This document shows positions 1 to 64,000 of a stretch of DNA of 64,000 nt, piece by piece (position 1 is the stretch's first letter; every line of letters starts with the position of its first letter). The notes under the pieces are model-generated. The model had not been told where the DNA came from, did not search any database, and was given only the letters and a program-made list of their open reading frames with translations. Source of the stretch: Aeromicrobium sp. Root472D3 (GTDB lineage Bacteria; Actinomycetota; Actinomycetes; Propionibacteriales; Nocardioidaceae); assembly GCF_001426485.1 (NCBI RefSeq), contig NZ_LMET01000001.1:1850505-1914504 (forward strand), read 5' to 3'. The position numbers and the translations under genes were made by a program.

Positions 1-935
1 CGAAGATGATGGCCGTCGAGGTCGTCGGCGACCTGCCGGCCGGCTCGACCGCCAAGGACCTGATCCTCGCGCTCATCACGCAGGAGACCACCGGCGGCGG
101 CCAGGGCTACATCGTGGAGTACCGCGGCGACGCGATCCGTGCGCTGTCGATGGAGGCGCGCATGACGATCTGCAACATGTCGATCGAGTGGGGCGCCAAG
201 GCCGGCCTGATCGCTCCCGACCAGGTCACCTACGACTACCTGGAGGGACGTCCGTCGGCCCCGACCGGCGACGACTGGGACGCCGCCGTCGCCCACTGGG
301 ACAGCCTCGTCACCGACGACGACGCCGAGTTCGACAAGGTCATCACGATCGACGCCTCGACCATCACGCCGTTCGTCACGTGGGGCACCAACCCGGGCCA
401 GGGCGTGCCACTGTCGGGCAACGTCCCCGACCCCGTCTCGTTCGAGGACGACAACGAGCGCATCGCCGCCGAGAACGCCCTGACGTACATGGGCCTGACC
501 GCCGGCACGCCGATGAAGGACATCAAGGTCGACACGGTCTTCATCGGCTCGTGCACCAACGGACGCATCGAGGACCTCCGCGTCGCCGCCGCGCTGATGG
601 AGGGCCACACCGTCGCGCCCGACACGCGCATCCTGGTCGTGCCCGGCTCGGTGCGCGTGCGCCTGCAGGCCGAGCAGGAGGGCCTCGACGTCATCTTCAA
701 GGACGCGGGCGCCGAGTGGCGCGGCGCCGGCTGCTCGATGTGCCTCGGCATGAACCCCGACCAGCTGATGGTCGGCGAGCGGGCCGCCTCGACGTCCAAC
801 CGCAACTTCGAGGGTCGTCAGGGCAAGGGCGGGCGCACGCACCTCGTCTCGCCCGACGTCGCCGTCGCGACCGGCATCCTCGGCCACCTGGCCGGCCCCG
901 CCGACCTCGCCCAGCTCGAGAAGGCAGGAGCCTGA
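1..935 (+). CDS. leuC: 3-isopropylmalate dehydratase large subunit, 3' part
   Basis: C-terminal about 310 residues of LeuC; the start lies before the window. With LeuD it isomerises 2-isopropylmalate to 3-isopropylmalate in cytosolic leucine synthesis. The aconitase fold is shown by the cluster-ligand stretches SCTNGR and [12 protein letters not shown], which together carry the three cysteines that hold the [4Fe-4S] cluster, and by the substrate-contact stretch [12 protein letters not shown]. The stop is two bases before the leuD ATG, and AAGGCAGGAG at the end of this gene is the leuD ribosome binding site, so the two subunits are co-translated from one mRNA. Identification is secure; only the truncation by the window edge limits it. 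Confidence 0.97.
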
Positions 936-937
936 CC

Positions 938-1537
938 ATGGAGAAGTTCACGACCCACACCGGTGTCGCCGTCCCGCTGCGTCGCAGCAACGTCGACACC
1001 GACCAGATCATCCCCGCGCACTGGCTCAAGAAGGTCACCCGCGACGGCTTCGAGGACGGCCTGTTCGAGGCGTGGCGCAAGGACCCCGAGTTCGTCCTCA
1101 ACCGTCCGGTCTACGCCGACGCGACGGTGCTCGTCGCCGGTCCCGACTTCGGCACCGGCTCGTCGCGCGAGCACGCCGTGTGGGCGCTGCAGAACTTCGG
1201 CTTCAAGGTCGTCGTGTCGCCGCGCTTCGCCGACATCTTCCGGGGCAACTCGGGCAAGTCGGGCCTGCTCGCCGCCCAGGTGGACGACAAGGTCGTCCAG
1301 CGGCTGTGGGACCACCTCGACGCCAACCCGGGCGCCACGGTGAGCCTCGACCTCGTGAACCGCACGGTCCGCGCGGGCGACGGCCCCGACGCGATCGAGG
1401 ACTCGTTCACGATCGACGACTACACGCGCTGGCGCCTGCTCGAGGGTCTCGACGACGTCGGCATCACGCTGAGCCACGCCGACGACATCGAGGCGTACGA
1501 GACGTCCCGCCCGTCGTACAAGCCCGTCACGCTCTGA
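938..1537 (+). CDS. leuD: 3-isopropylmalate dehydratase small subunit
   Basis: A 199-residue LeuD, the normal length for the family. It forms the swivelling domain that completes the LeuCD isomerase active site. The signature [10 protein letters not shown] lies at residues 71-80, and the N terminus contains [17 protein letters not shown], where TDQIIPA is typical of the family. The ATG is two bases after the leuC stop and has a purine-rich site just inside leuC. In many actinobacteria a histone-like hupB follows leuCD; here the next gene is instead a small cold-shock-like gene on the other strand. Function is certain from sequence and from pairing with leuC. Confidence 0.97.
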
Positions 1538-1593
1538 CCGCGTCGCGCTGACGAGGGGCCGCCCACCGCCCGTGCCCCTGTCCGCGCCCCGCG

Positions 1594-1785
1594 TCAGCGC
1601 CAGATGCCGACGCGGGTGACGTCGCGGGTGTCGGGCTCGACCTCGACGAAGACCCGCTGGCCCACCCGCAGGTGCCGGACGTGCTCGGCGAGCGCGGCGG
1701 CCGGATAGTCCAGGCGCACGCCGTCGTCGGTGAGCAGATGACCCGTGCGGGTCGTCGCGTCGAAGCTCGCCACGGTTCCCTGCAT
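1594..1785 (-). CDS. small cold-shock-domain-like protein
   Basis: A 63-residue protein beginning MQGTVASFD and ending VTRVGIW-R, with the length and strand pattern of a cold-shock OB fold. The usual nucleic-acid motifs are degenerate: TGHLL stands where RNP1 normally has GFGFI, and VRLDYP where RNP2 has VFVHY. Nucleic acid binding is therefore an inference. The start is set by a TAGGCT hexamer seven bases upstream of the ATG, a leaderless arrangement; an in-frame ATG at 1812 would lie beyond that promoter. It is divergent from plsC, sharing a palindromic promoter. Alternative: a stand-alone OB-fold protein with another ligand. Confidence 0.75.
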   Translation of the reverse strand: MQGTVASFDATTRTGHLLTDDGVRLDYPAAALAEHVRHLRVGQRVFVEVEPDTRDVTRVGIWR

Positions 1786-1792
1786 GAGGCCG

Positions 1793-1822
1793 AGCCTAGT
1801 CGCGTGCGGCACGCACTAGGCT
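1793..1822. promoter_or_regulatory. palindromic divergent promoter (leaderless, both sides)
   Basis: AGCCTAGT at 1793-1800 and ACTAGGCT at 1815-1822 are exact inverted repeats, and the inside (GCGTG..CACGC) is also self-complementary. Each outer arm contains TAGGCT facing outward. The reverse copy ends seven bases before the cold-shock-like ATG at 1785, and the forward copy ends seven bases before the plsC ATG at 1830. Both genes would therefore be transcribed from about their first codon. Promoter activity is inferred from position and consensus. Confidence 0.7.
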
Positions 1823-1829
1823 CGTCGGC

Positions 1830-2558
1830 ATGCAGCGTCGCGAGTTCCCGAGAGCCATGCGCATCATCGTGCTGTTCGTCCGCCCCCTGCTGATGGTGCT
1901 GACCAAGCGCGACTGGCAGGGCCAGGAGAAGCTCCCGTCCGGCGGATTCGTGCTGGCGCCCAACCACCTCTCGCACCTCGACCCGTTCCTGATCTCGCAC
2001 TTCATGGTCGACCAGGGCATCTCGCCGCGCTTCCTGGCCAAGGACACGCTGATGGCGCTGCCGGTCGGCGGTCGCATCCTGCGCAACGCCGAGCAGATCC
2101 CGGTCTACCGCAGCACCCGGGGTGCCGCCGAGTCGCTGCGGGCCGCGATCGCGGCCGTCGAGGCCGGCAGCGTCGTCACGATCTACCCCGAGGGCACCAT
2201 CACCCGCGATCCCGCGGCGTGGCCCATGAGCGGACGCACGGGGGCCGTGCGGGTCGCTCTGGCCACGGGACGTCCGCTCGTGCCGCTCATGCAGTGGGGC
2301 CCGCAGGACGTCCTGTGGCCGTACAGCAAGAAGCTGCGCCTGTTCCCGCGCAAGACGATCCACGTCCGCGTGGGTGACCCCGTCGACCTGTCGGACCTCG
2401 AGGGGCGCGAGCTCACCGAGGAGCTGCTCGACACGGCCACCAACCGGCTCATCGACACCCTGACTGCGATGATGGCCGAGGTGCGCGGCGAGCTGCCGTC
2501 GTCGCCGAGGATCGACGTGCACTCGCTGAGCAGGCCCAAGAGCACCTACAAGCCCTGA
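1830..2558 (+). CDS. plsC: 1-acyl-sn-glycerol-3-phosphate acyltransferase family protein
   Basis: A 242-residue acyltransferase that would add a second acyl chain to lysophosphatidic acid at the inner membrane face. The catalytic HX4D motif is NHLSHLDP at residues 45-52 (H46, D51), and the phosphate-binding EGT motif is YPEGTI with E121. A short hydrophobic stretch near residues 11-24 could associate with the membrane. The start follows TAGGCT by seven bases. gpsA, which makes glycerol-3-phosphate, follows 56 bases downstream, so both genes serve phospholipid synthesis. The exact acyl acceptor cannot be read from sequence. Confidence 0.9.
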   Translation: MQRREFPRAMRIIVLFVRPLLMVLTKRDWQGQEKLPSGGFVLAPNHLSHLDPFLISHFMVDQGISPRFLAKDTLMALPVGGRILRNAEQIPVYRSTRGAAESLRAAIAAVEAGSVVTIYPEGTITRDPAAWPMSGRTGAVRVALATGRPLVPLMQWGPQDVLWPYSKKLRLFPRKTIHVRVGDPVDLSDLEGRELTEELLDTATNRLIDTLTAMMAEVRGELPSSPRIDVHSLSRPKSTYKP

Positions 2559-2614
2559 CGGTCAGGCACCGTGCTCGTCCAACACCGTGCACACGAGGAA
2601 ATGGGGAGTCGTCA

Positions 2615-3616
2615 ATGGCGCAGATCGCTGTCATGGGAGCCGGGTCGTGGGGGACCGCCTTCGCGCTGGTGCTGGCCGACGCCGGCAACGACGTCCGCAT
2701 CTGGGGACGACGGCCCGAGCTGTGCGCCGCGATCAACGACACCCACCAGAACGCCGACTACCTCCCCGGCGTCGTGCTGCCCGACGCGATCTCGGCGACG
2801 TCCGACGCGGCCGAGGCGCTGGCCGGGGCCGAGGTCGTCGTGCTGGCGGTGCCGTCGCAGCAGCTGCGCGGCAACCTCGACACGTGGGGTGGTGCGATCC
2901 CGGCCGACGCCGTCATGGTGAGCCTGATGAAGGGCATCGAGCTCGGCACGCACCTGCGGATGAGCGAGGTCATCGCCGAGATGACCGGTGCCGGCCCCGA
3001 GCGCATCGCGGTCGTGTCGGGTCCGAACCTGGCGCGCGAGATCGCCGATCGCGAGCCCGCCGCGAGCGTCGTGGCGTGCACCGACCAGGCCGTCGCCGAG
3101 CGGCTGCAGAAGCTGTGCCACTCCGCGGCGTTCCGTCCGTACTCGATGACCGACGTCATCGGGTGCGAGCTGGCGGGCACGGCCAAGAACATCATCGGGC
3201 TGGCGGTCGGCGTGTGCGTGGGGCTGGGCTTCGGCGACAACACCAAGGCGTCCGTCATCACCCGCGGGCTGGCCGAGACGGCACGCCTGGGTGCGGCGAT
3301 CGGCGCCGATCCCGTGACGTTCATGGGGCTCGCGGGCATGGGCGACCTCGTGGCGACGTGCTCGTCGCCGCTGTCGCGCAACCGCACGTTCGGCGAGAAA
3401 CTCGGCGAGGGCATGAGCGTCGAGGAGGTCACGGCGCAGACGCGCCAGGTCGCCGAGGGCGTCAAGTCGTGCCGCTCGGTCAGCGAGCTGGCGAAGCTCA
3501 ACGGCGTCGAGATGCCGATCGTCGAACACGTCGCTGCACTCGTCGCGGGCGAGATGAGCCCGGACGAGCTCGTGCAGCGACTGATCTCGCGCACCGCCAA
3601 GCCCGAGACCGTCTGA
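2615..3616 (+). CDS. gpsA: glycerol-3-phosphate dehydrogenase [NAD(P)+]
   Basis: A 333-residue cytosolic enzyme reducing dihydroxyacetone phosphate to sn-glycerol-3-phosphate for phospholipids. The N-terminal Rossmann motif is GAGSWGTAFA (residues 8-17). The catalytic lysine region is GTAKNIIGLAVG, and the GpsA signature GDNTKASVITRGLAE follows. The ATG is preceded by GGGGAG about six bases upstream, so a leadered start is likely, in contrast to plsC. The gene points toward the convergent PLP enzyme, with a GC-rich hairpin between them. Confidence 0.96.
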   Translation: MAQIAVMGAGSWGTAFALVLADAGNDVRIWGRRPELCAAINDTHQNADYLPGVVLPDAISATSDAAEALAGAEVVVLAVPSQQLRGNLDTWGGAIPADAVMVSLMKGIELGTHLRMSEVIAEMTGAGPERIAVVSGPNLAREIADREPAASVVACTDQAVAERLQKLCHSAAFRPYSMTDVIGCELAGTAKNIIGLAVGVCVGLGFGDNTKASVITRGLAETARLGAAIGADPVTFMGLAGMGDLVATCSSPLSRNRTFGEKLGEGMSVEEVTAQTRQVAEGVKSCRSVSELAKLNGVEMPIVEHVAALVAGEMSPDELVQRLISRTAKPETV

Positions 3617-3619
3617 CGG

Positions 3620-3635
3620 GGCCCGGACCCGGGCC
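3620..3635. terminator. GC hairpin between convergent genes
   Basis: GGCCCG and CGGGCC form a six-base-pair stem around a four-base loop in the 24-base gap between gpsA and the convergent PLP enzyme gene. There is no run of T on either side, so it is at best a weak intrinsic terminator or a transcript 3' stabiliser. Confidence 0.35.
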
Positions 3636-3640
3636 GCGGG

Positions 3641-4723
3641 TCAGGTGACGGCGGCCAGAACGTTCTGGATGTCGATCCAGACGTCTTCGACGTCCTCGAT
3701 GCCGACCGACAGGCGGATGAGACCCTCGGGCACCGACTCCGGCTCGCCGGGGTGACGGCGCCGCCGCTCCCACGTCGACTCGACGCCGCCGAGGCTCGTC
3801 GCGTACGTGATGATGTCGCTCTGCTCGGTCATCTTCTGCGCCGCGACCGCGCCGCCGGCCACCTCGAACGCGATGATCGTGCCGAAGCCGGGGTAGCGGC
3901 TGTAGACGACGTGCCGCGAGTCCGACAGCCGGCGGTGCAGCTCCTTGGCATTGGCCTCGGCTCGGTCGAGCCGGACGTGCAGGGTGCGCATGCCGCGCAC
4001 GGCCAACCAGGTCTCCATCGCCCCCGGGATCGCGCCCAGCACCGTGCGGCGCTTCTCGAGCGCCGCGTGCGCCCGGTCGTCGGCCGTCACGATGGCCCCG
4101 AGGATGACGTCGCTGTGCCCGGCCAGCAGCTTCGACGCCGAGTGCACCGAGAAGTCGGCGCCGAGCTCGAGCGGCTTCTGGCGCAGGGGAGTGGCGAAGG
4201 TGTTGTCGACGGCCACGGCGGCGCCGGCCTGGGTCGCGGCGCGCGCGATCGTCTCGATGTCGGCGAGCTGCAGGGCCGGGTTGGTGGGCGACTCGATCCA
4301 CAGCAGCGCGGCGCCCTGGCAGGCCTCGACGACCTGCGGGGTGTTGTCGATGTCGACGAGCCGCAGCTGCACCTGGCCGCGGCGGTCGCGCTCGACGAGC
4401 TGCGCGATCGTGCCGTAGTAGGCGTGGCGCGGCGCGACGACGACCGCACCGATCGGCACCAGGTCGAACAGCGCGGCCGATGCCGCGACGCCGGACGAGA
4501 AGGCCAGCGCCCGACCGCCCTCGAGGGCTCCGAGCACCGACTCGAACGACTCCCAGGTGGGATTGCCCTGGCGGGCGTACTCCGTGGAACCGCCCGGGAC
4601 GAGGGCGCTGGCCATCGTCATGGGTGCGTTGAGAGGGCCCCCCGGCACGCGGTCAGGACGGCCGGCTCCGACTGCGATGGTCGAGGGCGACAGATCGTGT
4701 CCATGCATCCAGCCATTGTGCAC
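3641..4723 (-). CDS. Cys/Met metabolism PLP-dependent enzyme (cystathionine gamma-lyase/synthase type)
   Basis: A 360-residue fold-type I PLP enzyme of trans-sulfuration. The PLP lysine is K198 in SVHSASKLLAGHSD; the aspartate that binds the PLP ring nitrogen is in AVDNTFATP (about 173). The C-terminal LGGVESTWERRRRHP resembles the substrate-binding SLGG.ES motif of the family, and a nearby run RLSVGIED is also typical. The family includes cystathionine gamma-lyase, gamma-synthase and methionine gamma-lyase, and sequence alone does not separate them. The GTG start has GGAG four bases upstream; an ATG at 4708 is the alternative. It is divergent from ddl and convergent with gpsA. Confidence 0.88.
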   Translation of the reverse strand: MHNGWMHGHDLSPSTIAVGAGRPDRVPGGPLNAPMTMASALVPGGSTEYARQGNPTWESFESVLGALEGGRALAFSSGVAASAALFDLVPIGAVVVAPRHAYYGTIAQLVERDRRGQVQLRLVDIDNTPQVVEACQGAALLWIESPTNPALQLADIETIARAATQAGAAVAVDNTFATPLRQKPLELGADFSVHSASKLLAGHSDVILGAIVTADDRAHAALEKRRTVLGAIPGAMETWLAVRGMRTLHVRLDRAEANAKELHRRLSDSRHVVYSRYPGFGTIIAFEVAGGAVAAQKMTEQSDIITYATSLGGVESTWERRRRHPGEPESVPEGLIRLSVGIEDVEDVWIDIQNVLAAVT

Positions 4724-4759
4724 CGGGCTCCAACATCCGAGGCGATAGGGTTCTCAGCG

Positions 4760-5827
4760 ATGAGCCCCGCCACCCCCGCCTCCGCCAAGCCCCGCCTCGC
4801 CGTCGTCTTCGGCGGCCGTTCGAGCGAGCACGGCGTGTCGTGCCTGACCGCCCGCGAGGTGCTGGCGGCGATCGACACCGACCGCTACGACGTCCAGGCG
4901 GTCGGCATCACCCGCGACGGCTCGTGGGTCGAGGAGACCGCCGTCTGGGACGACACCGAGCCCGGCACGCTGCCCTCGGTGCGCGCCGACATGCCGTCGT
5001 TCGCGTGGGAGCGGCTGCGGGAGTTCGACGCGGTCTTCCCGCTGCTGCACGGCCCGTGGGGCGAGGACGGGACGCTGCAGGGCATGCTCGAGATGGCCGA
5101 CGTCCGCTACGTCGGCGCCGGGGTGCTGTCCAGCGCCGTCAGCATGGACAAGCCGTTCACCAAGACGGTGTTCGCGGCGGCCGGCCTGCCGCAGATCCCG
5201 TACGTCACGATCCGGCCGTGGGAGTGGACCAACGACCGCTCACGGGTCGAGGACCGCATCAGGGCCCTCGGGCTGCCGGTGTTCGTCAAGCCGGCCCGTG
5301 CCGGGTCGAGCTCGGGCGTCGCGATGGTCGACACGTGGGACGAGCTCGACGGCGCCGTCGAGCAGGCCAGGTCGTTCGACCCCAAGGTCATCGTCGAGTC
5401 GGCCGCGAAGGGCAAGCGCGAGCTGGAGTGCGCCGTGATCCAGCAGCCCGACGGCACGCCCGTCGCGAGCGTCGTCGGCGAGATCACGGTCGCGGACGAC
5501 ACGGGCCACGACTTCTACGACTTCGAGGCCAAGTACCTCGACGGCACGAGCGCCAACGTCGTCCCGGCCGACATCCCGGTGACGCTGAGCGAGCGCATCC
5601 GCACCTACGCCGTGCAGGCCTTCGAGGCCGTGGGCTGCGAGGGGCTGGCGCGGGTCGACTTCTTCGCGACCGACGACGGCCTGGTCATCAACGAGATCAA
5701 CACGCTGCCGGGCTTCACGCCGTACTCGATGTTCCCGGTGCTGTGGCAGGCCAGCGGCGTCTCGTACCCCGAGCTGGTCGACCGGCTGATCCAGCTCGCC
5801 CTGGGTCGCTCCACAGGTCTGCGCTGA
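4760..5827 (+). CDS. ddl: D-alanine--D-alanine ligase
   Basis: A 355-residue ATP-grasp ligase making the D-Ala-D-Ala end of the peptidoglycan precursor in the cytosol. Diagnostic stretches are VFGGRSSEHGVSC at the N terminus, HGPWGEDGTLQG, the glycine-rich ATP loop KPARAGSSSGV, and the metal-binding FFATDDGLVINEINTLPGFT. The start is fixed by TAGGGT ending eight bases before the ATG, a leaderless arrangement; a longer upstream reading would run through the divergent PLP gene. The order gpsA-ddl-DUF3515-AsnC-thiL is conserved in actinobacteria. Confidence 0.97.
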   Translation: MSPATPASAKPRLAVVFGGRSSEHGVSCLTAREVLAAIDTDRYDVQAVGITRDGSWVEETAVWDDTEPGTLPSVRADMPSFAWERLREFDAVFPLLHGPWGEDGTLQGMLEMADVRYVGAGVLSSAVSMDKPFTKTVFAAAGLPQIPYVTIRPWEWTNDRSRVEDRIRALGLPVFVKPARAGSSSGVAMVDTWDELDGAVEQARSFDPKVIVESAAKGKRELECAVIQQPDGTPVASVVGEITVADDTGHDFYDFEAKYLDGTSANVVPADIPVTLSERIRTYAVQAFEAVGCEGLARVDFFATDDGLVINEINTLPGFTPYSMFPVLWQASGVSYPELVDRLIQLALGRSTGLR

Positions 5828-5851
5828 CCCTCCGACGGGGCCGAGGGGCCG

Positions 5852-6289
5852 CTAGACGCAGGGCTGCACCGACCGGTCGTGCTTCTGGACCGCGGTCGCG
5901 ACGTCGGCGAGCGCGTCCGAGGCGGGGTCGTACTCCTTCGGCACCTCGACGCTGACGTAGAACGACCGGCCCACGGTCGTGAAGAGGTAGCCGTCGTTGG
6001 TCGTCTCGCTGAACCAGTCGACGCCGCCGACGGGGTAGCAGGCCGACGAGCGGGTCAGGGCGGCCGGCTTCTCGACGCCGCAGCGCAGGATGATCGGGGG
6101 AGCGCCCCACGCGATCGCGGTGTCGTCCTTGACCAGGATGCTGTCCTGGCCGGCGACCTTCGCGGGGGCGTCGGCGAACAGCGCCTTGCAGTCGACCCGG
6201 CTCGCGGGGTCGGTGGGGTACGCGTCGACCCCGAGGCCGGGGCTGCAGCCCGCCGCGACGAGCACGGCGGCGAGCCAGGGACGTCTCAT
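5852..6289 (-). CDS. DUF3515 family lipoprotein
   Basis: A 145-residue protein with a short signal sequence and a lipobox-like LVAAGC (Cys15), so probably a lipoprotein on the outer face of the membrane. The mature part contains the DUF3515 features GAPPIILRCGVEKPAAL and GVDWFSETTNDGYLFTTVGR. Three further cysteines occur (in VDCKALF, ILRCGV and SACYPVGG) plus one near the C terminus (SVQPCV), suggesting disulfides after export. The function of the family is unknown. It follows the AsnC-type gene with a 34-base gap on the same strand and is convergent with ddl. Confidence 0.85.
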   Translation of the reverse strand: MRRPWLAAVLVAAGCSPGLGVDAYPTDPASRVDCKALFADAPAKVAGQDSILVKDDTAIAWGAPPIILRCGVEKPAALTRSSACYPVGGVDWFSETTNDGYLFTTVGRSFYVSVEVPKEYDPASDALADVATAVQKHDRSVQPCV

Positions 6290-6323
6290 GGGGTGGGGCC
6301 GGCGGGCGGGGGGTGGCGGACCG

Positions 6324-6560
6324 TCAGATGCGGACGACGGGGCAGGTGAGCGTGCGGGTGATGCCCGTGACGGCCTGGATGCGCGAGACGACGAGCGTGC
6401 CGAGCTGGTCCATGCTGGGGCCCTCGGCGCGGACGATGACGTCGTACGGTCCCGTGACGTCCTCGGCGAGCGTGACGCCCTCGATGGCCTCGATCGCCTT
6501 CGCGACGTCGGCCGCCTTGCCGACCTCGGTCTGGACGAGGATGTATGCCTGCACGGCCAT
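6324..6560 (-). CDS. AsnC/Lrp-type ligand-binding (RAM) domain protein
   Basis: A 78-residue stand-alone effector domain of the Lrp/AsnC family; the usual N-terminal helix-turn-helix is missing. The core VQAYILVQTEVGKAADVAKA and the GPYDVIVRAEG stretch match the alpha-beta sandwich that binds amino acids and oligomerises. Without a DNA-binding domain it may act as an effector sensor or by joining full-length Lrp proteins; that is inference. AAGGAG lies about ten bases before the ATG, and a TAGCGT at 6602-6597 could be its -10, giving a leader of roughly 30 bases. It is divergent from thiL and upstream of the DUF3515 gene. Confidence 0.88.
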   Translation of the reverse strand: MAVQAYILVQTEVGKAADVAKAIEAIEGVTLAEDVTGPYDVIVRAEGPSMDQLGTLVVSRIQAVTGITRTLTCPVVRI

Positions 6561-6649
6561 CTGATGTGCTCCTTCGAGAACTGACGGGACTGTGACACGC
6601 TACCGGATCCCGGCGGCGTGCCCGCCCGGGCCTGCGAGAAGATGGACGC

Positions 6650-7606
6650 ATGACTTCTCAGACCTCGGGCGGACCGACGATCGGCGAGCTCGGGGAGTTC
6701 GGGCTGATCGACCAGGTGCGCGCGCAGATCGGCGACAACCGGCACGTCCTGCTGGGCCCCGGCGACGACGCCGCGCACGTCTCGACCAACGACGGCACGT
6801 TCGTGGTGTCGACGGACCTGCTGATCGAGGGACGCCACTTCCGGCGCGACTGGTCGTCGGCCCACGAGGTCGGCCGCAAGGCTGCGGCCTCGAACCTGTC
6901 CGACATCAACGCGATGGGCGGGGTCGCGACGGCGATGACGGTGGGGTTCGGCGCGCCCGCCGACCTGCCCGCCGAGTGGGCCCTCGAGATGGTGCGGGGC
7001 TTCGAGATCGAGTGCTCGCACGTCGGGGCGCACATCGTGGGCGGTGACGTGACGGCGTCCGACGCGATCGTGATCGCCGTGACGGCGATGGGCGACGCGG
7101 CCCGCCCGGTGCGGCGCTCCGGTGCGCTGCCGGGCGACGTCGTCGCGTACGCGGGCGACCTGGGCCTGGCGGCGGCGGGGTTCGCGGCGCTGAGTCGTGG
7201 GTTCCGGTCGCCCAAGGCGGCGGTCGAGGCGCACAAGGTGCCGCACCCGCCGTACGCGGCCGGCCCGCAGGCGGCGGGGCTCGGCGCGACGTCGATGACC
7301 GACGTCAGCGACGGCCTGCTGGCCGACCTCGGCCACGTCGCCGAGGCCAGTGGCGTCGCGATCGACCTCGACTCGTCGGCGTTCGTGATCCCCGAGGCGG
7401 TCGCGACGGTCGGCGAGGCGCTGGGCCGCGCGGCACTCGACTTCGTCCTGACGGGGGGCGACTCGTACGCCCTGGTCGCGACGTTCAGCTCCGAGACCGA
7501 GCTGCCGTCGGCGTGGACGCGGGTCGGCCGGGTGTCCGACGGCGCGGGCGTCACGGTCGACGGCACGACCTACGACGGCCCCGAGGGCCACCAGCACTTC
7601 CGCTGA
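6650..7606 (+). CDS. thiL: thiamine-monophosphate kinase
   Basis: A 318-residue ATP-dependent kinase that converts thiamine phosphate to thiamine diphosphate in the cytosol. Family markers in order are GELGEFGLIDQV, GPGDDAAHV (Mg-ATP site), STDLLIEGRHFRRDW, NLSDINAMGG, GGDVTASDAI and SMTDVSDGLLADLGHVAE, and the C-terminal LTGGDSYALVATF. No thiamine riboswitch was recognised in the 89 bases upstream, where GAAGAT lies six bases before the ATG as an imperfect -10. A distinctive intergenic repeat starts directly at the stop codon. Confidence 0.96.
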   Translation: MTSQTSGGPTIGELGEFGLIDQVRAQIGDNRHVLLGPGDDAAHVSTNDGTFVVSTDLLIEGRHFRRDWSSAHEVGRKAAASNLSDINAMGGVATAMTVGFGAPADLPAEWALEMVRGFEIECSHVGAHIVGGDVTASDAIVIAVTAMGDAARPVRRSGALPGDVVAYAGDLGLAAAGFAALSRGFRSPKAAVEAHKVPHPPYAAGPQAAGLGATSMTDVSDGLLADLGHVAEASGVAIDLDSSAFVIPEAVATVGEALGRAALDFVLTGGDSYALVATFSSETELPSAWTRVGRVSDGAGVTVDGTTYDGPEGHQHFR

Positions 7607-7754
7607 GACCGAGCGAGCGCAGCGAGCGAGCGTCGAAGCGCGCCAAGGAGCGCAGCGACTGTGAGCGCACCGCGGCGGAGCCGCCGGACGGCGAGGCGCA
7701 GCGAGCGAGCGGGCCCGCTCGGCCCAAGCAGACGCCAGCCCGGGGACTCCCCGG
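7607..7754. repeat. intergenic repeat copy 1 (GAGCGCAGCGAGC-rich), after thiL
   Basis: A low-complexity, highly palindromic block made of GAGCGCAGCGAGCGAGCG-type units. It is about 110 bases long and aligns with the block after the DUF3052 gene at 43715: both run on directly from CGC-TGA-GACCGAG and share CGAGCGTCGA.GCGCGCCA, GCGCAGCG, TGAGCG, CGCGGCG, AGCCGCCGGAC and GCGAGGCG in order. It contains a perfect 16-base palindrome at 7706-7721 and ends with the hairpin CCGGGG-ACT-CCCCGG at 7740-7754, next to the stop of the convergent acetyltransferase. Role unknown; a 3'-end structure or REP-like element is possible. Confidence 0.7.
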
Positions 7755-7755
7755 C

Positions 7756-8259
7756 TCAATCGATCCAGTACCGCCGCTTGGGGACGTCCGCGACGCCCGG
7801 CACGACGGACTCGAGCACTCCGCCGTTCTTCTCGATGACGGCCGCGGAGGCGTGGTTGTCGTCGTCGCACGTGACGAGGACCGGGCCGCCGATGCCGTGC
7901 TCGCGCAGGAACACCAGCGACTGGCGCAGGATCGCGGTGGCGTGGCCGCGTCCGCGGTGCGCGGGGAGCACCAGGTAGCCGATCTGCCCGCCCAGCGTGC
8001 GGAAGAAGTCGTCGAGCCCGAGTCGGATCGTGGCGCGTCCGACGACGGTGCCGTCGACGTCGGCCAGCAGCTCGGCGTGGGCGACGTCGTCGGGCCCGGC
8101 GTCCTGTTCACGGGCCCGTACGAGTGCGATGTACTGGTCCCACGGCAGCTCGGGCTCGAAGCGGTACGACCACCTCCCACCATCTGCCGTCATGGTCTCA
8201 GCGGCCGCGCGCACCTGCTGCTCGTCGTCGAGCGTGATGCGACGCAGTACGAGCGGCAC
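7756..8259 (-). CDS. GNAT family N-acetyltransferase
   Basis: A 167-residue acetyltransferase of unknown substrate. The acetyl-CoA loop is VLPAHRGRGHATAILRQSL, with the R/Q-x-x-G-x-G/A core RGRGHA, preceded by the strand GQIGYLV. The GTG start lies only two bases after the amidase stop, so translation is coupled to the amidase and both are probably transcribed from the amidase promoter. The pairing suggests a shared small-molecule substrate, but neither sequence names it. Confidence 0.85.
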   Translation of the reverse strand: MPLVLRRITLDDEQQVRAAAETMTADGGRWSYRFEPELPWDQYIALVRAREQDAGPDDVAHAELLADVDGTVVGRATIRLGLDDFFRTLGGQIGYLVLPAHRGRGHATAILRQSLVFLREHGIGGPVLVTCDDDNHASAAVIEKNGGVLESVVPGVADVPKRRYWID

Positions 8260-8261
8260 CC

Positions 8262-9686
8262 TCAGTCCTGGATGCGCGCGAACGGCCGGTCGGCCTCGAG
8301 CTCGTACGCGAGCTCGAGCAGCGTCTGCTCGTCGCCGTGGAGCGCCGAGAAGTGCACGCCGACGGGGCGACCGTCGGACGTCCGGGCGAGGGGCAGCGAG
8401 ATCGCGGGCCCGCCCGAGGCGTTGTTGAGCGGGGTGAAGGCCGCGTACTGCACGAGCCGGTCGAACAGCACCTCGAACTCGACGGACGGGTTCAGGTGGC
8501 CGAGCCGTGGGGTGACGTAGCCGAGCGTGGGCGACACGATGAGGTCGACGTCGGCGAACGCGTCCCGGTACAGCTGCTCGGACTGCTTGAGCGTGCGCAG
8601 CGCGCCCGGCGTGCGCCAGGCGTTGCGCACGAAGCGGCGTGCCAGCCCGCGGGTCAAGGGGTCCGTCAGCCGCTTGTCGAAGTCGGGGCTGTGCATCGCC
8701 TGCTTGCCGAAGTGGTGGGTGCTGAAGGCCAGCAGGGCCCAGTAGTGCTTGAACGCGTGCATGAACCGCACGGCGTCGCCGGGGATCGGCACCTCGACGA
8801 CGTCGTGGCCCAGGGCCGTGAGCCGGTCGACGGCCGCGAGGGTCGCGGCGCGGCAGTCGTCGTCGGTGGGAGCGCCGGTCACCGAGTCGAGCACGAGCCC
8901 GAGGCGCAGCCGTCGGGTCGACGGGCCCTCGACCAGGTCGAGGGGCTTCATGCCCGCGGCCGGCCTGAACCGCTGCGTGCCGGCCAGGAAGTACGCCGTG
9001 TCGCGGACCGTCCGCGTCACGACGCCGTTGGAGACCACGTCGACCGGCAGGCTCGCCGACTCGGCGGCCGGGACGACGCGACCCCGGGTCGGCTTGAGGC
9101 CGACCAGCCCGCAGGCGGCGGCGGGGATGCGGATCGAGCCACCGCCGTCGTTGGCGTGGGCGATCGTCACGACCCCGGACGCGACGAGGGCGGCCGACCC
9201 GCCCGACGACCCGCCGGCGGAGTGGTCGGTGTGCCACGGGTTGCGGGTCGGGGGCAGCGTCGCCCACTCGGCCGACGCGTTCCAGCCGAACTCTGGCATC
9301 GCGGTCTTGCCGAGGACGCCGAGCCCGGTCGACCGGAGCTGCTCGGTGAACGGGTCGTCGGACGTCGCGGGTCGCGAGCGCACGGCCAGCGACCCCTGGT
9401 CGGTGGGCAGCCCGGCGACACGGGTGTTGTCCTTGACGAACGAGGGGACGCCGGCGAGCACGCCCGTCGCGGGCCGGTCGGTGGCGGCGAGCGCGCGGTC
9501 GAAGTCGGGCGTCTGGATCGCGTTCAGGACGGGCTCGAGGGCCTCGGCCCGGGCGATGACGGCCTCGGTGGCCTCGCGGGCGCTGATCGTCCCCGCGGCA
9601 ACGGCAGCGGCGACCCCGACGGAGTCGAGGTCGCCGATGGCGTCGTCGCAGAAGGCGTGGACGCGGGTGGTCATCTCGTTGCTCAC
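8262..9686 (-). CDS. amidase (amidase signature family)
   Basis: A 474-residue amidase-signature hydrolase using the Ser-cisSer-Lys triad. The lysine is in VPSFVKDNTRVAG, the cis-serine in GGSSGGSAALVASG, and the nucleophilic serine in DGGGSIRIPAAACGLVGLKP. Substrates in this family range from nitrile-derived amides to aryl amides, and none is indicated here. It does not look like GatA: no gatC or gatB is adjacent. The GTG start is supported by TAGAGT ending seven bases upstream (leaderless); an ATG at 9674 is the alternative. It is the first gene of a two-gene unit with the acetyltransferase. Confidence 0.88.
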   Translation of the reverse strand: MSNEMTTRVHAFCDDAIGDLDSVGVAAAVAAGTISAREATEAVIARAEALEPVLNAIQTPDFDRALAATDRPATGVLAGVPSFVKDNTRVAGLPTDQGSLAVRSRPATSDDPFTEQLRSTGLGVLGKTAMPEFGWNASAEWATLPPTRNPWHTDHSAGGSSGGSAALVASGVVTIAHANDGGGSIRIPAAACGLVGLKPTRGRVVPAAESASLPVDVVSNGVVTRTVRDTAYFLAGTQRFRPAAGMKPLDLVEGPSTRRLRLGLVLDSVTGAPTDDDCRAATLAAVDRLTALGHDVVEVPIPGDAVRFMHAFKHYWALLAFSTHHFGKQAMHSPDFDKRLTDPLTRGLARRFVRNAWRTPGALRTLKQSEQLYRDAFADVDLIVSPTLGYVTPRLGHLNPSVEFEVLFDRLVQYAAFTPLNNASGGPAISLPLARTSDGRPVGVHFSALHGDEQTLLELAYELEADRPFARIQD

Positions 9687-9691
9687 GAGAG

Positions 9692-9705
9692 TGACTCTAA
9701 AGTCA
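9692..9705. promoter_or_regulatory. palindromic -10 region upstream of the amidase
   Basis: TGACT-CTAA-AGTCA is a perfect inverted repeat. On the minus strand it contains TAGAGT, seven bases before the amidase GTG; on the plus strand it contains TAAAGT, which would direct transcription toward the antisense of rpmB. It may be both promoter and operator. Inferred from position only. Confidence 0.5.
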
Positions 9706-9746
9706 TATCCCGTCTGGTGACCAGAGCAGGACGTGGGCGGTGATGA

Positions 9747-9932
9747 CTAGCGCGAGACCTTGCCGGCCTTGAGGCACGACGTGCAGACGTTGACCCGCTG
9801 CGGGGTGCCGTTGACGACGGCGCGCACGCGCTGGATGTTGGGATCGAAACGACGCTTCGTGCGTCGGTGCGAGTGGGAGACGTTGTGGCCGAAACCAGGT
9901 CCCTTGGCACACACATCACAGACCGCAGCCAT
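9747..9932 (-). CDS. rpmB: 50S ribosomal protein L28
   Basis: A 61-residue L28 of the large ribosomal subunit. It has the zinc-ribbon form, with cysteine pairs in [13 protein letters not shown] and [12 protein letters not shown]. The core [21 protein letters not shown] is typical. The start is set by AGGAG eight bases before the ATG; the longer reading to 10022 has no family similarity. As the C+ paralogue it would be expected in zinc-replete cells. A position next to the FakA-like gene and recG is the usual actinobacterial arrangement. Confidence 0.96.
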
Positions 9933-10103
9933 GGCGAACTCCTGAAAGCTTGAGACTTCTCGAGACGGTGCTCGAACGAAAGGGGCGCCCACCGACCGAC
10001 CGGCCCGTAGACAACCGCTCAAGAATAGCCGACGACCCGACGTCGACGCGAATCAGGCCGTCTGGTCCGTCACGGTGACGGCGGCGACCGATAGCCTCGC
10101 CCC

Positions 10104-11690
10104 ATGGGCCTCACCCTCAACGCCGCGGCTTTCCGTGCGTGGACGCAGCTGTGCGCCGCGGCGCTGGCGTCGGCCCGCTCCGAGATCGACGCCCTGAACG
10201 TCTTCCCGGTGCCCGACAGCGACACCGGCACCAACGCCTACCTGACGTTCATGTCGGGCGCCGACGCCGCGGAGTCGCAGCCCGTCGACGCGGGCTTCGA
10301 CCAGCTCGTCAAGGCGTACGTCGACGGCCTGCTGACGGGCGCCAAGGGCAACACCGGCGTGATCCTGTCGCAGCTCGTGCGGGCGTGCTTCCGCGACCTG
10401 TCGATCGACCGCGAGGTCAGTGCCGCCGACGTCGCGCAGGCCTTCGTGGCCGCGTCCGACGCCGCCTGGGCCGCGGTGGGCGCCCCGGTCGAGGGCACGA
10501 TCCTGTCGGTCGCCCAGGCCGCCGCCGTCGGTGCGACCGAGGCCGCCGAGGCGGGGGTCGACGGCCGCACGGTCTTCGCCAAGGCCGCCCGTGCGGCCCG
10601 CGAGGCGCTGGCCCGCACCCCCGAGCAGATGGACCTGCTGCGTCGCGCCGGGGTCGTCGACGCCGGTGGACGGGCGCTGGTCGTCGTGCTCGACGCGACC
10701 GAGCAGGCGCTCACGGGCCGGGTGCCCGAGCAGGTGCTGGCGCACGTCCCCCAGCCCGCCGCGGTGACGGGCGACGACCTCAGCGCCGACGGCCCGTCGT
10801 ACGAGGTGATGTACCTCCTCGAGGCCGACGACGACCAGATCCCCGCCCTGCGCTCGGCCCTGATGGGTCTGGGCGACTCGCTCGTCGTGGTCGGCGGCGA
10901 GCGGCTCTGGAACGTGCACGTGCACGTCGACGACGTCGGCGCCGCGATCGAGGCGGGCATCGCGGCCGGGCGTCCGTACCGCATCGCCGTCACGCACTTC
11001 GCCGACCAGATGGCCAAGGGCCCGCGCCAGGGTCGCGTCATCATCGCCGCCACGACGGGTGCCGGGCTGACCGAGCTGTGCCACGAGTCCGGTGCGCAGA
11101 CGCTCGAGTTCACCCGCGAGCGTCCGCTGACGGTCGCCGAGATGAGCGCGTCGCTGCAGGACGTCGACGCCGGCGAGATCATCGTGCTGCCGAACAACAA
11201 CCGCTACATCCGCCAGTTCGTCGCCGCCGCGCAGGCCGCCCGGCAGGACGGCGTCCGGGTCGCCGTCATCCCGACGCACGCGCAGGTGCAGGGCCTGGCC
11301 GCGCTCGCGGTCCACGACCCCGGCCTGGGCTTCGACGAGGTGGTCGTCGCGATGTCGAGCGCCGCGGCGCACACGCAGCACGGCGCCGTCACGCTGGCCA
11401 CCGAGCCGGGCATGACGATGGTCGGGCCGGTCGGCCCGGGCGACGTGCTGGGCGCCATCACGGGCGACTTCGCCGTGATCGGCGACGACGTGCTGACGGT
11501 CGCGCTCGAGATCATCGACCGCATCCTGTCGCCGGCCGGCGAGATGGTCACGGTCGTGCTGGGCGAGGGGGCCGACCCGGGGCACGGCGACGCGATCGCC
11601 GCCCACCTGCGGGCCGTGCGCCCCGACGTCGACGTCGTGGTCTACGACGGCGGCCAGGAGAACTACCCGCTGTTCATCGCGGTCGAGTGA
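10104..11690 (+). CDS. DAK2 domain kinase (FakA/YloV-like)
   Basis: A 528-residue protein. The N-terminal DakL/DhaL domain (about 1-190) carries the Mg-ATP motif NVFPVPDSDTGTNAYLT and GAKGNTGVILSQ. A middle linker is followed by a C-terminal EDD-like domain with IIVLPNNNRYIRQFVAAAQAA. This architecture is that of FakA, which phosphorylates fatty acids delivered by a DegV-type FakB; no fakB lies in the window. The ATG follows TAGCCT by six bases (leaderless). The stop overlaps the recG start by one base, a common pairing across Gram-positives. Confidence 0.9.
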   Translation: MGLTLNAAAFRAWTQLCAAALASARSEIDALNVFPVPDSDTGTNAYLTFMSGADAAESQPVDAGFDQLVKAYVDGLLTGAKGNTGVILSQLVRACFRDLSIDREVSAADVAQAFVAASDAAWAAVGAPVEGTILSVAQAAAVGATEAAEAGVDGRTVFAKAARAAREALARTPEQMDLLRRAGVVDAGGRALVVVLDATEQALTGRVPEQVLAHVPQPAAVTGDDLSADGPSYEVMYLLEADDDQIPALRSALMGLGDSLVVVGGERLWNVHVHVDDVGAAIEAGIAAGRPYRIAVTHFADQMAKGPRQGRVIIAATTGAGLTELCHESGAQTLEFTRERPLTVAEMSASLQDVDAGEIIVLPNNNRYIRQFVAAAQAARQDGVRVAVIPTHAQVQGLAALAVHDPGLGFDEVVVAMSSAAAHTQHGAVTLATEPGMTMVGPVGPGDVLGAITGDFAVIGDDVLTVALEIIDRILSPAGEMVTVVLGEGADPGHGDAIAAHLRAVRPDVDVVVYDGGQENYPLFIAVE

Positions 11691-13831
11691 TGGCCGACCT
11701 CGCCACCAGGATCGTCAACGTGCTGGGCGACAAGACCGCCAAGCCGCTGGCCAAGCACTTCGACATGCACGTCGTCGGCGACCTGCTGCGGCACTACCCG
11801 CGCCGCTACGTCGAGCTCGGCAGGGCCAGCAACCTCGCGAGCCTGCAGGTCGGCCAGCACGCGACGGTGCTCGCGACGGTCGTCGAGGCGAAGAACTACT
11901 CGTTCGGGCCGGGCGGCCGGCGCACCCGCACCGAGGTCGTCGTCACCGACGACACCGGTGCCCGGCTCTCGCTGACGTTCTTCCAGCAGCGGTGGCTCGC
12001 CGAGAAGATGCTGCCCGGGAAGATGTGCCTGTTCTCGGGCGAGGTCGGCGCGTTCAACGGTCGCCTGCAGCTGACCCACCCCGACTACGACCTGTTCGAC
12101 GCCGAGGGCGACACGGCGTCGTCGCGCCTGTCGCGCGGCGTCCTGCCGATCTACAAGGCCACGGGGTCGGTGCCGACGTGGAAGCTCGAGAGCTTCATCG
12201 GCCTGTGCCTCGACGCGCTCGACCCCCTCGACGACCCGCTGCCGGCCGACGTCCGCGCGGCCCGGGGCTTCGGCGACCTGCGGACCGCGCTCGAGGCCGT
12301 CCACCGCCCGCACGGCATGGGCCAGGCCGTCACGGCGCAGAAGCGCCTGAAGTTCGAGGAGGCGTTCGTCGTCCAGACGGTGTTCGCGCAGCGCCGGCAC
12401 GCCCTCGAGCTCGAGCGCGCCTCGGCCCGCCCACCCGTCGCGAACGAGCTGCGCGACCGGTTCGAGCAGCAGCTGCCGTTCACGCTGACCGACGGTCAGC
12501 GCCACGTCGTCGACGAGATCTCGACCGACCTGTCGCGCACCCGCCCCATGCACCGCCTGCTGCAGGGCGAGGTCGGCTCCGGCAAGACCATCGTGGCGCT
12601 GATGTCGATGCTGCAGGTCGTCGACGCCGGAGCCCAGACCGCGCTGCTGGCCCCCACCGAGGTGCTGGCCTCGCAGCACTACCGCGGCATCACCGCGATG
12701 CTCGGCGACCTGGCCAAGGGGGGCATGCTGGGCGGCGCCGACGTCGCGACGCGCGTCCGGCTGCTGACCGGCTCGATGGGCGCCAAGGCCCGCAACGCCG
12801 CGCTGCTCGACGCGGCGTCGGGCGAGGCAGGCATCGTGATCGGCACGCACGCCCTGATCCAGGACCACGTGCAGTTCGCCGAGCTGGGCCTGCTGGTCGT
12901 CGACGAGCAGCACCGCTTCGGCGTCGAGCAGCGGGCGGCCCTCGTCGACCGGGCCGAGGTCAAGCCCCACGTGCTGGTCATGACGGCCACGCCGATCCCG
13001 CGCACGATCGCGATGACGGTGTTCGGAGACCTCGAGGTCTCGACCCTGCGCGAGCTGCCGGCCGGGCGCCAGCCCATCCAGACGACGGTCGTGCCGGCGC
13101 TCGAACGTCCGGCCTGGCTCGAGCGGGGGTGGGAGCGGGTGCGCGAGGAGGTCGCCAAGGGGCGTCAGGCGTACGTCGTGGTGTCCCGCATCGGGGGGCC
13201 CGACGACGACGGCACGTCCGAGACGCACTCGCTGGTCGAGCTGCACGAGGAGCTCGTCGGCGGTCGGCTGCACGGCCTGCGGGTCGGCGCGCTGCACGGG
13301 CGCATGACGTCCGACGAGAAGGACGCCACGATGGCGGCCTTCGCGGCCGGCGACCTGCAGGTGCTCGTCGCGACGACCGTCGTCGAGGTCGGCGTCGACG
13401 TCCCCAACGCCACCGCGATGGTCATCATGGACGCCGACCGCTTCGGCATGTCGCAGCTGCACCAGCTGCGGGGACGCGTCGGGCGTGGGTCCGAGGCCGG
13501 GCTGTGCCTGCTCGTGACGTCCAGCGAGGTCGACTCACCGGCCCGCGAGCGCCTCGACGCCGTCGCGTCGACGACCGACGGGTTCGAGCTGTCGCGGCTC
13601 GACGTCGAGCTGCGGCGCGAGGGCGACGTGCTGGGTGCCGCCCAGTCGGGCGTCCGGTCGAGCCTGCGGCTGCTGTCGGTCGTCAGGGACGGCGACGTCA
13701 TCGACGACGCCCGATCGGCCGCCGATGCGCTGGTCGCCGCCGACCCCGCCCTCTCCCAGCACCCCACCCTGGCTGCCGCCGTGCACGACCTCGAGCACTC
13801 CGAGCAGGCCGACTACCTCGACCGCACGTGA
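11690..13831 (+). CDS. recG: ATP-dependent DNA helicase RecG
   Basis: A 713-residue superfamily 2 helicase that reverses stalled forks and migrates branched DNA. The N-terminal wedge/OB region (to about 170) precedes motor motifs LLQGEVGSGKTIVAL (Walker A), LLVVDEQHRFGVEQR (DEQH), MTATPIPRTIAMTVFGD and the motif VI region HQLRGRVGRGSEAG. Its ATG shares an A with the stop of the upstream kinase (TGATG), so translation is coupled. rsmD follows eleven bases after the stop. Confidence 0.97.
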   Translation: MADLATRIVNVLGDKTAKPLAKHFDMHVVGDLLRHYPRRYVELGRASNLASLQVGQHATVLATVVEAKNYSFGPGGRRTRTEVVVTDDTGARLSLTFFQQRWLAEKMLPGKMCLFSGEVGAFNGRLQLTHPDYDLFDAEGDTASSRLSRGVLPIYKATGSVPTWKLESFIGLCLDALDPLDDPLPADVRAARGFGDLRTALEAVHRPHGMGQAVTAQKRLKFEEAFVVQTVFAQRRHALELERASARPPVANELRDRFEQQLPFTLTDGQRHVVDEISTDLSRTRPMHRLLQGEVGSGKTIVALMSMLQVVDAGAQTALLAPTEVLASQHYRGITAMLGDLAKGGMLGGADVATRVRLLTGSMGAKARNAALLDAASGEAGIVIGTHALIQDHVQFAELGLLVVDEQHRFGVEQRAALVDRAEVKPHVLVMTATPIPRTIAMTVFGDLEVSTLRELPAGRQPIQTTVVPALERPAWLERGWERVREEVAKGRQAYVVVSRIGGPDDDGTSETHSLVELHEELVGGRLHGLRVGALHGRMTSDEKDATMAAFAAGDLQVLVATTVVEVGVDVPNATAMVIMDADRFGMSQLHQLRGRVGRGSEAGLCLLVTSSEVDSPARERLDAVASTTDGFELSRLDVELRREGDVLGAAQSGVRSSLRLLSVVRDGDVIDDARSAADALVAADPALSQHPTLAAAVHDLEHSEQADYLDRT

Positions 13832-13841
13832 CGGAGCGCCC

Positions 13842-14408
13842 ATGACCCGCATCATCGCCGGAGCCCTCGGGGGCCGGCGCATCCAGACGCCCAAGGGCGA
13901 CGGCACCCGGCCGACGTCCGACCGGGTGCGCGAGGCGATGTTCTCGTCGCTGGAGTCCGAGCTGGGCGGCTTCGCCGACCTCCGCGTCCTCGACCTCTTC
14001 GCGGGCTCCGGGGCACTGGGTCTCGAGGCGCTGTCGCGCGGGGCCGATCACGCGACGTTCGTCGAGTCCGACGGACGGGCCGCCGCCGTCGTGCGGGCCA
14101 ACGTCCGTGAGCTCGGCCTCGATCGGGCCGAGGTCGTCAAGACCACCGCCAGCGCCTTCCTCGTGCATCCGCACGACCCGCGGTTCGACCTGGTGTTCGT
14201 CGATCCGCCCTACGCGATGGCGACCGACGTCGTGACGGGGCTGATCAGGTCCCTCGCCGAGTACAGCGCCTCCGAGGCGCTGTTCGTGGTGGAGCGCGCG
14301 ACCCGCGACCCGTTCAGGTGGCCCGAGGGCGTCGAGGCGCTGCGCAGCCGGAAGTACGGCGAGACCACGCTGTGGCTCGGACGCCCTGCGGTACCGTCGC
14401 TGCCATGA
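13842..14408 (+). CDS. rsmD: 16S rRNA (guanine(966)-N(2))-methyltransferase
   Basis: A 188-residue class I SAM methyltransferase that modifies G966 of 16S rRNA. Markers are MTRIIAGALGGRRI at the N terminus, TRPTSDRVREAMFSSLES, the SAM loop LDLFAGSGALGLEALSRGA and the catalytic VFVDPPYA (a D/N-P-P-Y motif). The reading frame ends in an ATGA overlap with coaD, and a leaderless-type promoter for coaD (TACCGT) lies inside its last codons, so coaD can probably also be transcribed alone. Confidence 0.95.
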   Translation: MTRIIAGALGGRRIQTPKGDGTRPTSDRVREAMFSSLESELGGFADLRVLDLFAGSGALGLEALSRGADHATFVESDGRAAAVVRANVRELGLDRAEVVKTTASAFLVHPHDPRFDLVFVDPPYAMATDVVTGLIRSLAEYSASEALFVVERATRDPFRWPEGVEALRSRKYGETTLWLGRPAVPSLP

Positions 14409-14878
14409 CGAAGGTCGTGTGCCCCGGCTCGTTCGATCCCGTGACCAACGGTCACCTCGACATCATCGAGAGGTCCGCGCGCCTCTTCGACGAGGTCGTG
14501 GTCGCGGTGCTGGTCAACCAGAACAAGCAGGGTCTCTTCACGATCCCCGAGCGGCTCGACCTGCTCGACCGCGCGACGGCGCACCTGCCGAACGTCACGA
14601 CCGACTCGTTCACGGGGCTGCTCGTCGACTTCTGCACGACTCACGAGGTCGACGCGATCGTCAAGGGCCTGCGCGCCGTCACCGACTTCGACTACGAGCT
14701 GCAGATGGCGCAGATGAACGGCAGCCTGACCGAGGTCGACACGGTCTTCATCCCGACGTCGCCCGAGTACTCGTTCCTCGCGTCGAGCCTGGTCAAGGAG
14801 GTCGCGAAGCACGGCGGCGACGTCTCGGCCCTGATTCCCGGGTTCGTCAACGACGAGCTGACCAGGAAGTACGCCTAG
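14405..14878 (+). CDS. coaD: pantetheine-phosphate adenylyltransferase
   Basis: A 157-residue nucleotidyltransferase carrying out the penultimate step of coenzyme A synthesis (4'-phosphopantetheine plus ATP to dephospho-CoA). The T/HxGH motif is GSFDPVTNGHLDII at the N terminus, and the C-terminal ISSS(T)-like motif is YSFLASSLVKEVAKHGGDV. The start overlaps the rsmD stop by four bases (ATGA) and also follows TACCGT by seven bases, giving two ways of being expressed. Confidence 0.97.
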   Translation: MTKVVCPGSFDPVTNGHLDIIERSARLFDEVVVAVLVNQNKQGLFTIPERLDLLDRATAHLPNVTTDSFTGLLVDFCTTHEVDAIVKGLRAVTDFDYELQMAQMNGSLTEVDTVFIPTSPEYSFLASSLVKEVAKHGGDVSALIPGFVNDELTRKYA

Positions 14879-14882
14879 GCCG

Positions 14883-16082
14883 TCAGTCGGGCAGGTGGGG
14901 GGCCGCGGTCGGGTCGGACGAGCCGAGCTGGACGGCACGGCGCACCGCGGCACCGCCGAACTTGTTGCGCACGGCGTCGATGACGTCGTCGAGCTCGGCC
15001 CCGCTGGTGACGTCGAGCGGCAGCGCCAGCTGCGCCGGCTGGTCGTCGAGCGAGCCCAGCGAGACGCCGATCAGGGTGATGCCCTTCTCCTTGATGACGC
15101 CCGCGCGGGACGCCAGCAGGGTGCGCGCGACGTCGAGCACCGTGACGGTGTGGGCCGTGGGGCGCGACAGCGTGTGGGACGACGTCGAGCGGGTGAAGTC
15201 GCCGAAGCGCAGGCGGATCGTCACGGTGCTGCCCGTGCGACCGGCCGACCGCATGCGGCGCGTGACCCGGTCGACCAGGCTCAGCAGCATCAGGTCGAGC
15301 TCGGCGGGGGAGTGCTCGCCCCGACCCAGGGCGTGCTGGGCTCCCATGGAGCCACGGCGCGTCCCGGTCTGCACGGGGCGGGGGTCGCGGTTGTGGGCCA
15401 GGGCGTGCAGATGACGTCCGGCACCCGGGCCCAGCAGTGCCACGAGCTCGCTCTCGAACATCTCGGCGACGTCGCCGACCGTCGTGATGCGCGCGTCGCG
15501 GAGCTTGCCCGACGTGACCTTGCCGACACCCCAGAGCCGCTCGACCGGCAGGGCGTGCAGGAACTCGAGCTCGCGGTCGACGGGGACGACCAGCAGGCCC
15601 TCGGGCTTGGAGACCGCCGACGCGACCTTGGCGAGGTACTTGGTGCGCGCCACGCCGACCGAGATCGGCAGCCCGACCCGCTCGCGGACGTCGACGCGCA
15701 GCTGCGCCGCGATCGTCGACGGCAGGCCCCGGATGCGCCGCAGGCCGCCGACCTCGAGGAACGCCTCGTCGATCGAGATGCCCTCGACGATCGGGGTCGT
15801 GTCGTGGAAGACCTCGAAGACCGCCCGGCTGGCCTCGGTGTAGGCCGCGAACCGGGCGGGGACGACGACGGCGTCGGGACACACCTGCAGGGCCTGGCGT
15901 CCGCCCATGGCGGTGCGGACGCCGCGGGCCTTCGCCTCGTAGCTGGCCGCCAGGACGACGCCGCCGCCCACGATGACCGGACGTCCGCGCAGCGTCGGGT
16001 CGTCGCGCTGCTCGACCGAGGCGTAGAAGGCGTCGAGGTCGGCGTGCAGCACGGTCCCTTCGGACAGTGCTCCGTCGGTCAT
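14883..16082 (-). CDS. dinB: DNA polymerase IV
   Basis: A 399-residue Y-family lesion-bypass polymerase. The catalytic acidic residues are in LHADLDAFYASVEQ and SIDEAFLEVGG; the fingers motif RPVIVGGGVVLAASYEAKARGV, the thumb helix-hairpin-helix ERLWGVGKVTSGKL and a little-finger domain follow. A beta-clamp-binding motif may be the QLALPL stretch near residue 350. The start is the ATG directly before the polymerase motif; longer readings are not family-like. No LexA-type box was recognised upstream, so SOS control is not evident. Confidence 0.95.
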   Translation of the reverse strand: MTDGALSEGTVLHADLDAFYASVEQRDDPTLRGRPVIVGGGVVLAASYEAKARGVRTAMGGRQALQVCPDAVVVPARFAAYTEASRAVFEVFHDTTPIVEGISIDEAFLEVGGLRRIRGLPSTIAAQLRVDVRERVGLPISVGVARTKYLAKVASAVSKPEGLLVVPVDRELEFLHALPVERLWGVGKVTSGKLRDARITTVGDVAEMFESELVALLGPGAGRHLHALAHNRDPRPVQTGTRRGSMGAQHALGRGEHSPAELDLMLLSLVDRVTRRMRSAGRTGSTVTIRLRFGDFTRSTSSHTLSRPTAHTVTVLDVARTLLASRAGVIKEKGITLIGVSLGSLDDQPAQLALPLDVTSGAELDDVIDAVRNKFGGAAVRRAVQLGSSDPTAAPHLPD

Positions 16083-16132
16083 GACACCACTGTCGCACCC
16101 GCCACCGACACGCGCGCCGAACCGCGGGGCGA

Positions 16133-16163
16133 TTGGCCTCGGCACCGCCCGGCGGGTTACGAT
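16133..16163 (+). promoter_or_regulatory. candidate promoter for the yceD-rpmF-rnc-mutM operon
   Basis: TTGGCC and TACGAT, 19 bases apart, lie between dinB and the DUF177 gene. They would leave a leader of about 45 bases before the first GTG. Unlike most genes here, the operon head has no -10 within eight bases of the start. Confidence 0.4.
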
Positions 16164-16215
16164 TCTCTTCGGCCTGTTCGCAGGTTGATCTTTCGTCGTG
16201 CTCTTGGATGGATGA

Positions 16216-16806
16216 GTGAACGTGCATATCGGACCGCTGGTCTTCGACACCCACGAGATGGGTCGCAAGCCCGGTGCCGAACGCACCTTCACGAGGTCCG
16301 TCGAGGCGCCGGCAGAGATGGGTTACGACGTCTACGCCGTGCCCGAGGGCTCCACGATCGAGCTCGAGCTCCGGCTCGAGGCGATCATGGAGGGGATCTT
16401 GGCAACAGGAACCTTCTCGGCACGCGCCGTGGGCGAGTGCGTGCGATGCCTGGACCCGATCGACGAGGCTGTCGTGGTGGGATTCCAGGAGCTGTACCTC
16501 TACGACGCACCCTCCAGCCAGGAGGAGGCGGACGAGGAGGATCATGTCCTCGAGGACGAGCTGCTCGACCTCGAGCCCGTTCTGCGGGACGCGGTGGTGC
16601 TCGCACTGCCGCAGAACCCGTTGTGTGCTCCGGACTGTCCGGGACTGTGCCCCGAGTGTGGGGCGCGACTCGCGGATGACCCAGGGCACACACACGGTGA
16701 GGCGATCGACCCGAGATGGGCGTCGTTGAGCCAGCTGGCGGAGCAACCGGTCCCGTCAGCCGACCAGTCAGAGTCGGACACCTCGTCCGACGACAGCAAG
16801 GAGTAG
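16216..16806 (+). CDS. DUF177 (YceD) family protein
   Basis: A 196-residue member of the YceD/DUF177 family, which lies next to rpmF in most bacteria and has been linked to 23S rRNA accumulation. The diagnostic ECVRCLDP around residue 75 and the C-terminal cysteine cluster [13 protein letters not shown] (about 138-150) suggest a metal site. An acidic run ([13 protein letters not shown]) precedes the second cluster, and the tail is Ser/Asp/Glu-rich. The start is GTG; a second GTG two codons later is possible, and the ribosome binding site is weak. It ends three bases before the rpmF GTG. Confidence 0.92.
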
Positions 16807-16809
16807 ATC

Positions 16810-16995
16810 GTGGCCGTTCCGAAGAGGAAGATGTCGCGCAGCAACACGCGTCACCGTCGTTCGCAGTGGAAGACCACCGCGACGGCGATCGTCGACTGCG
16901 CCAACCCCGCGTGCGACTCCAAGGTGCAGCCGCACCACGCGTGCACCAAGTGCGGTCAGTACGGAGCTCGCGGCGAGCGCCGCCAGGTCCTCTGA
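16810..16995 (+). CDS. rpmF: 50S ribosomal protein L32
   Basis: A 61-residue L32 with the classic [21 protein letters not shown] terminus and a zinc-ribbon type set of cysteines ([10 protein letters not shown] and ACTKCGQYG). The start codon is GTG, three bases after the DUF177 stop, so the two are translated together. Its 3' end overlaps the likely start region of rnc. Confidence 0.97.
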
Positions 16996-17708
16996 TCCCT
17001 GAGACACCGGCAGAAGCTGGGGAGCTGCGGGAGGTCCTGGGAGTCCAGGACCTCGATCCGCAGCTCCTCCAGCATGCCCTGACCCATCGTTCCTTCGCCT
17101 ACGAGAACGGCGGGGTGCCGAACAACGAGCGCCTCGAGTTCCTGGGCGACTCGGTGCTCGGGCTGGTCGTGACCGACACGCTGTTCACGAACCACCCCGA
17201 CCTGCCCGAGGGCCAGCTCGCCAAGCTGCGGGCCGCGGTCGTCAGCGCCAAGGCGCTCGCCGAGGTCGCGCGCACCCTGGGCGTCGGCGAGCACGTGCGC
17301 CTCGGCCGCGGCGAGGAGTCGACCGGCGGTCGCGACAAGGCCTCGATCCTGTCCGACACCGTCGAGGCACTGCTCGGCGCGATCTACGTGCAGTTCGGCA
17401 TCGAGCGGGCCGCCGAGGTCGTGCACCGGGTCTTCGACCCCGTGATCGCCGTCGCCGCCGAGCTCGGCGCGGGCCTGGACTGGAAGACGTCGCTGCAGGA
17501 GATCTCGGCCAACAACGGCCTGGGCGTGCCGCACTACGTCCTGGTCGGCACCGGCCCCGACCACGACAAGAGCTTCACCGCCGAGGTCGTCGTCGGTGAC
17601 CGCACCTACGACGGCGGGCACGGCCGCTCCAAGAAGGAGGCCGAGCAGATGGTCGCCGAGATCGCCTGGCGTCGCATCAGCGCCGGCCTCGAGACCCCCA
17701 GCGCCTGA
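16950..17708 (+). CDS. rnc: ribonuclease III
   Basis: Double-strand-specific RNase for rRNA and mRNA processing. The nuclease domain carries [19 protein letters not shown] and the metal-binding [18 protein letters not shown]; the C-terminal dsRNA-binding domain has [21 protein letters not shown]. The body is certain, the start is not: no ATG, GTG or TTG occurs between the rpmF stop and the catalytic domain. The first standard in-frame starts upstream are GTG at 16950 and 16941, inside rpmF. A CTG at 16992 overlaps the rpmF stop as CTGA, at the place where homologues start. With the GTG used here the protein has 252 residues. Confidence 0.93.
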
Positions 17709-17710
17709 CG

Positions 17711-18562
17711 GTGCCCGAGCTCCCCGAGGTCGAGGTCGTCCGTCTGGGCCTCGTCGACCACGTCGTCGGCCGCCGCATCACCGGTGTGACGGTCCACGAC
17801 GTCCGCTCGCTGCGGCGTCATCTCGCGGGCCCGGCCGACTTCGTCCACCGCCTCGAGGGGCGGACGGTCGTGGGCGCCGCCCGACGCGGCAAGTACCTGT
17901 GGATGCAGCTCGACGAGGGTGACGCCGTGCTGTGCCACCTGGGCATGAGCGGACAGTTCCTCGTCTCGGCGCCGGACGCGCCGCCGCCCCGTCACCTGCG
18001 CATCACGCTGACGCTCGACGACGAGAACGAGCTGCGATTCGTCGACCAGCGCATCTTCGGCGGCATGGCGTTCAGCGAGGACGGCGCCGAGCTGCCGCCC
18101 GAGATCACCCACATCGCCCGCGACCCGCTCGACCCGCTGTTCGACCCGGCGGAGTTCGCCGCGCGCATCCGCCGGCGCCAGACCGGCGTCAAGCGGGCGA
18201 TCCTCGACCAGACCCTCATCTCGGGCGTCGGCAACATCTACGCCGACGAGTCGCTGTGGCGCACGCCTCTGCACTACGCCCGCAACACCCGGCACCTGCG
18301 CACCCGCGAGATCGAGGCGCTGCTGGGCCACATCGGCGAGGTCATGACCGAGGCGCTGGCGCAGGGCGGCACGTCGTTCGACGCCCTGTACGTCAACGTC
18401 AACGGCAACAGCGGCTACTTCGACCGGTCGCTGAAGGCGTACGGGCAGGAGGGACGGCCGTGCGAGCGCTGCGGCACGCCGATCCGCCGCGACGCCTTCA
18501 TGAACCGGTCGTCGTTCTGGTGCCCCGTGTGCCAGCCCCGCCCCCGCAACGGCCGCTTCTGA
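17711..18562 (+). CDS. mutM: formamidopyrimidine-DNA glycosylase
   Basis: A 283-residue base-excision repair enzyme removing 8-oxoguanine and formamidopyrimidines. The N-terminal proline after the initiator (PELPEVE) is the catalytic nucleophile. The H2TH region holds [19 protein letters not shown], and the C-terminal zinc finger is [10 protein letters not shown]...FWCPVCQ. The GTG start lies two bases after the rnc stop, so mutM is the last gene of the yceD-rpmF-rnc operon, the usual actinobacterial order. Confidence 0.97.
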
Positions 18563-18581
18563 CCCCGGTAGCCTTCCGCGC

Positions 18582-19052
18582 ATGACCCTGACGCTGGAAC
18601 GGATGAGCGCCGAGCGGTTCGTCCTCTGGAACGAGCACCTGGTCGCGAGCTTCGCCCAGGACAAGATCGACGCCGGCAGCTGGCCCGAGGAGGGCGCGCT
18701 CGAACGGTCCGCCCGCGAGAACGCCCAGCTGCTGCCGCACGGCGTGGCCACGGCGGGGCACGACCTGTTCGTCGCGCTGGTGGACGGCGACGAGGTCGGG
18801 TTCCTGTGGCTGTTCACCGATCCCGCGGCGGTGCCGCCCGAGTCGTTCGTCTACGACATCGAGATCGTGGAGGGACGCCGCGGCGAGGGGCTCGGTCGAG
18901 CGCTGCTGGAGGCGGCCGAGGCCTGGTGTGCCGACCACAGCGTCGCGACCCTCCGTCTGCACGTGTTCGGCCACAACGAGACCGCGATCGGCCTGTACGA
19001 GTCGTCGGGTTTCGAGACCACCGACATCACCATGGCCAAGCAGATCCGATGA
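18582..19052 (+). CDS. GNAT family N-acetyltransferase
   Basis: A 156-residue acetyltransferase. The acetyl-CoA loop is VEGRRGEGLGRALLEAAE, preceded by the strand YDIEIVEG and followed by LHVFGHNETAIGLYESSGF, which is typical of motif B in the family. The substrate is unknown. TAGCCT ends seven bases before the ATG, which indicates a leaderless transcript that starts a new unit after mutM. The gene overlaps dgt by four bases (ATGA), so it may serve as the first cistron of dgt. Confidence 0.88.
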   Translation: MTLTLERMSAERFVLWNEHLVASFAQDKIDAGSWPEEGALERSARENAQLLPHGVATAGHDLFVALVDGDEVGFLWLFTDPAAVPPESFVYDIEIVEGRRGEGLGRALLEAAEAWCADHSVATLRLHVFGHNETAIGLYESSGFETTDITMAKQIR

Positions 19053-20278
19053 CCGACCGCTACGGCGCCGAGGCGTCGGAGCGGTTCGTCGACGAGCCGC
19101 CCAAGCGTCCCGGACGCACACCGTTCGAGCGCGACCGGGGACGCATCGTCCACTCGGCGGCGCTGCGGCGGCTGTCGGCCAAGACGCAGGTGATGGGTCC
19201 CGGCTCCGACGACTTCGTCCGCAACCGCCTGACGCACTCGCTCGAGGTGGCCCAGGTGGCGCGCGAGCTCGGCAAGGCGCTCGGCTGCGATCCCGACGTC
19301 GTCGACTCCGCCGCGCTGGCGCACGACCTGGGGCACCCGCCGTTCGGCCACAACGGCGAGGTGGCGCTGGACGAGGCGGCGCAGGCCTGCGGCGGCTTCG
19401 AGGGCAACGCCCAGACGTTGAGGATCCTCAGCCGCCTCGAGTCCAAGACGTTCGCGCCGGACGGTCGCAGCGTCGGGCTGAACCTGACGCGGGCGACGCT
19501 CTCGGCGTGCGTCAAGTACCCGTGGGCGAGGGGCGACGCGCCGGACGGGTCGGGCAAGTTCGGCGTCTACGCCGACGACATGCCGGTCTTCGCCTGGCTC
19601 CGCGACGGTGCACCGGCGTTGCGCCGGCCCGTCGAGGCGCAGGTCATGGACCTCGCGGACGACATCGCGTACTCGGTCCACGACGTCGAGGACGGTGTGG
19701 TCGGGGGGTGGTTCGGCCTGCGCGACGGCGAGATCGACATCGCCTCGATCCACGACGTCGCCCGCGACTGGTACGACCCGACCGCCCACGACGACCGGCT
19801 CGATGCCGCCCTCGGCCGCCTGCAGCGCATGCGGGAGTGGCCCACGACGTCCTTCGACGGCAGCCGGGCGGAGCGGGCGGTGCTGAAGAGCCTCACGAGC
19901 GCGCTGATCGGACGGTTCGCCAACGCAGCCGAGCGCGCGACCGTCGAGGCGTGGGGCAGGGGGCCCCTCACCCGGTTCGAGGCCGACCTCGAGGTGCCCC
20001 TGGACACCATCGACGAGATCACGGTGCTCAAGTCGATCGCGGCGCACTACGTCATGCTCGCCGACGACCGCGCCGGCCTCCTCGGACGTCAGCGCGAGCT
20101 GCTGCTGGCCCTCGTCGACGTGCTCGCCGATTCCGACGGACGTGAGCTCGAGGCGGAGTTCGCCGCCGACTTCGCCGCCGCGGTCGACGACGCCGGGCGT
20201 CGCCGCGTCGTCATCGACCAGGTCGCGAGCCTCACCGACGTGTCGGCCAGGGTCTGGGCGGCTCGACTGCTGGCTTGA
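19049..20278 (+). CDS. dgt: deoxyguanosinetriphosphate triphosphohydrolase-like protein
   Basis: A 409-residue HD-domain enzyme predicted to split dNTPs into deoxynucleoside and triphosphate. Metal ligands are visible in RLTHSLEVAQ, ALAHDLGHPPFGHNGE (the HD pair) and VMDLADDIAYSVHDVED. The N-terminal PGRTPFERDRGRIVHSAALRRL is the family signature. Type-2 dGTPases of this length are common beside dnaG in actinobacteria, as here, linking dNTP control and replication. The start overlaps the stop of the acetyltransferase gene. Confidence 0.93.
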   Translation: MTDRYGAEASERFVDEPPKRPGRTPFERDRGRIVHSAALRRLSAKTQVMGPGSDDFVRNRLTHSLEVAQVARELGKALGCDPDVVDSAALAHDLGHPPFGHNGEVALDEAAQACGGFEGNAQTLRILSRLESKTFAPDGRSVGLNLTRATLSACVKYPWARGDAPDGSGKFGVYADDMPVFAWLRDGAPALRRPVEAQVMDLADDIAYSVHDVEDGVVGGWFGLRDGEIDIASIHDVARDWYDPTAHDDRLDAALGRLQRMREWPTTSFDGSRAERAVLKSLTSALIGRFANAAERATVEAWGRGPLTRFEADLEVPLDTIDEITVLKSIAAHYVMLADDRAGLLGRQRELLLALVDVLADSDGRELEAEFAADFAAAVDDAGRRRVVIDQVASLTDVSARVWAARLLA

Positions 20279-20307
20279 CGGTCGGTGCGCCGGACTACGA
20301 TCACCTC

Positions 20308-22224
20308 ATGGCCGGGCGCATCAAGGACGAGGACATCCAGCTCGTCCGCGAACGCACCCGCATCGACGAGGTCGTCGAGCAGTACGTGACGCTCAAGAAC
20401 GCCGGCGGCGGGTCGCGCAAGGGCCTGTGCCCGTTCCACGACGAGAAGTCGCCGTCGTTCAACGTGCGGCCCTCGGTCGGGTCGTACCACTGCTTCGGCT
20501 GCGGGGCCGGCGGCGACGTCTTCAAGTTCGTGATGGAGATCGAGGGGCTCAGCTTCGTCGAGACCGTCGAGCGGCTCGCCGCCAAGGGCGGCATCACCCT
20601 GCGGTACGAGGACGGCGGTACGCCTGGGCCGCGCCGCGACCCCCACCAGCGTCCGCGCCTGCTCGCCGCGCACCGCGAGGCCGGCGCCTTCTACGCCACC
20701 ACGTTGCAGTCGTCGCCCGACGCCCAGGCCGGACGTCAGTTCGTCAAGGACCGCGGCTTCGACCAGGCCGCCGCCGAGACGTTCGGCATGGGCTTCGCGC
20801 CGCGCGGGGGCGAGCAGCTCGTCGCGCACCTGAAGGGCAAGGGCTTCACCGACGACGAGCTGGTCGTCGGCGGGCTCGCCTCGCGCGGCAGCCGCGGGCT
20901 CTACGACCGGTTCCGCGGACGGCTGCTGTGGCCGATCCGCGAGATGACGGGCGAGATCATCGGCTTCGGCGCGCGCCGCATGTTCGACGACGACCGGGTC
21001 GAGGCCAAGTACCTCAACACGTCCGAGACCCCCATCTACAAGAAGAGCCAGGTGCTCTACGGGCTCGACCTCGCGCGGCGGTCGATCTCGTCGTCGGGGC
21101 AGGCCGTCGTCGTCGAGGGGTACACCGACGTCATGGCGTGCCACGAGGCCGGCGTCAAGACCGCGGTCGCGACGTGCGGCACGGCGTTCGGCGAGGACCA
21201 CGCGCGCGTCATGCGCCGCCTGATGCTCGACGACCAGGCGTTCCACGGCGAGGTCATCTTCACGTTCGACGGCGACGAGGCCGGCCAGCGGGCCGCGATC
21301 AAGACGTTCAACGGCGACCAGCAGTTCGTCGCGCAGACGTACGTGGCCGTCGAGCCGCGCGGCATGGACCCGTGCGACCTGCGCCTGGCCGACGGCGACG
21401 CCGCGGTGCGCGACCTCGTGGCGTCCCGCATCCCGCTCTACCGGTTCGTGCTCGACAACATGCTGGGCAAGTACGACCTCGACCGGGGCGACCAGCGGGT
21501 CGACGCGGTGCGCGAGGCGGTCGGCCTCGCCTCGGCGATCCGCGACCGCTCCAAGGTCGACGAGCTGCTGCGCGAGATCGCAGGCCGCGTCGGCACCGAC
21601 GTCGACCAGGTGCGCGGCGAGCACCGGCGGCGTGTCGCGATCGCGGCCAAGCAGGCCAAGGACGGGCCCCCGGCGCACGGCGCGCAGGCCGGCACCACGA
21701 CGCAGGAGGCCCCGGCGCCGTCCCTGCCGTCGCCCGCGGTGAACTTCGGGCAGCCGCAGTTCGCCGACGAGCGCGAGGCGCTGAAGGCGATCGTGCAGCA
21801 CCCGCACCTGGTCGCGGTGCACGCCGCCGACCTCGACGACGACGACTTCACGCACCCCATCTCGAAGGTCATCTGGAAGCACGTCGAGGCGATGACGTGG
21901 CCCACCTCGCCCGACGCCAACTGGCTGCCCCGGCTGGCCGACTCGATCGCCGACGACGACGCCAAGCGCATCCTGTCGATCGCTGCGGTCGAGCCCATGC
22001 GCGCCCGCGACGGCAACACGGGGGCCGTCGTGACGTCCGTGATCCTGCGCCTGCAGATGCTGACGCTGGGGCGCCGCATCGGTGAGACCAAGTCGAGGCT
22101 GCAGCGCACCAACCCGATCGATCAGGCCGACGACTACAACCGGATGTTCGGCGAGCTCATCGGCCTCGAGCAGCAGCTGCGCCAGCTGCGCGACCGTCTG
22201 CTCAGCGGCGACGTCCCCAGCTGA
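20308..22224 (+). CDS. dnaG: DNA primase
   Basis: A 638-residue replication primase. The N-terminal CHC2 zinc finger is GLCPFHDEKSPSFNV...YHCFGCGAGGD. The RNA-polymerase/Toprim core carries VVVEGYTDVMACHEAG and IFTFDGDEAGQRAAI. The C-terminal part (about 480-638, after an Ala/Pro-rich linker) would bind the replicative helicase DnaB. The ATG follows TACGAT by six bases, so dnaG can be transcribed as a leaderless mRNA separate from dgt, 29 bases upstream. A longer reading from 20275 runs through this promoter and is not favoured. Confidence 0.97.
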   Translation: MAGRIKDEDIQLVRERTRIDEVVEQYVTLKNAGGGSRKGLCPFHDEKSPSFNVRPSVGSYHCFGCGAGGDVFKFVMEIEGLSFVETVERLAAKGGITLRYEDGGTPGPRRDPHQRPRLLAAHREAGAFYATTLQSSPDAQAGRQFVKDRGFDQAAAETFGMGFAPRGGEQLVAHLKGKGFTDDELVVGGLASRGSRGLYDRFRGRLLWPIREMTGEIIGFGARRMFDDDRVEAKYLNTSETPIYKKSQVLYGLDLARRSISSSGQAVVVEGYTDVMACHEAGVKTAVATCGTAFGEDHARVMRRLMLDDQAFHGEVIFTFDGDEAGQRAAIKTFNGDQQFVAQTYVAVEPRGMDPCDLRLADGDAAVRDLVASRIPLYRFVLDNMLGKYDLDRGDQRVDAVREAVGLASAIRDRSKVDELLREIAGRVGTDVDQVRGEHRRRVAIAAKQAKDGPPAHGAQAGTTTQEAPAPSLPSPAVNFGQPQFADEREALKAIVQHPHLVAVHAADLDDDDFTHPISKVIWKHVEAMTWPTSPDANWLPRLADSIADDDAKRILSIAAVEPMRARDGNTGAVVTSVILRLQMLTLGRRIGETKSRLQRTNPIDQADDYNRMFGELIGLEQQLRQLRDRLLSGDVPS

Positions 22225-22300
22225 CCGCGGGTGCCGGGGGAGTGCACAGGCGTCGGGAGGACGGCTGCGCGAGCCCTCGCCCCGACAGCAGGCTGGCGGC

Positions 22301-22888
22301 ATGGATCGCTTCGTCCGCGCGCTCATGTCTGCTGCACCGCTTGCCGCCGAGGACGAGCTCGCGCTGGCGCGGCGGGCCCGCGACGGCGACGAGCGGGCGC
22401 GGCACGACCTGATCACGTCCGGTCTGCGATCCGTCGCGCTGAGGGCGTGCTCGCTCGGCATCCGCGGCGACGACCTCAGCGACGCGGTGCAGTCGGGCGC
22501 GGTGGGCCTGATCCGTGCCGTCGACCGGTTCGACCCCGAGCGCGGCGTCCGGCTCTCGACGTTCGCGTGGCGGTGGATCGGCGCCGAGATGGTGCGCCGG
22601 CACCGTCCCGAGGTGCCTCTCGACGACCTCGAGCCAGCAGTCGACGACGACGTGACCCGTGACGCCGACGGGCTCGACGACCTGCTCCGGGACCTGCCCC
22701 ACGACGGTGCCGAGGTGCTCCGCCTGCGCTTCGCCGGCGGGGGTTCCGGGGAGGATCCACTGTCGCGCGAGGCCGTGGGGGAGCGGCTGGGACTGACGAT
22801 CTCGCAGGTCCGGACGATCGAGGGCAAGGCGATGCGACAACTGCGCATGGGGCTTGCTAATGTTGTCCACCGTGCTCCTCATCCGTGA
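22301..22888 (+). CDS. small sigma-70 family RNA polymerase sigma factor
   Basis: A 195-residue protein with sigma region 2 (ARDGDERARHDLITSG through GAVGLIRAVDRFDPERG and LSTFAWRWIGAEMVRRHR) and region 4 (LREAVGERLGLTISQVRTIEGKAMRQ; REAVGERLGLTISQVRTIEG is the helix-turn-helix). Region 3 is reduced to an acidic linker, DDDVTRDADGLDD. The order of elements looks like a shortened primary-type sigma factor rather than an ECF factor. CAGGCT lies six bases before the ATG, close to the leaderless -10 pattern. No anti-sigma gene is adjacent. It sits between dnaG and tRNA-Asn; its regulon is unknown. Confidence 0.82.
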   Translation: MDRFVRALMSAAPLAAEDELALARRARDGDERARHDLITSGLRSVALRACSLGIRGDDLSDAVQSGAVGLIRAVDRFDPERGVRLSTFAWRWIGAEMVRRHRPEVPLDDLEPAVDDDVTRDADGLDDLLRDLPHDGAEVLRLRFAGGGSGEDPLSREAVGERLGLTISQVRTIEGKAMRQLRMGLANVVHRAPHP

Positions 22889-22896
22889 GGCGCCGA

Positions 22897-22969
22897 TCCC
22901 CCATAGCTCAATTGGCAGAGCATTCGACTGTTAATCGGAGGGTTCTTGGTTCGAGTCCAAGTGGGGGAG
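22897..22969 (+). tRNA. tRNA-Asn (GTT)
   Basis: The cloverleaf folds fully: acceptor TCCCCCA pairs with TGGGGGA, the D arm is in AGCTCAATTGGCAGAGC, the anticodon loop is CTGTTAA with anticodon GTT at 22930-22932, and the T arm contains GGTTCGAGTCC. The discriminator is G and the 3' CCA is not encoded. A strong hairpin terminator follows eleven bases later. It starts eight bases after the sigma-factor stop. Confidence 0.97.
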
Positions 22970-22980
22970 CAGGACCCGCT

Positions 22981-23006
22981 GAAACCCCCGCTCCGGCGGG
23001 GGTTTC
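22981..23006 (+). terminator. intrinsic terminator after tRNA-Asn
   Basis: GAAACCCCCGC and GCGGGGGTTTC form a perfect 11-base-pair stem with a TCCG loop. The stem itself ends in A/T pairs rather than a separate T run. It ends the sigma factor/tRNA-Asn unit. Confidence 0.8.
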
Positions 23007-23113
23007 GCTGTTTGGCGCAGGCACGTGGCCGGCGCGGCTGCCCGGCAGCCGCGAACCGAGGACGCGGCGAGTCCCCGCGACTATCCTCGTGACGTCGACC
23101 GAGGGAGGTCCCC

Positions 23114-23431
23114 GTGACGGAACCCGCCAGTGCGTCCCACGGTTCTCGTCTGCTGGCCAACGTCCTGCTCGTGGTGTGGGTCGCCGTCTGGCCGCTGTCG
23201 GCCCTGATCGTCACCGCCGATGGCGTCGACTTCTCCGCGGCCCGGCCACCAGCTCCTGCCGACGAGCGCCACGCCTATCTCGTGTACGGGTTGACGGTCG
23301 GCATCGGTCTGCCGCTCGCCGCCGGTCTGCTCGCCCGCAGCTCGTACGCGTGGCGCGTCACCTCCTCCGCGATGGCTGCCCTGGGAGCGATCTCGTTCTG
23401 GTTCTCCTACGGGTTGAAGTACGGCGGCTAG
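23114..23431 (+). CDS. small hypothetical membrane protein
   Basis: A 105-residue protein with three probable transmembrane segments (VLLVVWVAVWPLSALIV, YGLTVGIGLPLAAGLLA and SSAMAALGAISFWFSYG). No family was recognised. The GTG start has GAGGGAGG about six bases upstream. A TATCCT hexamer about 30 bases before the GTG could be its -10. It is the first of a run of small unknown genes after tRNA-Asn. Confidence 0.65.
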   Translation: MTEPASASHGSRLLANVLLVVWVAVWPLSALIVTADGVDFSAARPPAPADERHAYLVYGLTVGIGLPLAAGLLARSSYAWRVTSSAMAALGAISFWFSYGLKYGG

Positions 23432-23553
23432 GCCCCCGCGAGCTCGGGCCGCTCGGAGGCGCGCACCGACTCGGCGCGTGCGGGAGTGCGTCCGTCGCGA
23501 CGACGTCGGCGACCGTGACCCCGGACCGGCGCCCGTGTCACTACCGTGGCGGG

Positions 23554-24195
23554 ATGAGTCTCCTGCCGACGCGCGACGCCTCCGAGGCCGACTGGATCGT
23601 CTCGGCCGAGGGGCCGTGGTACGTCGTCGGCACCTACGGCCCCCCGGTCTTCGAGACGTACGCGCGAGTGGCACTGCACCGTGACGACGTGACCGCGCAC
23701 GGGTACTCCCACCACCCGGCCGACGACAAGCGGATCCTCGCCGCGGTGCTGGCGATCCTCGGCGACCACACGTCCACCCCCGACGCCCTGAACGTCGCCA
23801 TCTGGGTCGGCTTCGGCCACTCACTTCCGCGCGCCGCCCACTTCGAGATCCCCGCCCGCGAGTTCGCGCTCCTGACCGGCACCGTCGAGGACGCCCTCGA
23901 TCCGACGTCACTCGACCTCGAGCCGGGAGCGATCGAGCTGCCCCAGATGATCTGGCCGCACGACCGCGCGTGGATGGTCTGCTGGGACGTCGACGAGGTG
24001 AACAACTTCTCCGTGGGTGGATCGGCCGTCGCCATGGCGCAGCTCCAGGCCACCGACGGGGTCTGCCGAGATCGTCCCGTACGGCACGCCCGAGGACGAC
24101 TGGACCTGGTAGCCCACCACGGTCGCGCCTCCGAGGCTACGGTTGCCGCATGGACCAGCGGGTTTCCAGAGCCTTCGTGGCCGCCGTCGTCGTGA
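23554..24195 (+). CDS. hypothetical protein with a probable 3' frameshift
   Basis: No family was recognised. The first about 168 residues look like a real cytosolic protein (MSLLPTRDASEADWIVSAEG through DEVNNFSVGGSAVAMAQLQ) and the start follows TACCGT by six bases. After a GGGG run at 24058-24061 the open frame becomes Arg/His-rich with poor third-position GC and runs into the next gene's promoter. Shifting by one base (GGG) gives SAEIVPYGTPEDDWTW and a stop at 24110-24112, with nearly all codons ending in G or C. The natural gene is thus probably 23554-24112 with a one-base insertion. Confidence 0.65.
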   Translation: MSLLPTRDASEADWIVSAEGPWYVVGTYGPPVFETYARVALHRDDVTAHGYSHHPADDKRILAAVLAILGDHTSTPDALNVAIWVGFGHSLPRAAHFEIPAREFALLTGTVEDALDPTSLDLEPGAIELPQMIWPHDRAWMVCWDVDEVNNFSVGGSAVAMAQLQATDGVCRDRPVRHARGRLDLVAHHGRASEATVAAWTSGFPEPSWPPSS

Positions 24196-24218
24196 TGATC
24201 GGCGTGACGGAGCCGTGA
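24150..24218 (+). CDS. leaderless micro-ORF (22 residues) upstream of a membrane protein
   Basis: The ATG follows TACGGT by exactly six bases. It opens a 22-codon frame, MDQRVSRAFVAAVVVMIGVT..., which is mostly hydrophobic and stops inside the GTG of the next gene (GTGA). It could be a leader peptide that couples ribosomes to the following cistron, or a very small membrane peptide. A frameshift separating a signal segment from the next gene is possible, but the downstream protein looks complete without it. Confidence 0.45.
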   Translation: MDQRVSRAFVAAVVVMIGVTEP

Positions 24219-24595
24219 CGCGCAGGGGACAGACCGTGGCGGCGTGCGTCGGCATGGTGCTGGCCGGGACCGTCGCGTGGATCGTCGGGTGGGACCTGTC
24301 GTCCCGGTACGGCCACGACACGTACGACAACCTCGTGGGCGGCAGCGGCATCGTGGCGGCCGTCCTCGCCCTGATCGCGCTGCCGCGGGCGGGGTGGGCC
24401 CGCGTCCCGCTGCTCGCCTCCGTCGTCGTGTCGGCGCTGATGGCGTACGCCCGGTTCGACCCGGCGCCCAACGCCGGCGACATCGACGTGACGCCGCTCT
24501 TCCTCCCGCCGTTGGTCGTCATCCTCGGGGTGACCGCGCTGTTCATGGTGGCCGTGAGGGTGTCGCCGGACGGCGCGCGGAACCGGAGGACGTGA
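24215..24595 (+). CDS. hypothetical membrane protein, four predicted segments
   Basis: A 126-residue protein with four hydrophobic segments (VAACVGMVLAGTVAWIVGW, IVAAVLALIALPRAG, VPLLASVVVSALMAYA and LPPLVVILGVTALFMVAV) and a basic C terminus. No family was recognised. The GTG start overlaps the stop of the upstream 22-codon frame; a second GTG at 24236 is possible. The stop overlaps the next ATG as TGATG. Confidence 0.6.
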   Translation: MTRRGQTVAACVGMVLAGTVAWIVGWDLSSRYGHDTYDNLVGGSGIVAAVLALIALPRAGWARVPLLASVVVSALMAYARFDPAPNAGDIDVTPLFLPPLVVILGVTALFMVAVRVSPDGARNRRT

Positions 24596-25125
24596 TGAGC
24601 ACGACGCGGGACGAGGTGCTGATCAGGGTGCGGTGGAACAACCTCGTCGAACGCTTCCTCGTCACCGATGACGACGGGGCAGCCGCCCTTCCGCGGGTCT
24701 CGCGGCGACTGCTCGACGACCTCGCGGCGTGGCAGGACCATCTGCTGGAGAACTTCACGCCGGAGGACTCGGTGCGGGCGGGCACCTGGCGCGAGGACAC
24801 CCGGTGGTGGTTCGTCGCCGAGGCCCGACGCCTCGAGAACGAGTTCCGCCGCCAGCTCGACGGGCGTGCTCACGTCGTGCGCCTGAGCCCCTACCCGGGC
24901 ACCATCCCCATCCAGATCTACGCCGATTACAGCGACTGGCCCCTGTGGGACGTCGAGGGTGGCACCGGTCCGGAGGACTTCCCGACCCTCAGCGACCAGC
25001 TCCGGGACGACCTGGTGTCCTGGGCGCTGGCCACCGAGGTGGGCAGTCCGTCCGATCAGGTCGGCACGCAGCTCGTCGCCCGGCTCCGGGCCGAGCTCGG
25101 CCACGAGTTCGACGTCACCTTCTAG
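24595..25125 (+). CDS. hypothetical protein
   Basis: A 176-residue soluble, acidic protein with no recognised family. The N-terminal half reads MSTTRDEVLIRVRWNNLVER and includes a Trp-rich stretch (TWREDTRWWFVAEARRLENEF); the middle has IPIQIYADYSDWPLWDVEGG. The ATG shares its A with the upstream stop, and GGAGGA lies four bases before it, so it is coupled to the membrane protein gene. Codon use matches the rest of the chromosome. Confidence 0.7.
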   Translation: MSTTRDEVLIRVRWNNLVERFLVTDDDGAAALPRVSRRLLDDLAAWQDHLLENFTPEDSVRAGTWREDTRWWFVAEARRLENEFRRQLDGRAHVVRLSPYPGTIPIQIYADYSDWPLWDVEGGTGPEDFPTLSDQLRDDLVSWALATEVGSPSDQVGTQLVARLRAELGHEFDVTF

Positions 25126-25162
25126 GCCGGACGGACGCGGGACGAACCCCTAGGCTTCGGCC

Positions 25163-25708
25163 ATGGACGACCACGACGCGACCGAGCCGGGCGCCGAGGG
25201 GCTCGAGACGATCTGGGCACCCCGGCGGACGGCCGTCACGGTGCTGGCGACCCTGCCCGCGGTGCTGGTCTCGTCCGCCGTGTCCGGCGTGCTCCTCTCG
25301 ATCGTCGTGGCGGAGTCGACCGCCGTCCTCGTCGCCGTGTCGGCTGCGGTCGTGGTCACCGTCGTCCGGGTCGTGTGGTGGGTGGGGATCGTGGCCGGGC
25401 GGTCGATCGCGGTGTCCGACTCGAGCCTCGCGGTGCGACGCGGCGACGAGGTGCTGGGCAGGATCCTCTGGTCGGACGTCGACGCGGTGCGGCTCGATCC
25501 CGGCGACGGACTCCTGCGGGTGATGGTGGACGTCTTCGCGGACGCCACCGACTTCCCGAACGTCTCGGCCACGTCCGCCAACGTCTGGGACGTGGAACGT
25601 CGGCTGCCGTCGCTGTTCGCGCTCCTCCCGTCCGAGGTCGAGCGCCTGCGGACGGCGCTCGCGGCGGCGTGCGCGGCGCGGTCCGTCTCGTTGTCGACGC
25701 GCAGGTGA
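25163..25708 (+). CDS. hypothetical membrane protein with PH-like domain
   Basis: A 181-residue protein with two N-terminal transmembrane segments (about 23-45 and 50-75) followed by a soluble part starting SDSSLAVRRGDEVLGRILWS, which resembles the beta strands of bacterial PH (YdbS-like) domains. That assignment is tentative. TAGGCT ends six bases before the ATG (leaderless). It is convergent with a small signal-anchored protein gene. Confidence 0.65.
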   Translation: MDDHDATEPGAEGLETIWAPRRTAVTVLATLPAVLVSSAVSGVLLSIVVAESTAVLVAVSAAVVVTVVRVVWWVGIVAGRSIAVSDSSLAVRRGDEVLGRILWSDVDAVRLDPGDGLLRVMVDVFADATDFPNVSATSANVWDVERRLPSLFALLPSEVERLRTALAAACAARSVSLSTRR

Positions 25709-25756
25709 GCGCGGCCGAGGGCGACGGGAGCGTCGAGCACGTCGCGGTCGCTCCCT

Positions 25757-25987
25757 CTACGGTGAGGAGTCGAGCCGGTCGGCCAGCCCGTCGACGCGGG
25801 CCTGACGCTCTCGGGCCCGCTCGATGGACTGCTCGAGGTCGGTCGCCGGATCGGTCCGGGCCGCCGCGGACCCGGTGCCGACGGACGGCGCACCGTCGCG
25901 GTCGGTGTCGCGGTTCTCGTCGGCCATCCCGACGATCGCGGCGGCCAGCACGGCGAGGACACCCACGGCGGCCGCAACGCGTCTCAT
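25757..25987 (-). CDS. small signal-anchored hypothetical protein
   Basis: A 76-residue protein: an N-terminal hydrophobic anchor or signal (VAAAVGVLAVLAAAIVGM) followed by a charged tail with a probable helix (LEQSIERARERQARVDGLAD). No cysteine lipobox is present. GAGAGG precedes the ATG by six bases. Function unknown. It lies 51 bases from the 3' end of the PucR-type regulator, on the same strand. Confidence 0.6.
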   Translation of the reverse strand: MRRVAAAVGVLAVLAAAIVGMADENRDTDRDGAPSVGTGSAAARTDPATDLEQSIERARERQARVDGLADRLDSSP

Positions 25988-26038
25988 GGTGCGCCTCTCG
26001 CCGGGTGGTGGAGTGGCCAGTGTGACACCTGGACGGCG

Positions 26039-27679
26039 TCAGCGCGGGGGAGTCGGAAGAGTGCTCCTGTAGTCGTGCACCAGCAGCGCGAGGCTCAGCG
26101 AGATGAACGAGTCGGAGTCGTCGAGGTCGACCATGAGCATCGACTCGAGCTTGCGCAAGCGTCCGTAGAGGGCCTGCCGGCTGATGCCGACGTCGTGGGC
26201 GAGAGCGGTCTTGTTGCCGCGCAGCCCGACGTAGGCCCGCAACAGGTCGAGCAGCTCGTGCTGCGGGGCGGGCGCGAGCGACAGCAGCGGGCCGAGCTCT
26301 GACTCCGCGAACGCCAGCAGCCGTTCGTCGTCCTGCAGCTGCGCGACGAGCCCCCTGATCCGGACGTCGGTCGATCGGAAGTAGCCCAGGTCGGAGACCG
26401 GCATGGCGCGGGCCGCCTGCGCGATGTTGACCGTCGTGCGCATGCGCGAGGCGGCTACCAGCAGCTGCGGCGCGGGCCGGCCGACCCCCACGACGGGCCC
26501 GCGCGATCCCGGACGTCCCGGAGCGAGCCGGTCGAGCGCCGCCGCGAGGCGGGTCAGCGTCGCGTCCTCGGGCGTGGTGCGGCCCAAGGCGACGATGACG
26601 CCGACCCCGCCCGGCGTGAACCCGCCGGCGAACCCGTCGACGCGTGCCTCGCGCAGCGCACGTGACACGGTGTCGAGGTGGGCCCTGGTGCGTCGCTGCC
26701 CCGAGATCTTGTCGGAGGCGGTCGTCGGCGCCGACTCGAACATCACGGCGACGGGCAGGTACAGCGCAGCGGCGGGCATGCCGAGGGCGCGGGCCTGGGC
26801 GACGCCGTCGTCCTCGTCCTGCAGGCGACCCTCGGTGAGGTCGAGGAGCAGCGACTCCTGGGCCCGGAACTGCAGGCTCTCGGTGTCGCGCTCGACCAGG
26901 CGCGAGATCTGCAGCGCCTGCGCCGCGCGCTGCAACACGAGGGCTTCGCGGGTGGGATCGTCCACCGCCTCGGGGATGACCAGACGTCCCCAGGGTGCAC
27001 CGCGGACACCCACGCGACACGTCACCCAGCGGTCGGCGCCCCACGGCCCGGGCTCGTCGCGGGTGGGGCTGCGTCGCGACCGCTCGTCCCAGTCGAGCAG
27101 CAGCGACTTCTGCGGACGCCGCTGCGGCGCGAGCGCCAGCACCCGGTGGGTCAGGTCCTCCAGCACGACCGGCAGGTCGATCAGGTCGGCCGCCGCCGAG
27201 ACGATCGTCTGGGCGTCGGCGATGTCGAGGCTCAGGGCGGTGAACACCTCGTGGGTGCGCTGCGCGAAGGCCAGGCCCTGGTACTGCTCGCCGACGATGA
27301 GTCGGTGGACCGCCTCGGTGATCGAGACGAACCGCACCGGTCGCCGCAGGACGACCAAGGGCACCTGCTGCCGCTCCGCCTCGTCGACGACGTCCTGGGG
27401 GAGCGTGGCCGCGAGGTCGGCGAGCTCGACGACGAGCCCGCACGCGCCCGCCGCCGACAGCTGCTCGAGGAACCGTGCCGGGTCGGCGGTCGGCCCCACG
27501 AGCGGGAGCCCGGTGGTCAGCACGACCTCGCTGCCGCCCAGGACGCTCGCGACGTCGTCCACCTCCGTGACGTGGACCCATCGGACGATGCGGTCGAGCG
27601 CGTCGCCGCCGGCCAGCACCAACGGATCGCCGTCGGCGACGACGTCCAGGTCGAGGATCGAGCGCAGAGTCAGAGGCAC
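26039..27679 (-). CDS. PucR family transcriptional regulator
   Basis: A 546-residue regulator with the PucR N-terminal domain (LRSILDLDVVADGDPLVLAG through about 125), a GGDEF-like middle part, and the C-terminal PucR-type helix-turn-helix (LLRAYVGLRGNKTALAHDVG, ISRQALYGRLRKLE). PucR-type proteins often sense nitrogen or amine metabolites. The GTG start follows TACCGT by six bases (leaderless). It is divergent from the putrescine-type operon across a 121-base gap, which makes it the likely local regulator. Whether it activates or represses cannot be told from sequence. Confidence 0.9.
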   Translation of the reverse strand: MPLTLRSILDLDVVADGDPLVLAGGDALDRIVRWVHVTEVDDVASVLGGSEVVLTTGLPLVGPTADPARFLEQLSAAGACGLVVELADLAATLPQDVVDEAERQQVPLVVLRRPVRFVSITEAVHRLIVGEQYQGLAFAQRTHEVFTALSLDIADAQTIVSAAADLIDLPVVLEDLTHRVLALAPQRRPQKSLLLDWDERSRRSPTRDEPGPWGADRWVTCRVGVRGAPWGRLVIPEAVDDPTREALVLQRAAQALQISRLVERDTESLQFRAQESLLLDLTEGRLQDEDDGVAQARALGMPAAALYLPVAVMFESAPTTASDKISGQRRTRAHLDTVSRALREARVDGFAGGFTPGGVGVIVALGRTTPEDATLTRLAAALDRLAPGRPGSRGPVVGVGRPAPQLLVAASRMRTTVNIAQAARAMPVSDLGYFRSTDVRIRGLVAQLQDDERLLAFAESELGPLLSLAPAPQHELLDLLRAYVGLRGNKTALAHDVGISRQALYGRLRKLESMLMVDLDDSDSFISLSLALLVHDYRSTLPTPPR

Positions 27680-27800
27680 GGCTCGACGGTACCCGCGGGT
27701 TTACACCCTGTCATGCTTTCGACGCGGATCGAGACGCTGTGTGAATGGCGTCGGGCCCCGAACTCGGCGAGGATGGGGTGATCACCGGACGAGGAGGAGC

Positions 27801-29213
27801 ATGACGCGGCACTCGACGGTCTTCGAGCGCCTCGCGCCGAGCGCGAGCGCCGTCACGGAGTCCCTGCGGTCGACCCGCTCGGCGGTGTTCTGGCTCGAGG
27901 ACGCCCCCGTCGTCAGCCGCCCCCAGCTCGTCGGATCGCACACCGCCGACCTGACGGTCGTCGGCGGCGGCTACACGGGCCTGTGGACCGCGGTGCTGGC
28001 CAAGCGCCGCGACCCGTCGGCCCGCGTCGTGCTGCTCGAGGCGCAGACGGTCGGCTGGGCGGCATCGGGCCGCAACGGCGGGTTCGCCGAGGCGAGCCTG
28101 ACCCATGGCGAGGACAACGGCCGCACCCGGTGGCCGGACGAGTACGACACGCTCGAGCGAATGGGTCTGGAGAACCTCGACGCGATCGAGCGCGACGTCG
28201 CCGAGCTCGGCATGGACGTCCAGCTCGAGCGCACCGGGACGCTCGAGGTCGCCTACGAGCCCCACCAGGTGCAGTGGTTGCGCGACGCCGAGCACGGCGA
28301 GCTCCTCGAGCGCGACGCCGTGCAGGCCGCGATCGCCAGCCCCGTCTACGCGGCGGGTCTGTGGACCAAGGACCACTGCGCGCTGGTCCACCCCGGGCGC
28401 CTGGCCTCCGAGCTCGCGCGGGTGGCCGCCGACCTCGGCGTCGAGATCTTCGAGCACTCCGCGGTCACGGGCGTGCGGACGCGCGCGGGCGGCGTGGCGG
28501 TCGAGACCGGACGGGGTGTGGTGCGCAGCACGCAGGTGGCGCTGGGCACCAACGTCTTCCGTCCGCTGCTGCGTCGCGCGCGTCTGTCGACGGTGCCGGT
28601 GTACGACTACGTCCTGATGAGCGAGCCGTTGAGCGACGCGCAGATGGCCGATCTCGGCTGGCGCGACCGCCAGGGCGTCAGCGACCTGGCCAACCAGTTC
28701 CACTACTCGCGCCTGACGGCCGACAACCGCATCCTCTACGGCGGCTACGACGCGGTCTACCACACGGGAGGTCGGGTGCGTCCCGAGTACGAGGACCGCG
28801 AGGCGTCGTACCGCACCCTGGCGTCGCACTTCCTCACGACGTACCCGCAGCTCGAGGGCCTCGGCTTCAGCCACCGGTGGGGCGGCGCGATCGACACGTC
28901 GACCCAGTTCTGCGCCTTCCACGGGCTCGCGCGCCGCGGACGCGTCGCCTACGCCGCGGGCTTCACGGGGCTCGGCGTCGCGGCGACCCGCTTCGCCGCC
29001 GAGGTCATGCTCGACCGGCTGGCGGGCGAGAGCACCCCCCGCACGCAGCTCGAGATGGTGCGCAAGAAGCCGCTGCCGTTCCCGCCGGAGCCGTTCGCGA
29101 AGATCGGCATCGAGGCCACCAAGTGGTCGCTCGACCGTGCCGACCACCGCGAGGGCCACCGCAACCTGCTGCTGCGCACCCTCGACCGCCTCGGCCTGGG
29201 GTTCGACTCGTGA
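27801..29213 (+). CDS. FAD-dependent amine oxidoreductase (DadA/PuuB-like)
   Basis: A 470-residue flavoprotein of the DAO family. The dinucleotide-binding motif is LTVVGGGYTGLWTAVLAKRR (about 51-70), and the ASGRNGGFAEAS stretch is typical of gamma-glutamylputrescine oxidases. The C-terminal FAD contact is RVAYAAGFTGLGVAATR. Oxidation of putrescine or gamma-glutamylputrescine is inferred from the neighbours; no gamma-glutamylputrescine synthetase is present in the window. GAGGAGGAG precedes the ATG, so this operon head is leadered. Its last bases overlap the cupin start (GTGA). Confidence 0.85.
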   Translation: MTRHSTVFERLAPSASAVTESLRSTRSAVFWLEDAPVVSRPQLVGSHTADLTVVGGGYTGLWTAVLAKRRDPSARVVLLEAQTVGWAASGRNGGFAEASLTHGEDNGRTRWPDEYDTLERMGLENLDAIERDVAELGMDVQLERTGTLEVAYEPHQVQWLRDAEHGELLERDAVQAAIASPVYAAGLWTKDHCALVHPGRLASELARVAADLGVEIFEHSAVTGVRTRAGGVAVETGRGVVRSTQVALGTNVFRPLLRRARLSTVPVYDYVLMSEPLSDAQMADLGWRDRQGVSDLANQFHYSRLTADNRILYGGYDAVYHTGGRVRPEYEDREASYRTLASHFLTTYPQLEGLGFSHRWGGAIDTSTQFCAFHGLARRGRVAYAAGFTGLGVAATRFAAEVMLDRLAGESTPRTQLEMVRKKPLPFPPEPFAKIGIEATKWSLDRADHREGHRNLLLRTLDRLGLGFDS

Positions 29214-29575
29214 CGACCGACCGCGTGCTGACCGACGACGCGCTGGCCACGACGCTGACGGTCGACGGCCTCCACCCGGCCGACGTGCTCGCCGGGACGC
29301 CCGTCGCGTCGTCGACCGAGCTCGTGGCGGCCCGGGGTGTCGAGGTCGGCGTCTGGGAGCTGACGGCCGGCACGGTCACCGACACCGAGGTCGACGAGGT
29401 GTTCATCGTGCTGACGGGCCGGGGCGAGGTGACGTTCGCCGACGGCGAGGTCGTCCCGGTCGCTCCGGGGGCCGTCGTCCGCCTGCGTGCCGGGGAACGC
29501 ACCACCTGGACCATCACCGAGACGCTCCGCAAGATCTACGTCCTGCTGCCCGACACGGAGGATCCGCCCGCATGA
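29210..29575 (+). CDS. cupin domain protein
   Basis: A 121-residue single-domain cupin (cupin_3-like) with the barrel motifs WELTAGTVTDTEVDEVFIVL and GEVVPVAPGAVVRLRAGE. In place of the usual His pair the first motif has T and E residues, so metal binding is doubtful. It is fused by GTGA and ATGA overlaps to the genes on each side and so must act in the same pathway; comparable cupins sit beside amine-oxidase genes in other actinobacteria. It may be an accessory or sensor protein. Confidence 0.82.
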   Translation: MTTDRVLTDDALATTLTVDGLHPADVLAGTPVASSTELVAARGVEVGVWELTAGTVTDTEVDEVFIVLTGRGEVTFADGEVVPVAPGAVVRLRAGERTTWTITETLRKIYVLLPDTEDPPA

Positions 29576-31017
29576 CCACAGCGCCCATCACGGACGTCGT
29601 CCAGAACTACGTCGACGGTGCGCTCGTCGACTCCGCGGCGACCGACTTCATCGAGCTCGTCGACCCGACGACGGGACGTGCCGACGGTCGCTCGCCCGTG
29701 TCGACGCCCGACGAGGTCGACGCCGCCTTCCGGGCGGCACAGCGCGCGTCGAGGACGTGGAGGCGGACGACCCCGAAGGCGCGCCAGCTCGCCCTGCTGC
29801 AGATCGCCGACGCGGTCGAGGCGGCCCGCGACGAGCTGGTCGCGCTGCAGTCGCGCGACACGGGGCAGATCAAGGCGCACATCGCAACCGAGGAGATCGA
29901 CCAGGGCGTCGACCAGCTGCGCTTCTTCGCCGGCGCCGCCCGCCTGCTGGAGGGCAAGGCGACGGCCGAGTACGTCGAGGGTCTGTCGTCGAGCATCCGT
30001 CGTGAGCCGATCGGCGTCGTGGCGCAGGTGACGCCCTGGAACTACCCGTTCGCGATGGCCATCTGGAAGATCGCCCCGGCCCTCGCGGCCGGCAACACGA
30101 TCGTCCTGAAGCCCAGCGACACGACCCCGCGCTCGACGGTCCGGCTGGCCGAGATCGCCGGTGGGATCCTGCCGGCCGGCGTGCTCAACGTCGTCAACGG
30201 CAACGCCGACACCGGACGTCTGCTGGTCGAGCATCCCGTGCCCGGCCTCGTCGCGATCACCGGGTCGGTGCGCGCCGGCATCGAGGTCGCGGTCTCGGCC
30301 GCGAGGAACCTCAAGCGCGCGCACCTCGAGCTCGGCGGCAAGGCGCCCGCTGTGGTCTTCGCCGACGCCGACCTGCAAGAGGCGGCCGAGGGCATCGCGG
30401 TCGGCGGCTTCTTCAACGCCGGCCAGGACTGCACGGCCGCGACACGCGTGATCGTCCACGAGAGCGTGCACGACGAGCTGCTGAGCCTGCTCGTCGAGCA
30501 GGCGAGGGCCTCGCGCCCCGGCGCGCCGGACGACGACACCGCCGCCTACGGGACGCTCAACAACGCGGGCCACCTCGCGTCGGTCGAGCGGATGGTCGCC
30601 GGGCTGGGCGACCACGCCACGATCGAGACCGGTGGCCACCGCGTCGACGGCGACGGCTTCTACTTCGAGCCGACGATCGTGTCCGGCGTCCGGCAGGACG
30701 ACGAGATCGTCCAGCAGGAGGTGTTCGGCCCCGTCCTGACCGTGCAGTCGTTCGGCACCGACGACGAGGCGACCGACCTGGCCAACGACGTCCCCTTCGG
30801 CCTGGCCGCGAGCGTGTGGACCAAGGACCACGGTCGCGCGCTGCGGATGACCGCCGACCTCGACTTCGGCTGCGTGTGGGTCAACACGCACATCCCGTTC
30901 GTGTCGGAGATGCCGCACGGTGGGTTCGGCGCGTCGGGGTACGGCAAGGACCTGTCGGCGTACGGGCTCGAGGACTACACCCGGGTCAAGCACGTCATGA
31001 GCAACGTGGAGGCATGA
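29572..31017 (+). CDS. aldehyde dehydrogenase (gamma-aminobutyraldehyde dehydrogenase type)
   Basis: A 481-residue NAD(P)-dependent dehydrogenase. Catalytic residues are E253 in HLELGGKAPAV and C287 in FFNAGQDCTAATR, with the coenzyme-contact strand VTPWNYPFAMAIWKIAPALA and KPSDTTPRS (K180). The C-terminal EMPHGGFGASGYGKDLSAYG is typical of the amino-aldehyde subfamily. In this operon the likely reaction is 4-aminobutanal to 4-aminobutyrate. Coupled by ATGA overlap to the cupin gene upstream and to the amine oxidase gene downstream. Confidence 0.9.
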   Translation: MTTAPITDVVQNYVDGALVDSAATDFIELVDPTTGRADGRSPVSTPDEVDAAFRAAQRASRTWRRTTPKARQLALLQIADAVEAARDELVALQSRDTGQIKAHIATEEIDQGVDQLRFFAGAARLLEGKATAEYVEGLSSSIRREPIGVVAQVTPWNYPFAMAIWKIAPALAAGNTIVLKPSDTTPRSTVRLAEIAGGILPAGVLNVVNGNADTGRLLVEHPVPGLVAITGSVRAGIEVAVSAARNLKRAHLELGGKAPAVVFADADLQEAAEGIAVGGFFNAGQDCTAATRVIVHESVHDELLSLLVEQARASRPGAPDDDTAAYGTLNNAGHLASVERMVAGLGDHATIETGGHRVDGDGFYFEPTIVSGVRQDDEIVQQEVFGPVLTVQSFGTDDEATDLANDVPFGLAASVWTKDHGRALRMTADLDFGCVWVNTHIPFVSEMPHGGFGASGYGKDLSAYGLEDYTRVKHVMSNVEA

Positions 31018-31019
31018 GC

Positions 31020-32381
31020 ATGAGCACACAGCAGACCAGGTCCGAGGTCGACGTCGTCGTCGTCGGGGCGGGCGCCACGGGCCTGTCCGCGGCGCACACC
31101 CTGCAGAAGGCCGGACGATCGGTGGTGGTGCTCGAGGCGCGCGATCGCGTCGGCGGACGCCTGTGGACCGACGAGGTCGACGGCGTCGACCTCGAGCTCG
31201 GCGGCCAGTGGGTCTCGCCCGACCAGGAGGAGCTGCTGCGCACGATCGACGAGCTGGGCCTCGAGACGTTCTCGCGCTACCGCGAGGGCGAGTCGGTCTA
31301 CATCGGCATCACGGGGGAGCGTCGCACGTTCGAGGGCGAGCAGGTCCCGGTGACGGCCGAGGTCGAGAAGGAGATGACGCGGCTGACCGAGCTGCTCGAC
31401 TCCCTCGCCGAGCAGATGGATCCCGCCCGTCCGTGGGAGGCGCCGTACGCCGACGAGCTCGACCGCCAGACGTTCGCGGCGTGGCTCGAGGCCGAGTCCG
31501 ACGAGCCGGAGGCGCGCGACAACATCGCGATGTTCATCGCCCAGGCCATGCTGACCAAGCCCGCGCACAACTTCTCGGCCCTGCAGGCCGTCCACATGGC
31601 GGCCAGTGCCGGCAGCTTCTCGCACCTCGTCGACTCCGAGTTCATCCTCGACAAGCGCGTCGTCGGCGGTCTGCAGAGCGTCCCCCTGGCCCTGGCCGAG
31701 CGTCTCGGCGACGCCGTGCGCCCCGGCCACGACGTCGAGCGCGTCCGGTGGAGCGACGACGGTGTCGAGGTCGTCGCCGGCGACGTGGTGGTGGCGGGCC
31801 GCCACCTCGTGCTGGCCGTGCCGCCGACCGTCGTGTCGCGCATCCGGTTCGACCCGCCGCTGCCCACCGAGCAGCGCGAGGCCCACCAGCACCAGTCGTT
31901 CGGGCAGGTCATCAAGCTGCACATCACGTACCCGACGCCGTTCTGGCGGGACGCGGGCCTGTCCGGCACCGTCTTCAGCCCCTACGAGCTGGTGCACGAG
32001 GCGTACGACAACACCAACCACGGCGACACCCGCGGGACGCTCGTCGGGTTCGTGTCGGACGAGCGGGCCGACGAGGTGCTGCGGCGCTCGCCGGAGGAGC
32101 GGCGCGGCGCGATCCTGGCGTCCCTGGCGGCGTACTACGGCGACCAGGCGCTCGAGCCGTCGTCGTACTTCGAGAGCGACTGGACGTCCGAGGAGCTGGG
32201 TCAGGGCGCGTACGCGTCGAGCTTCGACCTCGGCGGCCTGACGCGGTTCGGGGCGCGCCTGCGCGAGCAGGTCGGCCCGATCCAGATCGGCAGCTCCGAC
32301 GTGGCCGGGCTGGGCTTCCAGCACGTCGACGGAGCACTGCGGGTCGGCGCCGAGATGGCGCACCACATCATCAACCACTGA
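31020..32381 (+). CDS. puo: putrescine oxidase (flavin monoamine oxidase family)
   Basis: A 453-residue flavin amine oxidase. It matches the known Rhodococcus/Kocuria putrescine oxidases over long stretches: GGQWVSPDQ, YREGESVYI, SDEPEARDNIAMFIAQ, MLTKPAHNFSALQAV, MAASAGSFSHLVD, YDNTNHGDTRGTLV and GFQHVDGALR. The FAD fold begins DVVVVGAGATGLSAAHTLQK. It would convert putrescine, O2 and water to 4-aminobutanal, ammonia and H2O2. The ATG at 31020 has GGAGG seven bases upstream; an ATG at 31014 overlaps the upstream stop and would add two residues. The gene symbol is by similarity. Confidence 0.9.
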   Translation: MSTQQTRSEVDVVVVGAGATGLSAAHTLQKAGRSVVVLEARDRVGGRLWTDEVDGVDLELGGQWVSPDQEELLRTIDELGLETFSRYREGESVYIGITGERRTFEGEQVPVTAEVEKEMTRLTELLDSLAEQMDPARPWEAPYADELDRQTFAAWLEAESDEPEARDNIAMFIAQAMLTKPAHNFSALQAVHMAASAGSFSHLVDSEFILDKRVVGGLQSVPLALAERLGDAVRPGHDVERVRWSDDGVEVVAGDVVVAGRHLVLAVPPTVVSRIRFDPPLPTEQREAHQHQSFGQVIKLHITYPTPFWRDAGLSGTVFSPYELVHEAYDNTNHGDTRGTLVGFVSDERADEVLRRSPEERRGAILASLAAYYGDQALEPSSYFESDWTSEELGQGAYASSFDLGGLTRFGARLREQVGPIQIGSSDVAGLGFQHVDGALRVGAEMAHHIINH

Positions 32382-32398
32382 CCTCCGAGAGGCGAGCC

Positions 32399-33778
32399 AT
32401 GAACGTCCGCACCCCCAACCCCGACCACGACCGTCTGCAGCAGTCCGCCAAGGACCACCTGATCCTGCACTTCTCGAAGCAGGAGATCGACGACCTCATG
32501 GTGCTCGACCGGGGCGAGGGGCCGTACGTGTACGACACCCACGGCGCGCAGTACATCGACGCCCTGTCGAGCCTGTTCTGCTCGCAGCTCGGGTACTCCT
32601 ACGGGGCCGAGATGGCCGAGGCGGCGTCCCAGCAGCTGACGCAGCTGGCGTTCAACACGAGCTGGGGCACGGCGCACCCCGCGACGATCGACCTGGCCGA
32701 GAAGGTCAGCAGCCTGGCGCCGGCCGACGACTACCGGGTCTTCTTCACCGGCGGCGGCTCGGAGTCGGTCGAGTCGGCGTGGAAGATGGTGCGCGAGCAC
32801 TTCATCGCGATCGGCCAGCCGCAGCGCACCAAGGCGATCGCGCGTGACCGCGCGTACCACGGCGTCACGCTCGGGGCGCTGTCGTTCACCGGCGTCCAGC
32901 CGTTCAAGGAGGGCTTCGGCACCCCGCCGGTCTCCGTCACGAAGGTGTCGAACACCAACCGGTTCCGTCAGCCCGACGGTCACGACGACGCGGCGTTCTG
33001 CGCACGGCTGCTGGCCGAGGTCGAGGACGCGGTCGTCGCGGCGGGCGCCGACGAGGTCGCCCTGATCATCGTCGAGCCGGTGCAGAACGCCGGCGGGTGC
33101 TTCACGGCGCCGGCCGGCTACTGGACGGGGCTGCGAGCCATCGCCGACAAGTACGGCGTCCTGCTGATGGCCGACGAGGTCATTACCGGGTTCGGACGCA
33201 TCGGCGAGTGGTTCGCGTCGTCCCGCGAGGGCGTGGCGCCCGACCTCATCAGCGTCGCGAAGGGTCTGACCTCGGCGTACGCCCCGATGGGTGCGGTCCT
33301 GGTCCGCGAGCGTGTCATCGCCCCGCTGGTCGAGCACCGGAAGGTCTTCCGTCACGGCATCACCTTCGGCGGACACCCCCTCAGCGCGGTCGTGGCGGCC
33401 AAGAGCATCGAGATCATCGAGCGCGACCAGGTGCTCGAGAACGTCCGCTCGCAGGCGGGGGCGCTGGGCGACCGGGTCAAGACGCTGCTCGACCTGCCGA
33501 TCGTCGGCGACGTCCGCGGCGCGGGGTTCTTCTGGGCGATGGAGCTGGTCAAGGACGACGACGCGACCCGGTTCGACCAGGCCGAGCGTGACGACCTGCT
33601 GCGCGGCTTCCTGCCCAAGCGCCTGCGTCGCGCGGGGCTCATCGCCCGCTGCGACGACCGCGGCGACGCCGTCCTGCAGATCGCGCCGCCGCTGATCAGC
33701 GACGCGGCGCTGCTCGACGACATCGTCGGACGCCTGCACGAGGTGCTGACCGACGCCGGCGCCCACATGGGCGTGTGA
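32399..33778 (+). CDS. class III aminotransferase (omega-amino acid/GABA type)
   Basis: A 459-residue PLP enzyme of fold type I, class III. The Schiff-base lysine is K288 in DLISVAKGLTSAYAPMG; the PLP ring-binding aspartate is in LLMADEVITGFGRIG, and FFTGGGSESVESAWKM binds phosphate. Homologues include omega-amino acid:pyruvate and putrescine/GABA aminotransferases. As the last gene of the operon it could take GABA to succinate semialdehyde, or transaminate putrescine directly. GAGAGGCGAG precedes the ATG, 17 bases after the amine oxidase stop. Confidence 0.88.
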   Translation: MNVRTPNPDHDRLQQSAKDHLILHFSKQEIDDLMVLDRGEGPYVYDTHGAQYIDALSSLFCSQLGYSYGAEMAEAASQQLTQLAFNTSWGTAHPATIDLAEKVSSLAPADDYRVFFTGGGSESVESAWKMVREHFIAIGQPQRTKAIARDRAYHGVTLGALSFTGVQPFKEGFGTPPVSVTKVSNTNRFRQPDGHDDAAFCARLLAEVEDAVVAAGADEVALIIVEPVQNAGGCFTAPAGYWTGLRAIADKYGVLLMADEVITGFGRIGEWFASSREGVAPDLISVAKGLTSAYAPMGAVLVRERVIAPLVEHRKVFRHGITFGGHPLSAVVAAKSIEIIERDQVLENVRSQAGALGDRVKTLLDLPIVGDVRGAGFFWAMELVKDDDATRFDQAERDDLLRGFLPKRLRRAGLIARCDDRGDAVLQIAPPLISDAALLDDIVGRLHEVLTDAGAHMGV

Positions 33779-33794
33779 GGTCCACGGGGCGGAC

Positions 33795-34490
33795 TTAGCG
33801 CAGACCGGGCGACGTGCCGGGCAGCTCGCGGCTCTCGACCAGCGCACGGGCGACGTCGGTCAGCTTCACGTTCCCGTCCTGCGAGTAGCGACGCAGGATC
33901 GTGAACGCCCGGTCGGCGTCGACGTCGAAGCGCTCCATCAGGACCCCTTGCGCCTGACCCACGATGGTGCGCGAGTCGAGGGCGTTCTGGAGGTTCTCCC
34001 GCAGGGCGACGGCGGCGAGCGCGGCTGCCGCGTGGCTCGCGAACAGGCTCGCCACGTGGGCGTCCTGATCGGTGAACTGTCGCACGTGGTCGCCGTAGAA
34101 GTTGATGACGCCGATCCGCTGACCGGCGGCCCGCAGCTCGGCCGAGAGGACGCTGACGAGCCCGAGGTCGACGACGACCGGCCCCCACCGCGGCCAGCGG
34201 GTGTCGCGCGCGAGATCGGCGGACATGATGGTCCGTGACGGCATCGCCGGGTCGACGCCGGGCCCCTCCCGCAGCCGCTGCTGCAGACCGTCCGCCTCGA
34301 GGACGACGGGTGCCGACGACACGACCGTCTCGAACGTCCGCCGGCGACGCATCATCATGATGCCGGCGAACTGCGTGCCGATCGTGGTGGTGCCGAAGTC
34401 GACGATCTGCGCGGCGGTCTGGGCCACGGTGGCGGCTTCGCTGAGGTCGCTCGCCAGTCGAGCGAAGGCTTCGTCCGGTGTCTCTGCCAT
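33795..34490 (-). CDS. GAF-ANTAR domain transcription antiterminator
   Basis: A 231-residue two-domain regulator. The GAF sensor covers about 15-155 (FAGIMMMRRRRTFETVVSSA through GVINFYGDHVRQFTDQD). The C-terminal ANTAR RNA-binding helix bundle (about 168-222) is ALDSRTIVGQAQGVLMERFD followed by VDADRAFTILRRYSQDGNVK. ANTAR proteins bind paired hairpins in nascent RNA and prevent termination. No partner kinase is adjacent and no clear dual-hairpin target was recognised nearby. It is convergent with the amine-catabolic operon, 16 bases from its last stop, so a link to it is only positional. Confidence 0.9.
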   Translation of the reverse strand: MAETPDEAFARLASDLSEAATVAQTAAQIVDFGTTTIGTQFAGIMMMRRRRTFETVVSSAPVVLEADGLQQRLREGPGVDPAMPSRTIMSADLARDTRWPRWGPVVVDLGLVSVLSAELRAAGQRIGVINFYGDHVRQFTDQDAHVASLFASHAAAALAAVALRENLQNALDSRTIVGQAQGVLMERFDVDADRAFTILRRYSQDGNVKLTDVARALVESRELPGTSPGLR

Positions 34491-34577
34491 GGTGGCCCTG
34501 ACGTTGGGCGCCCGGTTGGACGATCCCTCACTGTAGGCCCCGTCGTCTCCGTCGCGTGCACCCGCGCCCGGCGACCC

Positions 34578-34839
34578 CTACGGCCGGGGCGTGCGGGTGC
34601 CGGCGACGACCTCGCCGGCGAGGCGGACGAGGGCGAAGAGCGCCGCGAGACCCACGGCGGTGGCGGCCGGGATCTGCAGCCACAGGGGAGCCGTGTCGCC
34701 CCACGAGCCGTCTCCGACCAGGACGCTGCCGACCAGCACGACGTACCGCACGATCAGCACGAGACCGAAGACGCTGAACGCGAACGATGCCGCGGTCCTG
34801 GCTCGGGCCGCCCACGGGGGGGAGGGGCGCGTCGGTCAT
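34578..34839 (-). pseudogene. small two-segment membrane protein split by a G7 homopolymer frameshift
   Basis: From an ATG at 34839 the frame reads MTDAPLPPVGG and then becomes non-membrane-like. Removing one base from the run of seven G (34816-34822 on the plus strand) gives MTDAPLPPWAARARTAASFA followed by two clear transmembrane segments (FSVFGLVLIVRYVVLVGSVLVG and IPAATAVGLAALFALVRLAG shortened to their hydrophobic cores) and a short basic tail. Both halves abut exactly at the homopolymer. This is a natural frameshift, a phase-variable tract, or a sequencing error. No family recognised. Confidence 0.6.
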
Positions 34840-34930
34840 GGGGAGATCCTGTCACTGCAGCGGGGGCTCGTGCCACCATCGCCCCTCGGCGGCACGAGCG
34901 GCCGGGCGGCCGGTAGGTTTGGCGCACCGC

Positions 34931-35007
34931 GGGGAGGTAGCTCAGCCGGTTAGAGCAGGGGACTCATAATCCCTGGGTCGTGGGTTCGAGCCCCACCCTC
35001 CCTACCA
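34931..35007 (+). tRNA. tRNA-Met (CAT), elongator type
   Basis: Acceptor GGGGAGG pairs with CCTCCCT (first pair G-T), followed by discriminator A and an encoded CCA. The anticodon loop CTCATAA carries CAT at 34965-34967, and the T loop is GTTCGAG. The D arm AGCTCAGCCGGTTAGAGC and the paired 1-72 position are of elongator type, not initiator. A lysidine-modified tRNA-Ile2 is the alternative for any CAT anticodon, but the stem resembles actinobacterial tRNA-Met. Confidence 0.93.
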
Positions 35008-35037
35008 CTGCCGTCGCAGCAGGACAGGCCGTCCGCC

Positions 35038-35514
35038 TCAGTCGAACACCCGGCGGAGCGTGGTCGCCGTGTGCTCCGCGCAGGCGTCGACGTAGGCGTT
35101 CATCGCCTCGGCGTGCGCGGCATCGGTTCCCGCGGGGAGGATGATCGACCATTCGTGCGTCAGGCGGACGCGATCGTCGCCGGCACTCTCGAGCAGCGTG
35201 GTCGTCCTCAGCCGGACGTCGGGGTGGGTGATCGTCTCGGTCACAGCACGTCGGCCGTGCTCGTACTCGAGGATCTCGATCGCCACCAGGTCGCGCCGGT
35301 GGTCCACCTCGCGGACGTAGTACTGGATCTCGCCGACGCCCCGCCCGGTGCCGGGCAGCCGACCGGCCAGGACGGTCTCGGGGCTCATCAGCACCTGGGT
35401 CTCGGGCGCCTCGATCCTGTCCCACACCTCCATCGCCGGTCCCGTGAACAGACCGGTGGTGCGTGAGCTGACGGTGACGTCCTCGGCCAGCAGGAGTCTT
35501 CTCGGTGTGCGCAT
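35038..35514 (-). CDS. SRPBCC-like (START fold) hypothetical protein
   Basis: A 158-residue protein whose pattern of strands (MEVWDRIEAPETQVLMSPET; VGEIQYYVREVDHRRDLVAIE; RLRTTTLLESAGDDRVRLTH) fits the SRPBCC ligand-binding fold. The assignment is by pattern and moderate. It starts close to the 3' end of tRNA-Met on the other strand. No ligand is suggested by neighbours. Confidence 0.55.
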   Translation of the reverse strand: MRTPRRLLLAEDVTVSSRTTGLFTGPAMEVWDRIEAPETQVLMSPETVLAGRLPGTGRGVGEIQYYVREVDHRRDLVAIEILEYEHGRRAVTETITHPDVRLRTTTLLESAGDDRVRLTHEWSIILPAGTDAAHAEAMNAYVDACAEHTATTLRRVFD

Positions 35515-35599
35515 CCAGACACGGTGACGCGGCGCGGTCGGCGGCGGCGCGCAGTTGGTCGAGAGTTCACGTGCGCGGACGTGATCACGGGTGCGCGGG

Positions 35600-35881
35600 T
35601 CACAGCCAACCGCGCGGATCGTCGTCGGTCTCGTCCGACGTCAGGATGAACGTGGCGGTCGGACCGTGCTCGGCGAGGCAGGAGTGCAGCACGCGCTCGT
35701 CGACGTGGTCGAAGCACGTGAACGCGGCGAACGTGCTCCCACTGTGCTCGAACGACGTCGCGGTGAGGCCGGCGGAGGCGGCCGCGTCCGTGAGCACGTC
35801 CGCGCCGGACGGTGTGTCGACCTTGTAGAGCCACAGGGCGGGGGAGGTGGCAGGTTCGTCGGGGTGAGGATGCGCGGACAT
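35600..35881 (-). CDS. hypothetical protein, 93 residues
   Basis: A small cytosolic protein beginning MSAHPHPDEPATSPALWLYK and ending TSDETDDDPRGWL. It alternates short strands and helices (LTDAAASAGLTATSFEHSG; FAAFTCFDHVDERVLHSCLA) as in small ferredoxin-like folds. No family recognised. GAGAAGG lies six bases before the ATG. A 229-base gap separates it from the divergent HAD phosphatase gene. Confidence 0.6.
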   Translation of the reverse strand: MSAHPHPDEPATSPALWLYKVDTPSGADVLTDAAASAGLTATSFEHSGSTFAAFTCFDHVDERVLHSCLAEHGPTATFILTSDETDDDPRGWL

Positions 35882-35999
35882 CGAAGCCTTCTCGATCGGG
35901 GTCGCTGCGCCCGGCGGGAGTGTGCCCACGCGGTGGCGGGCCCGGACGGAAGTGACGTCGTCGGGTCGGACGGGGACCCGGCGGCGCCGCTGCCAAAAA

Positions 36000-36016
36000 T
36001 GTATACGTGGTTTACA
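36000..36016. promoter_or_regulatory. candidate operator TGTATAC-N3-GTTTACA
   Basis: TGTATAC, GTG and GTTTACA form a 17-base near-perfect dyad in an unusually A/T-rich spot of the 229-base divergent gap 35882-36110. The arrangement fits a dimeric repressor such as a GntR- or MarR-type protein, but no such gene is adjacent. The rest of the gap shows no other clear element. Confidence 0.4.
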
Positions 36017-36110
36017 CCTCTTGCCGAACTTCGTCCACGTCGGGACCTGGTGCACCTGTAGGTTCGAGGACCACCGGACCACCGGACTACCCGACGACCG
36101 AAGGGGCACC

Positions 36111-36539
36111 ATGCGCGACGCCGTGATCTTCGACCTCGACGGCACGTTGTGCGACACCAGGCAGATCGTCCACCTGATCGAGGGGGACGACAAGGACTTC
36201 GCGGCCTTCCACGCCGCGTCCGCCGACTGCCCGCCACATGACGACGTCGTGACGGCGGCTCGCGAGCAGGCCGCGCTGGGTCGCGCCGTCATCGTCGTGA
36301 CGTCGCGCGAGTTCGTCTGGCGCGACCTCTCGCTCGACTGGCTGGTCGCGCACGACGTGCCGCACGACGCGCTGCACACGCGGATCGTCGGTGACTACCG
36401 CAAGGACGTCGTGGTCAAGACGGAGATCCTGCAGCAGATCACCGACGACGGGTTCACGGTGCTGGAGGCGTGGGACGACCAGCCCGCCGTGCTCGACCTG
36501 TGGCGCGAGCACGGCATCGACGTGCACCCCGTCGGGTGA
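36111..36539 (+). CDS. HAD-superfamily phosphatase (polynucleotide kinase 3'-phosphatase-like)
   Basis: A 142-residue HAD hydrolase. Motif I is VIFDLDGTLCDTR (nucleophile D8 and D10), motif II is IVVTSRE, a lysine follows in DYRKDVVVKTEIL, and motif IV is LEAWDDQPAVLDLW. The order, length and TSRE...D-x-x-K pattern resemble the PseT-type 3'-phosphatase domain of T4 polynucleotide kinase, so a nucleic acid end or nucleotide may be the substrate. GGGG lies seven bases before the ATG. It converges on the small acetyltransferase gene with one base between stops. Confidence 0.78.
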   Translation: MRDAVIFDLDGTLCDTRQIVHLIEGDDKDFAAFHAASADCPPHDDVVTAAREQAALGRAVIVVTSREFVWRDLSLDWLVAHDVPHDALHTRIVGDYRKDVVVKTEILQQITDDGFTVLEAWDDQPAVLDLWREHGIDVHPVG

Positions 36540-36540
36540 C

Positions 36541-36846
36541 TCAGAGGTCGAACGTGCCGCGCTGGGCCTCCGGCACCAGCGCCAGGTACTCGGGGTGGTC
36601 GCGGATGACCTTCGGGACGAAGGGGCAGTAGGGGAGCACCGTGCCGCCCCGCGCGGCGATCTCGTCGAGTGCCCCCACGATCAGCGTGCTGCCGATGCCC
36701 TGACCGCCGAACTCGGGGAACACGCGCGTGTGGGGCAGGGCGTACTCGTCGCCGTCGCGCCGGTAGTCGACGTAGCCGGCGAGGCGTCCGTCGACGGTGA
36801 TCTCGAAACGTGTCTCGGCGCTGTTGTCGTGCACGGTGGTGGTCAT
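36541..36846 (-). CDS. small GNAT acetyltransferase (Acetyltransf_CG type)
   Basis: A 101-residue protein of the short YidJ/Acetyltransf_CG class: FEITVDGRLAGYVDYRRDGD, the acetyl-CoA loop HTRVFPEFGGQGIGSTLIVG and the end PYCPFVPKVIRDHPEY, which is characteristic. The ATG at 36846 has AAGGAG seven bases upstream; an earlier in-frame ATG at 36888 lacks support. Substrate unknown. It shares a divergent region with DUF3145. Confidence 0.85.
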   Translation of the reverse strand: MTTTVHDNSAETRFEITVDGRLAGYVDYRRDGDEYALPHTRVFPEFGGQGIGSTLIVGALDEIAARGGTVLPYCPFVPKVIRDHPEYLALVPEAQRGTFDL

Positions 36847-36871
36847 CCGACACTCCTTGACGGGGTTGAGG

Positions 36872-36901
36872 TTGTCCGCACTGGCCAACGTACGTCACAA
36901 T
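36872..36901 (+). promoter_or_regulatory. candidate promoter for the DUF3145 gene
   Basis: TTGTCC and CACAAT, 18 bases apart, give a start about 45 bases before the ATG. An ACGTACGT palindrome lies between the two hexamers. Consensus match is moderate. Confidence 0.4.
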
Positions 36902-36950
36902 GTCTGCAGGTGCTCTCAAGACGCTGGGGAAGGCGAACTAGGGAGGCACC

Positions 36951-37466
36951 ATGAACATGTCTTTGCCGACGACCCCCACCCGGGGAGTGCTCTTCATCCA
37001 CTCCTCGGTCTCTGCGCTGTGCCCGCACGTCGAGTGGGCCGTCGCCGGTGTGCTCGGTGGCACGCCCGATCTCGCCTGGGTCGCGCAGCCTGCCGAGCCC
37101 GGGACGTACCGGGCCGAGCTGTCGTGGCAGGCCCCCGCGGGCACCTCCGCCAAGCTCGCCTCCGCCCTGCGTGGCTGGGAGCTCCTGCGCTTCGAGGTCA
37201 CCGAGGAGCCGACGTCGTCCAGCGAGGGCGCGCGCTACTCGTACACGCCGGAGCTCGGCATCTTCCACGCCCTGACCGGCCTGCACGGCGACGTCATGAT
37301 CCCGGAGGACCGCATCAAGGCGTTCCGGGTCAAGGCCGCCCTGGGCGAGGTCGACCTCGAGACGGCTCTCGACGGCCTGCTGGGCGTCGCGTGGGACGCC
37401 GAGCTCGAGCCGTTCCGGCACGCGGGCGACGGTGCCCCGGTGCGGTGGCTGCACCAGGTCATCTGA
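36951..37466 (+). CDS. DUF3145 family protein
   Basis: A 171-residue actinobacteria-specific protein. The family opening TRGVLFIHSSVSALCPHVEW is clear, followed by AVAGVLGG, the aromatic strand WELLRFEVTEEPTS, and the tail GVAWDAELEPFRHAG. No enzymatic motif is known for the family. GGGAGG precedes the first ATG by four bases; a second ATG two codons later is possible. Its stop lies in a hairpin shared with the convergent membrane acyl-carrier gene. Confidence 0.9.
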   Translation: MNMSLPTTPTRGVLFIHSSVSALCPHVEWAVAGVLGGTPDLAWVAQPAEPGTYRAELSWQAPAGTSAKLASALRGWELLRFEVTEEPTSSSEGARYSYTPELGIFHALTGLHGDVMIPEDRIKAFRVKAALGEVDLETALDGLLGVAWDAELEPFRHAGDGAPVRWLHQVI

Positions 37467-37481
37467 CCCCGGGCCGGGTCA
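37464..37481. terminator. hairpin containing both convergent stop codons
   Basis: TGACCC-CGGGCC-GGGTCA is a six-base-pair stem whose left arm starts with the DUF3145 stop (TGA) and whose right arm ends with the stop of the convergent gene (TCA). No T run follows. It probably marks the 3' ends of both mRNAs. Confidence 0.45.
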
Positions 37482-38288
37482 GCCGATCGTGACCGTGATC
37501 GACGGCGTGGACTCCCCGGTGGCCTTGTTGGTCACGCGGAACTGACGCTCGCCCGTGCGCGAGGTGTAGAGCTCGGTGCGGAAGATGCCGCCGTCGCGGA
37601 CCTGGGTCTGGATGGGGAAGTCGTCCCACGCCGCCCCGGAGCCGCCGTCCTTGACCTCGACCTGCAGGTCCTCACCGTCCGAGCTGCCGGGGAACGCCCC
37701 GCTGAGCAGGAAGCGCTCACCGGGGGACACCTGCTCGCTCGACGTGTTGATCGTGGGCTTCGGGTCGGCCGTGGGGCTCGCGGGCGTCGGCGTCGTCTCC
37801 TCGGCCGGCTCGGGCGTCGTCGCGGCCGGCGTCGGCGTGCCCCCGATGGGCGGCAGGTCGACCTTGCTGATGCCGGTGGCGCTCACGAGCGCCGCGCCGC
37901 CGAGGCCCAGCACGCCGCCGATCACCAGGCCGAAGAACACGAATGTCGCGACGTAGCTGGTCTTGCGGGCACGGCTGGCACCCGCGGGCCGGGCCGGGGG
38001 CGGGGGCGGGCTCGCGAGAGCCGTCGTGGTGCGGGTCGGACGATCGGCGGCGGACTGGGCGACGACGGCGTCGATCGCGTCCTGCACCGTGACCATGGAG
38101 TCGATCGCCGCATCCGACAGGCGGACGCCGAACCGGCGGCCCAGCTCCTCACCGACCTCGACGATCGTCAGCGAGTCGGTGCCCAGCTCGGCCAGCGCGG
38201 CGGACGGGACGACGGCGTCGGCGCGGCAGTCGACGACGCGCACGAGGATGTCGGTCAGCTGCTCGTGGATCGAGGAGGGAGAAGGCAC
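37479..38288 (-). CDS. membrane-anchored acyl-carrier-like protein with extracytoplasmic domain
   Basis: A 269-residue protein with an unusual order of parts. Residues 4-78 are an acyl-carrier domain (SSIHEQLTDILVRVV ... ELGTDSLTIVEVGEELG), with S39 in the phosphopantetheine motif. Then come a Pro-rich linker (SPPPPPARP, 93-101), one transmembrane segment (about 113-137), a Pro/Thr/Ala-rich stalk (144-180) and a C-terminal beta domain with RFLLSGAFPGSSDGEDLQVE and ERQFRVTNKATGES. The carrier domain would face the cytosol and the stalk and beta domain the outside. No synthase or thioesterase is adjacent except the alpha/beta hydrolase that starts divergently 91 bases away. Function unknown. 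Confidence 0.8.
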   Translation of the reverse strand: MPSPSSIHEQLTDILVRVVDCRADAVVPSAALAELGTDSLTIVEVGEELGRRFGVRLSDAAIDSMVTVQDAIDAVVAQSAADRPTRTTTALASPPPPPARPAGASRARKTSYVATFVFFGLVIGGVLGLGGAALVSATGISKVDLPPIGGTPTPAATTPEPAEETTPTPASPTADPKPTINTSSEQVSPGERFLLSGAFPGSSDGEDLQVEVKDGGSGAAWDDFPIQTQVRDGGIFRTELYTSRTGERQFRVTNKATGESTPSITVTIG

Positions 38289-38378
38289 GGGGTCAGTCTA
38301 ACGACGCCGTGCCGCGCATCACGGCATCCTCGACCGATCCACGGGACCAGATGGCCCGACCAGCCCTAGACTGGCTCG

Positions 38379-39341
38379 ATGGAGAGCATCGAGGACGTCC
38401 AGTACGTCGTGGTGCACGGCTATCGCAGGGCATTTCGCATCGCGGGGTCCGGGCCGGCACTGCTGCTGCTCCACGGCCTGGCCTGCGACTCCTCGACGTG
38501 GGTCGACGTCATGCCGGCGCTGGCCGAGCACTACACCGTCATCGCCCCCGACCTGCTCGGGCACGGCGAGTCCGACAAGCCCGATGCCGACTACTCGCTC
38601 GGCGGGTACGCCAACGGCATGCGCGACCTGCTGACGGTGCTGGGCATCGACAAGGTCACGGTCGTCGGCCACAGCTTCGGCGGCGGCGTCGCGATGCAGT
38701 TCGCGTACCAGTTCCCCGACCGCACCGAGCGTGTCGTGCTGGTGTCGACGGGCGGCCTCGGCAAGGAGGTCACGCCCCTCATCCGCTTCCTGACCGTCCC
38801 CGGCAGCGGCCTCGCGCTGGCGGCGGCGACGTTCCGTCCGTGGCGTCCGCTCGTCTCGGGCGCGCTGACGTCGATGTCGCGGCTGCCGACCAGCGCCACG
38901 CGCGACCTCGGCGAGGTGGCCCGCATCTACGAGGCGCTGGCCGACCCCGCCCAGCGCACCGCGGTGCAGAGGGTCACGAGCCACGTGCTCAACTGGCGCG
39001 GCCAGTACGTCACGATGACCGACCGCAGCTATCTGGCGCGGCTCATGCCGGTGCTCGTGATCTGGGGACGCGACGACATGGTGATCCCGGCGTCGCACGC
39101 CGACTCGGCCCCCACCCAGGTCTCGGACGTCCACGTGTTCGAGGACTCCGGTCACTTCCCGCACCGCGACCACCCCGACGAGTTCTCGCGCATCGTCGTC
39201 GAGTTCGTCGAGGCCAACGCCCCGGCCTCCTACCACCGTGGACGGTGGAGGGCGCTGCTGCGCCGGGGAGACCAGTACCAGCTCGAGAGCGTCGTGCCCG
39301 AGCCGGTGCCCGTCGCGGCCGCGGAGCCGGCGATCAGCTGA
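38379..39341 (+). CDS. alpha/beta hydrolase
   Basis: A 320-residue alpha/beta-hydrolase. The oxyanion HG region is LLLLHGLACDSSTW, the nucleophile elbow GHSFGGG (S99), the acidic residue is in VLVIWGRDDMVIP and the histidine in DSGHFPHRDHP. The last about 40 residues (RGRWRALLRRGDQYQLESVV) extend past the fold. Substrate unknown. TAGACT ends six bases before the ATG (leaderless). Its 3' end overlaps the convergent PAP2 gene by eight bases. Confidence 0.88.
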   Translation: MESIEDVQYVVVHGYRRAFRIAGSGPALLLLHGLACDSSTWVDVMPALAEHYTVIAPDLLGHGESDKPDADYSLGGYANGMRDLLTVLGIDKVTVVGHSFGGGVAMQFAYQFPDRTERVVLVSTGGLGKEVTPLIRFLTVPGSGLALAAATFRPWRPLVSGALTSMSRLPTSATRDLGEVARIYEALADPAQRTAVQRVTSHVLNWRGQYVTMTDRSYLARLMPVLVIWGRDDMVIPASHADSAPTQVSDVHVFEDSGHFPHRDHPDEFSRIVVEFVEANAPASYHRGRWRALLRRGDQYQLESVVPEPVPVAAAEPAIS

Positions 39342-40404
39342 CGGGGGTCGCCTCGACCTCGGGGGTGCCCTTCTCGGCCGCGAGCCGTCGGCGTTTCTGC
39401 CACCGGGTGTTGCCCGTGGCCCACGCGCCGACCGCCACGGCGATCCAGCCGATCAGCAGGCCGCCGATGTCGTCGGCGATGTAGTGCCAGCCGAGGTACA
39501 GCGTCGCCAGGATCGTGAAGCCGAGGTAGATCCACGCGGTGTACCGGATGGCGCGGGCGATGCCGGCGTAGTGCAGGAACAGGGCCAGCGTGAACACGAC
39601 GGAGACGTGCAGCGACGCGAAGCCGGCGATGCCGAAGATCTTGTCGCCCTGCGGGTCCTCCTTGAAGCCGAACGCACCCCTCAGCAGCGACATCTGCAGC
39701 TGCGTGGCGCCGTTCTCCGGCAGGTCGGCGAAGCGTTGGGGCTCGTAGAAGGCGGGGCCGAGCGTCGGCAGGCTGTAGTAGCTGACGACGCCGAGCACCC
39801 AGTTCAGGCTCACGGCGGTCGCGTACCAGGCTCCCACCGTGACGTCGCGGTGCAGCACCAGCACCGCCGCGACCGTGATCGGCACGACCGGCAGGTACAG
39901 CACGTACAGCACCGCCAGCACCTGCGCGGCGACCGTCGTGCCGAGAACCGAGTGCAGCACCTCGGCCGGGTTGTTGCCGAAGAACAGCACGTGGTCGAGC
40001 TGGAGCAGCGCACGGTCGTGGATCGTGTTGGTCAGCTCGGGCAGGTAGCTCTTGAGGTTGCGGTAGCTGACGTAGCAGACGTAGAACGACACCATGCCGG
40101 TCGCGGCGTACGCGACGCGCTTGAGCGTCCACTCGTTGCGCACGATCGTGCGGACGCCCGACAGCGTGTTCTTGACGCCGTACCGGTGGATGGCCTGCGG
40201 CACGATGCCGACCAGGAACAGCAGGATGCCCAGCAGCGGCAACCGGATGTAGGCCGGCCCGAGGAAGCCCTCGGGATCCTTCAGACCGACGTTCAGGTCG
40301 TGCGAGAAGTAGATCGCGGTCGCGCCCACCGCGACGGACAGGCAGAAGGCGAAGGCGTACGGCCAGCGGAGGAACGCACGAGGCCAACGGAGCATGGACG
40401 CCAT
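39334..40404 (-). CDS. PAP2 superfamily membrane protein (inositol-phosphotransferase-like)
   Basis: A 356-residue polytopic membrane protein with at least six transmembrane segments. The catalytic PAP2 motifs are GFASLHVSVVFTLAL and LYLGWHYIADDIGG, which give the SxxxH/HxxxD arrangement on one membrane face. The GPAFYEPQRF loop and overall size match the Aur1/inositol phosphorylceramide synthase-like PAP2 group found in actinobacteria, where some members act on phosphoinositides. The precise lipid substrate is not known. It lies 39 bases after the aceE stop region, on the same strand, reading away from it. Confidence 0.85.
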   Translation of the reverse strand: MASMLRWPRAFLRWPYAFAFCLSVAVGATAIYFSHDLNVGLKDPEGFLGPAYIRLPLLGILLFLVGIVPQAIHRYGVKNTLSGVRTIVRNEWTLKRVAYAATGMVSFYVCYVSYRNLKSYLPELTNTIHDRALLQLDHVLFFGNNPAEVLHSVLGTTVAAQVLAVLYVLYLPVVPITVAAVLVLHRDVTVGAWYATAVSLNWVLGVVSYYSLPTLGPAFYEPQRFADLPENGATQLQMSLLRGAFGFKEDPQGDKIFGIAGFASLHVSVVFTLALFLHYAGIARAIRYTAWIYLGFTILATLYLGWHYIADDIGGLLIGWIAVAVGAWATGNTRWQKRRRLAAEKGTPEVEATPVS

Positions 40405-40443
40405 CTTAGGCGCCCATGCCCAACCTCAGCCACGAGGTCTGTC

Positions 40444-43236
40444 TCAAGCGTCGCCGCCCACCTGCTCGACATCGGCCACCGCGGTCGGGTCGTCGATGCG
40501 GAACCGGGTGAAGGCCTCACGGGCCGTCTCCGGCGGCACCGAGCCGCGCTGGGCCAGCGTCTGCAGCACCGACACGACGATCGACTCGGCGTCGATCTGG
40601 AACACGCGACGGGCCGCCGCACGCGTGTCGGCGAAGCCGAAGCCGTCGGCTCCGAGCGACTGCCACGGACCGGGGACCCAGCGGGCGATCTGGTCGGGGA
40701 CGGCGCGCATGTAGTCGCTGACGGCGACCGTGACGGCGCTGGAGTCCATGAGCCGCGACGTGATGTACGGCATCTTGCTGTACTCGCCGGGGTTGTTGAG
40801 GTTCCACTTCTCCGCCGCGATGGCGTCGCGGGCGAGCTCGTTCCACGACGTGACCGACCAGACGTCGGCGGCGACGCCGTAGTCGTCGGCCAGGATCTGC
40901 TGGGCCTTGAGCGCCCACGGCACCGCGACGCCGGACGCCATGATGCGCGCCGGCACGCCCTCGCCGGACGCCTTGCGGTAGATGTAGGCACCCTTCAGCA
41001 GGCCCTCGACGTCGACGTCCTCCGGCTCGGCCGGCTGGTTGAACGCCTCGTTGTAGACCGTCAGGTAGAAGATGACGTCCTCGCCGTGCGGGTGCTGGTC
41101 GGTCGTGCCATACATGCGCTCCAGGCCCAGCTTCACGATGTGGCTGATCTCGAAGCTGAATGCCGGGTCGTAGTGCACGACGGCCGGGTTGGTCTGCGCG
41201 ATCAGCGGCGAGTGGCCGTCGGCGTGCTGCAGGCCCTCACCGGTCAGCGTCGTGCGTCCGGCCGTGGCACCGATCAGGAAGCCGCGGGCCAGCTGGTCGG
41301 CCATCGCCCAGATCGAGTCGGCGGTCCGCTGGAAGCCGAACATCGAGTAGAACATGTAGACCGGGATCATCGGCTCGCCGTGCGTCGAGTACGAGCTGCC
41401 CGCCGCGATCGCCGACGCCATGGCGCCGGCCTCGCTGATGCCCTCGTGCAGCAGCTGGCCCTGGGCCGACTCCTTGTACGCGAGCAGCAGCTTGCGGTCG
41501 ACCGACTCGTACGTCTGGCCGGCCGGGTTGTAGATCTTGGCCGACGGGAACATCGAGTCCATGCCGAACGTGCGGTACTCGTCGGGCGCGATCGGGACGA
41601 TGCGACGTCCGATCTCGGGATCCTTCATGAGGTCGCGGAGCAGGCGGACGAACGCCATCGTCGTGGCGATCTGCTGCTTGCCCGAGCCCTTCTTGAGCTC
41701 CTCGTAGACCTTCGGGTCGGGCAGCTTGACGGTCGCCGGGTTGACGATGCGCTTGGGCAGCGATCCGCCCAGCGCCTCGCGCCGGGCCTTCATGTACTGG
41801 ATCTCTTCGCTGTCGGGACCCGGGTGGTAGAACGGCGCGATGTCGCTGCCGTCGATCTGCTCGTCGGAGACCGGGATGTTGAGGCGGTCGCGGAAGCCCT
41901 TCAGGTCGTCCTTGGTGAGCTTCTTCATCTGGTGCGTCGCGTTGCGTCCGGCGAACGACTCCAGCAGCCAGCCCTTGACGGTGTGCGCCAGGATGACGGT
42001 CGGCTGGCCCGTGTGCTTCTGCGCGGCCTCGAAGGCGGCGTAGACCTTGCGGTAGTCGTGACCGCCGCGAGGCAGGCGCTCGATGTCGCCGTCGGTGAGG
42101 TGCTCGACCATCTTCTGCAGGCGCGGGTCGGGCCCGAAGAAGTTCTCGCGGTTGTAGGCGCCGGTCTCGACCGACAGGGTCTGGAACTCGCCGTCGGGGG
42201 TGCGGTTCATCTGGTTGACGAGGGTGCCGTCGGTGTCGCGGGCGAGCAGGTCGTCCCACTCGCGTCCCCACACGACCTTGATGACGTTCCAGCCCGCGCC
42301 ACGGAACGTGGACTCGAGCTCCTGGATGATCTTGCCGTTGCCGCGCACCGGTCCGTCGAGCTGCTGCAGGTTGCAGTTGATGACCCAGGTCAGGTTGTCG
42401 AGCTCCTCGCGAGCGGCGACGCCGATCGCGCCGAGCGACTCGACCTCGCCCATCTCGCCGTCGCCCAGGAACGTCCAGACGTGCTGCTGGCTGGTGTCCT
42501 TGATGCCGCGGTTCTGGAGGTAGCGGTTGAAGCGTGCCTGGTAGATCGAGTTGATGCCGCCGAGGCCCATCGAGACGGTCGGGAACTCCCAGTAGTCCTG
42601 CATGAGGCGCGGGTGCGGGTACGACGACAGGCCGTTGCCCTCGCCGTGCGAGTGCTCCTGGCGGAACCGGTCCATCTGCGTCTCGTTCAGACCGCCCTCG
42701 AGGAACGAGCGGGCGTAGATGCCGGGCGCCGCGTGACCCTGGAAGTAGATGTGGTCACCGCCGCCGGGGTGGTCCTTGCCGCGGAAGAAGTGGTTGAAGC
42801 CGACCTCGTACAGGCTGGCCGCGGACTGGTACGACGCGATGTGACCGCCGACGCCGAGGCCGGGACGGTTGGCGCGCGACACCATGACGGCGGCGTTCCA
42901 GCGGATGTAGGAGCGGATGCGGCGCTCGATGGCCTCGTTGCCGGGGAACCACGGCTCGCGCTCGGGCGGGATCGTGTTGATGAAGTCGGTGCTGCGCAGT
43001 GCCGGCACGCCGACGTTCTGCTCGCGAGCCCGCTCGAGGAGCTTCAGCATCACGTAACGAGCACGGCTGCGTCCGCGGCTGTCGACCATGTCGTCGAGCG
43101 AGGCCAGCCACTCGGCCGTCTCGTCGGGGTCGATGTCAGGCAGTTGGGTCGGAAGACCCTCGTGGATGACGGGCGGACGTTCCTGGCCGGATTGCGGCAT
43201 GTTCACTCCCAGTTGTCTTGTGGACGTGTCCATCAT
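40444..43236 (-). CDS. aceE: pyruvate dehydrogenase E1 component, homodimeric type
   Basis: A 930-residue thiamine-diphosphate enzyme that decarboxylates pyruvate and acetylates the lipoyl group of E2, feeding acetyl-CoA to the TCA cycle. Markers are [20 protein letters not shown], the ThDP motif [12 protein letters not shown]...[13 protein letters not shown], and the pyrimidine-domain stretch [15 protein letters not shown]. The E2 and E3 genes are not adjacent. GGAGG lies five bases before the first of two ATGs. It diverges from DUF3052 across a palindromic promoter region. Confidence 0.97.
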
Positions 43237-43281
43237 TCCACCTCCGGTTCGCTACTGTGATACCGGCAACCCATGCCGACG

Positions 43282-43301
43282 AACCTACTTTTGAGTAGGT
43301 T
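43282..43301. promoter_or_regulatory. palindromic promoter/operator between aceE and DUF3052
   Basis: AACCTACTTTTGAGTAGGTT is a perfect inverted repeat (8-base arms, TTTG centre). Each arm carries TAGGTT pointing outward: 43296-43301 toward DUF3052 and 43287-43282 toward aceE. Both would give leaders of roughly 20 to 40 bases that include the visible GAGGAG and GGAGG sites. A regulator bound here would cover both -10 elements. Confidence 0.55.
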
Positions 43302-43327
43302 TTCGACGAACGCGAGGAGACATACCG

Positions 43328-43714
43328 GTGGACGCGGGCAAGCTGGGCTTCGGTCCTGACACCGTCATCCAGGAGCTTGGCTGGGATGAGGACGTCGACG
43401 AGGAACTTCGGGTCGAGATCGAGCGTCACACCGGCAACGACCTGGTGGACGGCGACTTCGGCGAGGACGTCGAGGGGGTCATCCTGTGGTGGCGAGACGG
43501 CGACGGAGACCTGACCGACGCCCTGGTCGACTCCCTGACCGACCTGGTCGACGGCGGCAACGTGTGGCTCCTGACGCCGAAGGTGGGCCGCGACAACTAC
43601 GTCCCGGGCGCCGACGTCGTCGAGGCCGCCGAGGTGGCCGGCCTGTCGGTCACCACGACGTCCGCCGCGACGGCCGACTGGGCCGCCACCCGGCTCACCG
43701 CCCACAAGCGCTGA
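43328..43714 (+). CDS. DUF3052 family protein
   Basis: A 128-residue acidic protein found beside aceE in many actinobacteria. The family signature includes LGFGPDTVIQELGWDEDVDE near the N terminus, GVILWWRDGDGDLTD in the middle and VWLLTPKVGRDNYVPGADV. It has no catalytic motif; the conserved divergence with aceE suggests a role connected with pyruvate dehydrogenase. The GTG start has GAGGAG eight bases upstream. An intergenic repeat begins directly at its stop. Confidence 0.92.
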   Translation: MDAGKLGFGPDTVIQELGWDEDVDEELRVEIERHTGNDLVDGDFGEDVEGVILWWRDGDGDLTDALVDSLTDLVDGGNVWLLTPKVGRDNYVPGADVVEAAEVAGLSVTTTSAATADWAATRLTAHKR

Positions 43715-43985
43715 GACCGAGGGCGCCCTGCGCCCGAGCGTCGAGGCGCGCCAGCGCAGCGTGAGCGTGCGCGGCGAAGCCGCCGGACCGCGAGGCGTGG
43801 CGAGCGATCAAGCTCGCCGCGCCGCTGACGCACGTGCTGACCTGTGGCTTCGCTCCCCGGCGGTCGACGTCGTCCCCCAGGGAGGCCGCCAGCGGCCGAC
43901 CGTGAGCGGAGCGAGGGGGACTGACGCCAGCGATTCGCGTCAGGCTCGGCCCTCACGCTCGCTTCGCTCCCTGGCGGACTTCAGC
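43715..43985. repeat. intergenic repeat copy 2, after DUF3052
   Basis: A 271-base non-coding stretch. Its first about 110 bases align with the block after thiL (copy 1): both begin GACCGAG right after CGC-TGA and share CGAGCGTCGA.GCGCGCCA, GCGCAGCG, TGAGCG, CGCGGCG, AGCCGCCGGAC and GCGAGGCG in the same order. The rest has more G/C palindromic units, such as GAGCGGAGCGAGG against CTCGCTTCGCTCC. Nothing protein-like is seen. It ends at the peroxiredoxin -10. Confidence 0.7.
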
Positions 43986-44001
43986 GCACTAGGCTCGGAG
44001 C

Positions 44002-44460
44002 ATGACTCTTTCGATCGGCGACGCCGCACCCGACTTCACGCTCAAGAACCAGCACGGCGAGGACGTCTCGCTGTCGTCCCTGCGCGGCAAGAACGTCGTG
44101 CTCGTGTTCTTCCCGTTCGCGTTCAGCGGCATCTGCACGGGCGAGCTGTGCGAGCTCCGCGACAACCTCGCGGAGTTCGAGACCGGCGATGCCGAGGTGC
44201 TCGCGATCTCGTGCGACCACTTCTTCTCGAACCGGGCGTTCGCCGACCGGGACGGCTACACGTTCTCGATCCTGAGCGACTTCTGGCCGCACGGCGACGT
44301 GTCGCGCGCGTACGGCTCGTTCAACGAGGACGCCGGCGCGCCGAACCGCGGCGCCTTCGTGATCGACCGCGAGGGGATCCTGCGCTGGCAGGTCGTCAAC
44401 GGCATCGGGGAGGCCCGCGATCTCGCGGACTATCGGGCCGCGCTCGCCGATCTGTCGTGA
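44002..44460 (+). CDS. ahpE: AhpE-type peroxiredoxin
   Basis: A 152-residue thiol peroxidase that reduces hydrogen peroxide and organic or peroxynitrous peroxides in the cytosol. The peroxidatic cysteine is C45 in FPFAFSGICTGELCELRDN, with T42-like and Arg contacts later in the fold; C50 could be the resolving cysteine. Length and the C-terminal GAFVIDREGILRWQVVN match AhpE. TAGGCT (43990-43995) ends six bases before the ATG, a leaderless start. A strong hairpin follows. The gene is separate from the DUF3052 unit. Confidence 0.92.
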   Translation: MTLSIGDAAPDFTLKNQHGEDVSLSSLRGKNVVLVFFPFAFSGICTGELCELRDNLAEFETGDAEVLAISCDHFFSNRAFADRDGYTFSILSDFWPHGDVSRAYGSFNEDAGAPNRGAFVIDREGILRWQVVNGIGEARDLADYRAALADLS

Positions 44461-44531
44461 GGGCCGTCGGCTTTCCCTAAATCTTCCTGAATCGGCTGCG
44501 GCTGGGCCTGCCGATGCGCTTTGATGAACGT

Positions 44532-44571
44532 GCTGCGGCTGCCAGGGACCCGAGACCTTGGCAGCCGCAGC
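44532..44571 (+). terminator. strong hairpin terminator after ahpE
   Basis: GCTGCGGCTGCCA (44532-44544) and TGGCAGCCGCAGC (44559-44571) form a perfect 13-base-pair stem, extended inside by G-T and G-C pairs, followed by CTTTG. It lies between ahpE and tRNA-Val. Confidence 0.8.
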
Positions 44572-44624
44572 CTTTGCGTGTGCCGCCCCGTGCCGGTCGT
44601 TGCGGTAGTGTGCCGCTGTCCTGA

Positions 44625-44698
44625 GGGCGAATAGCTCAGCTGGTTAGAGCTTCCGGTTTACACCCGGACGGTCGGGGGTTCGAGTCCCTCTTCGCCCA
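44625..44698 (+). tRNA. tRNA-Val (TAC)
   Basis: Acceptor GGGCGAA pairs with TTCGCCC, the discriminator is A and no CCA is encoded. The anticodon stem TCCGG/CCGGA closes the loop TTTACAC with anticodon TAC at 44659-44661. The D arm is AGCTCAGCTGGTTAGAGC and the T arm includes GGTTCGAGTCC. The 237 bases that follow, up to the next gene, hold no supported feature. Confidence 0.96.
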
Positions 44699-44935
44699 CC
44701 CCGTGTCCGGTTAGACCGCGAGCCCGGCACGCTCCGCGAATCCAGGGGCAGCAGCGTGACCAGTCATCGTCGGCGGGATGGTTTCCCGACTGGGTGTCGA
44801 CGGCCGCGATCACGGCGATGGTCGTCGAGAAGACGGTCACCTGGACGAGGCGGCGCCGTCAGCCCGACGGGCCGCGTCGGTGGACGTGATGTCAGGTGCG
44901 GTCCGTCCACGAGACGACGTGCCTAGGATCTCGGG

Positions 44936-45187
44936 ATGCTGTCGTACATGGCTCGTCAGTGGGCCTTCTTCTACCCGTTCGCGGCGGCCGGCGCGGTGGT
45001 GGCCGCCGTGTTCTGCGCCGTCTCGGGACGGTGGGGATGGTTCGCCCTCGTGGTGGCCCTCGGCGTCGCGCACTGGTTCCAGCACCTCGTCGTGAGGTTC
45101 TGGCTCAGGGCGGAGGAGGACCGGGACGTCGACGAGTGGCTCGCCGCACACCCGGGGGACGATCCCGGGCACGACGTCTCGTCGTGA
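44936..45187 (+). CDS. small hypothetical membrane protein
   Basis: An 83-residue protein with two transmembrane segments (FAAAGAVVAAVFCAVSG and WFALVVALGVAHWFQHLVV) and an acidic soluble tail (RAEEDRDVDEWLAAHPGDD). No family recognised. TAGGAT ends six bases before the ATG, which supports it as a real leaderless gene. Confidence 0.65.
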   Translation: MLSYMARQWAFFYPFAAAGAVVAAVFCAVSGRWGWFALVVALGVAHWFQHLVVRFWLRAEEDRDVDEWLAAHPGDDPGHDVSS

Positions 45188-45261
45188 GGCCACGGGTGCC
45201 TGCGGACATCGCCTCTGAGTCGCTGGCTCGAGCGACACGGACGGGCGCGGGTGACAGGTCG

Positions 45262-45291
45262 TTGCTTTCACACCAGCCCCAGGCGTAACTT
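45262..45291 (+). promoter_or_regulatory. candidate promoter of the first secreted-protein gene
   Basis: TTGCTT and TAACTT, 18 bases apart, lie about 40 bases before the ATG at 45334 and give a leader that includes the GAGGGGG ribosome site. Confidence 0.5.
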
Positions 45292-45333
45292 CGGATCGGC
45301 GTCCGCACGGGGTGCCCGTCCTGAGGGGGACCC

Positions 45334-46629
45334 ATGAAGACACCCGTCGTCAGAGCCGCCTCGGCGCTCCTCGCCACCGTCGCGCTCGTGGCCGCCGGGA
45401 TGATGGCGCCGGCCTCCGCGGCCGGCAGCACCGCGAGGCTCACCGGTGTCGTGTCGCTCGACGGCAGGCCGGTCCCGTTCGCGAAGGTGCAGCTGTTCCG
45501 ACTCGTCTACGACGAGACGACCGAGGAGCGCGAGGTCTCGTCGCGCCTCAAGACCGACAACACGGACCGGAAGGGCCGGTACGACTTCTCCGGTCTGTCG
45601 GCGACGTCCTCGAGCGGCACGTACGCGGTGCTGGTGACCGACCGCTCGAGCGCGGGCGTCAAGACCTACCGGACGGTGGTCGTGAAGAAGGGCAGGACCC
45701 TCACGAAGAACGTGCGCCTCGCGGCGGCGGCCACGGTGACGGGTTCGGTCGACACGTCGGACGGCCGCTCACCCGCCGGGTTGACGATCAACCTCGACTC
45801 GAACCGGGACGATCTCCTCCCGGGGTCCTGGGACAAGCTGAAGCCGGTCTTCGACACGGTCGTGCGGGCCGACGGGACCTTCCGTCTCGCCGGGGTTCCC
45901 GCCACCGGGTACGACGCGGTGCAGCTCATGGACGGCCGGCACGCCGTGCAGTGCTACGACCTCGTCAGCAGCTCCTTGGGCTCCTGCGAGTCGATCCCGT
46001 TCCAGCAGAAGAAGATCACGTTGAGGCCCGGCGAGACCCGCGTCCTGCCGACGGTCACCAAGACGACATTCGCCCCACCCGTGACCACGGTGTCGGGCAG
46101 GGTCACCGACACGTCCGGCAGGCCGCTGAAGGGCATCGAGGTCAGCGTGCTGGGCGACTCCGTGCGGGAGACGGTCCTGACGCGGTCGAGCGGTCGCTAC
46201 TCGCTGCGGAGGAGCATCCCTGCCGGCCAGTACACCGTTCGATACGACGATCCCCGGCGCGTGTGGGCGTCGCAGTACCTCGGCGGTGACACGGACCTGA
46301 CCGTGCGTCGCCAGGTCGTCGTGACGCCGGGGCAGCCCGTCGCCGGGCTCGACACGCGGCTGAAGTCGGCGACCAGGAACAGGGTCTCGTTCAGGTCGGG
46401 CAAGGGATTCATCGAGGTGACGTTCTCCCTGGTGAGACGCGTGTCGGGTGGACGGCCGAGCGGCTCGATGACGATCACGTCGGCGGGCTCGTCGGCGACG
46501 GCTCGGGTGAAGAACGGCAAGGTCACCGTCAGGCTGACCGGACTTCCCGGATCGCGGCACGCGGTGACGGCGGTCTACTCCGGGACGCCGAACACCGCGG
46601 GATTCACGCGCGGCTTCTCGCCGAAGTGA
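45334..46629 (+). CDS. secreted protein with CnaB-like and Ig-like domains (paralogue 1)
   Basis: A 431-residue exported protein with a classic signal peptide (cleavage near ASAAG, about residue 30). The mature part begins with a carboxypeptidase-regulatory/CnaB-like domain (LTGVVSLDGRPVPFAKVQLF), a second similar domain (about 130-230), then a third (TTVSGRVTDTSGRPLKGIEV) ending in RVWASQYLGGDTD, and an Ig-like end with VKNGKVTVRLTGLPGS and YSGTPNTAGF. No sortase motif or anchor is seen. It shares all these parts with the next gene and the last two with the SGNH hydrolase downstream. GAGGGGG precedes the ATG. Confidence 0.85.
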   Translation: MKTPVVRAASALLATVALVAAGMMAPASAAGSTARLTGVVSLDGRPVPFAKVQLFRLVYDETTEEREVSSRLKTDNTDRKGRYDFSGLSATSSSGTYAVLVTDRSSAGVKTYRTVVVKKGRTLTKNVRLAAAATVTGSVDTSDGRSPAGLTINLDSNRDDLLPGSWDKLKPVFDTVVRADGTFRLAGVPATGYDAVQLMDGRHAVQCYDLVSSSLGSCESIPFQQKKITLRPGETRVLPTVTKTTFAPPVTTVSGRVTDTSGRPLKGIEVSVLGDSVRETVLTRSSGRYSLRRSIPAGQYTVRYDDPRRVWASQYLGGDTDLTVRRQVVVTPGQPVAGLDTRLKSATRNRVSFRSGKGFIEVTFSLVRRVSGGRPSGSMTITSAGSSATARVKNGKVTVRLTGLPGSRHAVTAVYSGTPNTAGFTRGFSPK

Positions 46630-46755
46630 CGGAACGTGTTCCGCCCGGTCTTCCGCGCGGGGTGTCGTTCGGCCATGGTGAGTCTCGCTCCTGACCCAAC
46701 GAGCAGCTGCAGGACCCGGCGCGCACCCGCGTGCCGGCAACGAGAGGGGAGTGTC

Positions 46756-48072
46756 ATGACGTCATCGGTGAAGAGGAGCGGTGCCGCTGCGGCGGCTGCG
46801 GCTGTGGCGGCGATCGCGCTGCTGACCGGGGGGCTCGCGTCGCCCGCGGCCGCCGCGACGAGCAAGGCGACCGTCAAGGGCGTCGTGACGCTCGACGGCA
46901 AGCCCGTGTCGTTCGCGCGGGTCCAGCTCTATCGCGACATGGGTGGCGACGCGGACGACCCGGAGTACGCGCGCGTCAAGACCGCCAACACCGACAGCAA
47001 GGGCCGGTACACGATCTCGGGCGTCTCGCTCGTCAAGCTCTCGGAGGAGTCCGCCGGGTACGCCATCGTGGTCAGCGACCGCTCCGGCAACATCGTCAGG
47101 ACCCACCGCTTCGTCCGCCCGGAGGCAGGCAAGGTCGTGACGCGCAACGTCTGGGCGCAGCGCGCCGGGATCATCACGGGCAAGGTCTCCCGATCCGACG
47201 GCGGCGACCCGCGCGCCCTCGAGGTGACGATCGCCACCGAGGAGCAGGAGGCGACGCGCGACAACTACTTCGTGCCGGAGTTCGCCACCGCAGAGGACGC
47301 CACGGTGAAGGCCGACGGCACGTTCACGCTGGGCGGCGTCGCACCCCGCACGTACAACGCGCTGATCGTCAGGGGAGCGCCGTACGCGTCCCAGTGCTAC
47401 TCCCCCTCGACCAACGCGCTCGCCGACTGCGACGACTCGGTCGCCCAGCGCATCTCGGTCGGAGCCGGTGAGCGTCGCCAGATCGCGCCCCTCACCGCCA
47501 ACAAGATGCTGCCGCCGGCGACGACCGTGACGGGGCAGGTCACCGACACCTCGGGCAAGGCGCTCAAGGGCATCAACGTCAGCATCTCCGGCTCGGGCGC
47601 CAGCGAGGTCGGCGTGACGCGGTCGAGCGGTCGCTTCACCGTCCGTGAGGTCCTTCCGTCCGGCTCGTACCAGGTGCGGTACGACGATCCCGACGGCGTG
47701 TGGGCGTCGCAGTACCTCGGCGGTGGCCCCGACAAGTCCGTGCGCCAGCCGATCGCGATCGTCTCGGGTGACCCCGTCCGCTCCGTCGACACGAGGCTGA
47801 AGTCCATCTCGAATGCCAAGATCGCCACGAAGACCGGTCAGGGGACGGCCAAGGTCGCGTTCCGGATCACGCGCAAGGCCTCGGGCAGCTCTCCGAGCGG
47901 CACGCTGAAGCTGTCGTACGGAGACGTCTCGAAGACCGTCACCGTCACCAAGGGCAGGGCGACCGTGACGCTGACAGGCCTTCGCAAGGGGGTGCGCAAG
48001 CTCGTCGCCGACTACTCGGGCACCGGCAGCACCGCCGGCTTCTCGAAGACCGTCAGGGTCACGGTGAAGTAG
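46756..48072 (+). CDS. secreted protein with CnaB-like and Ig-like domains (paralogue 2)
   Basis: A 438-residue exported protein, a full-length paralogue of the preceding gene. The signal peptide is AAAAAAVAAIALLTGGLASP with cleavage near PAAAAT. It has CnaB-like domains beginning VKGVVTLDGKPVSFARVQLY and TTVTGQVTDTSGKALKGINV, then GVWASQYLGGGPD and the Ig-like end (VTKGRATVTLTGLRKG; YSGTGSTAGFS). The ATG has GAGAGGGGA upstream. A cysteine pair (in SQCYSPSTNALADCDD) matches one in paralogue 1 and may form a disulfide. Binding or adhesive role is inference. Confidence 0.85.
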   Translation: MTSSVKRSGAAAAAAAVAAIALLTGGLASPAAAATSKATVKGVVTLDGKPVSFARVQLYRDMGGDADDPEYARVKTANTDSKGRYTISGVSLVKLSEESAGYAIVVSDRSGNIVRTHRFVRPEAGKVVTRNVWAQRAGIITGKVSRSDGGDPRALEVTIATEEQEATRDNYFVPEFATAEDATVKADGTFTLGGVAPRTYNALIVRGAPYASQCYSPSTNALADCDDSVAQRISVGAGERRQIAPLTANKMLPPATTVTGQVTDTSGKALKGINVSISGSGASEVGVTRSSGRFTVREVLPSGSYQVRYDDPDGVWASQYLGGGPDKSVRQPIAIVSGDPVRSVDTRLKSISNAKIATKTGQGTAKVAFRITRKASGSSPSGTLKLSYGDVSKTVTVTKGRATVTLTGLRKGVRKLVADYSGTGSTAGFSKTVRVTVK

Positions 48073-48078
48073 CGCCGC

Positions 48079-48100
48079 CCGGAAAGCCTGCGGTTTCCGG
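48079..48100 (+). terminator. weak hairpin after paralogue 2
   Basis: CCGGAAA and TTTCCGG form a seven-base-pair stem with an eight-base loop, just after the stop. No T run follows, so it is a weak terminator at best. A TACCGT eleven bases later could be the -10 for the SGNH hydrolase gene. Confidence 0.4.
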
Positions 48101-48177
48101 ATCGCACGGCTACCGTGTCTCGATGTGACGTGGGTCACTCAGGGGGAGTCCCCTTCACATCGAGTCGAGGATTGCGC

Positions 48178-49599
48178 ATGCGTCGAACAGTTACTGCCGG
48201 GATCGTCGTGTGTCTGACGGCCGTCGGCGGACCATCCGGGATGGCGTCCGCCGACGAGCCGGCCCAGGCGCCGCTGCGTTACGTGGCGCTGGGCGACTCC
48301 TACAGCGCGGGCGCGGGGCTGCTGCCGCTCGACCCCACGGCGTCTCCGAGCTGCCTGCAGTCGACGGTCAACTATCCGCACGTCCTCGCCACGAGGATCA
48401 ACGCGAGCCTGACGGACGCGACGTGCAGCGGTGCCGACACCACGGACTACTTCGAGCCGCAGTTCTCCGACGTCCCGCCTCAGCTCGACAAGCTCACCGC
48501 CGACACCGACCTCGTGACGATGACGATCGGTGGCAACGACAGCAGCGTGTTCAGCGGCGCGATCCAGGCGTGCATCACCGCGGCGCCCGCCGATCTGGCC
48601 GGGAGCCCGTGCAAGAACCAGTACGGCGACTCGTTCGAGGACACGGTCCGAGGCACGACGTATCCCGCCCTGGTCAAGGCGCTGACCGCCGTGCAGCAGC
48701 GGTCGCCGTACGCGCAGGTGCTCATCCTCGGCTACCCGTCGATCCTGCCGGCGACGACGGGCTGCTACCCGTTCGTGCCGGTCGCGACGGGCGACGTCCC
48801 CTACCTGCGCAGCCTCCAGGGCACCCTCAACGACGCCGTCCGGAGGGCGGCGTCCGCGACCGGTGCGACGTACGTCGACCTGAACGGCCCGTCGGAGGGG
48901 CGCGACGCCTGCCAGCCGATCGGGACGCGCTGGGTCGAGCCGGTCATCGGCGGCACGAACCCCGTGATCCTGCACCCCAACGCGCAGGGCGAGCAGGCGT
49001 TGGCCGATCTGGCCTTCGCGGCGTTCTCGTCCCTGCCGTCGTCGTCGACCCTCACGGGCCGGGTCACGGGCTACTCGGGCAGGGCGGTCAAGGGCGCCGA
49101 CGTCCGCGTGACCGCCGTGGGTGGAACGTCCACCCGTTCGGTCACGACGCGCGCCAACGGCCGATTCACGCTGCCGGGCCTGCCGAAGGGGTCGTACGTG
49201 GTGCGGGTCGTCGACCCGAAGAAGGCCTGGGCCTCACGCTACCTCGGAGGTGGGTCGAGCCGGTCGACCGCACGGGTGGTGACGGTCAAGCGCGGCAAGG
49301 ACGTCTCCGGGCTCGACGTGAGGCTCAAGGCGGCCGTGCGCGCGAGCGTCGCGCGCAGGGGCGGTGACGGCTCCGTCAAGGTGTCCGTCTCGATCAGGCG
49401 GGCCGTGACCAAGACGCGTCCCGGCGGCAAGGTCACCGTCTCGTACGGCTCGCGGGTCAAGGCCGTCAAGGTCAGGAAGGGGCGCGCGACGCTCACGCTG
49501 TCGCGCATCCCGGCGGGTACCCGCACCGTGAAGGTGACGTACTCGGGGACGGACAGCACGGCGGGGTTCACGCGCACGTACCGCGTCCGCGTGCGGTGA
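48178..49599 (+). CDS. secreted SGNH/GDSL hydrolase with CnaB-Ig C-terminal module
   Basis: A 473-residue exported lipase/esterase. After a signal peptide (cleavage near ASADE) the SGNH domain (about 32-280) has block I VALGDSYSAGAG (S41), block III TMTIGGNDSS and block V PVILHPNAQGEQ. The last about 185 residues (STLTGRVTGYSGRAVKGADV, AWASRYLGGGSS, VRKGRATLTLSRIPAG, YSGTDSTAGFTRTY) are the same two-domain module seen in the two preceding secreted proteins. The ATG used here begins the signal peptide; an earlier in-frame ATG gives a poor N terminus. The substrate may be a lipid or acylated glycan. Confidence 0.88.
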   Translation: MRRTVTAGIVVCLTAVGGPSGMASADEPAQAPLRYVALGDSYSAGAGLLPLDPTASPSCLQSTVNYPHVLATRINASLTDATCSGADTTDYFEPQFSDVPPQLDKLTADTDLVTMTIGGNDSSVFSGAIQACITAAPADLAGSPCKNQYGDSFEDTVRGTTYPALVKALTAVQQRSPYAQVLILGYPSILPATTGCYPFVPVATGDVPYLRSLQGTLNDAVRRAASATGATYVDLNGPSEGRDACQPIGTRWVEPVIGGTNPVILHPNAQGEQALADLAFAAFSSLPSSSTLTGRVTGYSGRAVKGADVRVTAVGGTSTRSVTTRANGRFTLPGLPKGSYVVRVVDPKKAWASRYLGGGSSRSTARVVTVKRGKDVSGLDVRLKAAVRASVARRGGDGSVKVSVSIRRAVTKTRPGGKVTVSYGSRVKAVKVRKGRATLTLSRIPAGTRTVKVTYSGTDSTAGFTRTYRVRVR

Positions 49600-49642
49600 C
49601 ACGGATGCGCGCCCCGATCGAGGGGCGTGGTGGGATACGACG

Positions 49643-50422
49643 GTGACCGCGTCGACGTCCTCCGCTCTCGTGGCTCGCCTGCGCGCGGCCGGCAGCGTCT
49701 TCGCCGAGGACGAGGCCGACGTGCTGCGGTCGTCCGCCGCCTCACCGGGCGAGCTCGAGCTGATGACGGCTCGCCGGGTGCGGGGCGAGCCGCTCGAGGT
49801 CGTGGTCGGGTGGGCCGAGTTCCACGGACGACGGGTCGTCGTGGACGCGGGAGTGTTCGTGCCGCGGGCCCGCTCGGCCGTGCTGGTGGAGCACGGGATC
49901 GGGCTGGTGGGCGAGGGGGCCGTGGTGGTCGACCTGTGCTGCGGCACGGGGGCCGTCGGCGTGGCGCTGCACCACGAGGCGTCGGGCATCGAGCTGCACG
50001 CAGCGGACGTCGACCCGGGGGCGGTGGCCTGCGCCCGACGCAACGTCGAGCCGCTCGGCGGCCACGTGCACGCGGGCGACCTGTTCGACGCGCTGCCGGA
50101 CGAGCTGCACCGGCGCGTCGACCTGCTGGTCGTCAACGCGCCGTACGTCCCGACCGACGCGATCGCGTCGATGCCGCCCGAGGCCCGCGACCACGAGCCC
50201 CGCACCGCGCTCGACGGTGGCCCCGACGGGATCGCGTTCCACCGACGGCTCGCCGCCGGGGTGGCGGACTGGTGGGCACCGGGTGGCCACCTGCTCGTCG
50301 AGACCAGCACGCGGCAGGCACCACTGACCGCCGAGGCCTTCGAGCGGGAGGGGCTGTCGGCACGAGTCGTCCGGTGCGAGCACGTCGACGGCACGGCGGT
50401 GCTGGTGTCGTCCACAGCCTGA
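49643..50422 (+). CDS. PrmC/HemK-like N5-glutamine methyltransferase paralogue
   Basis: A 259-residue class I methyltransferase. The SAM motif is VVVDLCCGTGAVGVAL and the catalytic loop is VVNAPYVPTDAI, where the canonical PrmC loop is NPPY. The N-terminal helical domain is short. Because of the NAPY change and divergence from the true PrmC, whose gene is expected near prfA, a peptide-glutamine target is uncertain; it is annotated as a putative glutamine methyltransferase in other actinobacteria. The GTG start is not backed by a good ribosome site or a -10 at leaderless spacing. Confidence 0.82.
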   Translation: MTASTSSALVARLRAAGSVFAEDEADVLRSSAASPGELELMTARRVRGEPLEVVVGWAEFHGRRVVVDAGVFVPRARSAVLVEHGIGLVGEGAVVVDLCCGTGAVGVALHHEASGIELHAADVDPGAVACARRNVEPLGGHVHAGDLFDALPDELHRRVDLLVVNAPYVPTDAIASMPPEARDHEPRTALDGGPDGIAFHRRLAAGVADWWAPGGHLLVETSTRQAPLTAEAFEREGLSARVVRCEHVDGTAVLVSSTA

Positions 50423-50468
50423 CGGCCGCCGCGACCGAGCTGTCGTGGGCTCCTGACACGATGCTCGT

Positions 50469-52580
50469 ATGCCTTCTGCGACCAGCACCGCCTCCGACGC
50501 CACGACAGCGCTGCGGCGCCTCACGAGCCGCGACGACGCCGTCTTCCACGACGGGCAGCTCGAGGCGATCGAGGCGCTCGTCGACGGCCACCGGCGTGCC
50601 CTGGTGGTCCAGCGCACGGGGTGGGGCAAGTCGGCGGTCTACTTCATCTCGACCCTCCTGCTCCGCCAGCGCGGAGCTGGCCCGACGCTGCTCGTCTCGC
50701 CCCTGCTCGCGCTGATGCGCGACCAGGTCGCGGCCGCGGCGCGAGCCGGGGTCCGTGCCGTCGCGATCAACTCGGCCAACCCCCACGAGTGGGACGAGAC
50801 GCGGGCCAAGCTCGCCGCCGACGAGATCGACATCCTGCTGGTCTCGCCGGAGCGGCTCAACAACCCGCGCTTCCGCGACGAGCAGCTGCCCGCGCTGATC
50901 GAGCGCATGGGCATGCTCGTGGTCGACGAGGCCCACTGCATCTCCGACTGGGGGCACGACTTCCGCCCCGACTACCGACGGCTCGCCGAGCTGATCGGGC
51001 AGCTGCCGTCCGAGCTGCCCGTGCTGGCCACGACCGCGACGGCCAACGCCCGCGTCGTGACCGACGTCGCCGAGCAGCTCGGCGCCGCGGGCGAGGTGCT
51101 GACCATCAGGGGGTCCCTGGCCCGCACCTCGTTGCGCCTCGGCGTGCTCGAGCTGCCCGGGGCGCGCGACCGGCTGGGCTGGTTGCTCAGCCACCTCGCC
51201 GAGCTGCCCGGCAGCGGCATCATCTACGCGCTGACGGTGTCCGCGGCCGAGGACACCGCGCGGCTGCTCCGCGAGGGTGGCCACGCCGTGCGCGCCTACA
51301 CGGGGCGCACCGACCCCGAGGAGCGCGAGCAGCTCGAGGGCCAGCTCAAGGGCAACGAGCTCAAGGCCCTCGTGGCCACCAGTGCGCTCGGCATGGGCTT
51401 CGACAAGCCCGATCTCGGCTTCGTCATCCACCTCGGCGCGCCCTCGTCACCCGTCGCCTACTACCAGCAGGTCGGGCGCGCCGGACGCGCCACCGACAAC
51501 GCCGACGTCCTGCTGCTGCCCGGGCGCGAGGACAAGGACATCTGGACGTACTTCGCGACGTCCTCGATGCCGAGCGAGGAGCGGGCGGCGGCCGTCATCG
51601 GCGAGCTCGGCGAGGCGCCGCTGTCGACGCCGGCCCTCGAGGCGCGGGTCAACCTGCGCCGCACCCCGCTCGAGCTGCTGCTCAAGGTGCTCGACGTCGA
51701 CGGTGCGGTGCGCAAGGTGCAGGGCGGCTGGGTCGCGACCGGTCACCCGTGGGTCTACGACCGCGAGCGCTACGAGCGCATCGCGGCGGCCCGCGACGCC
51801 GAGCAGCAGTCGATGCTGACCTACCAGCACGATGCGACGTGTCGCATGGAGATGCTGCAGCGCGACCTCGACGACACCACGGCGGCGCCGTGCGGCCGGT
51901 GCGACAACTGCGCGGGCCCGTGGTTCCCGACCGGGGTCGACACCGCCGCGACGCAGGTCGCGTCCGGCACGCTCGACAAGGTCGGCGTCGAGGTCGAGCC
52001 GCGCGGTCAGTGGCCGACCGGGGCCGAGCGTCTGGGCGTCGAGGCGAGGGGCAAGATCCCGGTCGACGACCGCGCCGAGGCGGGCCGCGCGGTCGCCCGT
52101 CTGACCGACCTCGGCTGGGGAGGCGCCCTGCGCGAGCTGTTCGCCGCCGGGGCGGACGACGGGCCCATCAGCGACGAGCTGCTGGGGGCCTGCGTCCGGG
52201 TGCTGAAGGACTGGGGCTGGGCCGAGCGTCCCGCCGCGGTCGTCAGCATCCCGTCGCGGTCCAAGCCGCAGCTGGTCGACTCGATGGCACGGGGCATCGC
52301 GCGCATCGGTCGCCTGACCGATCTCGGGTCCCTCGACCTCGTCGGCGAAGGATCGCGGGGCGGGCCCGGTGGCAACAGCGCCTACCGGCTGGCCGACGTG
52401 TGGGGCCAGCTGGCGGTCGGTCCGGCCCTCGCCGACGGGCTCCAGTCGCTCGGCGGCAGGCCCGTGCTGCTGATCGACGACCGGGTCGACAGCCGGTGGA
52501 CGTTGACGGTCGCGGCGCGCGAGCTGCGCCGCCACGGCGCCGGCGCGGTGCTCCCGCTCGTGCTGGCGCAGGTCGGCTGA
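50469..52580 (+). CDS. RecQ-family ATP-dependent DNA helicase with phosphoribosyltransferase-like tail
   Basis: A 703-residue helicase. Motor motifs are VVQRTGWGKSAVYF (Walker A, about 48-53), MLVVDEAHCISDWGHDFRPD (DEAH), TATANARV, ALGMGFDKPDLGF and YYQQVGRAGR. A RecQ zinc site follows (CRMEMLQRDLDD...CGRCDNC). The C-terminal 200 residues diverge from RecQ, and the last 39 (from P665) contain PVLLIDDRVDSRWTLTVAAR, which looks like a type I phosphoribosyltransferase PRPP loop. CACGAT lies six bases before the ATG, near the leaderless consensus. Confidence 0.9.
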   Translation: MPSATSTASDATTALRRLTSRDDAVFHDGQLEAIEALVDGHRRALVVQRTGWGKSAVYFISTLLLRQRGAGPTLLVSPLLALMRDQVAAAARAGVRAVAINSANPHEWDETRAKLAADEIDILLVSPERLNNPRFRDEQLPALIERMGMLVVDEAHCISDWGHDFRPDYRRLAELIGQLPSELPVLATTATANARVVTDVAEQLGAAGEVLTIRGSLARTSLRLGVLELPGARDRLGWLLSHLAELPGSGIIYALTVSAAEDTARLLREGGHAVRAYTGRTDPEEREQLEGQLKGNELKALVATSALGMGFDKPDLGFVIHLGAPSSPVAYYQQVGRAGRATDNADVLLLPGREDKDIWTYFATSSMPSEERAAAVIGELGEAPLSTPALEARVNLRRTPLELLLKVLDVDGAVRKVQGGWVATGHPWVYDRERYERIAAARDAEQQSMLTYQHDATCRMEMLQRDLDDTTAAPCGRCDNCAGPWFPTGVDTAATQVASGTLDKVGVEVEPRGQWPTGAERLGVEARGKIPVDDRAEAGRAVARLTDLGWGGALRELFAAGADDGPISDELLGACVRVLKDWGWAERPAAVVSIPSRSKPQLVDSMARGIARIGRLTDLGSLDLVGEGSRGGPGGNSAYRLADVWGQLAVGPALADGLQSLGGRPVLLIDDRVDSRWTLTVAARELRRHGAGAVLPLVLAQVG

Positions 52581-52605
52581 GGCATTCGTCGGTACGTTGG
52601 ACGGC

Positions 52606-53616
52606 ATGGAACACAGACATCTCGGCAACAGCGGTCTCAAGATCTCGGAGATCGCCTACGGCAACTGGCTGACGCACGGCTCGCAGGTCGAGGAGGACGC
52701 TGCCACGGCCTGCGTCCGGCAGGCGCTCGAGGTCGGCATCACGACCTTCGACACCGCCGACGTCTACGCCAACACCAAGGCGGAGTCGGTGCTCGGTCGT
52801 GCCCTGGCCGGCCAGCGGCGCGAGTCGCTCGAGATCCTGACGAAGGTCTACTGGACCACCGGTCCCGGTGGCCCCAACGACTCCGGTCTGTCGCGCAAGC
52901 ACATCATGGAGTCGATCAACGGATCGCTGACGCGTCTGCAGACCGACTACGTCGACCTGTACCAGGCGCACCGCTTCGACGTGCACACGCCGCTCGAGGA
53001 GACGATGCAGGCGTTCGCGGACGTCGTGCGGTCGGGCAAGGCCCTCTACATCGGCGTCTCGGAGTGGACGGCCGAGCAGATCCGCGAGGGGCAGACGCTG
53101 GCCCGTGAGCTCGGCTTCTCGCTGATCTCGAGCCAGCCGCAGTACTCGATGCTGTGGCGCGTCATCGAGGACGAGGTCGTGCCGGCCAGCGACGAGCTCG
53201 GCCTCGGCCAGATCGTGTGGTCGCCGATCGCGCAGGGCGTGCTGACGGGCAAGTACAAGCCGGGCCAGCCCGTGCCCGAGGGTTCCCGCGCGACCGACGA
53301 GTCGGGTGGTTCGCAGAACATCAGCCGGTGGCTGCGCGACGACGTGCTCGAGGCCGTCGCCCGGCTCGAGCCGATCGCCGACCAGGCCGGCATCTCGATG
53401 GCCCAGCTCGCGGTGGCGTGGGTGCTGCACCGGCCCAACATCTCCGCCGCGATCATCGGCGCCTCGCGTCCCGAGCAGGTCACCGACAACGCCAAGGCGT
53501 CGGGTGTCGCGCTGGGCGACGACGTCATGGCGGCCATCGACGAGGCCCTCGGCGACGTCGTCGTCCGTGACGCCTCGTTGACGGCCGAGCAGACACCGGC
53601 CACGCGTCCGTCGTGA
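52606..53616 (+). CDS. aldo/keto reductase (Kv-beta/YghZ-like)
   Basis: A 336-residue NADPH-dependent (alpha/beta)8 oxidoreductase. Markers: MEHRHLGNSGLKISEIAYGN, the catalytic Asp/Tyr region FDTADVYANTKAE, Lys in ILTKVYWTTG, and YVDLYQAHRFD (His). The C-terminal cofactor loop is AIIGASRPEQV. Members of this subgroup reduce small aldehydes. TACGTT ends seven bases before the ATG (leaderless). It overlaps the Nif3 gene by four bases (GTGA). Confidence 0.9.
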   Translation: MEHRHLGNSGLKISEIAYGNWLTHGSQVEEDAATACVRQALEVGITTFDTADVYANTKAESVLGRALAGQRRESLEILTKVYWTTGPGGPNDSGLSRKHIMESINGSLTRLQTDYVDLYQAHRFDVHTPLEETMQAFADVVRSGKALYIGVSEWTAEQIREGQTLARELGFSLISSQPQYSMLWRVIEDEVVPASDELGLGQIVWSPIAQGVLTGKYKPGQPVPEGSRATDESGGSQNISRWLRDDVLEAVARLEPIADQAGISMAQLAVAWVLHRPNISAAIIGASRPEQVTDNAKASGVALGDDVMAAIDEALGDVVVRDASLTAEQTPATRPS

Positions 53617-54437
53617 GCGGCGACGTGACGGTCCTGCGTGACGTCGTCTCGGTGCTCGACGGCCTGTACGACCCGCGGTGGGCCGACGACTGGGACGCCG
53701 TCGGCACGGTGGCGGGTGATCCCGACGCGCCCGTCACCACGGTGCTCCTGGCCGTCGACCCCGTCGCCGCGGTGGTCGACGAGGCCGTGGCCTGGGGCGC
53801 CGACCTCGTGGTCGTCCACCACCCGCTGTGGCTCAAGGGCGTCACGTCGGTGGCGGCCGACTCGCCGAAGGGCCGCGTGGTGCACACCCTGATCGGCCAC
53901 GGCATCGCGCTGCACACGTGCCACACCAACGCCGACTGCCCCCCGCTCGGCGTCTCGGAGTCGATGGCGTTCGCGCTGGGCGTGCAGGACGTCCGGCCGC
54001 TCGAGCCCGACGACTCACCCGAGCGCGGCAGCGGTCGCATCGGCGCGCTGGCCTCACCGGTCACGCTCGACGAGTTCGCCCGCCGCGTCGCGACGAGTCT
54101 GCCGTCGCACCACAGCGCCGTGCGCATCGCCGGCGACCCGGGCCGGACGGTCGAGACCGTCGCGCTGTGCGGGGGATCGGGCGACTTCCTGCTCGGAGCC
54201 GCCCAGGCGCAGGGAGCCGACGTCTACGTGACGTCCGACCTGCGACACCACCCCGTCAGTGAGCACCTCGAGCAGCCCGATCCGTGTGCCGTGATCGACG
54301 TGCCGCACTGGTCGGCCGAGTGGACGTGGCTGCCGGTCGCCGCCGACGCGCTGAGGTCGGCCCTGCCCGGGCTCGAGGTACGGGTGTCGACGATCGTGAC
54401 CGATCCGTGGACCGCGAGCCTGCCCGGTACGGTGTGA
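53613..54437 (+). CDS. Nif3-like dinuclear metal centre protein
   Basis: A 274-residue YbgI/Nif3-family protein. The metal-binding signatures are VVVHHPLWLKGV (paired His), LHTCHTNADCPPLGVSE and, near the C terminus, DVPHWSAEW. The family resembles GTP cyclohydrolase I type 2 in its fold, but its activity is not established. The GTG start overlaps the aldo/keto reductase stop. The nif3-CdsZ-RNase H order is conserved in actinobacteria. Confidence 0.92.
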   Translation: MSGDVTVLRDVVSVLDGLYDPRWADDWDAVGTVAGDPDAPVTTVLLAVDPVAAVVDEAVAWGADLVVVHHPLWLKGVTSVAADSPKGRVVHTLIGHGIALHTCHTNADCPPLGVSESMAFALGVQDVRPLEPDDSPERGSGRIGALASPVTLDEFARRVATSLPSHHSAVRIAGDPGRTVETVALCGGSGDFLLGAAQAQGADVYVTSDLRHHPVSEHLEQPDPCAVIDVPHWSAEWTWLPVAADALRSALPGLEVRVSTIVTDPWTASLPGTV

Positions 54438-54439
54438 CT

Positions 54440-55180
54440 GTGAAAGCCGATCCCACCGCCCAGGCCGCGCTCCTCGAGCTCCAGGCCCAGGACGCACGCC
54501 TCGCCCAGCTGCAGCACCGCAAGAACACCCTGCCCGAGCTCGCGGAGATCACCGCGCTGGAGGCCCGTTTCAAGGAGCTCGACGGCCAGCGCATCGAGCA
54601 CGACACCGCCGTCTCCGACCTGACCCGCGCCCAGAAGAAGGCCGACGCGGAGGTCGAGATGGTCAAGACCCGTCGCACCCGCGACGAGGAGCGCCTCAAC
54701 TCCGGCGCCGTCAGCAACCCCAAGGACCTCGCGAGCCTGCAGCACGAGCTTGTTGCCCTCGAGCGCCGCATCGGCACCCTCGAGGACGAGGAGCTCGAGA
54801 TCATGCAGTCGCTCGAGGAGGCGCAGGCGCGGCTGACGAACGTCCAGGGCGATCTCTCGGCCGTCACCGCCGAGCTCGAGCAGAAGGTCGCGGCGCGCGA
54901 TGCCGCGATCGCCGTGCTCGACGAGCAGGCGTCCGCGGCGCAGACCGATCGCGCGACGTCCGCCGCCGACGTGCCGGACGACCTCGTGACGCTCTACGAC
55001 AAGCTGCGCGGACAGTACGGCACCGGTGCGGCCGCGCTGCGGGCCCGTCGCTGCGAGGGCTGCCGCCTCGAGATCAACGGAGCCGACCTGCGCGAGCTCG
55101 CGGCGCAGCCGGAGGACGACGTCCTGCGCTGCCCCGAGTGCAGCCGCATCCTGGTGCGCACCGCCGAGTCCGGTCTGTGA
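54440..55180 (+). CDS. CdsZ/C4-type zinc ribbon coiled-coil protein
   Basis: A 246-residue protein: a long antiparallel coiled coil (about 8-190, rich in E, A, L and Q) followed by a C4 zinc ribbon (RCEGCRLEINGADLREL...VLRCPECSRIL). Homologues bind other proteins through the coil and have been linked to cell division and RNA metabolism. TACGGT (54428-54433) ends six bases before the GTG, supporting this start over the GTG at 54434, which overlaps the nif3 stop. It thus has its own leaderless promoter inside nif3. Its stop overlaps the next GTG. Confidence 0.9.
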   Translation: MKADPTAQAALLELQAQDARLAQLQHRKNTLPELAEITALEARFKELDGQRIEHDTAVSDLTRAQKKADAEVEMVKTRRTRDEERLNSGAVSNPKDLASLQHELVALERRIGTLEDEELEIMQSLEEAQARLTNVQGDLSAVTAELEQKVAARDAAIAVLDEQASAAQTDRATSAADVPDDLVTLYDKLRGQYGTGAAALRARRCEGCRLEINGADLRELAAQPEDDVLRCPECSRILVRTAESGL

Positions 55181-56283
55181 CCTCGCGGGTCGTCATCGAG
55201 GCCGACGGCGGCTCGCGCGGCAACCCCGGTCCTGCGTCGTACGGTGCGCTGCTCCGCGACGCCGGCACGGGTCGGGTCATCGTCGAGCGCGGTGAGACGA
55301 TCGGCGTGGCGACGAACAACGTCGCCGAGTACGCCGGCCTCATCGCCGGTCTCGAGCTCTACCTCGAGCACGCCGACGGTGCCGAGCTCGAGGTGCGGAT
55401 GGACTCCAAGCTCGTCGTCGAGCAGATGGCCGGACGGTGGAAGGTCAAGCACCCCAGCATGATCCCGCTGGCCGAGAGGGCCCGCCGGCTCGCTCCCCGC
55501 GGCACCACGTGGACGTGGGTGCCGCGCGAGCAGAACAAGGCCGCCGACGCCCTCGCCAATGCCGCCCTCGACAGCCAGCGCGACGGCGGGTCGGGCCTCG
55601 TGACCGGACCGTCCGCCGCCACGCCCGCCCCCGCGCCTGCACCGGCCAAGGGCTGGGGCGGCGCGTCCGGCACCGCGACGACGTTCGTCCTGCTGCGGCA
55701 CGGCGTCACGGCGGCCACCGAGCGCAAGGCGTTCAGCGGCAGCGGCGGCACGGCCGACCCCGAGCTGACCGAGGCCGGCCGCGAGCAGGCGCGGCGAGCG
55801 GCCCGCTGGCTCGCCGACCACGGCTCGATCGAGGCCATCGTCGCCTCTCCGATGCGCCGCACACGTGAGACGGCCGCCGCCGCCGCCGACGTGCTGGGTC
55901 TGGACGTCGAGATCGACGAGGGCGTCGTCGAGACGGCCTTCGGCGACTGGGACGGCCACACGTTCGCCGAGATCCAGGAGGGATGGGGCGACGAGCTCAC
56001 GGCGTGGCTCGCCGACAGCTCGGTCGCGCCGCCCGGCGGCGAGTCGATGGACGCCGTGCACGAGCGCGTCGCCGAGGCGCGCGACCGCCTCGTCACGCGG
56101 TACGCGGGCCGCACCGTGCTGGTCGTGAGCCACGTGACGCCGATCAAGATGCTGGTGCGGCTCGCGCTCGACGCCCCGATGGGCGTGATCTACCGGATGG
56201 AGCTGTCGCCCGCCTCGATCACGACGGTGTCGTGGTGGCCCGACGGCCCCGCGTCGCTGCGCGGCTTCAACATCGTCCCCTGA
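55177..56283 (+). CDS. bifunctional RNase HI/acid phosphatase
   Basis: A 368-residue fusion typical of actinobacteria. The N-terminal RNase HI domain (to about 140) carries VIEADGGSRGNPGPAS, TNNVAEYAGLIAGLE and the QNKAADALAN metal site. After an Ala/Pro linker, the histidine-phosphatase domain begins FVLLRHGVTAATERKAFSGS and has SPMRRTRETA and LVVSHVTPIKML. The first would cut RNA in RNA-DNA hybrids; homologues' second domain acts on alpha-ribazole phosphate or related phosphates. GTG start in a GTGA overlap with CdsZ. Confidence 0.94.
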   Translation: MTSRVVIEADGGSRGNPGPASYGALLRDAGTGRVIVERGETIGVATNNVAEYAGLIAGLELYLEHADGAELEVRMDSKLVVEQMAGRWKVKHPSMIPLAERARRLAPRGTTWTWVPREQNKAADALANAALDSQRDGGSGLVTGPSAATPAPAPAPAKGWGGASGTATTFVLLRHGVTAATERKAFSGSGGTADPELTEAGREQARRAARWLADHGSIEAIVASPMRRTRETAAAAADVLGLDVEIDEGVVETAFGDWDGHTFAEIQEGWGDELTAWLADSSVAPPGGESMDAVHERVAEARDRLVTRYAGRTVLVVSHVTPIKMLVRLALDAPMGVIYRMELSPASITTVSWWPDGPASLRGFNIVP

Positions 56284-56292
56284 CGGGCCGGC

Positions 56293-57066
56293 TCAGCTCG
56301 TCGCGACCTCGTCGACCACGACGTCCAGGCGCGTCCCGGCCCGCTCGACCGTCCATCCGAGGTCGGCGAGCGTCGCCTGCAGCTCGTCGACGGTCCGCGG
56401 CTCGGCCCCGGCCTCGAGCAGGCCGCGGACGATGCGTCCCTTGGTGGCCTTGTTGAAGTGGCTCACGACCTTGCGCTGCCCGTTGTGCTCGTGCAGCACC
56501 CGCATCGTCGCGGTGCGCTCGGCCAGCTCGACGGGTGGCTTGCCGAGCGCGGTGTAGGTGCCCGAGCGCAGGTCGACCAGCAGTCCGTCGCCGACTTCCT
56601 CGGCCATGACACGGGGCAGGGGAGTGCGCCAGCGTCCGGCGACGGGCCCCAGGCGCGGCAGGCTGACGGTGCCCGACAGCCGGTAGGCCGGGATGAGGTC
56701 GCCGGGCCGCACCAGCCCGAACAACGCGCTGGCGATCGCCAGGGACTCATCGGCGCGCCGCCGTGCGACGTCGTCGAGGCTGGCGGGGTCGAGGGCGGTG
56801 AACAGGACGCCCGTGTAGACGGTGTCGGCGCGTGCCGCCGGCTCGTCGGGAAGGACGGCGTTGACCGCGATCGCGCCGGCCTGCGTGGGACCCAGGCCGA
56901 GCACCTCGGCGGCGCGCCTCGGGTTGCCCGACGACAGCTTCACGAGACTGCGCAGCAGCTGCTCGCGGACGGGGTTCAGCCGCGCGAACGACAGCGCGTC
57001 GAGGTCGAGCGGCGGTCCGTCCTCCGGCCGGGTCTTGCCTTCGGACGGGGGGAGCAGGATCAGCAC
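56293..57066 (-). CDS. yaaA: peroxide stress protein YaaA
   Basis: A 257-residue DUF328 protein. The family signature MLILLPPSEGKTR opens it and later parts include GDLIPAYRLSGTVSLPRLG, RVLHEHNGQRKVVSHFNKAT and KGRIVRGLL. In E. coli YaaA lowers intracellular iron and DNA damage during peroxide stress; how is only partly known. The GTG start follows TAGGGT by six bases (leaderless). It is convergent with the RNase H/phosphatase gene with nine bases between. Confidence 0.92.
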   Translation of the reverse strand: MLILLPPSEGKTRPEDGPPLDLDALSFARLNPVREQLLRSLVKLSSGNPRRAAEVLGLGPTQAGAIAVNAVLPDEPAARADTVYTGVLFTALDPASLDDVARRRADESLAIASALFGLVRPGDLIPAYRLSGTVSLPRLGPVAGRWRTPLPRVMAEEVGDGLLVDLRSGTYTALGKPPVELAERTATMRVLHEHNGQRKVVSHFNKATKGRIVRGLLEAGAEPRTVDELQATLADLGWTVERAGTRLDVVVDEVATS

Positions 57067-57082
57067 GCCCCGACCCTATCCG

Positions 57083-58144
57083 TCACCAGATGACGGAGGT
57101 CCAGGCCCACAGGACGACGGTGCAGAGCACGACGAGCACGGGTGTCGTGGCGAACCCGATCGTGTGGAACTCGCGGATCGTGGACACGCTGCGTCCGCCC
57201 GATTTGCGCCACAGGATGTTCGCGAGCGATCCGATCATCGTCAGGTTGGCGCCCACGTTGACCCCCACCAGCAGCGCCAGCACGGGGCCCGGGCCGGCGG
57301 CCTCGGCGGCCGGCAGGAGGAGCAGCGTCGCCGGCAGGTTGTTGACCAGGTTCGCCGCGATCATCGCGATCAGCGCGACGGCCAGGAGCGACCAGAGCCC
57401 CTCGCCGGACGGCAGGGCGTCGGTCAACCGGTCGCCGAGGCTCGTCGATCCGACGTAGCCGACGGAGAACGCCCACGCCAGGATCACGGCGGCCAGCGGC
57501 AGGTTGGCCGCGTCGAGCAGCTCGCGCCACGTCGACAGGCGGCGCACGAGGGCGCGCGTGCTCAGCACGACCGCACCGATCGCGGCCGGGATCCACGGTG
57601 TCAGCCCGCTGCCGAGCCCGATCAGCACGAGCACGACGACCGTGACGGGCACGAGCGGCACGGGCTGGACGTCCGCGGGCACCGGTGCGGCGTCGCGCAG
57701 CTCGCCCCTGAACCACACGCGCAGGACCAGGTACTCGGCGACGACGGCGACGATCCAGACGGGCAGCATCGCCCAGGTGAACCCGAGGAACGTCAGGCCC
57801 GTCGACCCGAAGGCCAGCAGGTTGGTCAGGTTCGAGACCGGCAGCAGCGTCGACCCGGAGTTGGCGAGCCGCACCGACGCGTAGGCGTACGAACGCCGTG
57901 CTGAGGCCGCGAGCAGCACGGGCGTCAGCAGCACGACCGTCGCGTCGAGGCTGAGGGTCGCCGTGACGACCGCGGCCGTCGCGACGGCGTAGGCCAGCAG
58001 CCGGCGACTCGATCCGCGCGCGCCGCGTGCCACCCGACCGCCGAGTGCCGTGAAGAGGCCTTCGTCCGCGCAGGCCTGCGCCAGCACGGTCATCGCCACG
58101 AGGAAGCCGATGATCTCCGCGAGGGATCCGAGGTCGTGCGTCAC
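57083..58144 (-). CDS. ArsB/NhaD-type ion permease
   Basis: A 353-residue membrane protein with about ten transmembrane segments and two inverted halves, as in the ion-transporter (IT) superfamily. The half-repeat signatures are LANSGSTLLPVSNLTNLLAF and ANLVNNLPATLLLLPAAEA, with GANLTMIGSLANILW, similar to ArsB/NhaD/citrate transporters. The transported ion cannot be read. No arsenic genes are near. The GTG start follows TAGGTT by six bases; the promoter is back to back with rnpB. Confidence 0.85.
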   Translation of the reverse strand: MTHDLGSLAEIIGFLVAMTVLAQACADEGLFTALGGRVARGARGSSRRLLAYAVATAAVVTATLSLDATVVLLTPVLLAASARRSYAYASVRLANSGSTLLPVSNLTNLLAFGSTGLTFLGFTWAMLPVWIVAVVAEYLVLRVWFRGELRDAAPVPADVQPVPLVPVTVVVLVLIGLGSGLTPWIPAAIGAVVLSTRALVRRLSTWRELLDAANLPLAAVILAWAFSVGYVGSTSLGDRLTDALPSGEGLWSLLAVALIAMIAANLVNNLPATLLLLPAAEAAGPGPVLALLVGVNVGANLTMIGSLANILWRKSGGRSVSTIREFHTIGFATTPVLVVLCTVVLWAWTSVIW

Positions 58145-58150
58145 GCGCAG

Positions 58151-58178
58151 AACCTACCGGACGGGCCCACGGTAGGAT
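58151..58178. promoter_or_regulatory. symmetrical divergent promoter of permease and rnpB
   Basis: AACCTACCG (58151-58159) and CGGTAGGAT (58170-58178) are inverted repeats with one mismatch. The reverse arm gives TAGGTT for the permease GTG (six bases on), and the forward arm gives TAGGAT, which ends seven bases before the 5' end of rnpB. Since the rnpB 5' end is known from its P1 helix, this calibrates -10 to start distance in this genome. Confidence 0.65.
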
Positions 58179-58185
58179 CGGCGAC

Positions 58186-58588
58186 GCGAATGAGTCGGCC
58201 GGGCGGCCGCGGCGTCCCTCGCGGGGCGTCGAGGAAAGTCCGGACTCCACAGAGCGACGGTGGTGGCTAACGGCCACCCACGGCGACGTGCGGGACAGTG
58301 CCACAGAAATCAGACCGCCAGCGGCCCGTGCTCCTCGGAGCACGGGTGCGGGTAAGGGTGAAACGGTGAGGTAAGAGCTCACCAGCGTCCCGGGTGACCG
58401 GGACGGCTAGGTAAACCCCACCGGGAGCAAGACCAAGAGGGCCGCATGCCGCTTCGGCGGTGCGCGGCCTGCGCTGACGGGCTGCTCGTCCGATGTCAGC
58501 GGGTAGGTTGCACGAGGCGCCCAGCAATGGGCGTCCCAGATGGATGGTCGCCCACGACAGGATCCGGCTTACAGGCCGACTCATTCGC
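58186..58588 (+). ncRNA. rnpB: RNase P RNA, bacterial class A
   Basis: The catalytic RNA of RNase P. The outer P1 helix is formed by 58186-58200 (GCGAATGAGTCGGCC) and its exact complement 58574-58588. The universally conserved GAGGAAAGTCCGGACTCC block (about 58231-58248) and the 3' GATCCGGCTTACAGG are present, and the P12-like stem-loop GCCCGTGCTCCTCGGAGCAC follows family spacing. The length, about 403 bases, is normal for high-GC actinobacteria. Its last eight bases overlap the convergent VOC gene's stop. Confidence 0.95.
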
Positions 58589-59021
58589 CCTTCTTCAGCT
58601 CCTCGGCCAGCATCACGATGATGCCGCTGGGGCCGCGCACGTAGGTGAGCCTGTACACGTCCTGGTAGGTCGCCACCCCGCGCAACGGATGACAGCCGTG
58701 CCTGGCGGCGATCCGGAGTGCCTCGTCGATGTCGTCGACGGAGAAGGCCACCCGGTGCATGCCGATCTGGTTCGGCGGGGTGGGCCCGGCCTCGATCGCG
58801 GCGGGGTGGATGTACTCGAAGAGCTCGATGACGCCGTTGCCGTCGGGCGTCTGCAGCATCGCGATGTTGGCGTGGTTGCCGTCCAGCCCGACGGCGGTGT
58901 CGGTCCACTCGCCGCTGACCGTGTCGCGGCCGAGGACGGTCAGGCCGAGGTCGGTGAAGAAGGCGATCGCGGCGTCGAGGTCGCGCACGGCGATCCCGAT
59001 GTTCTCGAGCTTGATGGGCAT
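58581..59021 (-). CDS. VOC superfamily protein (methylmalonyl-CoA epimerase/glyoxalase-like)
   Basis: A 146-residue vicinal-oxygen-chelate protein with two beta-alpha-beta-beta-beta halves: LENIGIAVRDLDAAIAFFTD and MHRVAFSVDDIDEALRIAAR, each with the GIAV/RVAF metal-site strand (His in MHRVAF, Glu in VIELFEYIHP). Family members include methylmalonyl-CoA epimerase and glyoxalases; the active-site pattern does not settle which. TAGCGT ends seven bases before the ATG. Its stop codon lies inside the rnpB 3' strand of P1. Confidence 0.85.
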   Translation of the reverse strand: MPIKLENIGIAVRDLDAAIAFFTDLGLTVLGRDTVSGEWTDTAVGLDGNHANIAMLQTPDGNGVIELFEYIHPAAIEAGPTPPNQIGMHRVAFSVDDIDEALRIAARHGCHPLRGVATYQDVYRLTYVRGPSGIIVMLAEELKKGE

Positions 59022-59028
59022 GTGCCGC

Positions 59029-59038
59029 ACGCTAGCGT
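59029..59038. promoter_or_regulatory. 10-base palindrome with opposed -10 elements
   Basis: ACGCTAGCGT is a perfect palindrome holding TAGCGT on both strands. The reverse copy is the likely -10 for the VOC gene; the forward copy would drive transcription antisense to the SNF2-type helicase gene. The following 59039-59190 has no protein-coding feature. Confidence 0.45.
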
Positions 59039-59190
59039 CTGTCGGGCGTTCGTCAAGCAGCCTCGGGTCTGGTGGTCCAGTGCAGGATGCCGTGTCCCTC
59101 GAGGTTCGCGGCTCGTACCTCGCCACCCCATCGAGTCGTCGCCGTGCTGAATGCTGACGTGCCGCTCGGCCGTTCGTCCTCGGCGCGCGA

Positions 59191-60921
59191 TCAACCGTCG
59201 TCCGCCGTCATCGTCGCGGGCGGCAGCCAGTCGGCGCCGAGGAGCCGTGCGACGTCGGTGAGCCCCTCGGTGTCGCTGCCCACCGAGTCGGAGGCGGCGG
59301 CGATCCGCTCGACCATGACCCGGCCGACCTGCTCCTCGACCGTGCCCTCCGCGTAGGCGATGTGCCACGGCGAGACCTGGTGGTCGCGGTGGGTGCGCCC
59401 GGTCACCTGCCGCGCCGCGATGCCCGAGAACCGAGCCTGGTGGAAGATGCCGACCCGCGGCTCGGTGCTCGCCCGACGGCCGTCCGCCAGGGACTCGCCG
59501 GCGTGGAGGCTGATCGAGGCGACCGTCGTGAAGACGCACACCGGGGCCTGACCCGTCTGGAAACGGAGGCGCTCGGCCTCGGCGTCGAAACGGCCGCCCC
59601 CGAAGATCGTCGCCACGTCGATGCCGGAGGCGCGCAGCCTGTCGGTGATCGGCTCGGCGGCGGTCGTGACGAACTCGACCGAGCACGCCACCTGGCGCTC
59701 GGACCTCACCTGCTGGGCGATCCAGTCGACGGTCGAGTCGACCCGGATCAACCCGGCCTTCTGCCGGAAGCGCAGCAGGGCGGCCCGCCCCTTCGCGACG
59801 CTGCGCCCGCGCCGGGCGATGTCCATCTCGCGGCAGAACTCGCCCCACTCGGCCTCGTAGGCGGCCCGCTCGGACGGGGTGAGCGTCACCGGCATGCCGG
59901 AGATCGGCACCGGACCCCACGGTGCCGCGCGGTGCAGCATGGCCGGAGGCTGCTCGTCGGCGAGCCAGCCGCGCACCATCGTGAGGTCGGTCGCACGCCG
60001 ACCGGGATCGGTCGTCCAGGTCGCGCCGTACCGGCCGTGCTCGACCCCCACCCCGTGGCGCTCGAGGGCCGCGGCGAACGCCGTGCCGGGCTGCGTCGTC
60101 GCGGTCCACTCCCGCACCGGCTCGCCCAACGCCTGCGCGTAGGCCGGGGCGAGGTAGGGCAGCTCGAGAGGCGTGTGCCCGGGGGTCGCCGTCGTCGCGA
60201 TCACGAACGGTGCGCTGTCGTGGGGGCGCGCGTGCCCCGACACCTTCGCCCAGGCCTTCCACCGCTTCGTCGTCGTCCGCCGCAACGCGTGCGCCTCGTC
60301 CGCGACGATCACGTCCCACGCGTGGTCGGCGACCTTGTCCAGCCGGTCCCACGTGATCACGACCCACTCGAGACCGCCGTCGCCCAGCGCCGTGATGGTC
60401 CGGCACCAGTGACCGATCGTGATGGCAGCGGGTCGATCGGCCACCACGAGCACCCGACGCGCGCCACGCAGGTCGCCCACGGCCGTCGCGCCGAGGACGG
60501 CCGAGATCGTCTTGCCGACCCCCGGCTCGTCGGCCAGCAGGAACAGGCGGCCACCCGCGGCGGCGCGCTCGGCGATCGCGTCGGCCGCCTCGAACTGGAT
60601 CCTCCGCGGCTCCAGGGCGCCGGACGGCTCGGGGCTCGGGGCCGGGTCGTCGGGGTTCAGGGTGTTCTCGACGAAGCGACCGAGCGTGTGCGCCCCGGGG
60701 GAGTAGGGGGCGAGGTGCGGGGGCAGCGACCGTCCGACGAACAGGTGCGTCCTGACCGCCGGGTGCCAGGTCGCGCCGTCGACCTGCGTCCCGTAGGGGA
60801 CGTCGAGCACCCACACGCGCTCGCCCGGCCCGGACGGCACCGGGAGCGGCGGCCGCGGCTTCGCGCTGCGGGCCCGCGACGCGCTGCGCCGACGAGATCC
60901 GGATCGACGGGCACTGGACAC
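59191..60921 (-). CDS. SNF2/DEAD-type helicase with DUF5710-like N terminus
   Basis: A 576-residue protein. Residues about 35-75 (VWVLDVPYGTQVDGATWHPA) look like the DUF5710 nucleic-acid-associated domain. The motor has LFLLADEPGVGKTISAVLGA (Walker A), VIVADEAHALRRTT (Walker B/DEAH), VIATTATPGHT and, in the second lobe, CVFTTVASISLHAGE and RQVTGRTHRDHQ, the SNF2-like motif VI. The basic N-terminal tail (RRSGSRRRSASRAR) may bind DNA. The GTG follows TAGCGT by six bases. Neighbours give no system; a role in phage or plasmid defence is speculative. Confidence 0.85.
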   Translation of the reverse strand: MSSARRSGSRRRSASRARSAKPRPPLPVPSGPGERVWVLDVPYGTQVDGATWHPAVRTHLFVGRSLPPHLAPYSPGAHTLGRFVENTLNPDDPAPSPEPSGALEPRRIQFEAADAIAERAAAGGRLFLLADEPGVGKTISAVLGATAVGDLRGARRVLVVADRPAAITIGHWCRTITALGDGGLEWVVITWDRLDKVADHAWDVIVADEAHALRRTTTKRWKAWAKVSGHARPHDSAPFVIATTATPGHTPLELPYLAPAYAQALGEPVREWTATTQPGTAFAAALERHGVGVEHGRYGATWTTDPGRRATDLTMVRGWLADEQPPAMLHRAAPWGPVPISGMPVTLTPSERAAYEAEWGEFCREMDIARRGRSVAKGRAALLRFRQKAGLIRVDSTVDWIAQQVRSERQVACSVEFVTTAAEPITDRLRASGIDVATIFGGGRFDAEAERLRFQTGQAPVCVFTTVASISLHAGESLADGRRASTEPRVGIFHQARFSGIAARQVTGRTHRDHQVSPWHIAYAEGTVEEQVGRVMVERIAAASDSVGSDTEGLTDVARLLGADWLPPATMTADDG

Positions 60922-60949
60922 GCCCGGACGCTACACGGGTGCGAGCGGG

Positions 60950-61375
60950 CTACCCGGGCCGGTACGGCTCGAACTGCGTCATGTCCGCACGGTCTCGCCA
61001 CCCGGGGATTGGGAACATCGACCACAGCGAGTACGACGTGTCCATCGTCTCGTACCCGTCTCCGACGTCGACCTGTATCGACCTGCGTCCGGGCCCGTCG
61101 AGGAGGCGCACGGCGCCAGCCACCGCGGCGTCGATGTAGAAGTCCACGTGCCGAGGTTCGTAGGTCATCTCGCCGCCGGTGCCGTCTTCCTGGCCCGTGA
61201 AACTGACCGCAGAGGTGCCGTCTCCGTAGTCGAGAAGCGTCACGCCGACGGCGCGCGGATTGTCGGGCACGAGGAACAGCGTCTGGCCGGTGAAGTCCTG
61301 CACCGTGCGAAGTGACGTGCAGTCCTGTAGCTCGCCAGCACGGTCCTCGAAGTGCGCACGGGTCGGATTCGGCAT
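60950..61375 (-). CDS. hypothetical protein
   Basis: A 141-residue soluble protein with no recognised family (starts MPNPTRAHFEDRAGELQDCT and ends MTQFEPYRPG). Codon use is less G/C-biased than its neighbours, for instance more A and T at third positions in the middle. TAGGTT ends six bases before the ATG, which supports the start. It reads into the helicase gene, 28 bases away, so the two could be co-transcribed despite the helicase's own promoter. Confidence 0.65.
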   Translation of the reverse strand: MPNPTRAHFEDRAGELQDCTSLRTVQDFTGQTLFLVPDNPRAVGVTLLDYGDGTSAVSFTGQEDGTGGEMTYEPRHVDFYIDAAVAGAVRLLDGPGRRSIQVDVGDGYETMDTSYSLWSMFPIPGWRDRADMTQFEPYRPG

Positions 61376-61561
61376 GTCGCGAACCTATCGACTCCATCTC
61401 CGCGCGCCTCGGAGAAGCGGACGCCTCGCAGTCCGTCTGTGCGTCCTCGCGGGGTCGAGGACGCGCGCGAGTTTGCCGCTCGCCCAGGATGGGTAGTGTC
61501 GATGACGGCCCCTCCACGAGAGGTGAGGCCATCCCACCAGACGTCCAGCCCAGGAGGCTTC

Positions 61562-62398
61562 ATGAGCGTTCCCACCATCGATCTCAACAACGGTGTCTCG
61601 ATTCCTCAGCTCGGTTTCGGGGTGTTCCAGATCGATCCCGACGAGACGAAGGACGCGACGCTCCAGGCGCTCGAGGTCGGCTACCGCCACATCGACACGG
61701 CCCAGATGTACGGCAACGAGAAGGGCGTCGGCGAGGCGATCGCCGAGTCGGGCATCGCCCGTGACGAGATCTTCGTGACGAGCAAGCTCAACAACGGCTT
61801 CCACGCCCACGACGACGCGCTCGAGGCCTTCGACGGCACGATGGACAAGCTCGGCCTCGAGAAGGTCGACCTGTTCCTGATCCACTGGCCGCTGCCGGGC
61901 ATCGACGTCGACTTCGTCGAGACCTGGAAGGCGCTCGAGGTGATCTACGCCACGGGCCGCGCCCGCTCGATCGGCGTCTCGAACTTCCAGCCCTCGCACA
62001 TCCGCCGGCTGGTGCAGGAGACGAACGTCGTCCCCGCGGTCAACCAGATCGAGGTGCACCCGTTCCTGACGCAGGACGACGTGCGCGCGGTCAACACCGA
62101 GCACGGCATCGCGACCGAGGCCTGGTCGCCCATCGCGAAGGGCATCGTGCTCGACAACCCCGTCATCCAGGGCATCGCGACCGAGCACGGCAAGACGACG
62201 GCCCAGGTCGTCCTGCGCTGGCACGTGCAGCGCGGTGACATCGTGTTCCCGAAGTCGGTCACGCGCAGCCGCGTCGAGGAGAACTTCGACATCTTCGACT
62301 TCGAGCTGTCCGACTCCGAGGTCGGCTTCATCAGCGCCCTGAACAAGGACGAGCGCACCGGACCGAACCCGGACGAGTTCAACTACATCCCGTCCTGA
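61562..62398 (+). CDS. aldo/keto reductase (2,5-diketo-D-gluconate reductase type)
   Basis: A 278-residue AKR5-type NADPH-dependent reductase. The tetrad is visible: D in HIDTAQMYGNEKGV (with Y), K in IFVTSKLNNGF and H in LFLIHWPLPG. The cofactor loop is IVFPKSVTRSRVEENFDIFDF. Substrates of relatives include 2,5-diketogluconate and small ketones or aldehydes. CAGGAGG precedes the ATG by six bases. It shares a strong bidirectional terminator with map. Confidence 0.92.
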   Translation: MSVPTIDLNNGVSIPQLGFGVFQIDPDETKDATLQALEVGYRHIDTAQMYGNEKGVGEAIAESGIARDEIFVTSKLNNGFHAHDDALEAFDGTMDKLGLEKVDLFLIHWPLPGIDVDFVETWKALEVIYATGRARSIGVSNFQPSHIRRLVQETNVVPAVNQIEVHPFLTQDDVRAVNTEHGIATEAWSPIAKGIVLDNPVIQGIATEHGKTTAQVVLRWHVQRGDIVFPKSVTRSRVEENFDIFDFELSDSEVGFISALNKDERTGPNPDEFNYIPS

Positions 62399-62414
62399 CG
62401 GTCACGACCCATCC

Positions 62415-62456
62415 CTGACACTGCCCTGACCGCCACCGCGGTCAGGGCAGTGTCAG
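62415..62456. terminator. 19-base-pair bidirectional terminator, akr/map
   Basis: CTGACACTGCCCTGACCGC (62415-62433) and its exact complement (62438-62456) form a perfect 19-base-pair stem with a CACC loop. The right arm reaches 15 bases into the end of map, including its stop codon. It is the strongest hairpin in the window and would block convergent transcription. Confidence 0.85.
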
Positions 62457-63290
62457 TATCTCGGCGCCGTCGCGGGTGACGAGGAGGGTGTGCTCGAACT
62501 GGGCCGTCCGCGACCTGTCGCGGGTCGCGGCGGTCCAGCCGTCGTCCCACATGTCCCAGTCGGTGCCGCCGAGCGTCAGCATCGGCTCGATCGTGAACGT
62601 CATGCCGGGCTGGATCACGGTGTCGGCCGACGGGTCGTCGTAGTGGGGGACGACCAGCCCGTCGTGGAACGCCGGGCCCACGCCGTGGCCCGTGAAGTCG
62701 CGCACGACGCCGTAGCCGAAGCGCTTGGCGTACGTCTCGATGACGCGCCCGATGACGTTGATCTCGCGCCCCGGCTTGACGGCACGGATCGCCCGCATCG
62801 TCGCCTCGTGGGTGCGCTCGACGAGCAGGCGCGACTCCTGGTCGACGTCGCCGACGAGGTACGTCTTGTTGGTGTCGCCGTGCACGTCGCCGATGTAGGC
62901 CGTGATGTCGATGTTGACGATGTCGCCGTCCTCGAGCGGACGGTCGTCGGGGATGCCGTGGCAGATGACCTCGTTGACGCTGCTGCACAGCGACTTGGGG
63001 TATCCGCGGTAGCCGAGCGTCGACGGGTAGGCGCGGTGCGCGACCAGGAACTCGTGCCCGACGCGGTCGAGCTCGTCGGTCGTGACGCCCGGGGCGATCG
63101 CGGCCTCGACGGCGTCGAGCGCCTGCGCGGCGATTCGGCTCGCGACCCGCATCGCCTCGATCGTCCGCTCGTCCCGCACCAGCGGGCCCTTGTAGGGCAG
63201 CGGCGCGATCTGGCCGACGTACTCGGGGCGGTCGATCGAGGAGGGCACGGCGCGCTCGGGGGACACCCGGCCGGCGGTCAGCACAGTCAC
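62442..63290 (-). CDS. map: methionine aminopeptidase, type I
   Basis: A 282-residue metalloprotease that removes the N-terminal methionine of new proteins. The five metal ligands of the pita-bread fold are visible: D in [17 protein letters not shown] (two Asp), H in [15 protein letters not shown] in FTIEPML and E in [11 protein letters not shown]. The N-terminal extension with PLPYKGPLV is typical of actinobacterial MetAP1c-type enzymes. The GTG follows TAAACT by six bases (leaderless). The stop sits in the terminator hairpin. Confidence 0.96.
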
Positions 63291-63341
63291 CGGGCGAGTT
63301 TAGTGGCAGCGGCCCAGCGTCACCTGGTGCAGGATGGGCCC

Positions 63342-63536
63342 ATGGCAGATCACGCGTTCTACTACTGCACGAAGCACAAGACGGTCGAGGGTGAGGAGGG
63401 CTGCCGCGCGGCCGACCGCCTCGGCCCGTACGACTCCGCCGAGGAGGCCTCGCACGCGCTCGAGATCGCCGCGGCGCGCACCAAGTCGTGGGACGACGAC
63501 CCCGACTGGAACGACGAGGCGCCGAAGGAGCCGTGA
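63342..63536 (+). CDS. small conserved hypothetical protein
   Basis: A 64-residue acidic protein (MADHAFYYCTKHKTVEGEEG... and a tail with WDDDPDWNDEAP). Two cysteines, in YYCTKH and GCRAAD, might bind a metal. Similar short proteins occur next to map in actinobacteria; their role is unknown. CAGGAT lies six bases before the ATG, near the leaderless consensus. It overlaps the next gene by four bases (GTGA). Confidence 0.72.
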   Translation: MADHAFYYCTKHKTVEGEEGCRAADRLGPYDSAEEASHALEIAAARTKSWDDDPDWNDEAPKEP

Positions 63537-63838
63537 TCGGTTCGACCCGACGTCGGCGGCGGCGCAGCCGCAGGGGTGGGCTGCAGCTCGAGCGCTCGGG
63601 CCCGTGGATCGGGGTCGTCGGGCTGCTGGTGCTGCTGTGGCTAGCCGTCACGACGATGGTCTACGCCCCGTGGTGGGGCGTGGTGCTGCACGTCGTGGCG
63701 ATCGTGCCGATCGCGGTCTGGACGTCGCGCTGGGCGCGCACCCGGCCGGCGGCCTCCACGTTCGTGCCGCTGGCCGGGCTGCCGGTCCTCGCCGCCGTCA
63801 CCGCACTGGGCGTCCGGCTGGGCGGCTGGGGCGCCTGA
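63533..63838 (+). CDS. small hypothetical membrane protein
   Basis: A 101-residue protein with an Arg-rich N terminus ([11 protein letters not shown]) and three hydrophobic segments (GVVGLLVLLWLAVTTMVY, VLHVVAIVPIAVW and PLAGLPVLAAVTALGV). The positive head would stay in the cytosol. The GTG start overlaps the stop of the small protein upstream. No family recognised. Confidence 0.68.
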   Translation: MIGSTRRRRRRSRRGGLQLERSGPWIGVVGLLVLLWLAVTTMVYAPWWGVVLHVVAIVPIAVWTSRWARTRPAASTFVPLAGLPVLAAVTALGVRLGGWGA

Positions 63839-63859
63839 CGGGGCGAGGACCGGCCGGCG

Positions 63860-64000
63860 TCAGCTCTCGAACGAGTGCTCGGCCGCCGGGAACGACCCGC
63901 CCTTGACGTCGGAGACGTACTCCTGGGCAGCGCCCAGCATCACGCCGTGCAGGTCGGCGTACTTCTTGACGAAGCGGGGCACGCGCCCCGTGTTGATGCC
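63860..64000 (-). CDS. panB: 3-methyl-2-oxobutanoate hydroxymethyltransferase, C-terminal end
   Basis: Only the last 46 residues are in the window. They end RFVKKYADLHGVMLGAAQEY and DVKGGSFPAAEHSFES, the characteristic tail of PanB (the first step of pantothenate synthesis, adding a hydroxymethyl group from methylene-tetrahydrofolate to 2-oxoisovalerate). The gene lies near map, as in other Nocardioidaceae. The rest lies beyond the window edge. Confidence 0.88.
   Translation of the reverse strand, partial: GINTGRVPRFVKKYADLHGVMLGAAQEYVSDVKGGSFPAAEHSFES

Follow-up and report, generated by a model that had tools for sequence, protein, structure and literature searches.

An acyl carrier domain fused to a transmembrane Ig-like protein beside the DUF3145 marker of FAS-II loci in Aeromicrobium

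Our study identified a conserved gene that places an acyl carrier protein (ACP) domain on the same chain as a single transmembrane (TM) helix and an external Ig-like domain (TM-Ig) in a 64,000-nucleotide stretch of the genome of Aeromicrobium sp. Root472D3, which is hereafter called the window. The explanation that we favour, with moderate confidence, is that a descendant of the FAS-II carrier AcpP was kept after the loss of the other FAS-II genes from the locus, was fused to a TM-Ig protein and works as a tethered carrier. That the domain has a carrier fold, that its Ser39 is armed by the AcpS encoded next to nnrD, and that it originated from AcpP, taken jointly, is likely; the further proposal that the TM/Ig half holds the holo-ACP as a functional carrier or scaffold is tentative.

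The fusion gene lies at 37479..38288 on the minus strand and encodes 269 amino acids from a GTG start, as indicated by its open reading frame (ORF), its match to PF00550 and its relatives. All of its parts are therefore read from the minus strand: an acyl carrier domain with the attachment serine at position 39 (residues 1-81, 38046..38288); a cytosolic, flexible, Pro/Arg-rich linker of low pLDDT (residues 82-109, 37962..38045); a single glycine-rich TM helix of moderate pLDDT, predicted by charge to be oriented N-in (residues 110-136, 37881..37961); a Pro/Thr-rich stalk with an LPP-type motif directly after the membrane (residues 137-178, 37755..37880); and an extracytoplasmic Ig-like beta-sandwich, assigned from the predicted structure and from structure lists (residues 179-269, 37482..37754). 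The first-pass annotation had proposed a carrier domain tethered to the membrane, and this proposal was borne out by a Pfam scan, in which PF00550 scored 36.3 bits over residues 9-74 (cut-off 20.8), as well as by structure prediction, where the lack of a carrier fold would have spoken against it: the N-terminal part was predicted as a four-helix carrier with the serine at the start of helix II. The NCBIfam ACP models gave no match that reached its cut-off, the best being NF002148 with 34.5 bits against 71. No catalytic domain was found in the fusion protein, and a Pfam scan of four TM-Ig proteins returned no family above cut-off, MmpS included. The ORF is a real, conserved gene, and its architecture is new but of a known kind, namely a carrier domain on one chain with a TM-Ig part; within the open-access literature on membrane-anchored, membrane-tethered or transmembrane acyl carrier proteins, no fused ACP appears in a title or at the start of an abstract.

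A protein search with the fusion protein retrieved 223 relatives at E <= 1e-3, 120 of which were listed; the organism was named for 15 of these 120, all of them Aeromicrobium, and a related-locus search of genome contigs returned a single locus (L013), also from Aeromicrobium. The attachment serine is kept in 119 of the 120 listed relatives, the exception (P0084) being a protein without that region. In a profile built from 21 relatives, D38 and S39 are invariant, as are many columns across the ACP part, glycines within or near the TM helix and, in the outer domain, W221, D222, F224 and P225; the linkers are variable in this profile and of low confidence in the predicted structure. In addition, all 120 listed relatives present a GxxxG motif within or near the TM helix, and 94 of the 120 present the LPP-type motif after the membrane. 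Helix II carries EELGRRF (105 of 119 listed relatives) or DELGRRF (10 of 119), and the sequence at this position is of the AAEEKF type in FAS-II ACPs from the same family, so the partner face of the fused ACP differs from that of AcpP.

On one side, the fusion gene is convergent with a DUF3145 gene (36951..37466, plus strand; PF11343, 233.5 bits), which is a marker of FAS-II loci in relatives. On the other side, 90 bases (38289..38378, by ORF coordinates) separate it from a divergent alpha/beta hydrolase gene (38379..39341, plus strand), beyond which lie the gene of a PAP2_3 family membrane protein (39334..40404, minus strand) and aceE, encoding the homodimeric pyruvate dehydrogenase E1 (40444..43236, minus strand; TIGR00759, 1310.9 bits), our anchor for the locus. 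The hydrolase and the PAP2 protein, both assigned with Pfam, are syntenic, and the first-pass annotation had named them as neighbours of the carrier. However, in the 10 loci fetched from the 14 genomes of the genus without an ACP, both genes are present in every case; a functional tie to the ACP was therefore rejected, and a specific link with these two genes is not supported. DUF3145 falls within the fetched stretch in nine of the same 10 loci, the exception being G390 (L115). Farther along the window, at 45334-49599, three consecutive secreted-looking proteins combine carboxypeptidase-regulatory-like and Ig-like domains, the third of them with an N-terminal GDSL/SGNH hydrolase domain. A 1325-aa NRPS-like protein (AMP-binding, PP-binding, hexapeptide repeats) is encoded at L010:4080-8057, about 9 kb ahead of the window, and PF00550 matches in ORFs of about this length recur across many genomes of the genus.

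The position of the fusion gene, which the first-pass annotation had overlooked together with the existence of the TM-Ig half on its own, is the main evidence on its origin. DUF3145, which is mentioned in PMC13118837, was found in 190 of the 196 genomes of the order, and in almost every stretch that we read it adjoins a FAS-II locus or what is left of one. For example, in two Nocardioides-like loci (L053 and L055), a carboxyltransferase gene (accD), fabF, acpP, fabH and fabD are convergent with DUF3145, every gene type being covered by Pfam scans in one locus or both, and their fabF-acpP block has the same position and orientation beside DUF3145 as the fusion gene. In the sister genus (g4; L056 and L057), the space between the hydrolase and DUF3145 is filled by genes for a PucR-type regulator, a small orphan ACP and a TM-Ig protein; in the window genus (g1), the fused ACP-TM-Ig occupies the slot, followed by the hydrolase and, where the stretch reaches, by PAP2 and aceE; and in G061, a genome of g3, a 146-aa stand-alone ACP that has the serine lies between the hydrolase and DUF3145. 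An orphan ACP is hence found in the DUF3145 slot in three genus-level groups (g1, g4 and the g3 of G061).

None of the genes between aceE and DUF3145 in the window encodes FabD, FabH or FabF. The window genome has FAS-I, a single ORF of ~3000 aa that contains a ketosynthase (KS) domain and is followed by an AcpS gene, and a genome-wide KS search found no full-length FabF-type KS in it; its other PF00109 matches are partial, covering 32-50 positions at 20-30 bits, and are taken for thiolases. Across the genus, PF02801 was found in 43 of 49 genomes, the six without it being all <90% complete. Further KS matches correspond to long PKS-type ORFs in G003, G100, G390 and G401 and to ORFs of 418-565 aa, of no assigned class, in G181, G100 and G273. 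FAS-I was also seen in four of the five g4 genomes and in G061; the stretch of G088 ends too early. We conclude that the fused ACP is most likely a descendant of FAS-II AcpP, an origin well supported by position and not by the ACP tree: the ACP-only tree, in which the fused ACPs form their own group, has a short alignment and very long branches, and is too short to prove this descent. The idea of such an origin came from the aceE-FAS-II-DUF3145 order of Streptomyces.

The search for the same architecture in other genomes, as the first-pass annotation had suggested, recovered the full fusion in 31 of the 49 genomes of the genus. Three others (G349, G064 and G402) encode the ACP and the TM-Ig part separately, in two ORFs whose frames differ and whose stop and start codons overlap in GTGA, 14 have the TM-Ig part only (including G396, undecidable because its gene starts at a contig edge), and G406 (58% complete) gave no match. 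An NnrD tree built from 46 genomes groups its 13 TM-Ig-only members into a single clade (support 100/98) and nests the split forms inside the fused clade at two places, which makes fission the simplest explanation of the latter. A sequencing error behind the split ORFs is disfavoured by the clean GTGA overlaps in three genomes, and these overlapping forms suggest that the ACP and the TM-Ig part act together. Since the sister genus has separate, adjacent ACP and TM-Ig genes, the ancestral state is read as two genes. TM-Ig proteins without ACP also occur in genomes of g2, g3 and g5, as found with an A1 profile search, and five such free-standing loci were fetched. In them, the TM-Ig gene is directly beside a dnaK-like gene in L139 and L143 (g5), one gene away from it in L140 (g2), and flanked by an MFS-type gene and a hypothetical one in L142; the names DnaK, GlmS and aldo-keto reductase in the fetched stretches are our presumptive assignments, made by eye. 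The ACP is dispensable, given its loss in 14 of the 49 genomes of the genus and the fact that it is Ser-less or gone in four of the five genomes of the sister genus.

Special attention was given to Ser39, which the first-pass annotation had proposed as a phosphopantetheine attachment site. The window genome has two AcpS genes, one behind FAS-I and the other directly upstream of nnrD-alr. A search for the nnrD-linked AcpS over the 49 genomes gave 31 matches at E values of 4.6e-40 or better, the rest being at 7e-15 or worse. This gene is present in 30 of the 34 ACP-bearing genomes versus none of the 14 TM-Ig-only genomes, and at >=90% completeness in 26 of 28 versus none of 11, although these counts have no independent statistical weight because the TM-Ig-only genomes are one clade and the co-loss is one event. 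For the same reason, the use of genomes as independent evidence was rejected after the NnrD tree, and the independent-pairs test on ACP and AcpS comprised one pair only. In the 13 TM-Ig-only genomes that were read, no match to AcpS upstream of nnrD was better than chance. The four ACP-bearing genomes that lack the nnrD-linked AcpS are G003, G273, G399 (84% complete) and G400 (71% complete).

The sister genus follows the same pattern: G088 has an ACP with the serine together with the nnrD-linked AcpS, and in G085 (Ser to Ala), G300 (Ser to Glu), G277 (degenerate motif) and G380 (no ACP gene seen), the FAS-I-linked AcpS is the only one of the two types; G300 has two further PF01648 matches, which fit neither AcpS query. 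The attachment residue has been replaced differently within this one genus, as the orphan ACP of G300 (L160), in the ORF just upstream of TM-Ig, reads GLDEV with Glu for the attachment Ser, and that of G085 has Ala. In G061 (g3), an AcpS of the second, nnrD-linked type is found alongside the stand-alone Ser-bearing ACP. It is also important to consider whether the nnrD-linked AcpS serves NRPS-type proteins instead of the ACP. This is disfavoured by eight genomes that have no PF00550 match other than the ACP, seven of which keep the enzyme (the eighth being G400), and by G058, G103 and G390, which have other PF00550 domains but neither the fused ACP nor the nnrD-linked AcpS.

The clearest exception is formed by G003 and G273, sisters with many NRPS/PKS-type PF00550 matches. 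In their nnrD slot only the ends of the AcpS gene are left, and the search for a divergent AcpS at this place found just these ends of the deleted copy; the flanks are 92-96% identical to those of G100, whose AcpS is intact, so the loss looks recent. The ACP of G003 keeps the serine by sequence, and that of G273 was judged by its PF00550 score alone. Our guess is that another PPTase serves the ACP in both, and the two genomes (L124 and L125, respectively) offer a test case for the replacement of AcpS by another PPTase. Because the co-loss within the genus is a single event, the use of the serine has two lineages in its favour and one (G003/G273) against it. Genomes that have lost the carrier part also lack the nnrD-linked AcpS, which points to a carrier that is still at work where it is kept, and sequence comparison indicates that Ser39 is probably functional; the proposed attachment site thus gains comparative support from this co-distribution, with G003 and G273 standing against it.

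In the explanation that we favour, AcpP would have stayed at the locus when fabD, fabH, fabF and accD vanished from it and FAS-I took over, and the reading frame of its descendant would have been joined to that of an adjacent gene for a single-pass membrane protein whose external domain is Ig-like. The separate nnrD-linked AcpS, and not the FAS-I-linked one, would convert the resulting cytosolic domain, a four-helix ACP by sequence family and predicted fold, to the holo form at Ser39, as the co-distribution suggests. Since no FabF-type synthase was found in the window genome, we infer an acyl source outside FAS-II, so the acyl chain may come from the FAS-I acyl-CoA pool or from free fatty acid via a putative loader. 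The TM/Ig half may then keep the holo-ACP at the inner membrane face beside a putative partner, where the acyl thioester would be presented for, or would regulate, an envelope process. Against this explanation, G003 and G273 keep the ACP though their nnrD-linked AcpS is largely deleted, even if recently; the ACP is dispensable, the acidic face of its helix II is partly changed and the NCBIfam ACP cut-offs are unmet; and no loader, cargo or acceptor turned up. In a bolder version, which we consider distinctly unlikely, a dedicated membrane-bound carrier with its own holo-synthase outlived its fatty-acid pathway and was recruited with a TM-Ig adaptor as a single-chain subunit that delivers or senses acyl chains for an envelope machine; its layout would resemble that of MmpL transporters with their AcpM and MmpS.

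Four other explanations have to be weighed. The ACP could be a decaying passenger of the dead FAS-II locus, with no acyl role and on its way to being lost, attached to a TM-Ig protein that is the functional part. This is consistent with the 14 TM-Ig-only genomes of the genus (with G396 undecidable), with the Ser-less or missing ACP in four of five sister-genus genomes and with the ACP-less relatives of TM-Ig elsewhere in Nocardioides-like genomes. However, a pure passenger is not expected to hold its attachment motif so well, with the serine in all 119 listed relatives that have the domain and many invariant columns across the ACP part, and in sufficiently complete genomes other than G003 and G273 the serine and the nnrD-linked AcpS persist or vanish together; we consider this explanation unlikely. 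Lower still is the probability that the protein is a one-chain analogue of AcpM and MmpS, with the ACP on the cytosolic face and the TM/beta half on the membrane and outer face of an MmpL/RND-type transporter. No Pfam family matched the TM-Ig half, and among the acidic contacts of AcpM named in PMC12346298, E52 and D53 correspond to G50 and R51 here when mapped by the D-S motif. MmpS was not among the 50 matches listed for the beta domain in either of two structure lists, although it may lie beyond them.

The invariant residues in all three parts and the glycine-rich helix, with a GxxxG motif within it or close by in every one of the 120 listed relatives, would suit a transmembrane sensor of acyl state, in which acylation of the ACP alters dimerisation through the helix and the Ig domain senses the change, or a signal runs the opposite way. 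Such a sensor is nonetheless highly improbable, as no signalling output domain was found, the linkers are variable and of low confidence, and nothing shown joins both ends mechanically. Finally, in an organism with FAS-I, the ACP could serve a housekeeping purpose by carrying lipoate or some other cofactor, its tether being incidental. The pyruvate dehydrogenase complex needs lipoate, the fusion gene lies near aceE, and orphan ACPs are found in the slot of g1, g4 and G061. But the ACP is absent from 14 of the 49 genomes, and it need not be required at all, given that in PMC9307952 E. coli LipB is described as able to use C8-CoA, and to prefer it over C8-ACP. Lipoate supply is an unlikely role for the fused ACP, and the housekeeping explanation as a whole is barely plausible.

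These results appear to catch an ACP in the course of changing its job, with FAS-II gone from the locus, FAS-I present and the orphan ACP membrane-bound in one group. The sister genus and the TM-Ig-only clade constitute a natural experiment, in which one AcpS is absent where the attachment serine is absent, and which makes the role of orphan ACPs after FAS-II directly testable. If acyl chains are indeed handled at the membrane by the tethered carrier, this would be a carrier layout not found in the open-access literature that we searched.

Among known systems, the FAS-II AcpP of Nocardioidaceae-type relatives shares with the fused ACP the fold, the serine motif and the genomic slot beside DUF3145, whereas the domain described here is fused to TM-Ig, has no FAS-II partners at its locus, has a changed charge at helix II and scores below the NCBIfam ACP cut-offs. 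Carrier domains of NRPS/PKS or NRPS-like proteins, such as that of L010:4080-8057 in the window genome, also match PF00550, but this one shares its protein with an AMP-binding domain, and the fusion protein has no catalytic domain that we could find. The free-standing TM-Ig proteins of Nocardioides-like genomes have in common with it the single TM helix, the Pro/Thr stalk and the Ig-like C-terminal part, but they are without ACP and at a different locus. The closest functional picture, by analogy, would be the mycobacterial AcpM-MmpL5-MmpS5 complex, in which, according to PMC12346298, an ACP on the cytosolic side is combined with a protein that has one TM helix and an outer beta domain; these are separate proteins there and one chain here.
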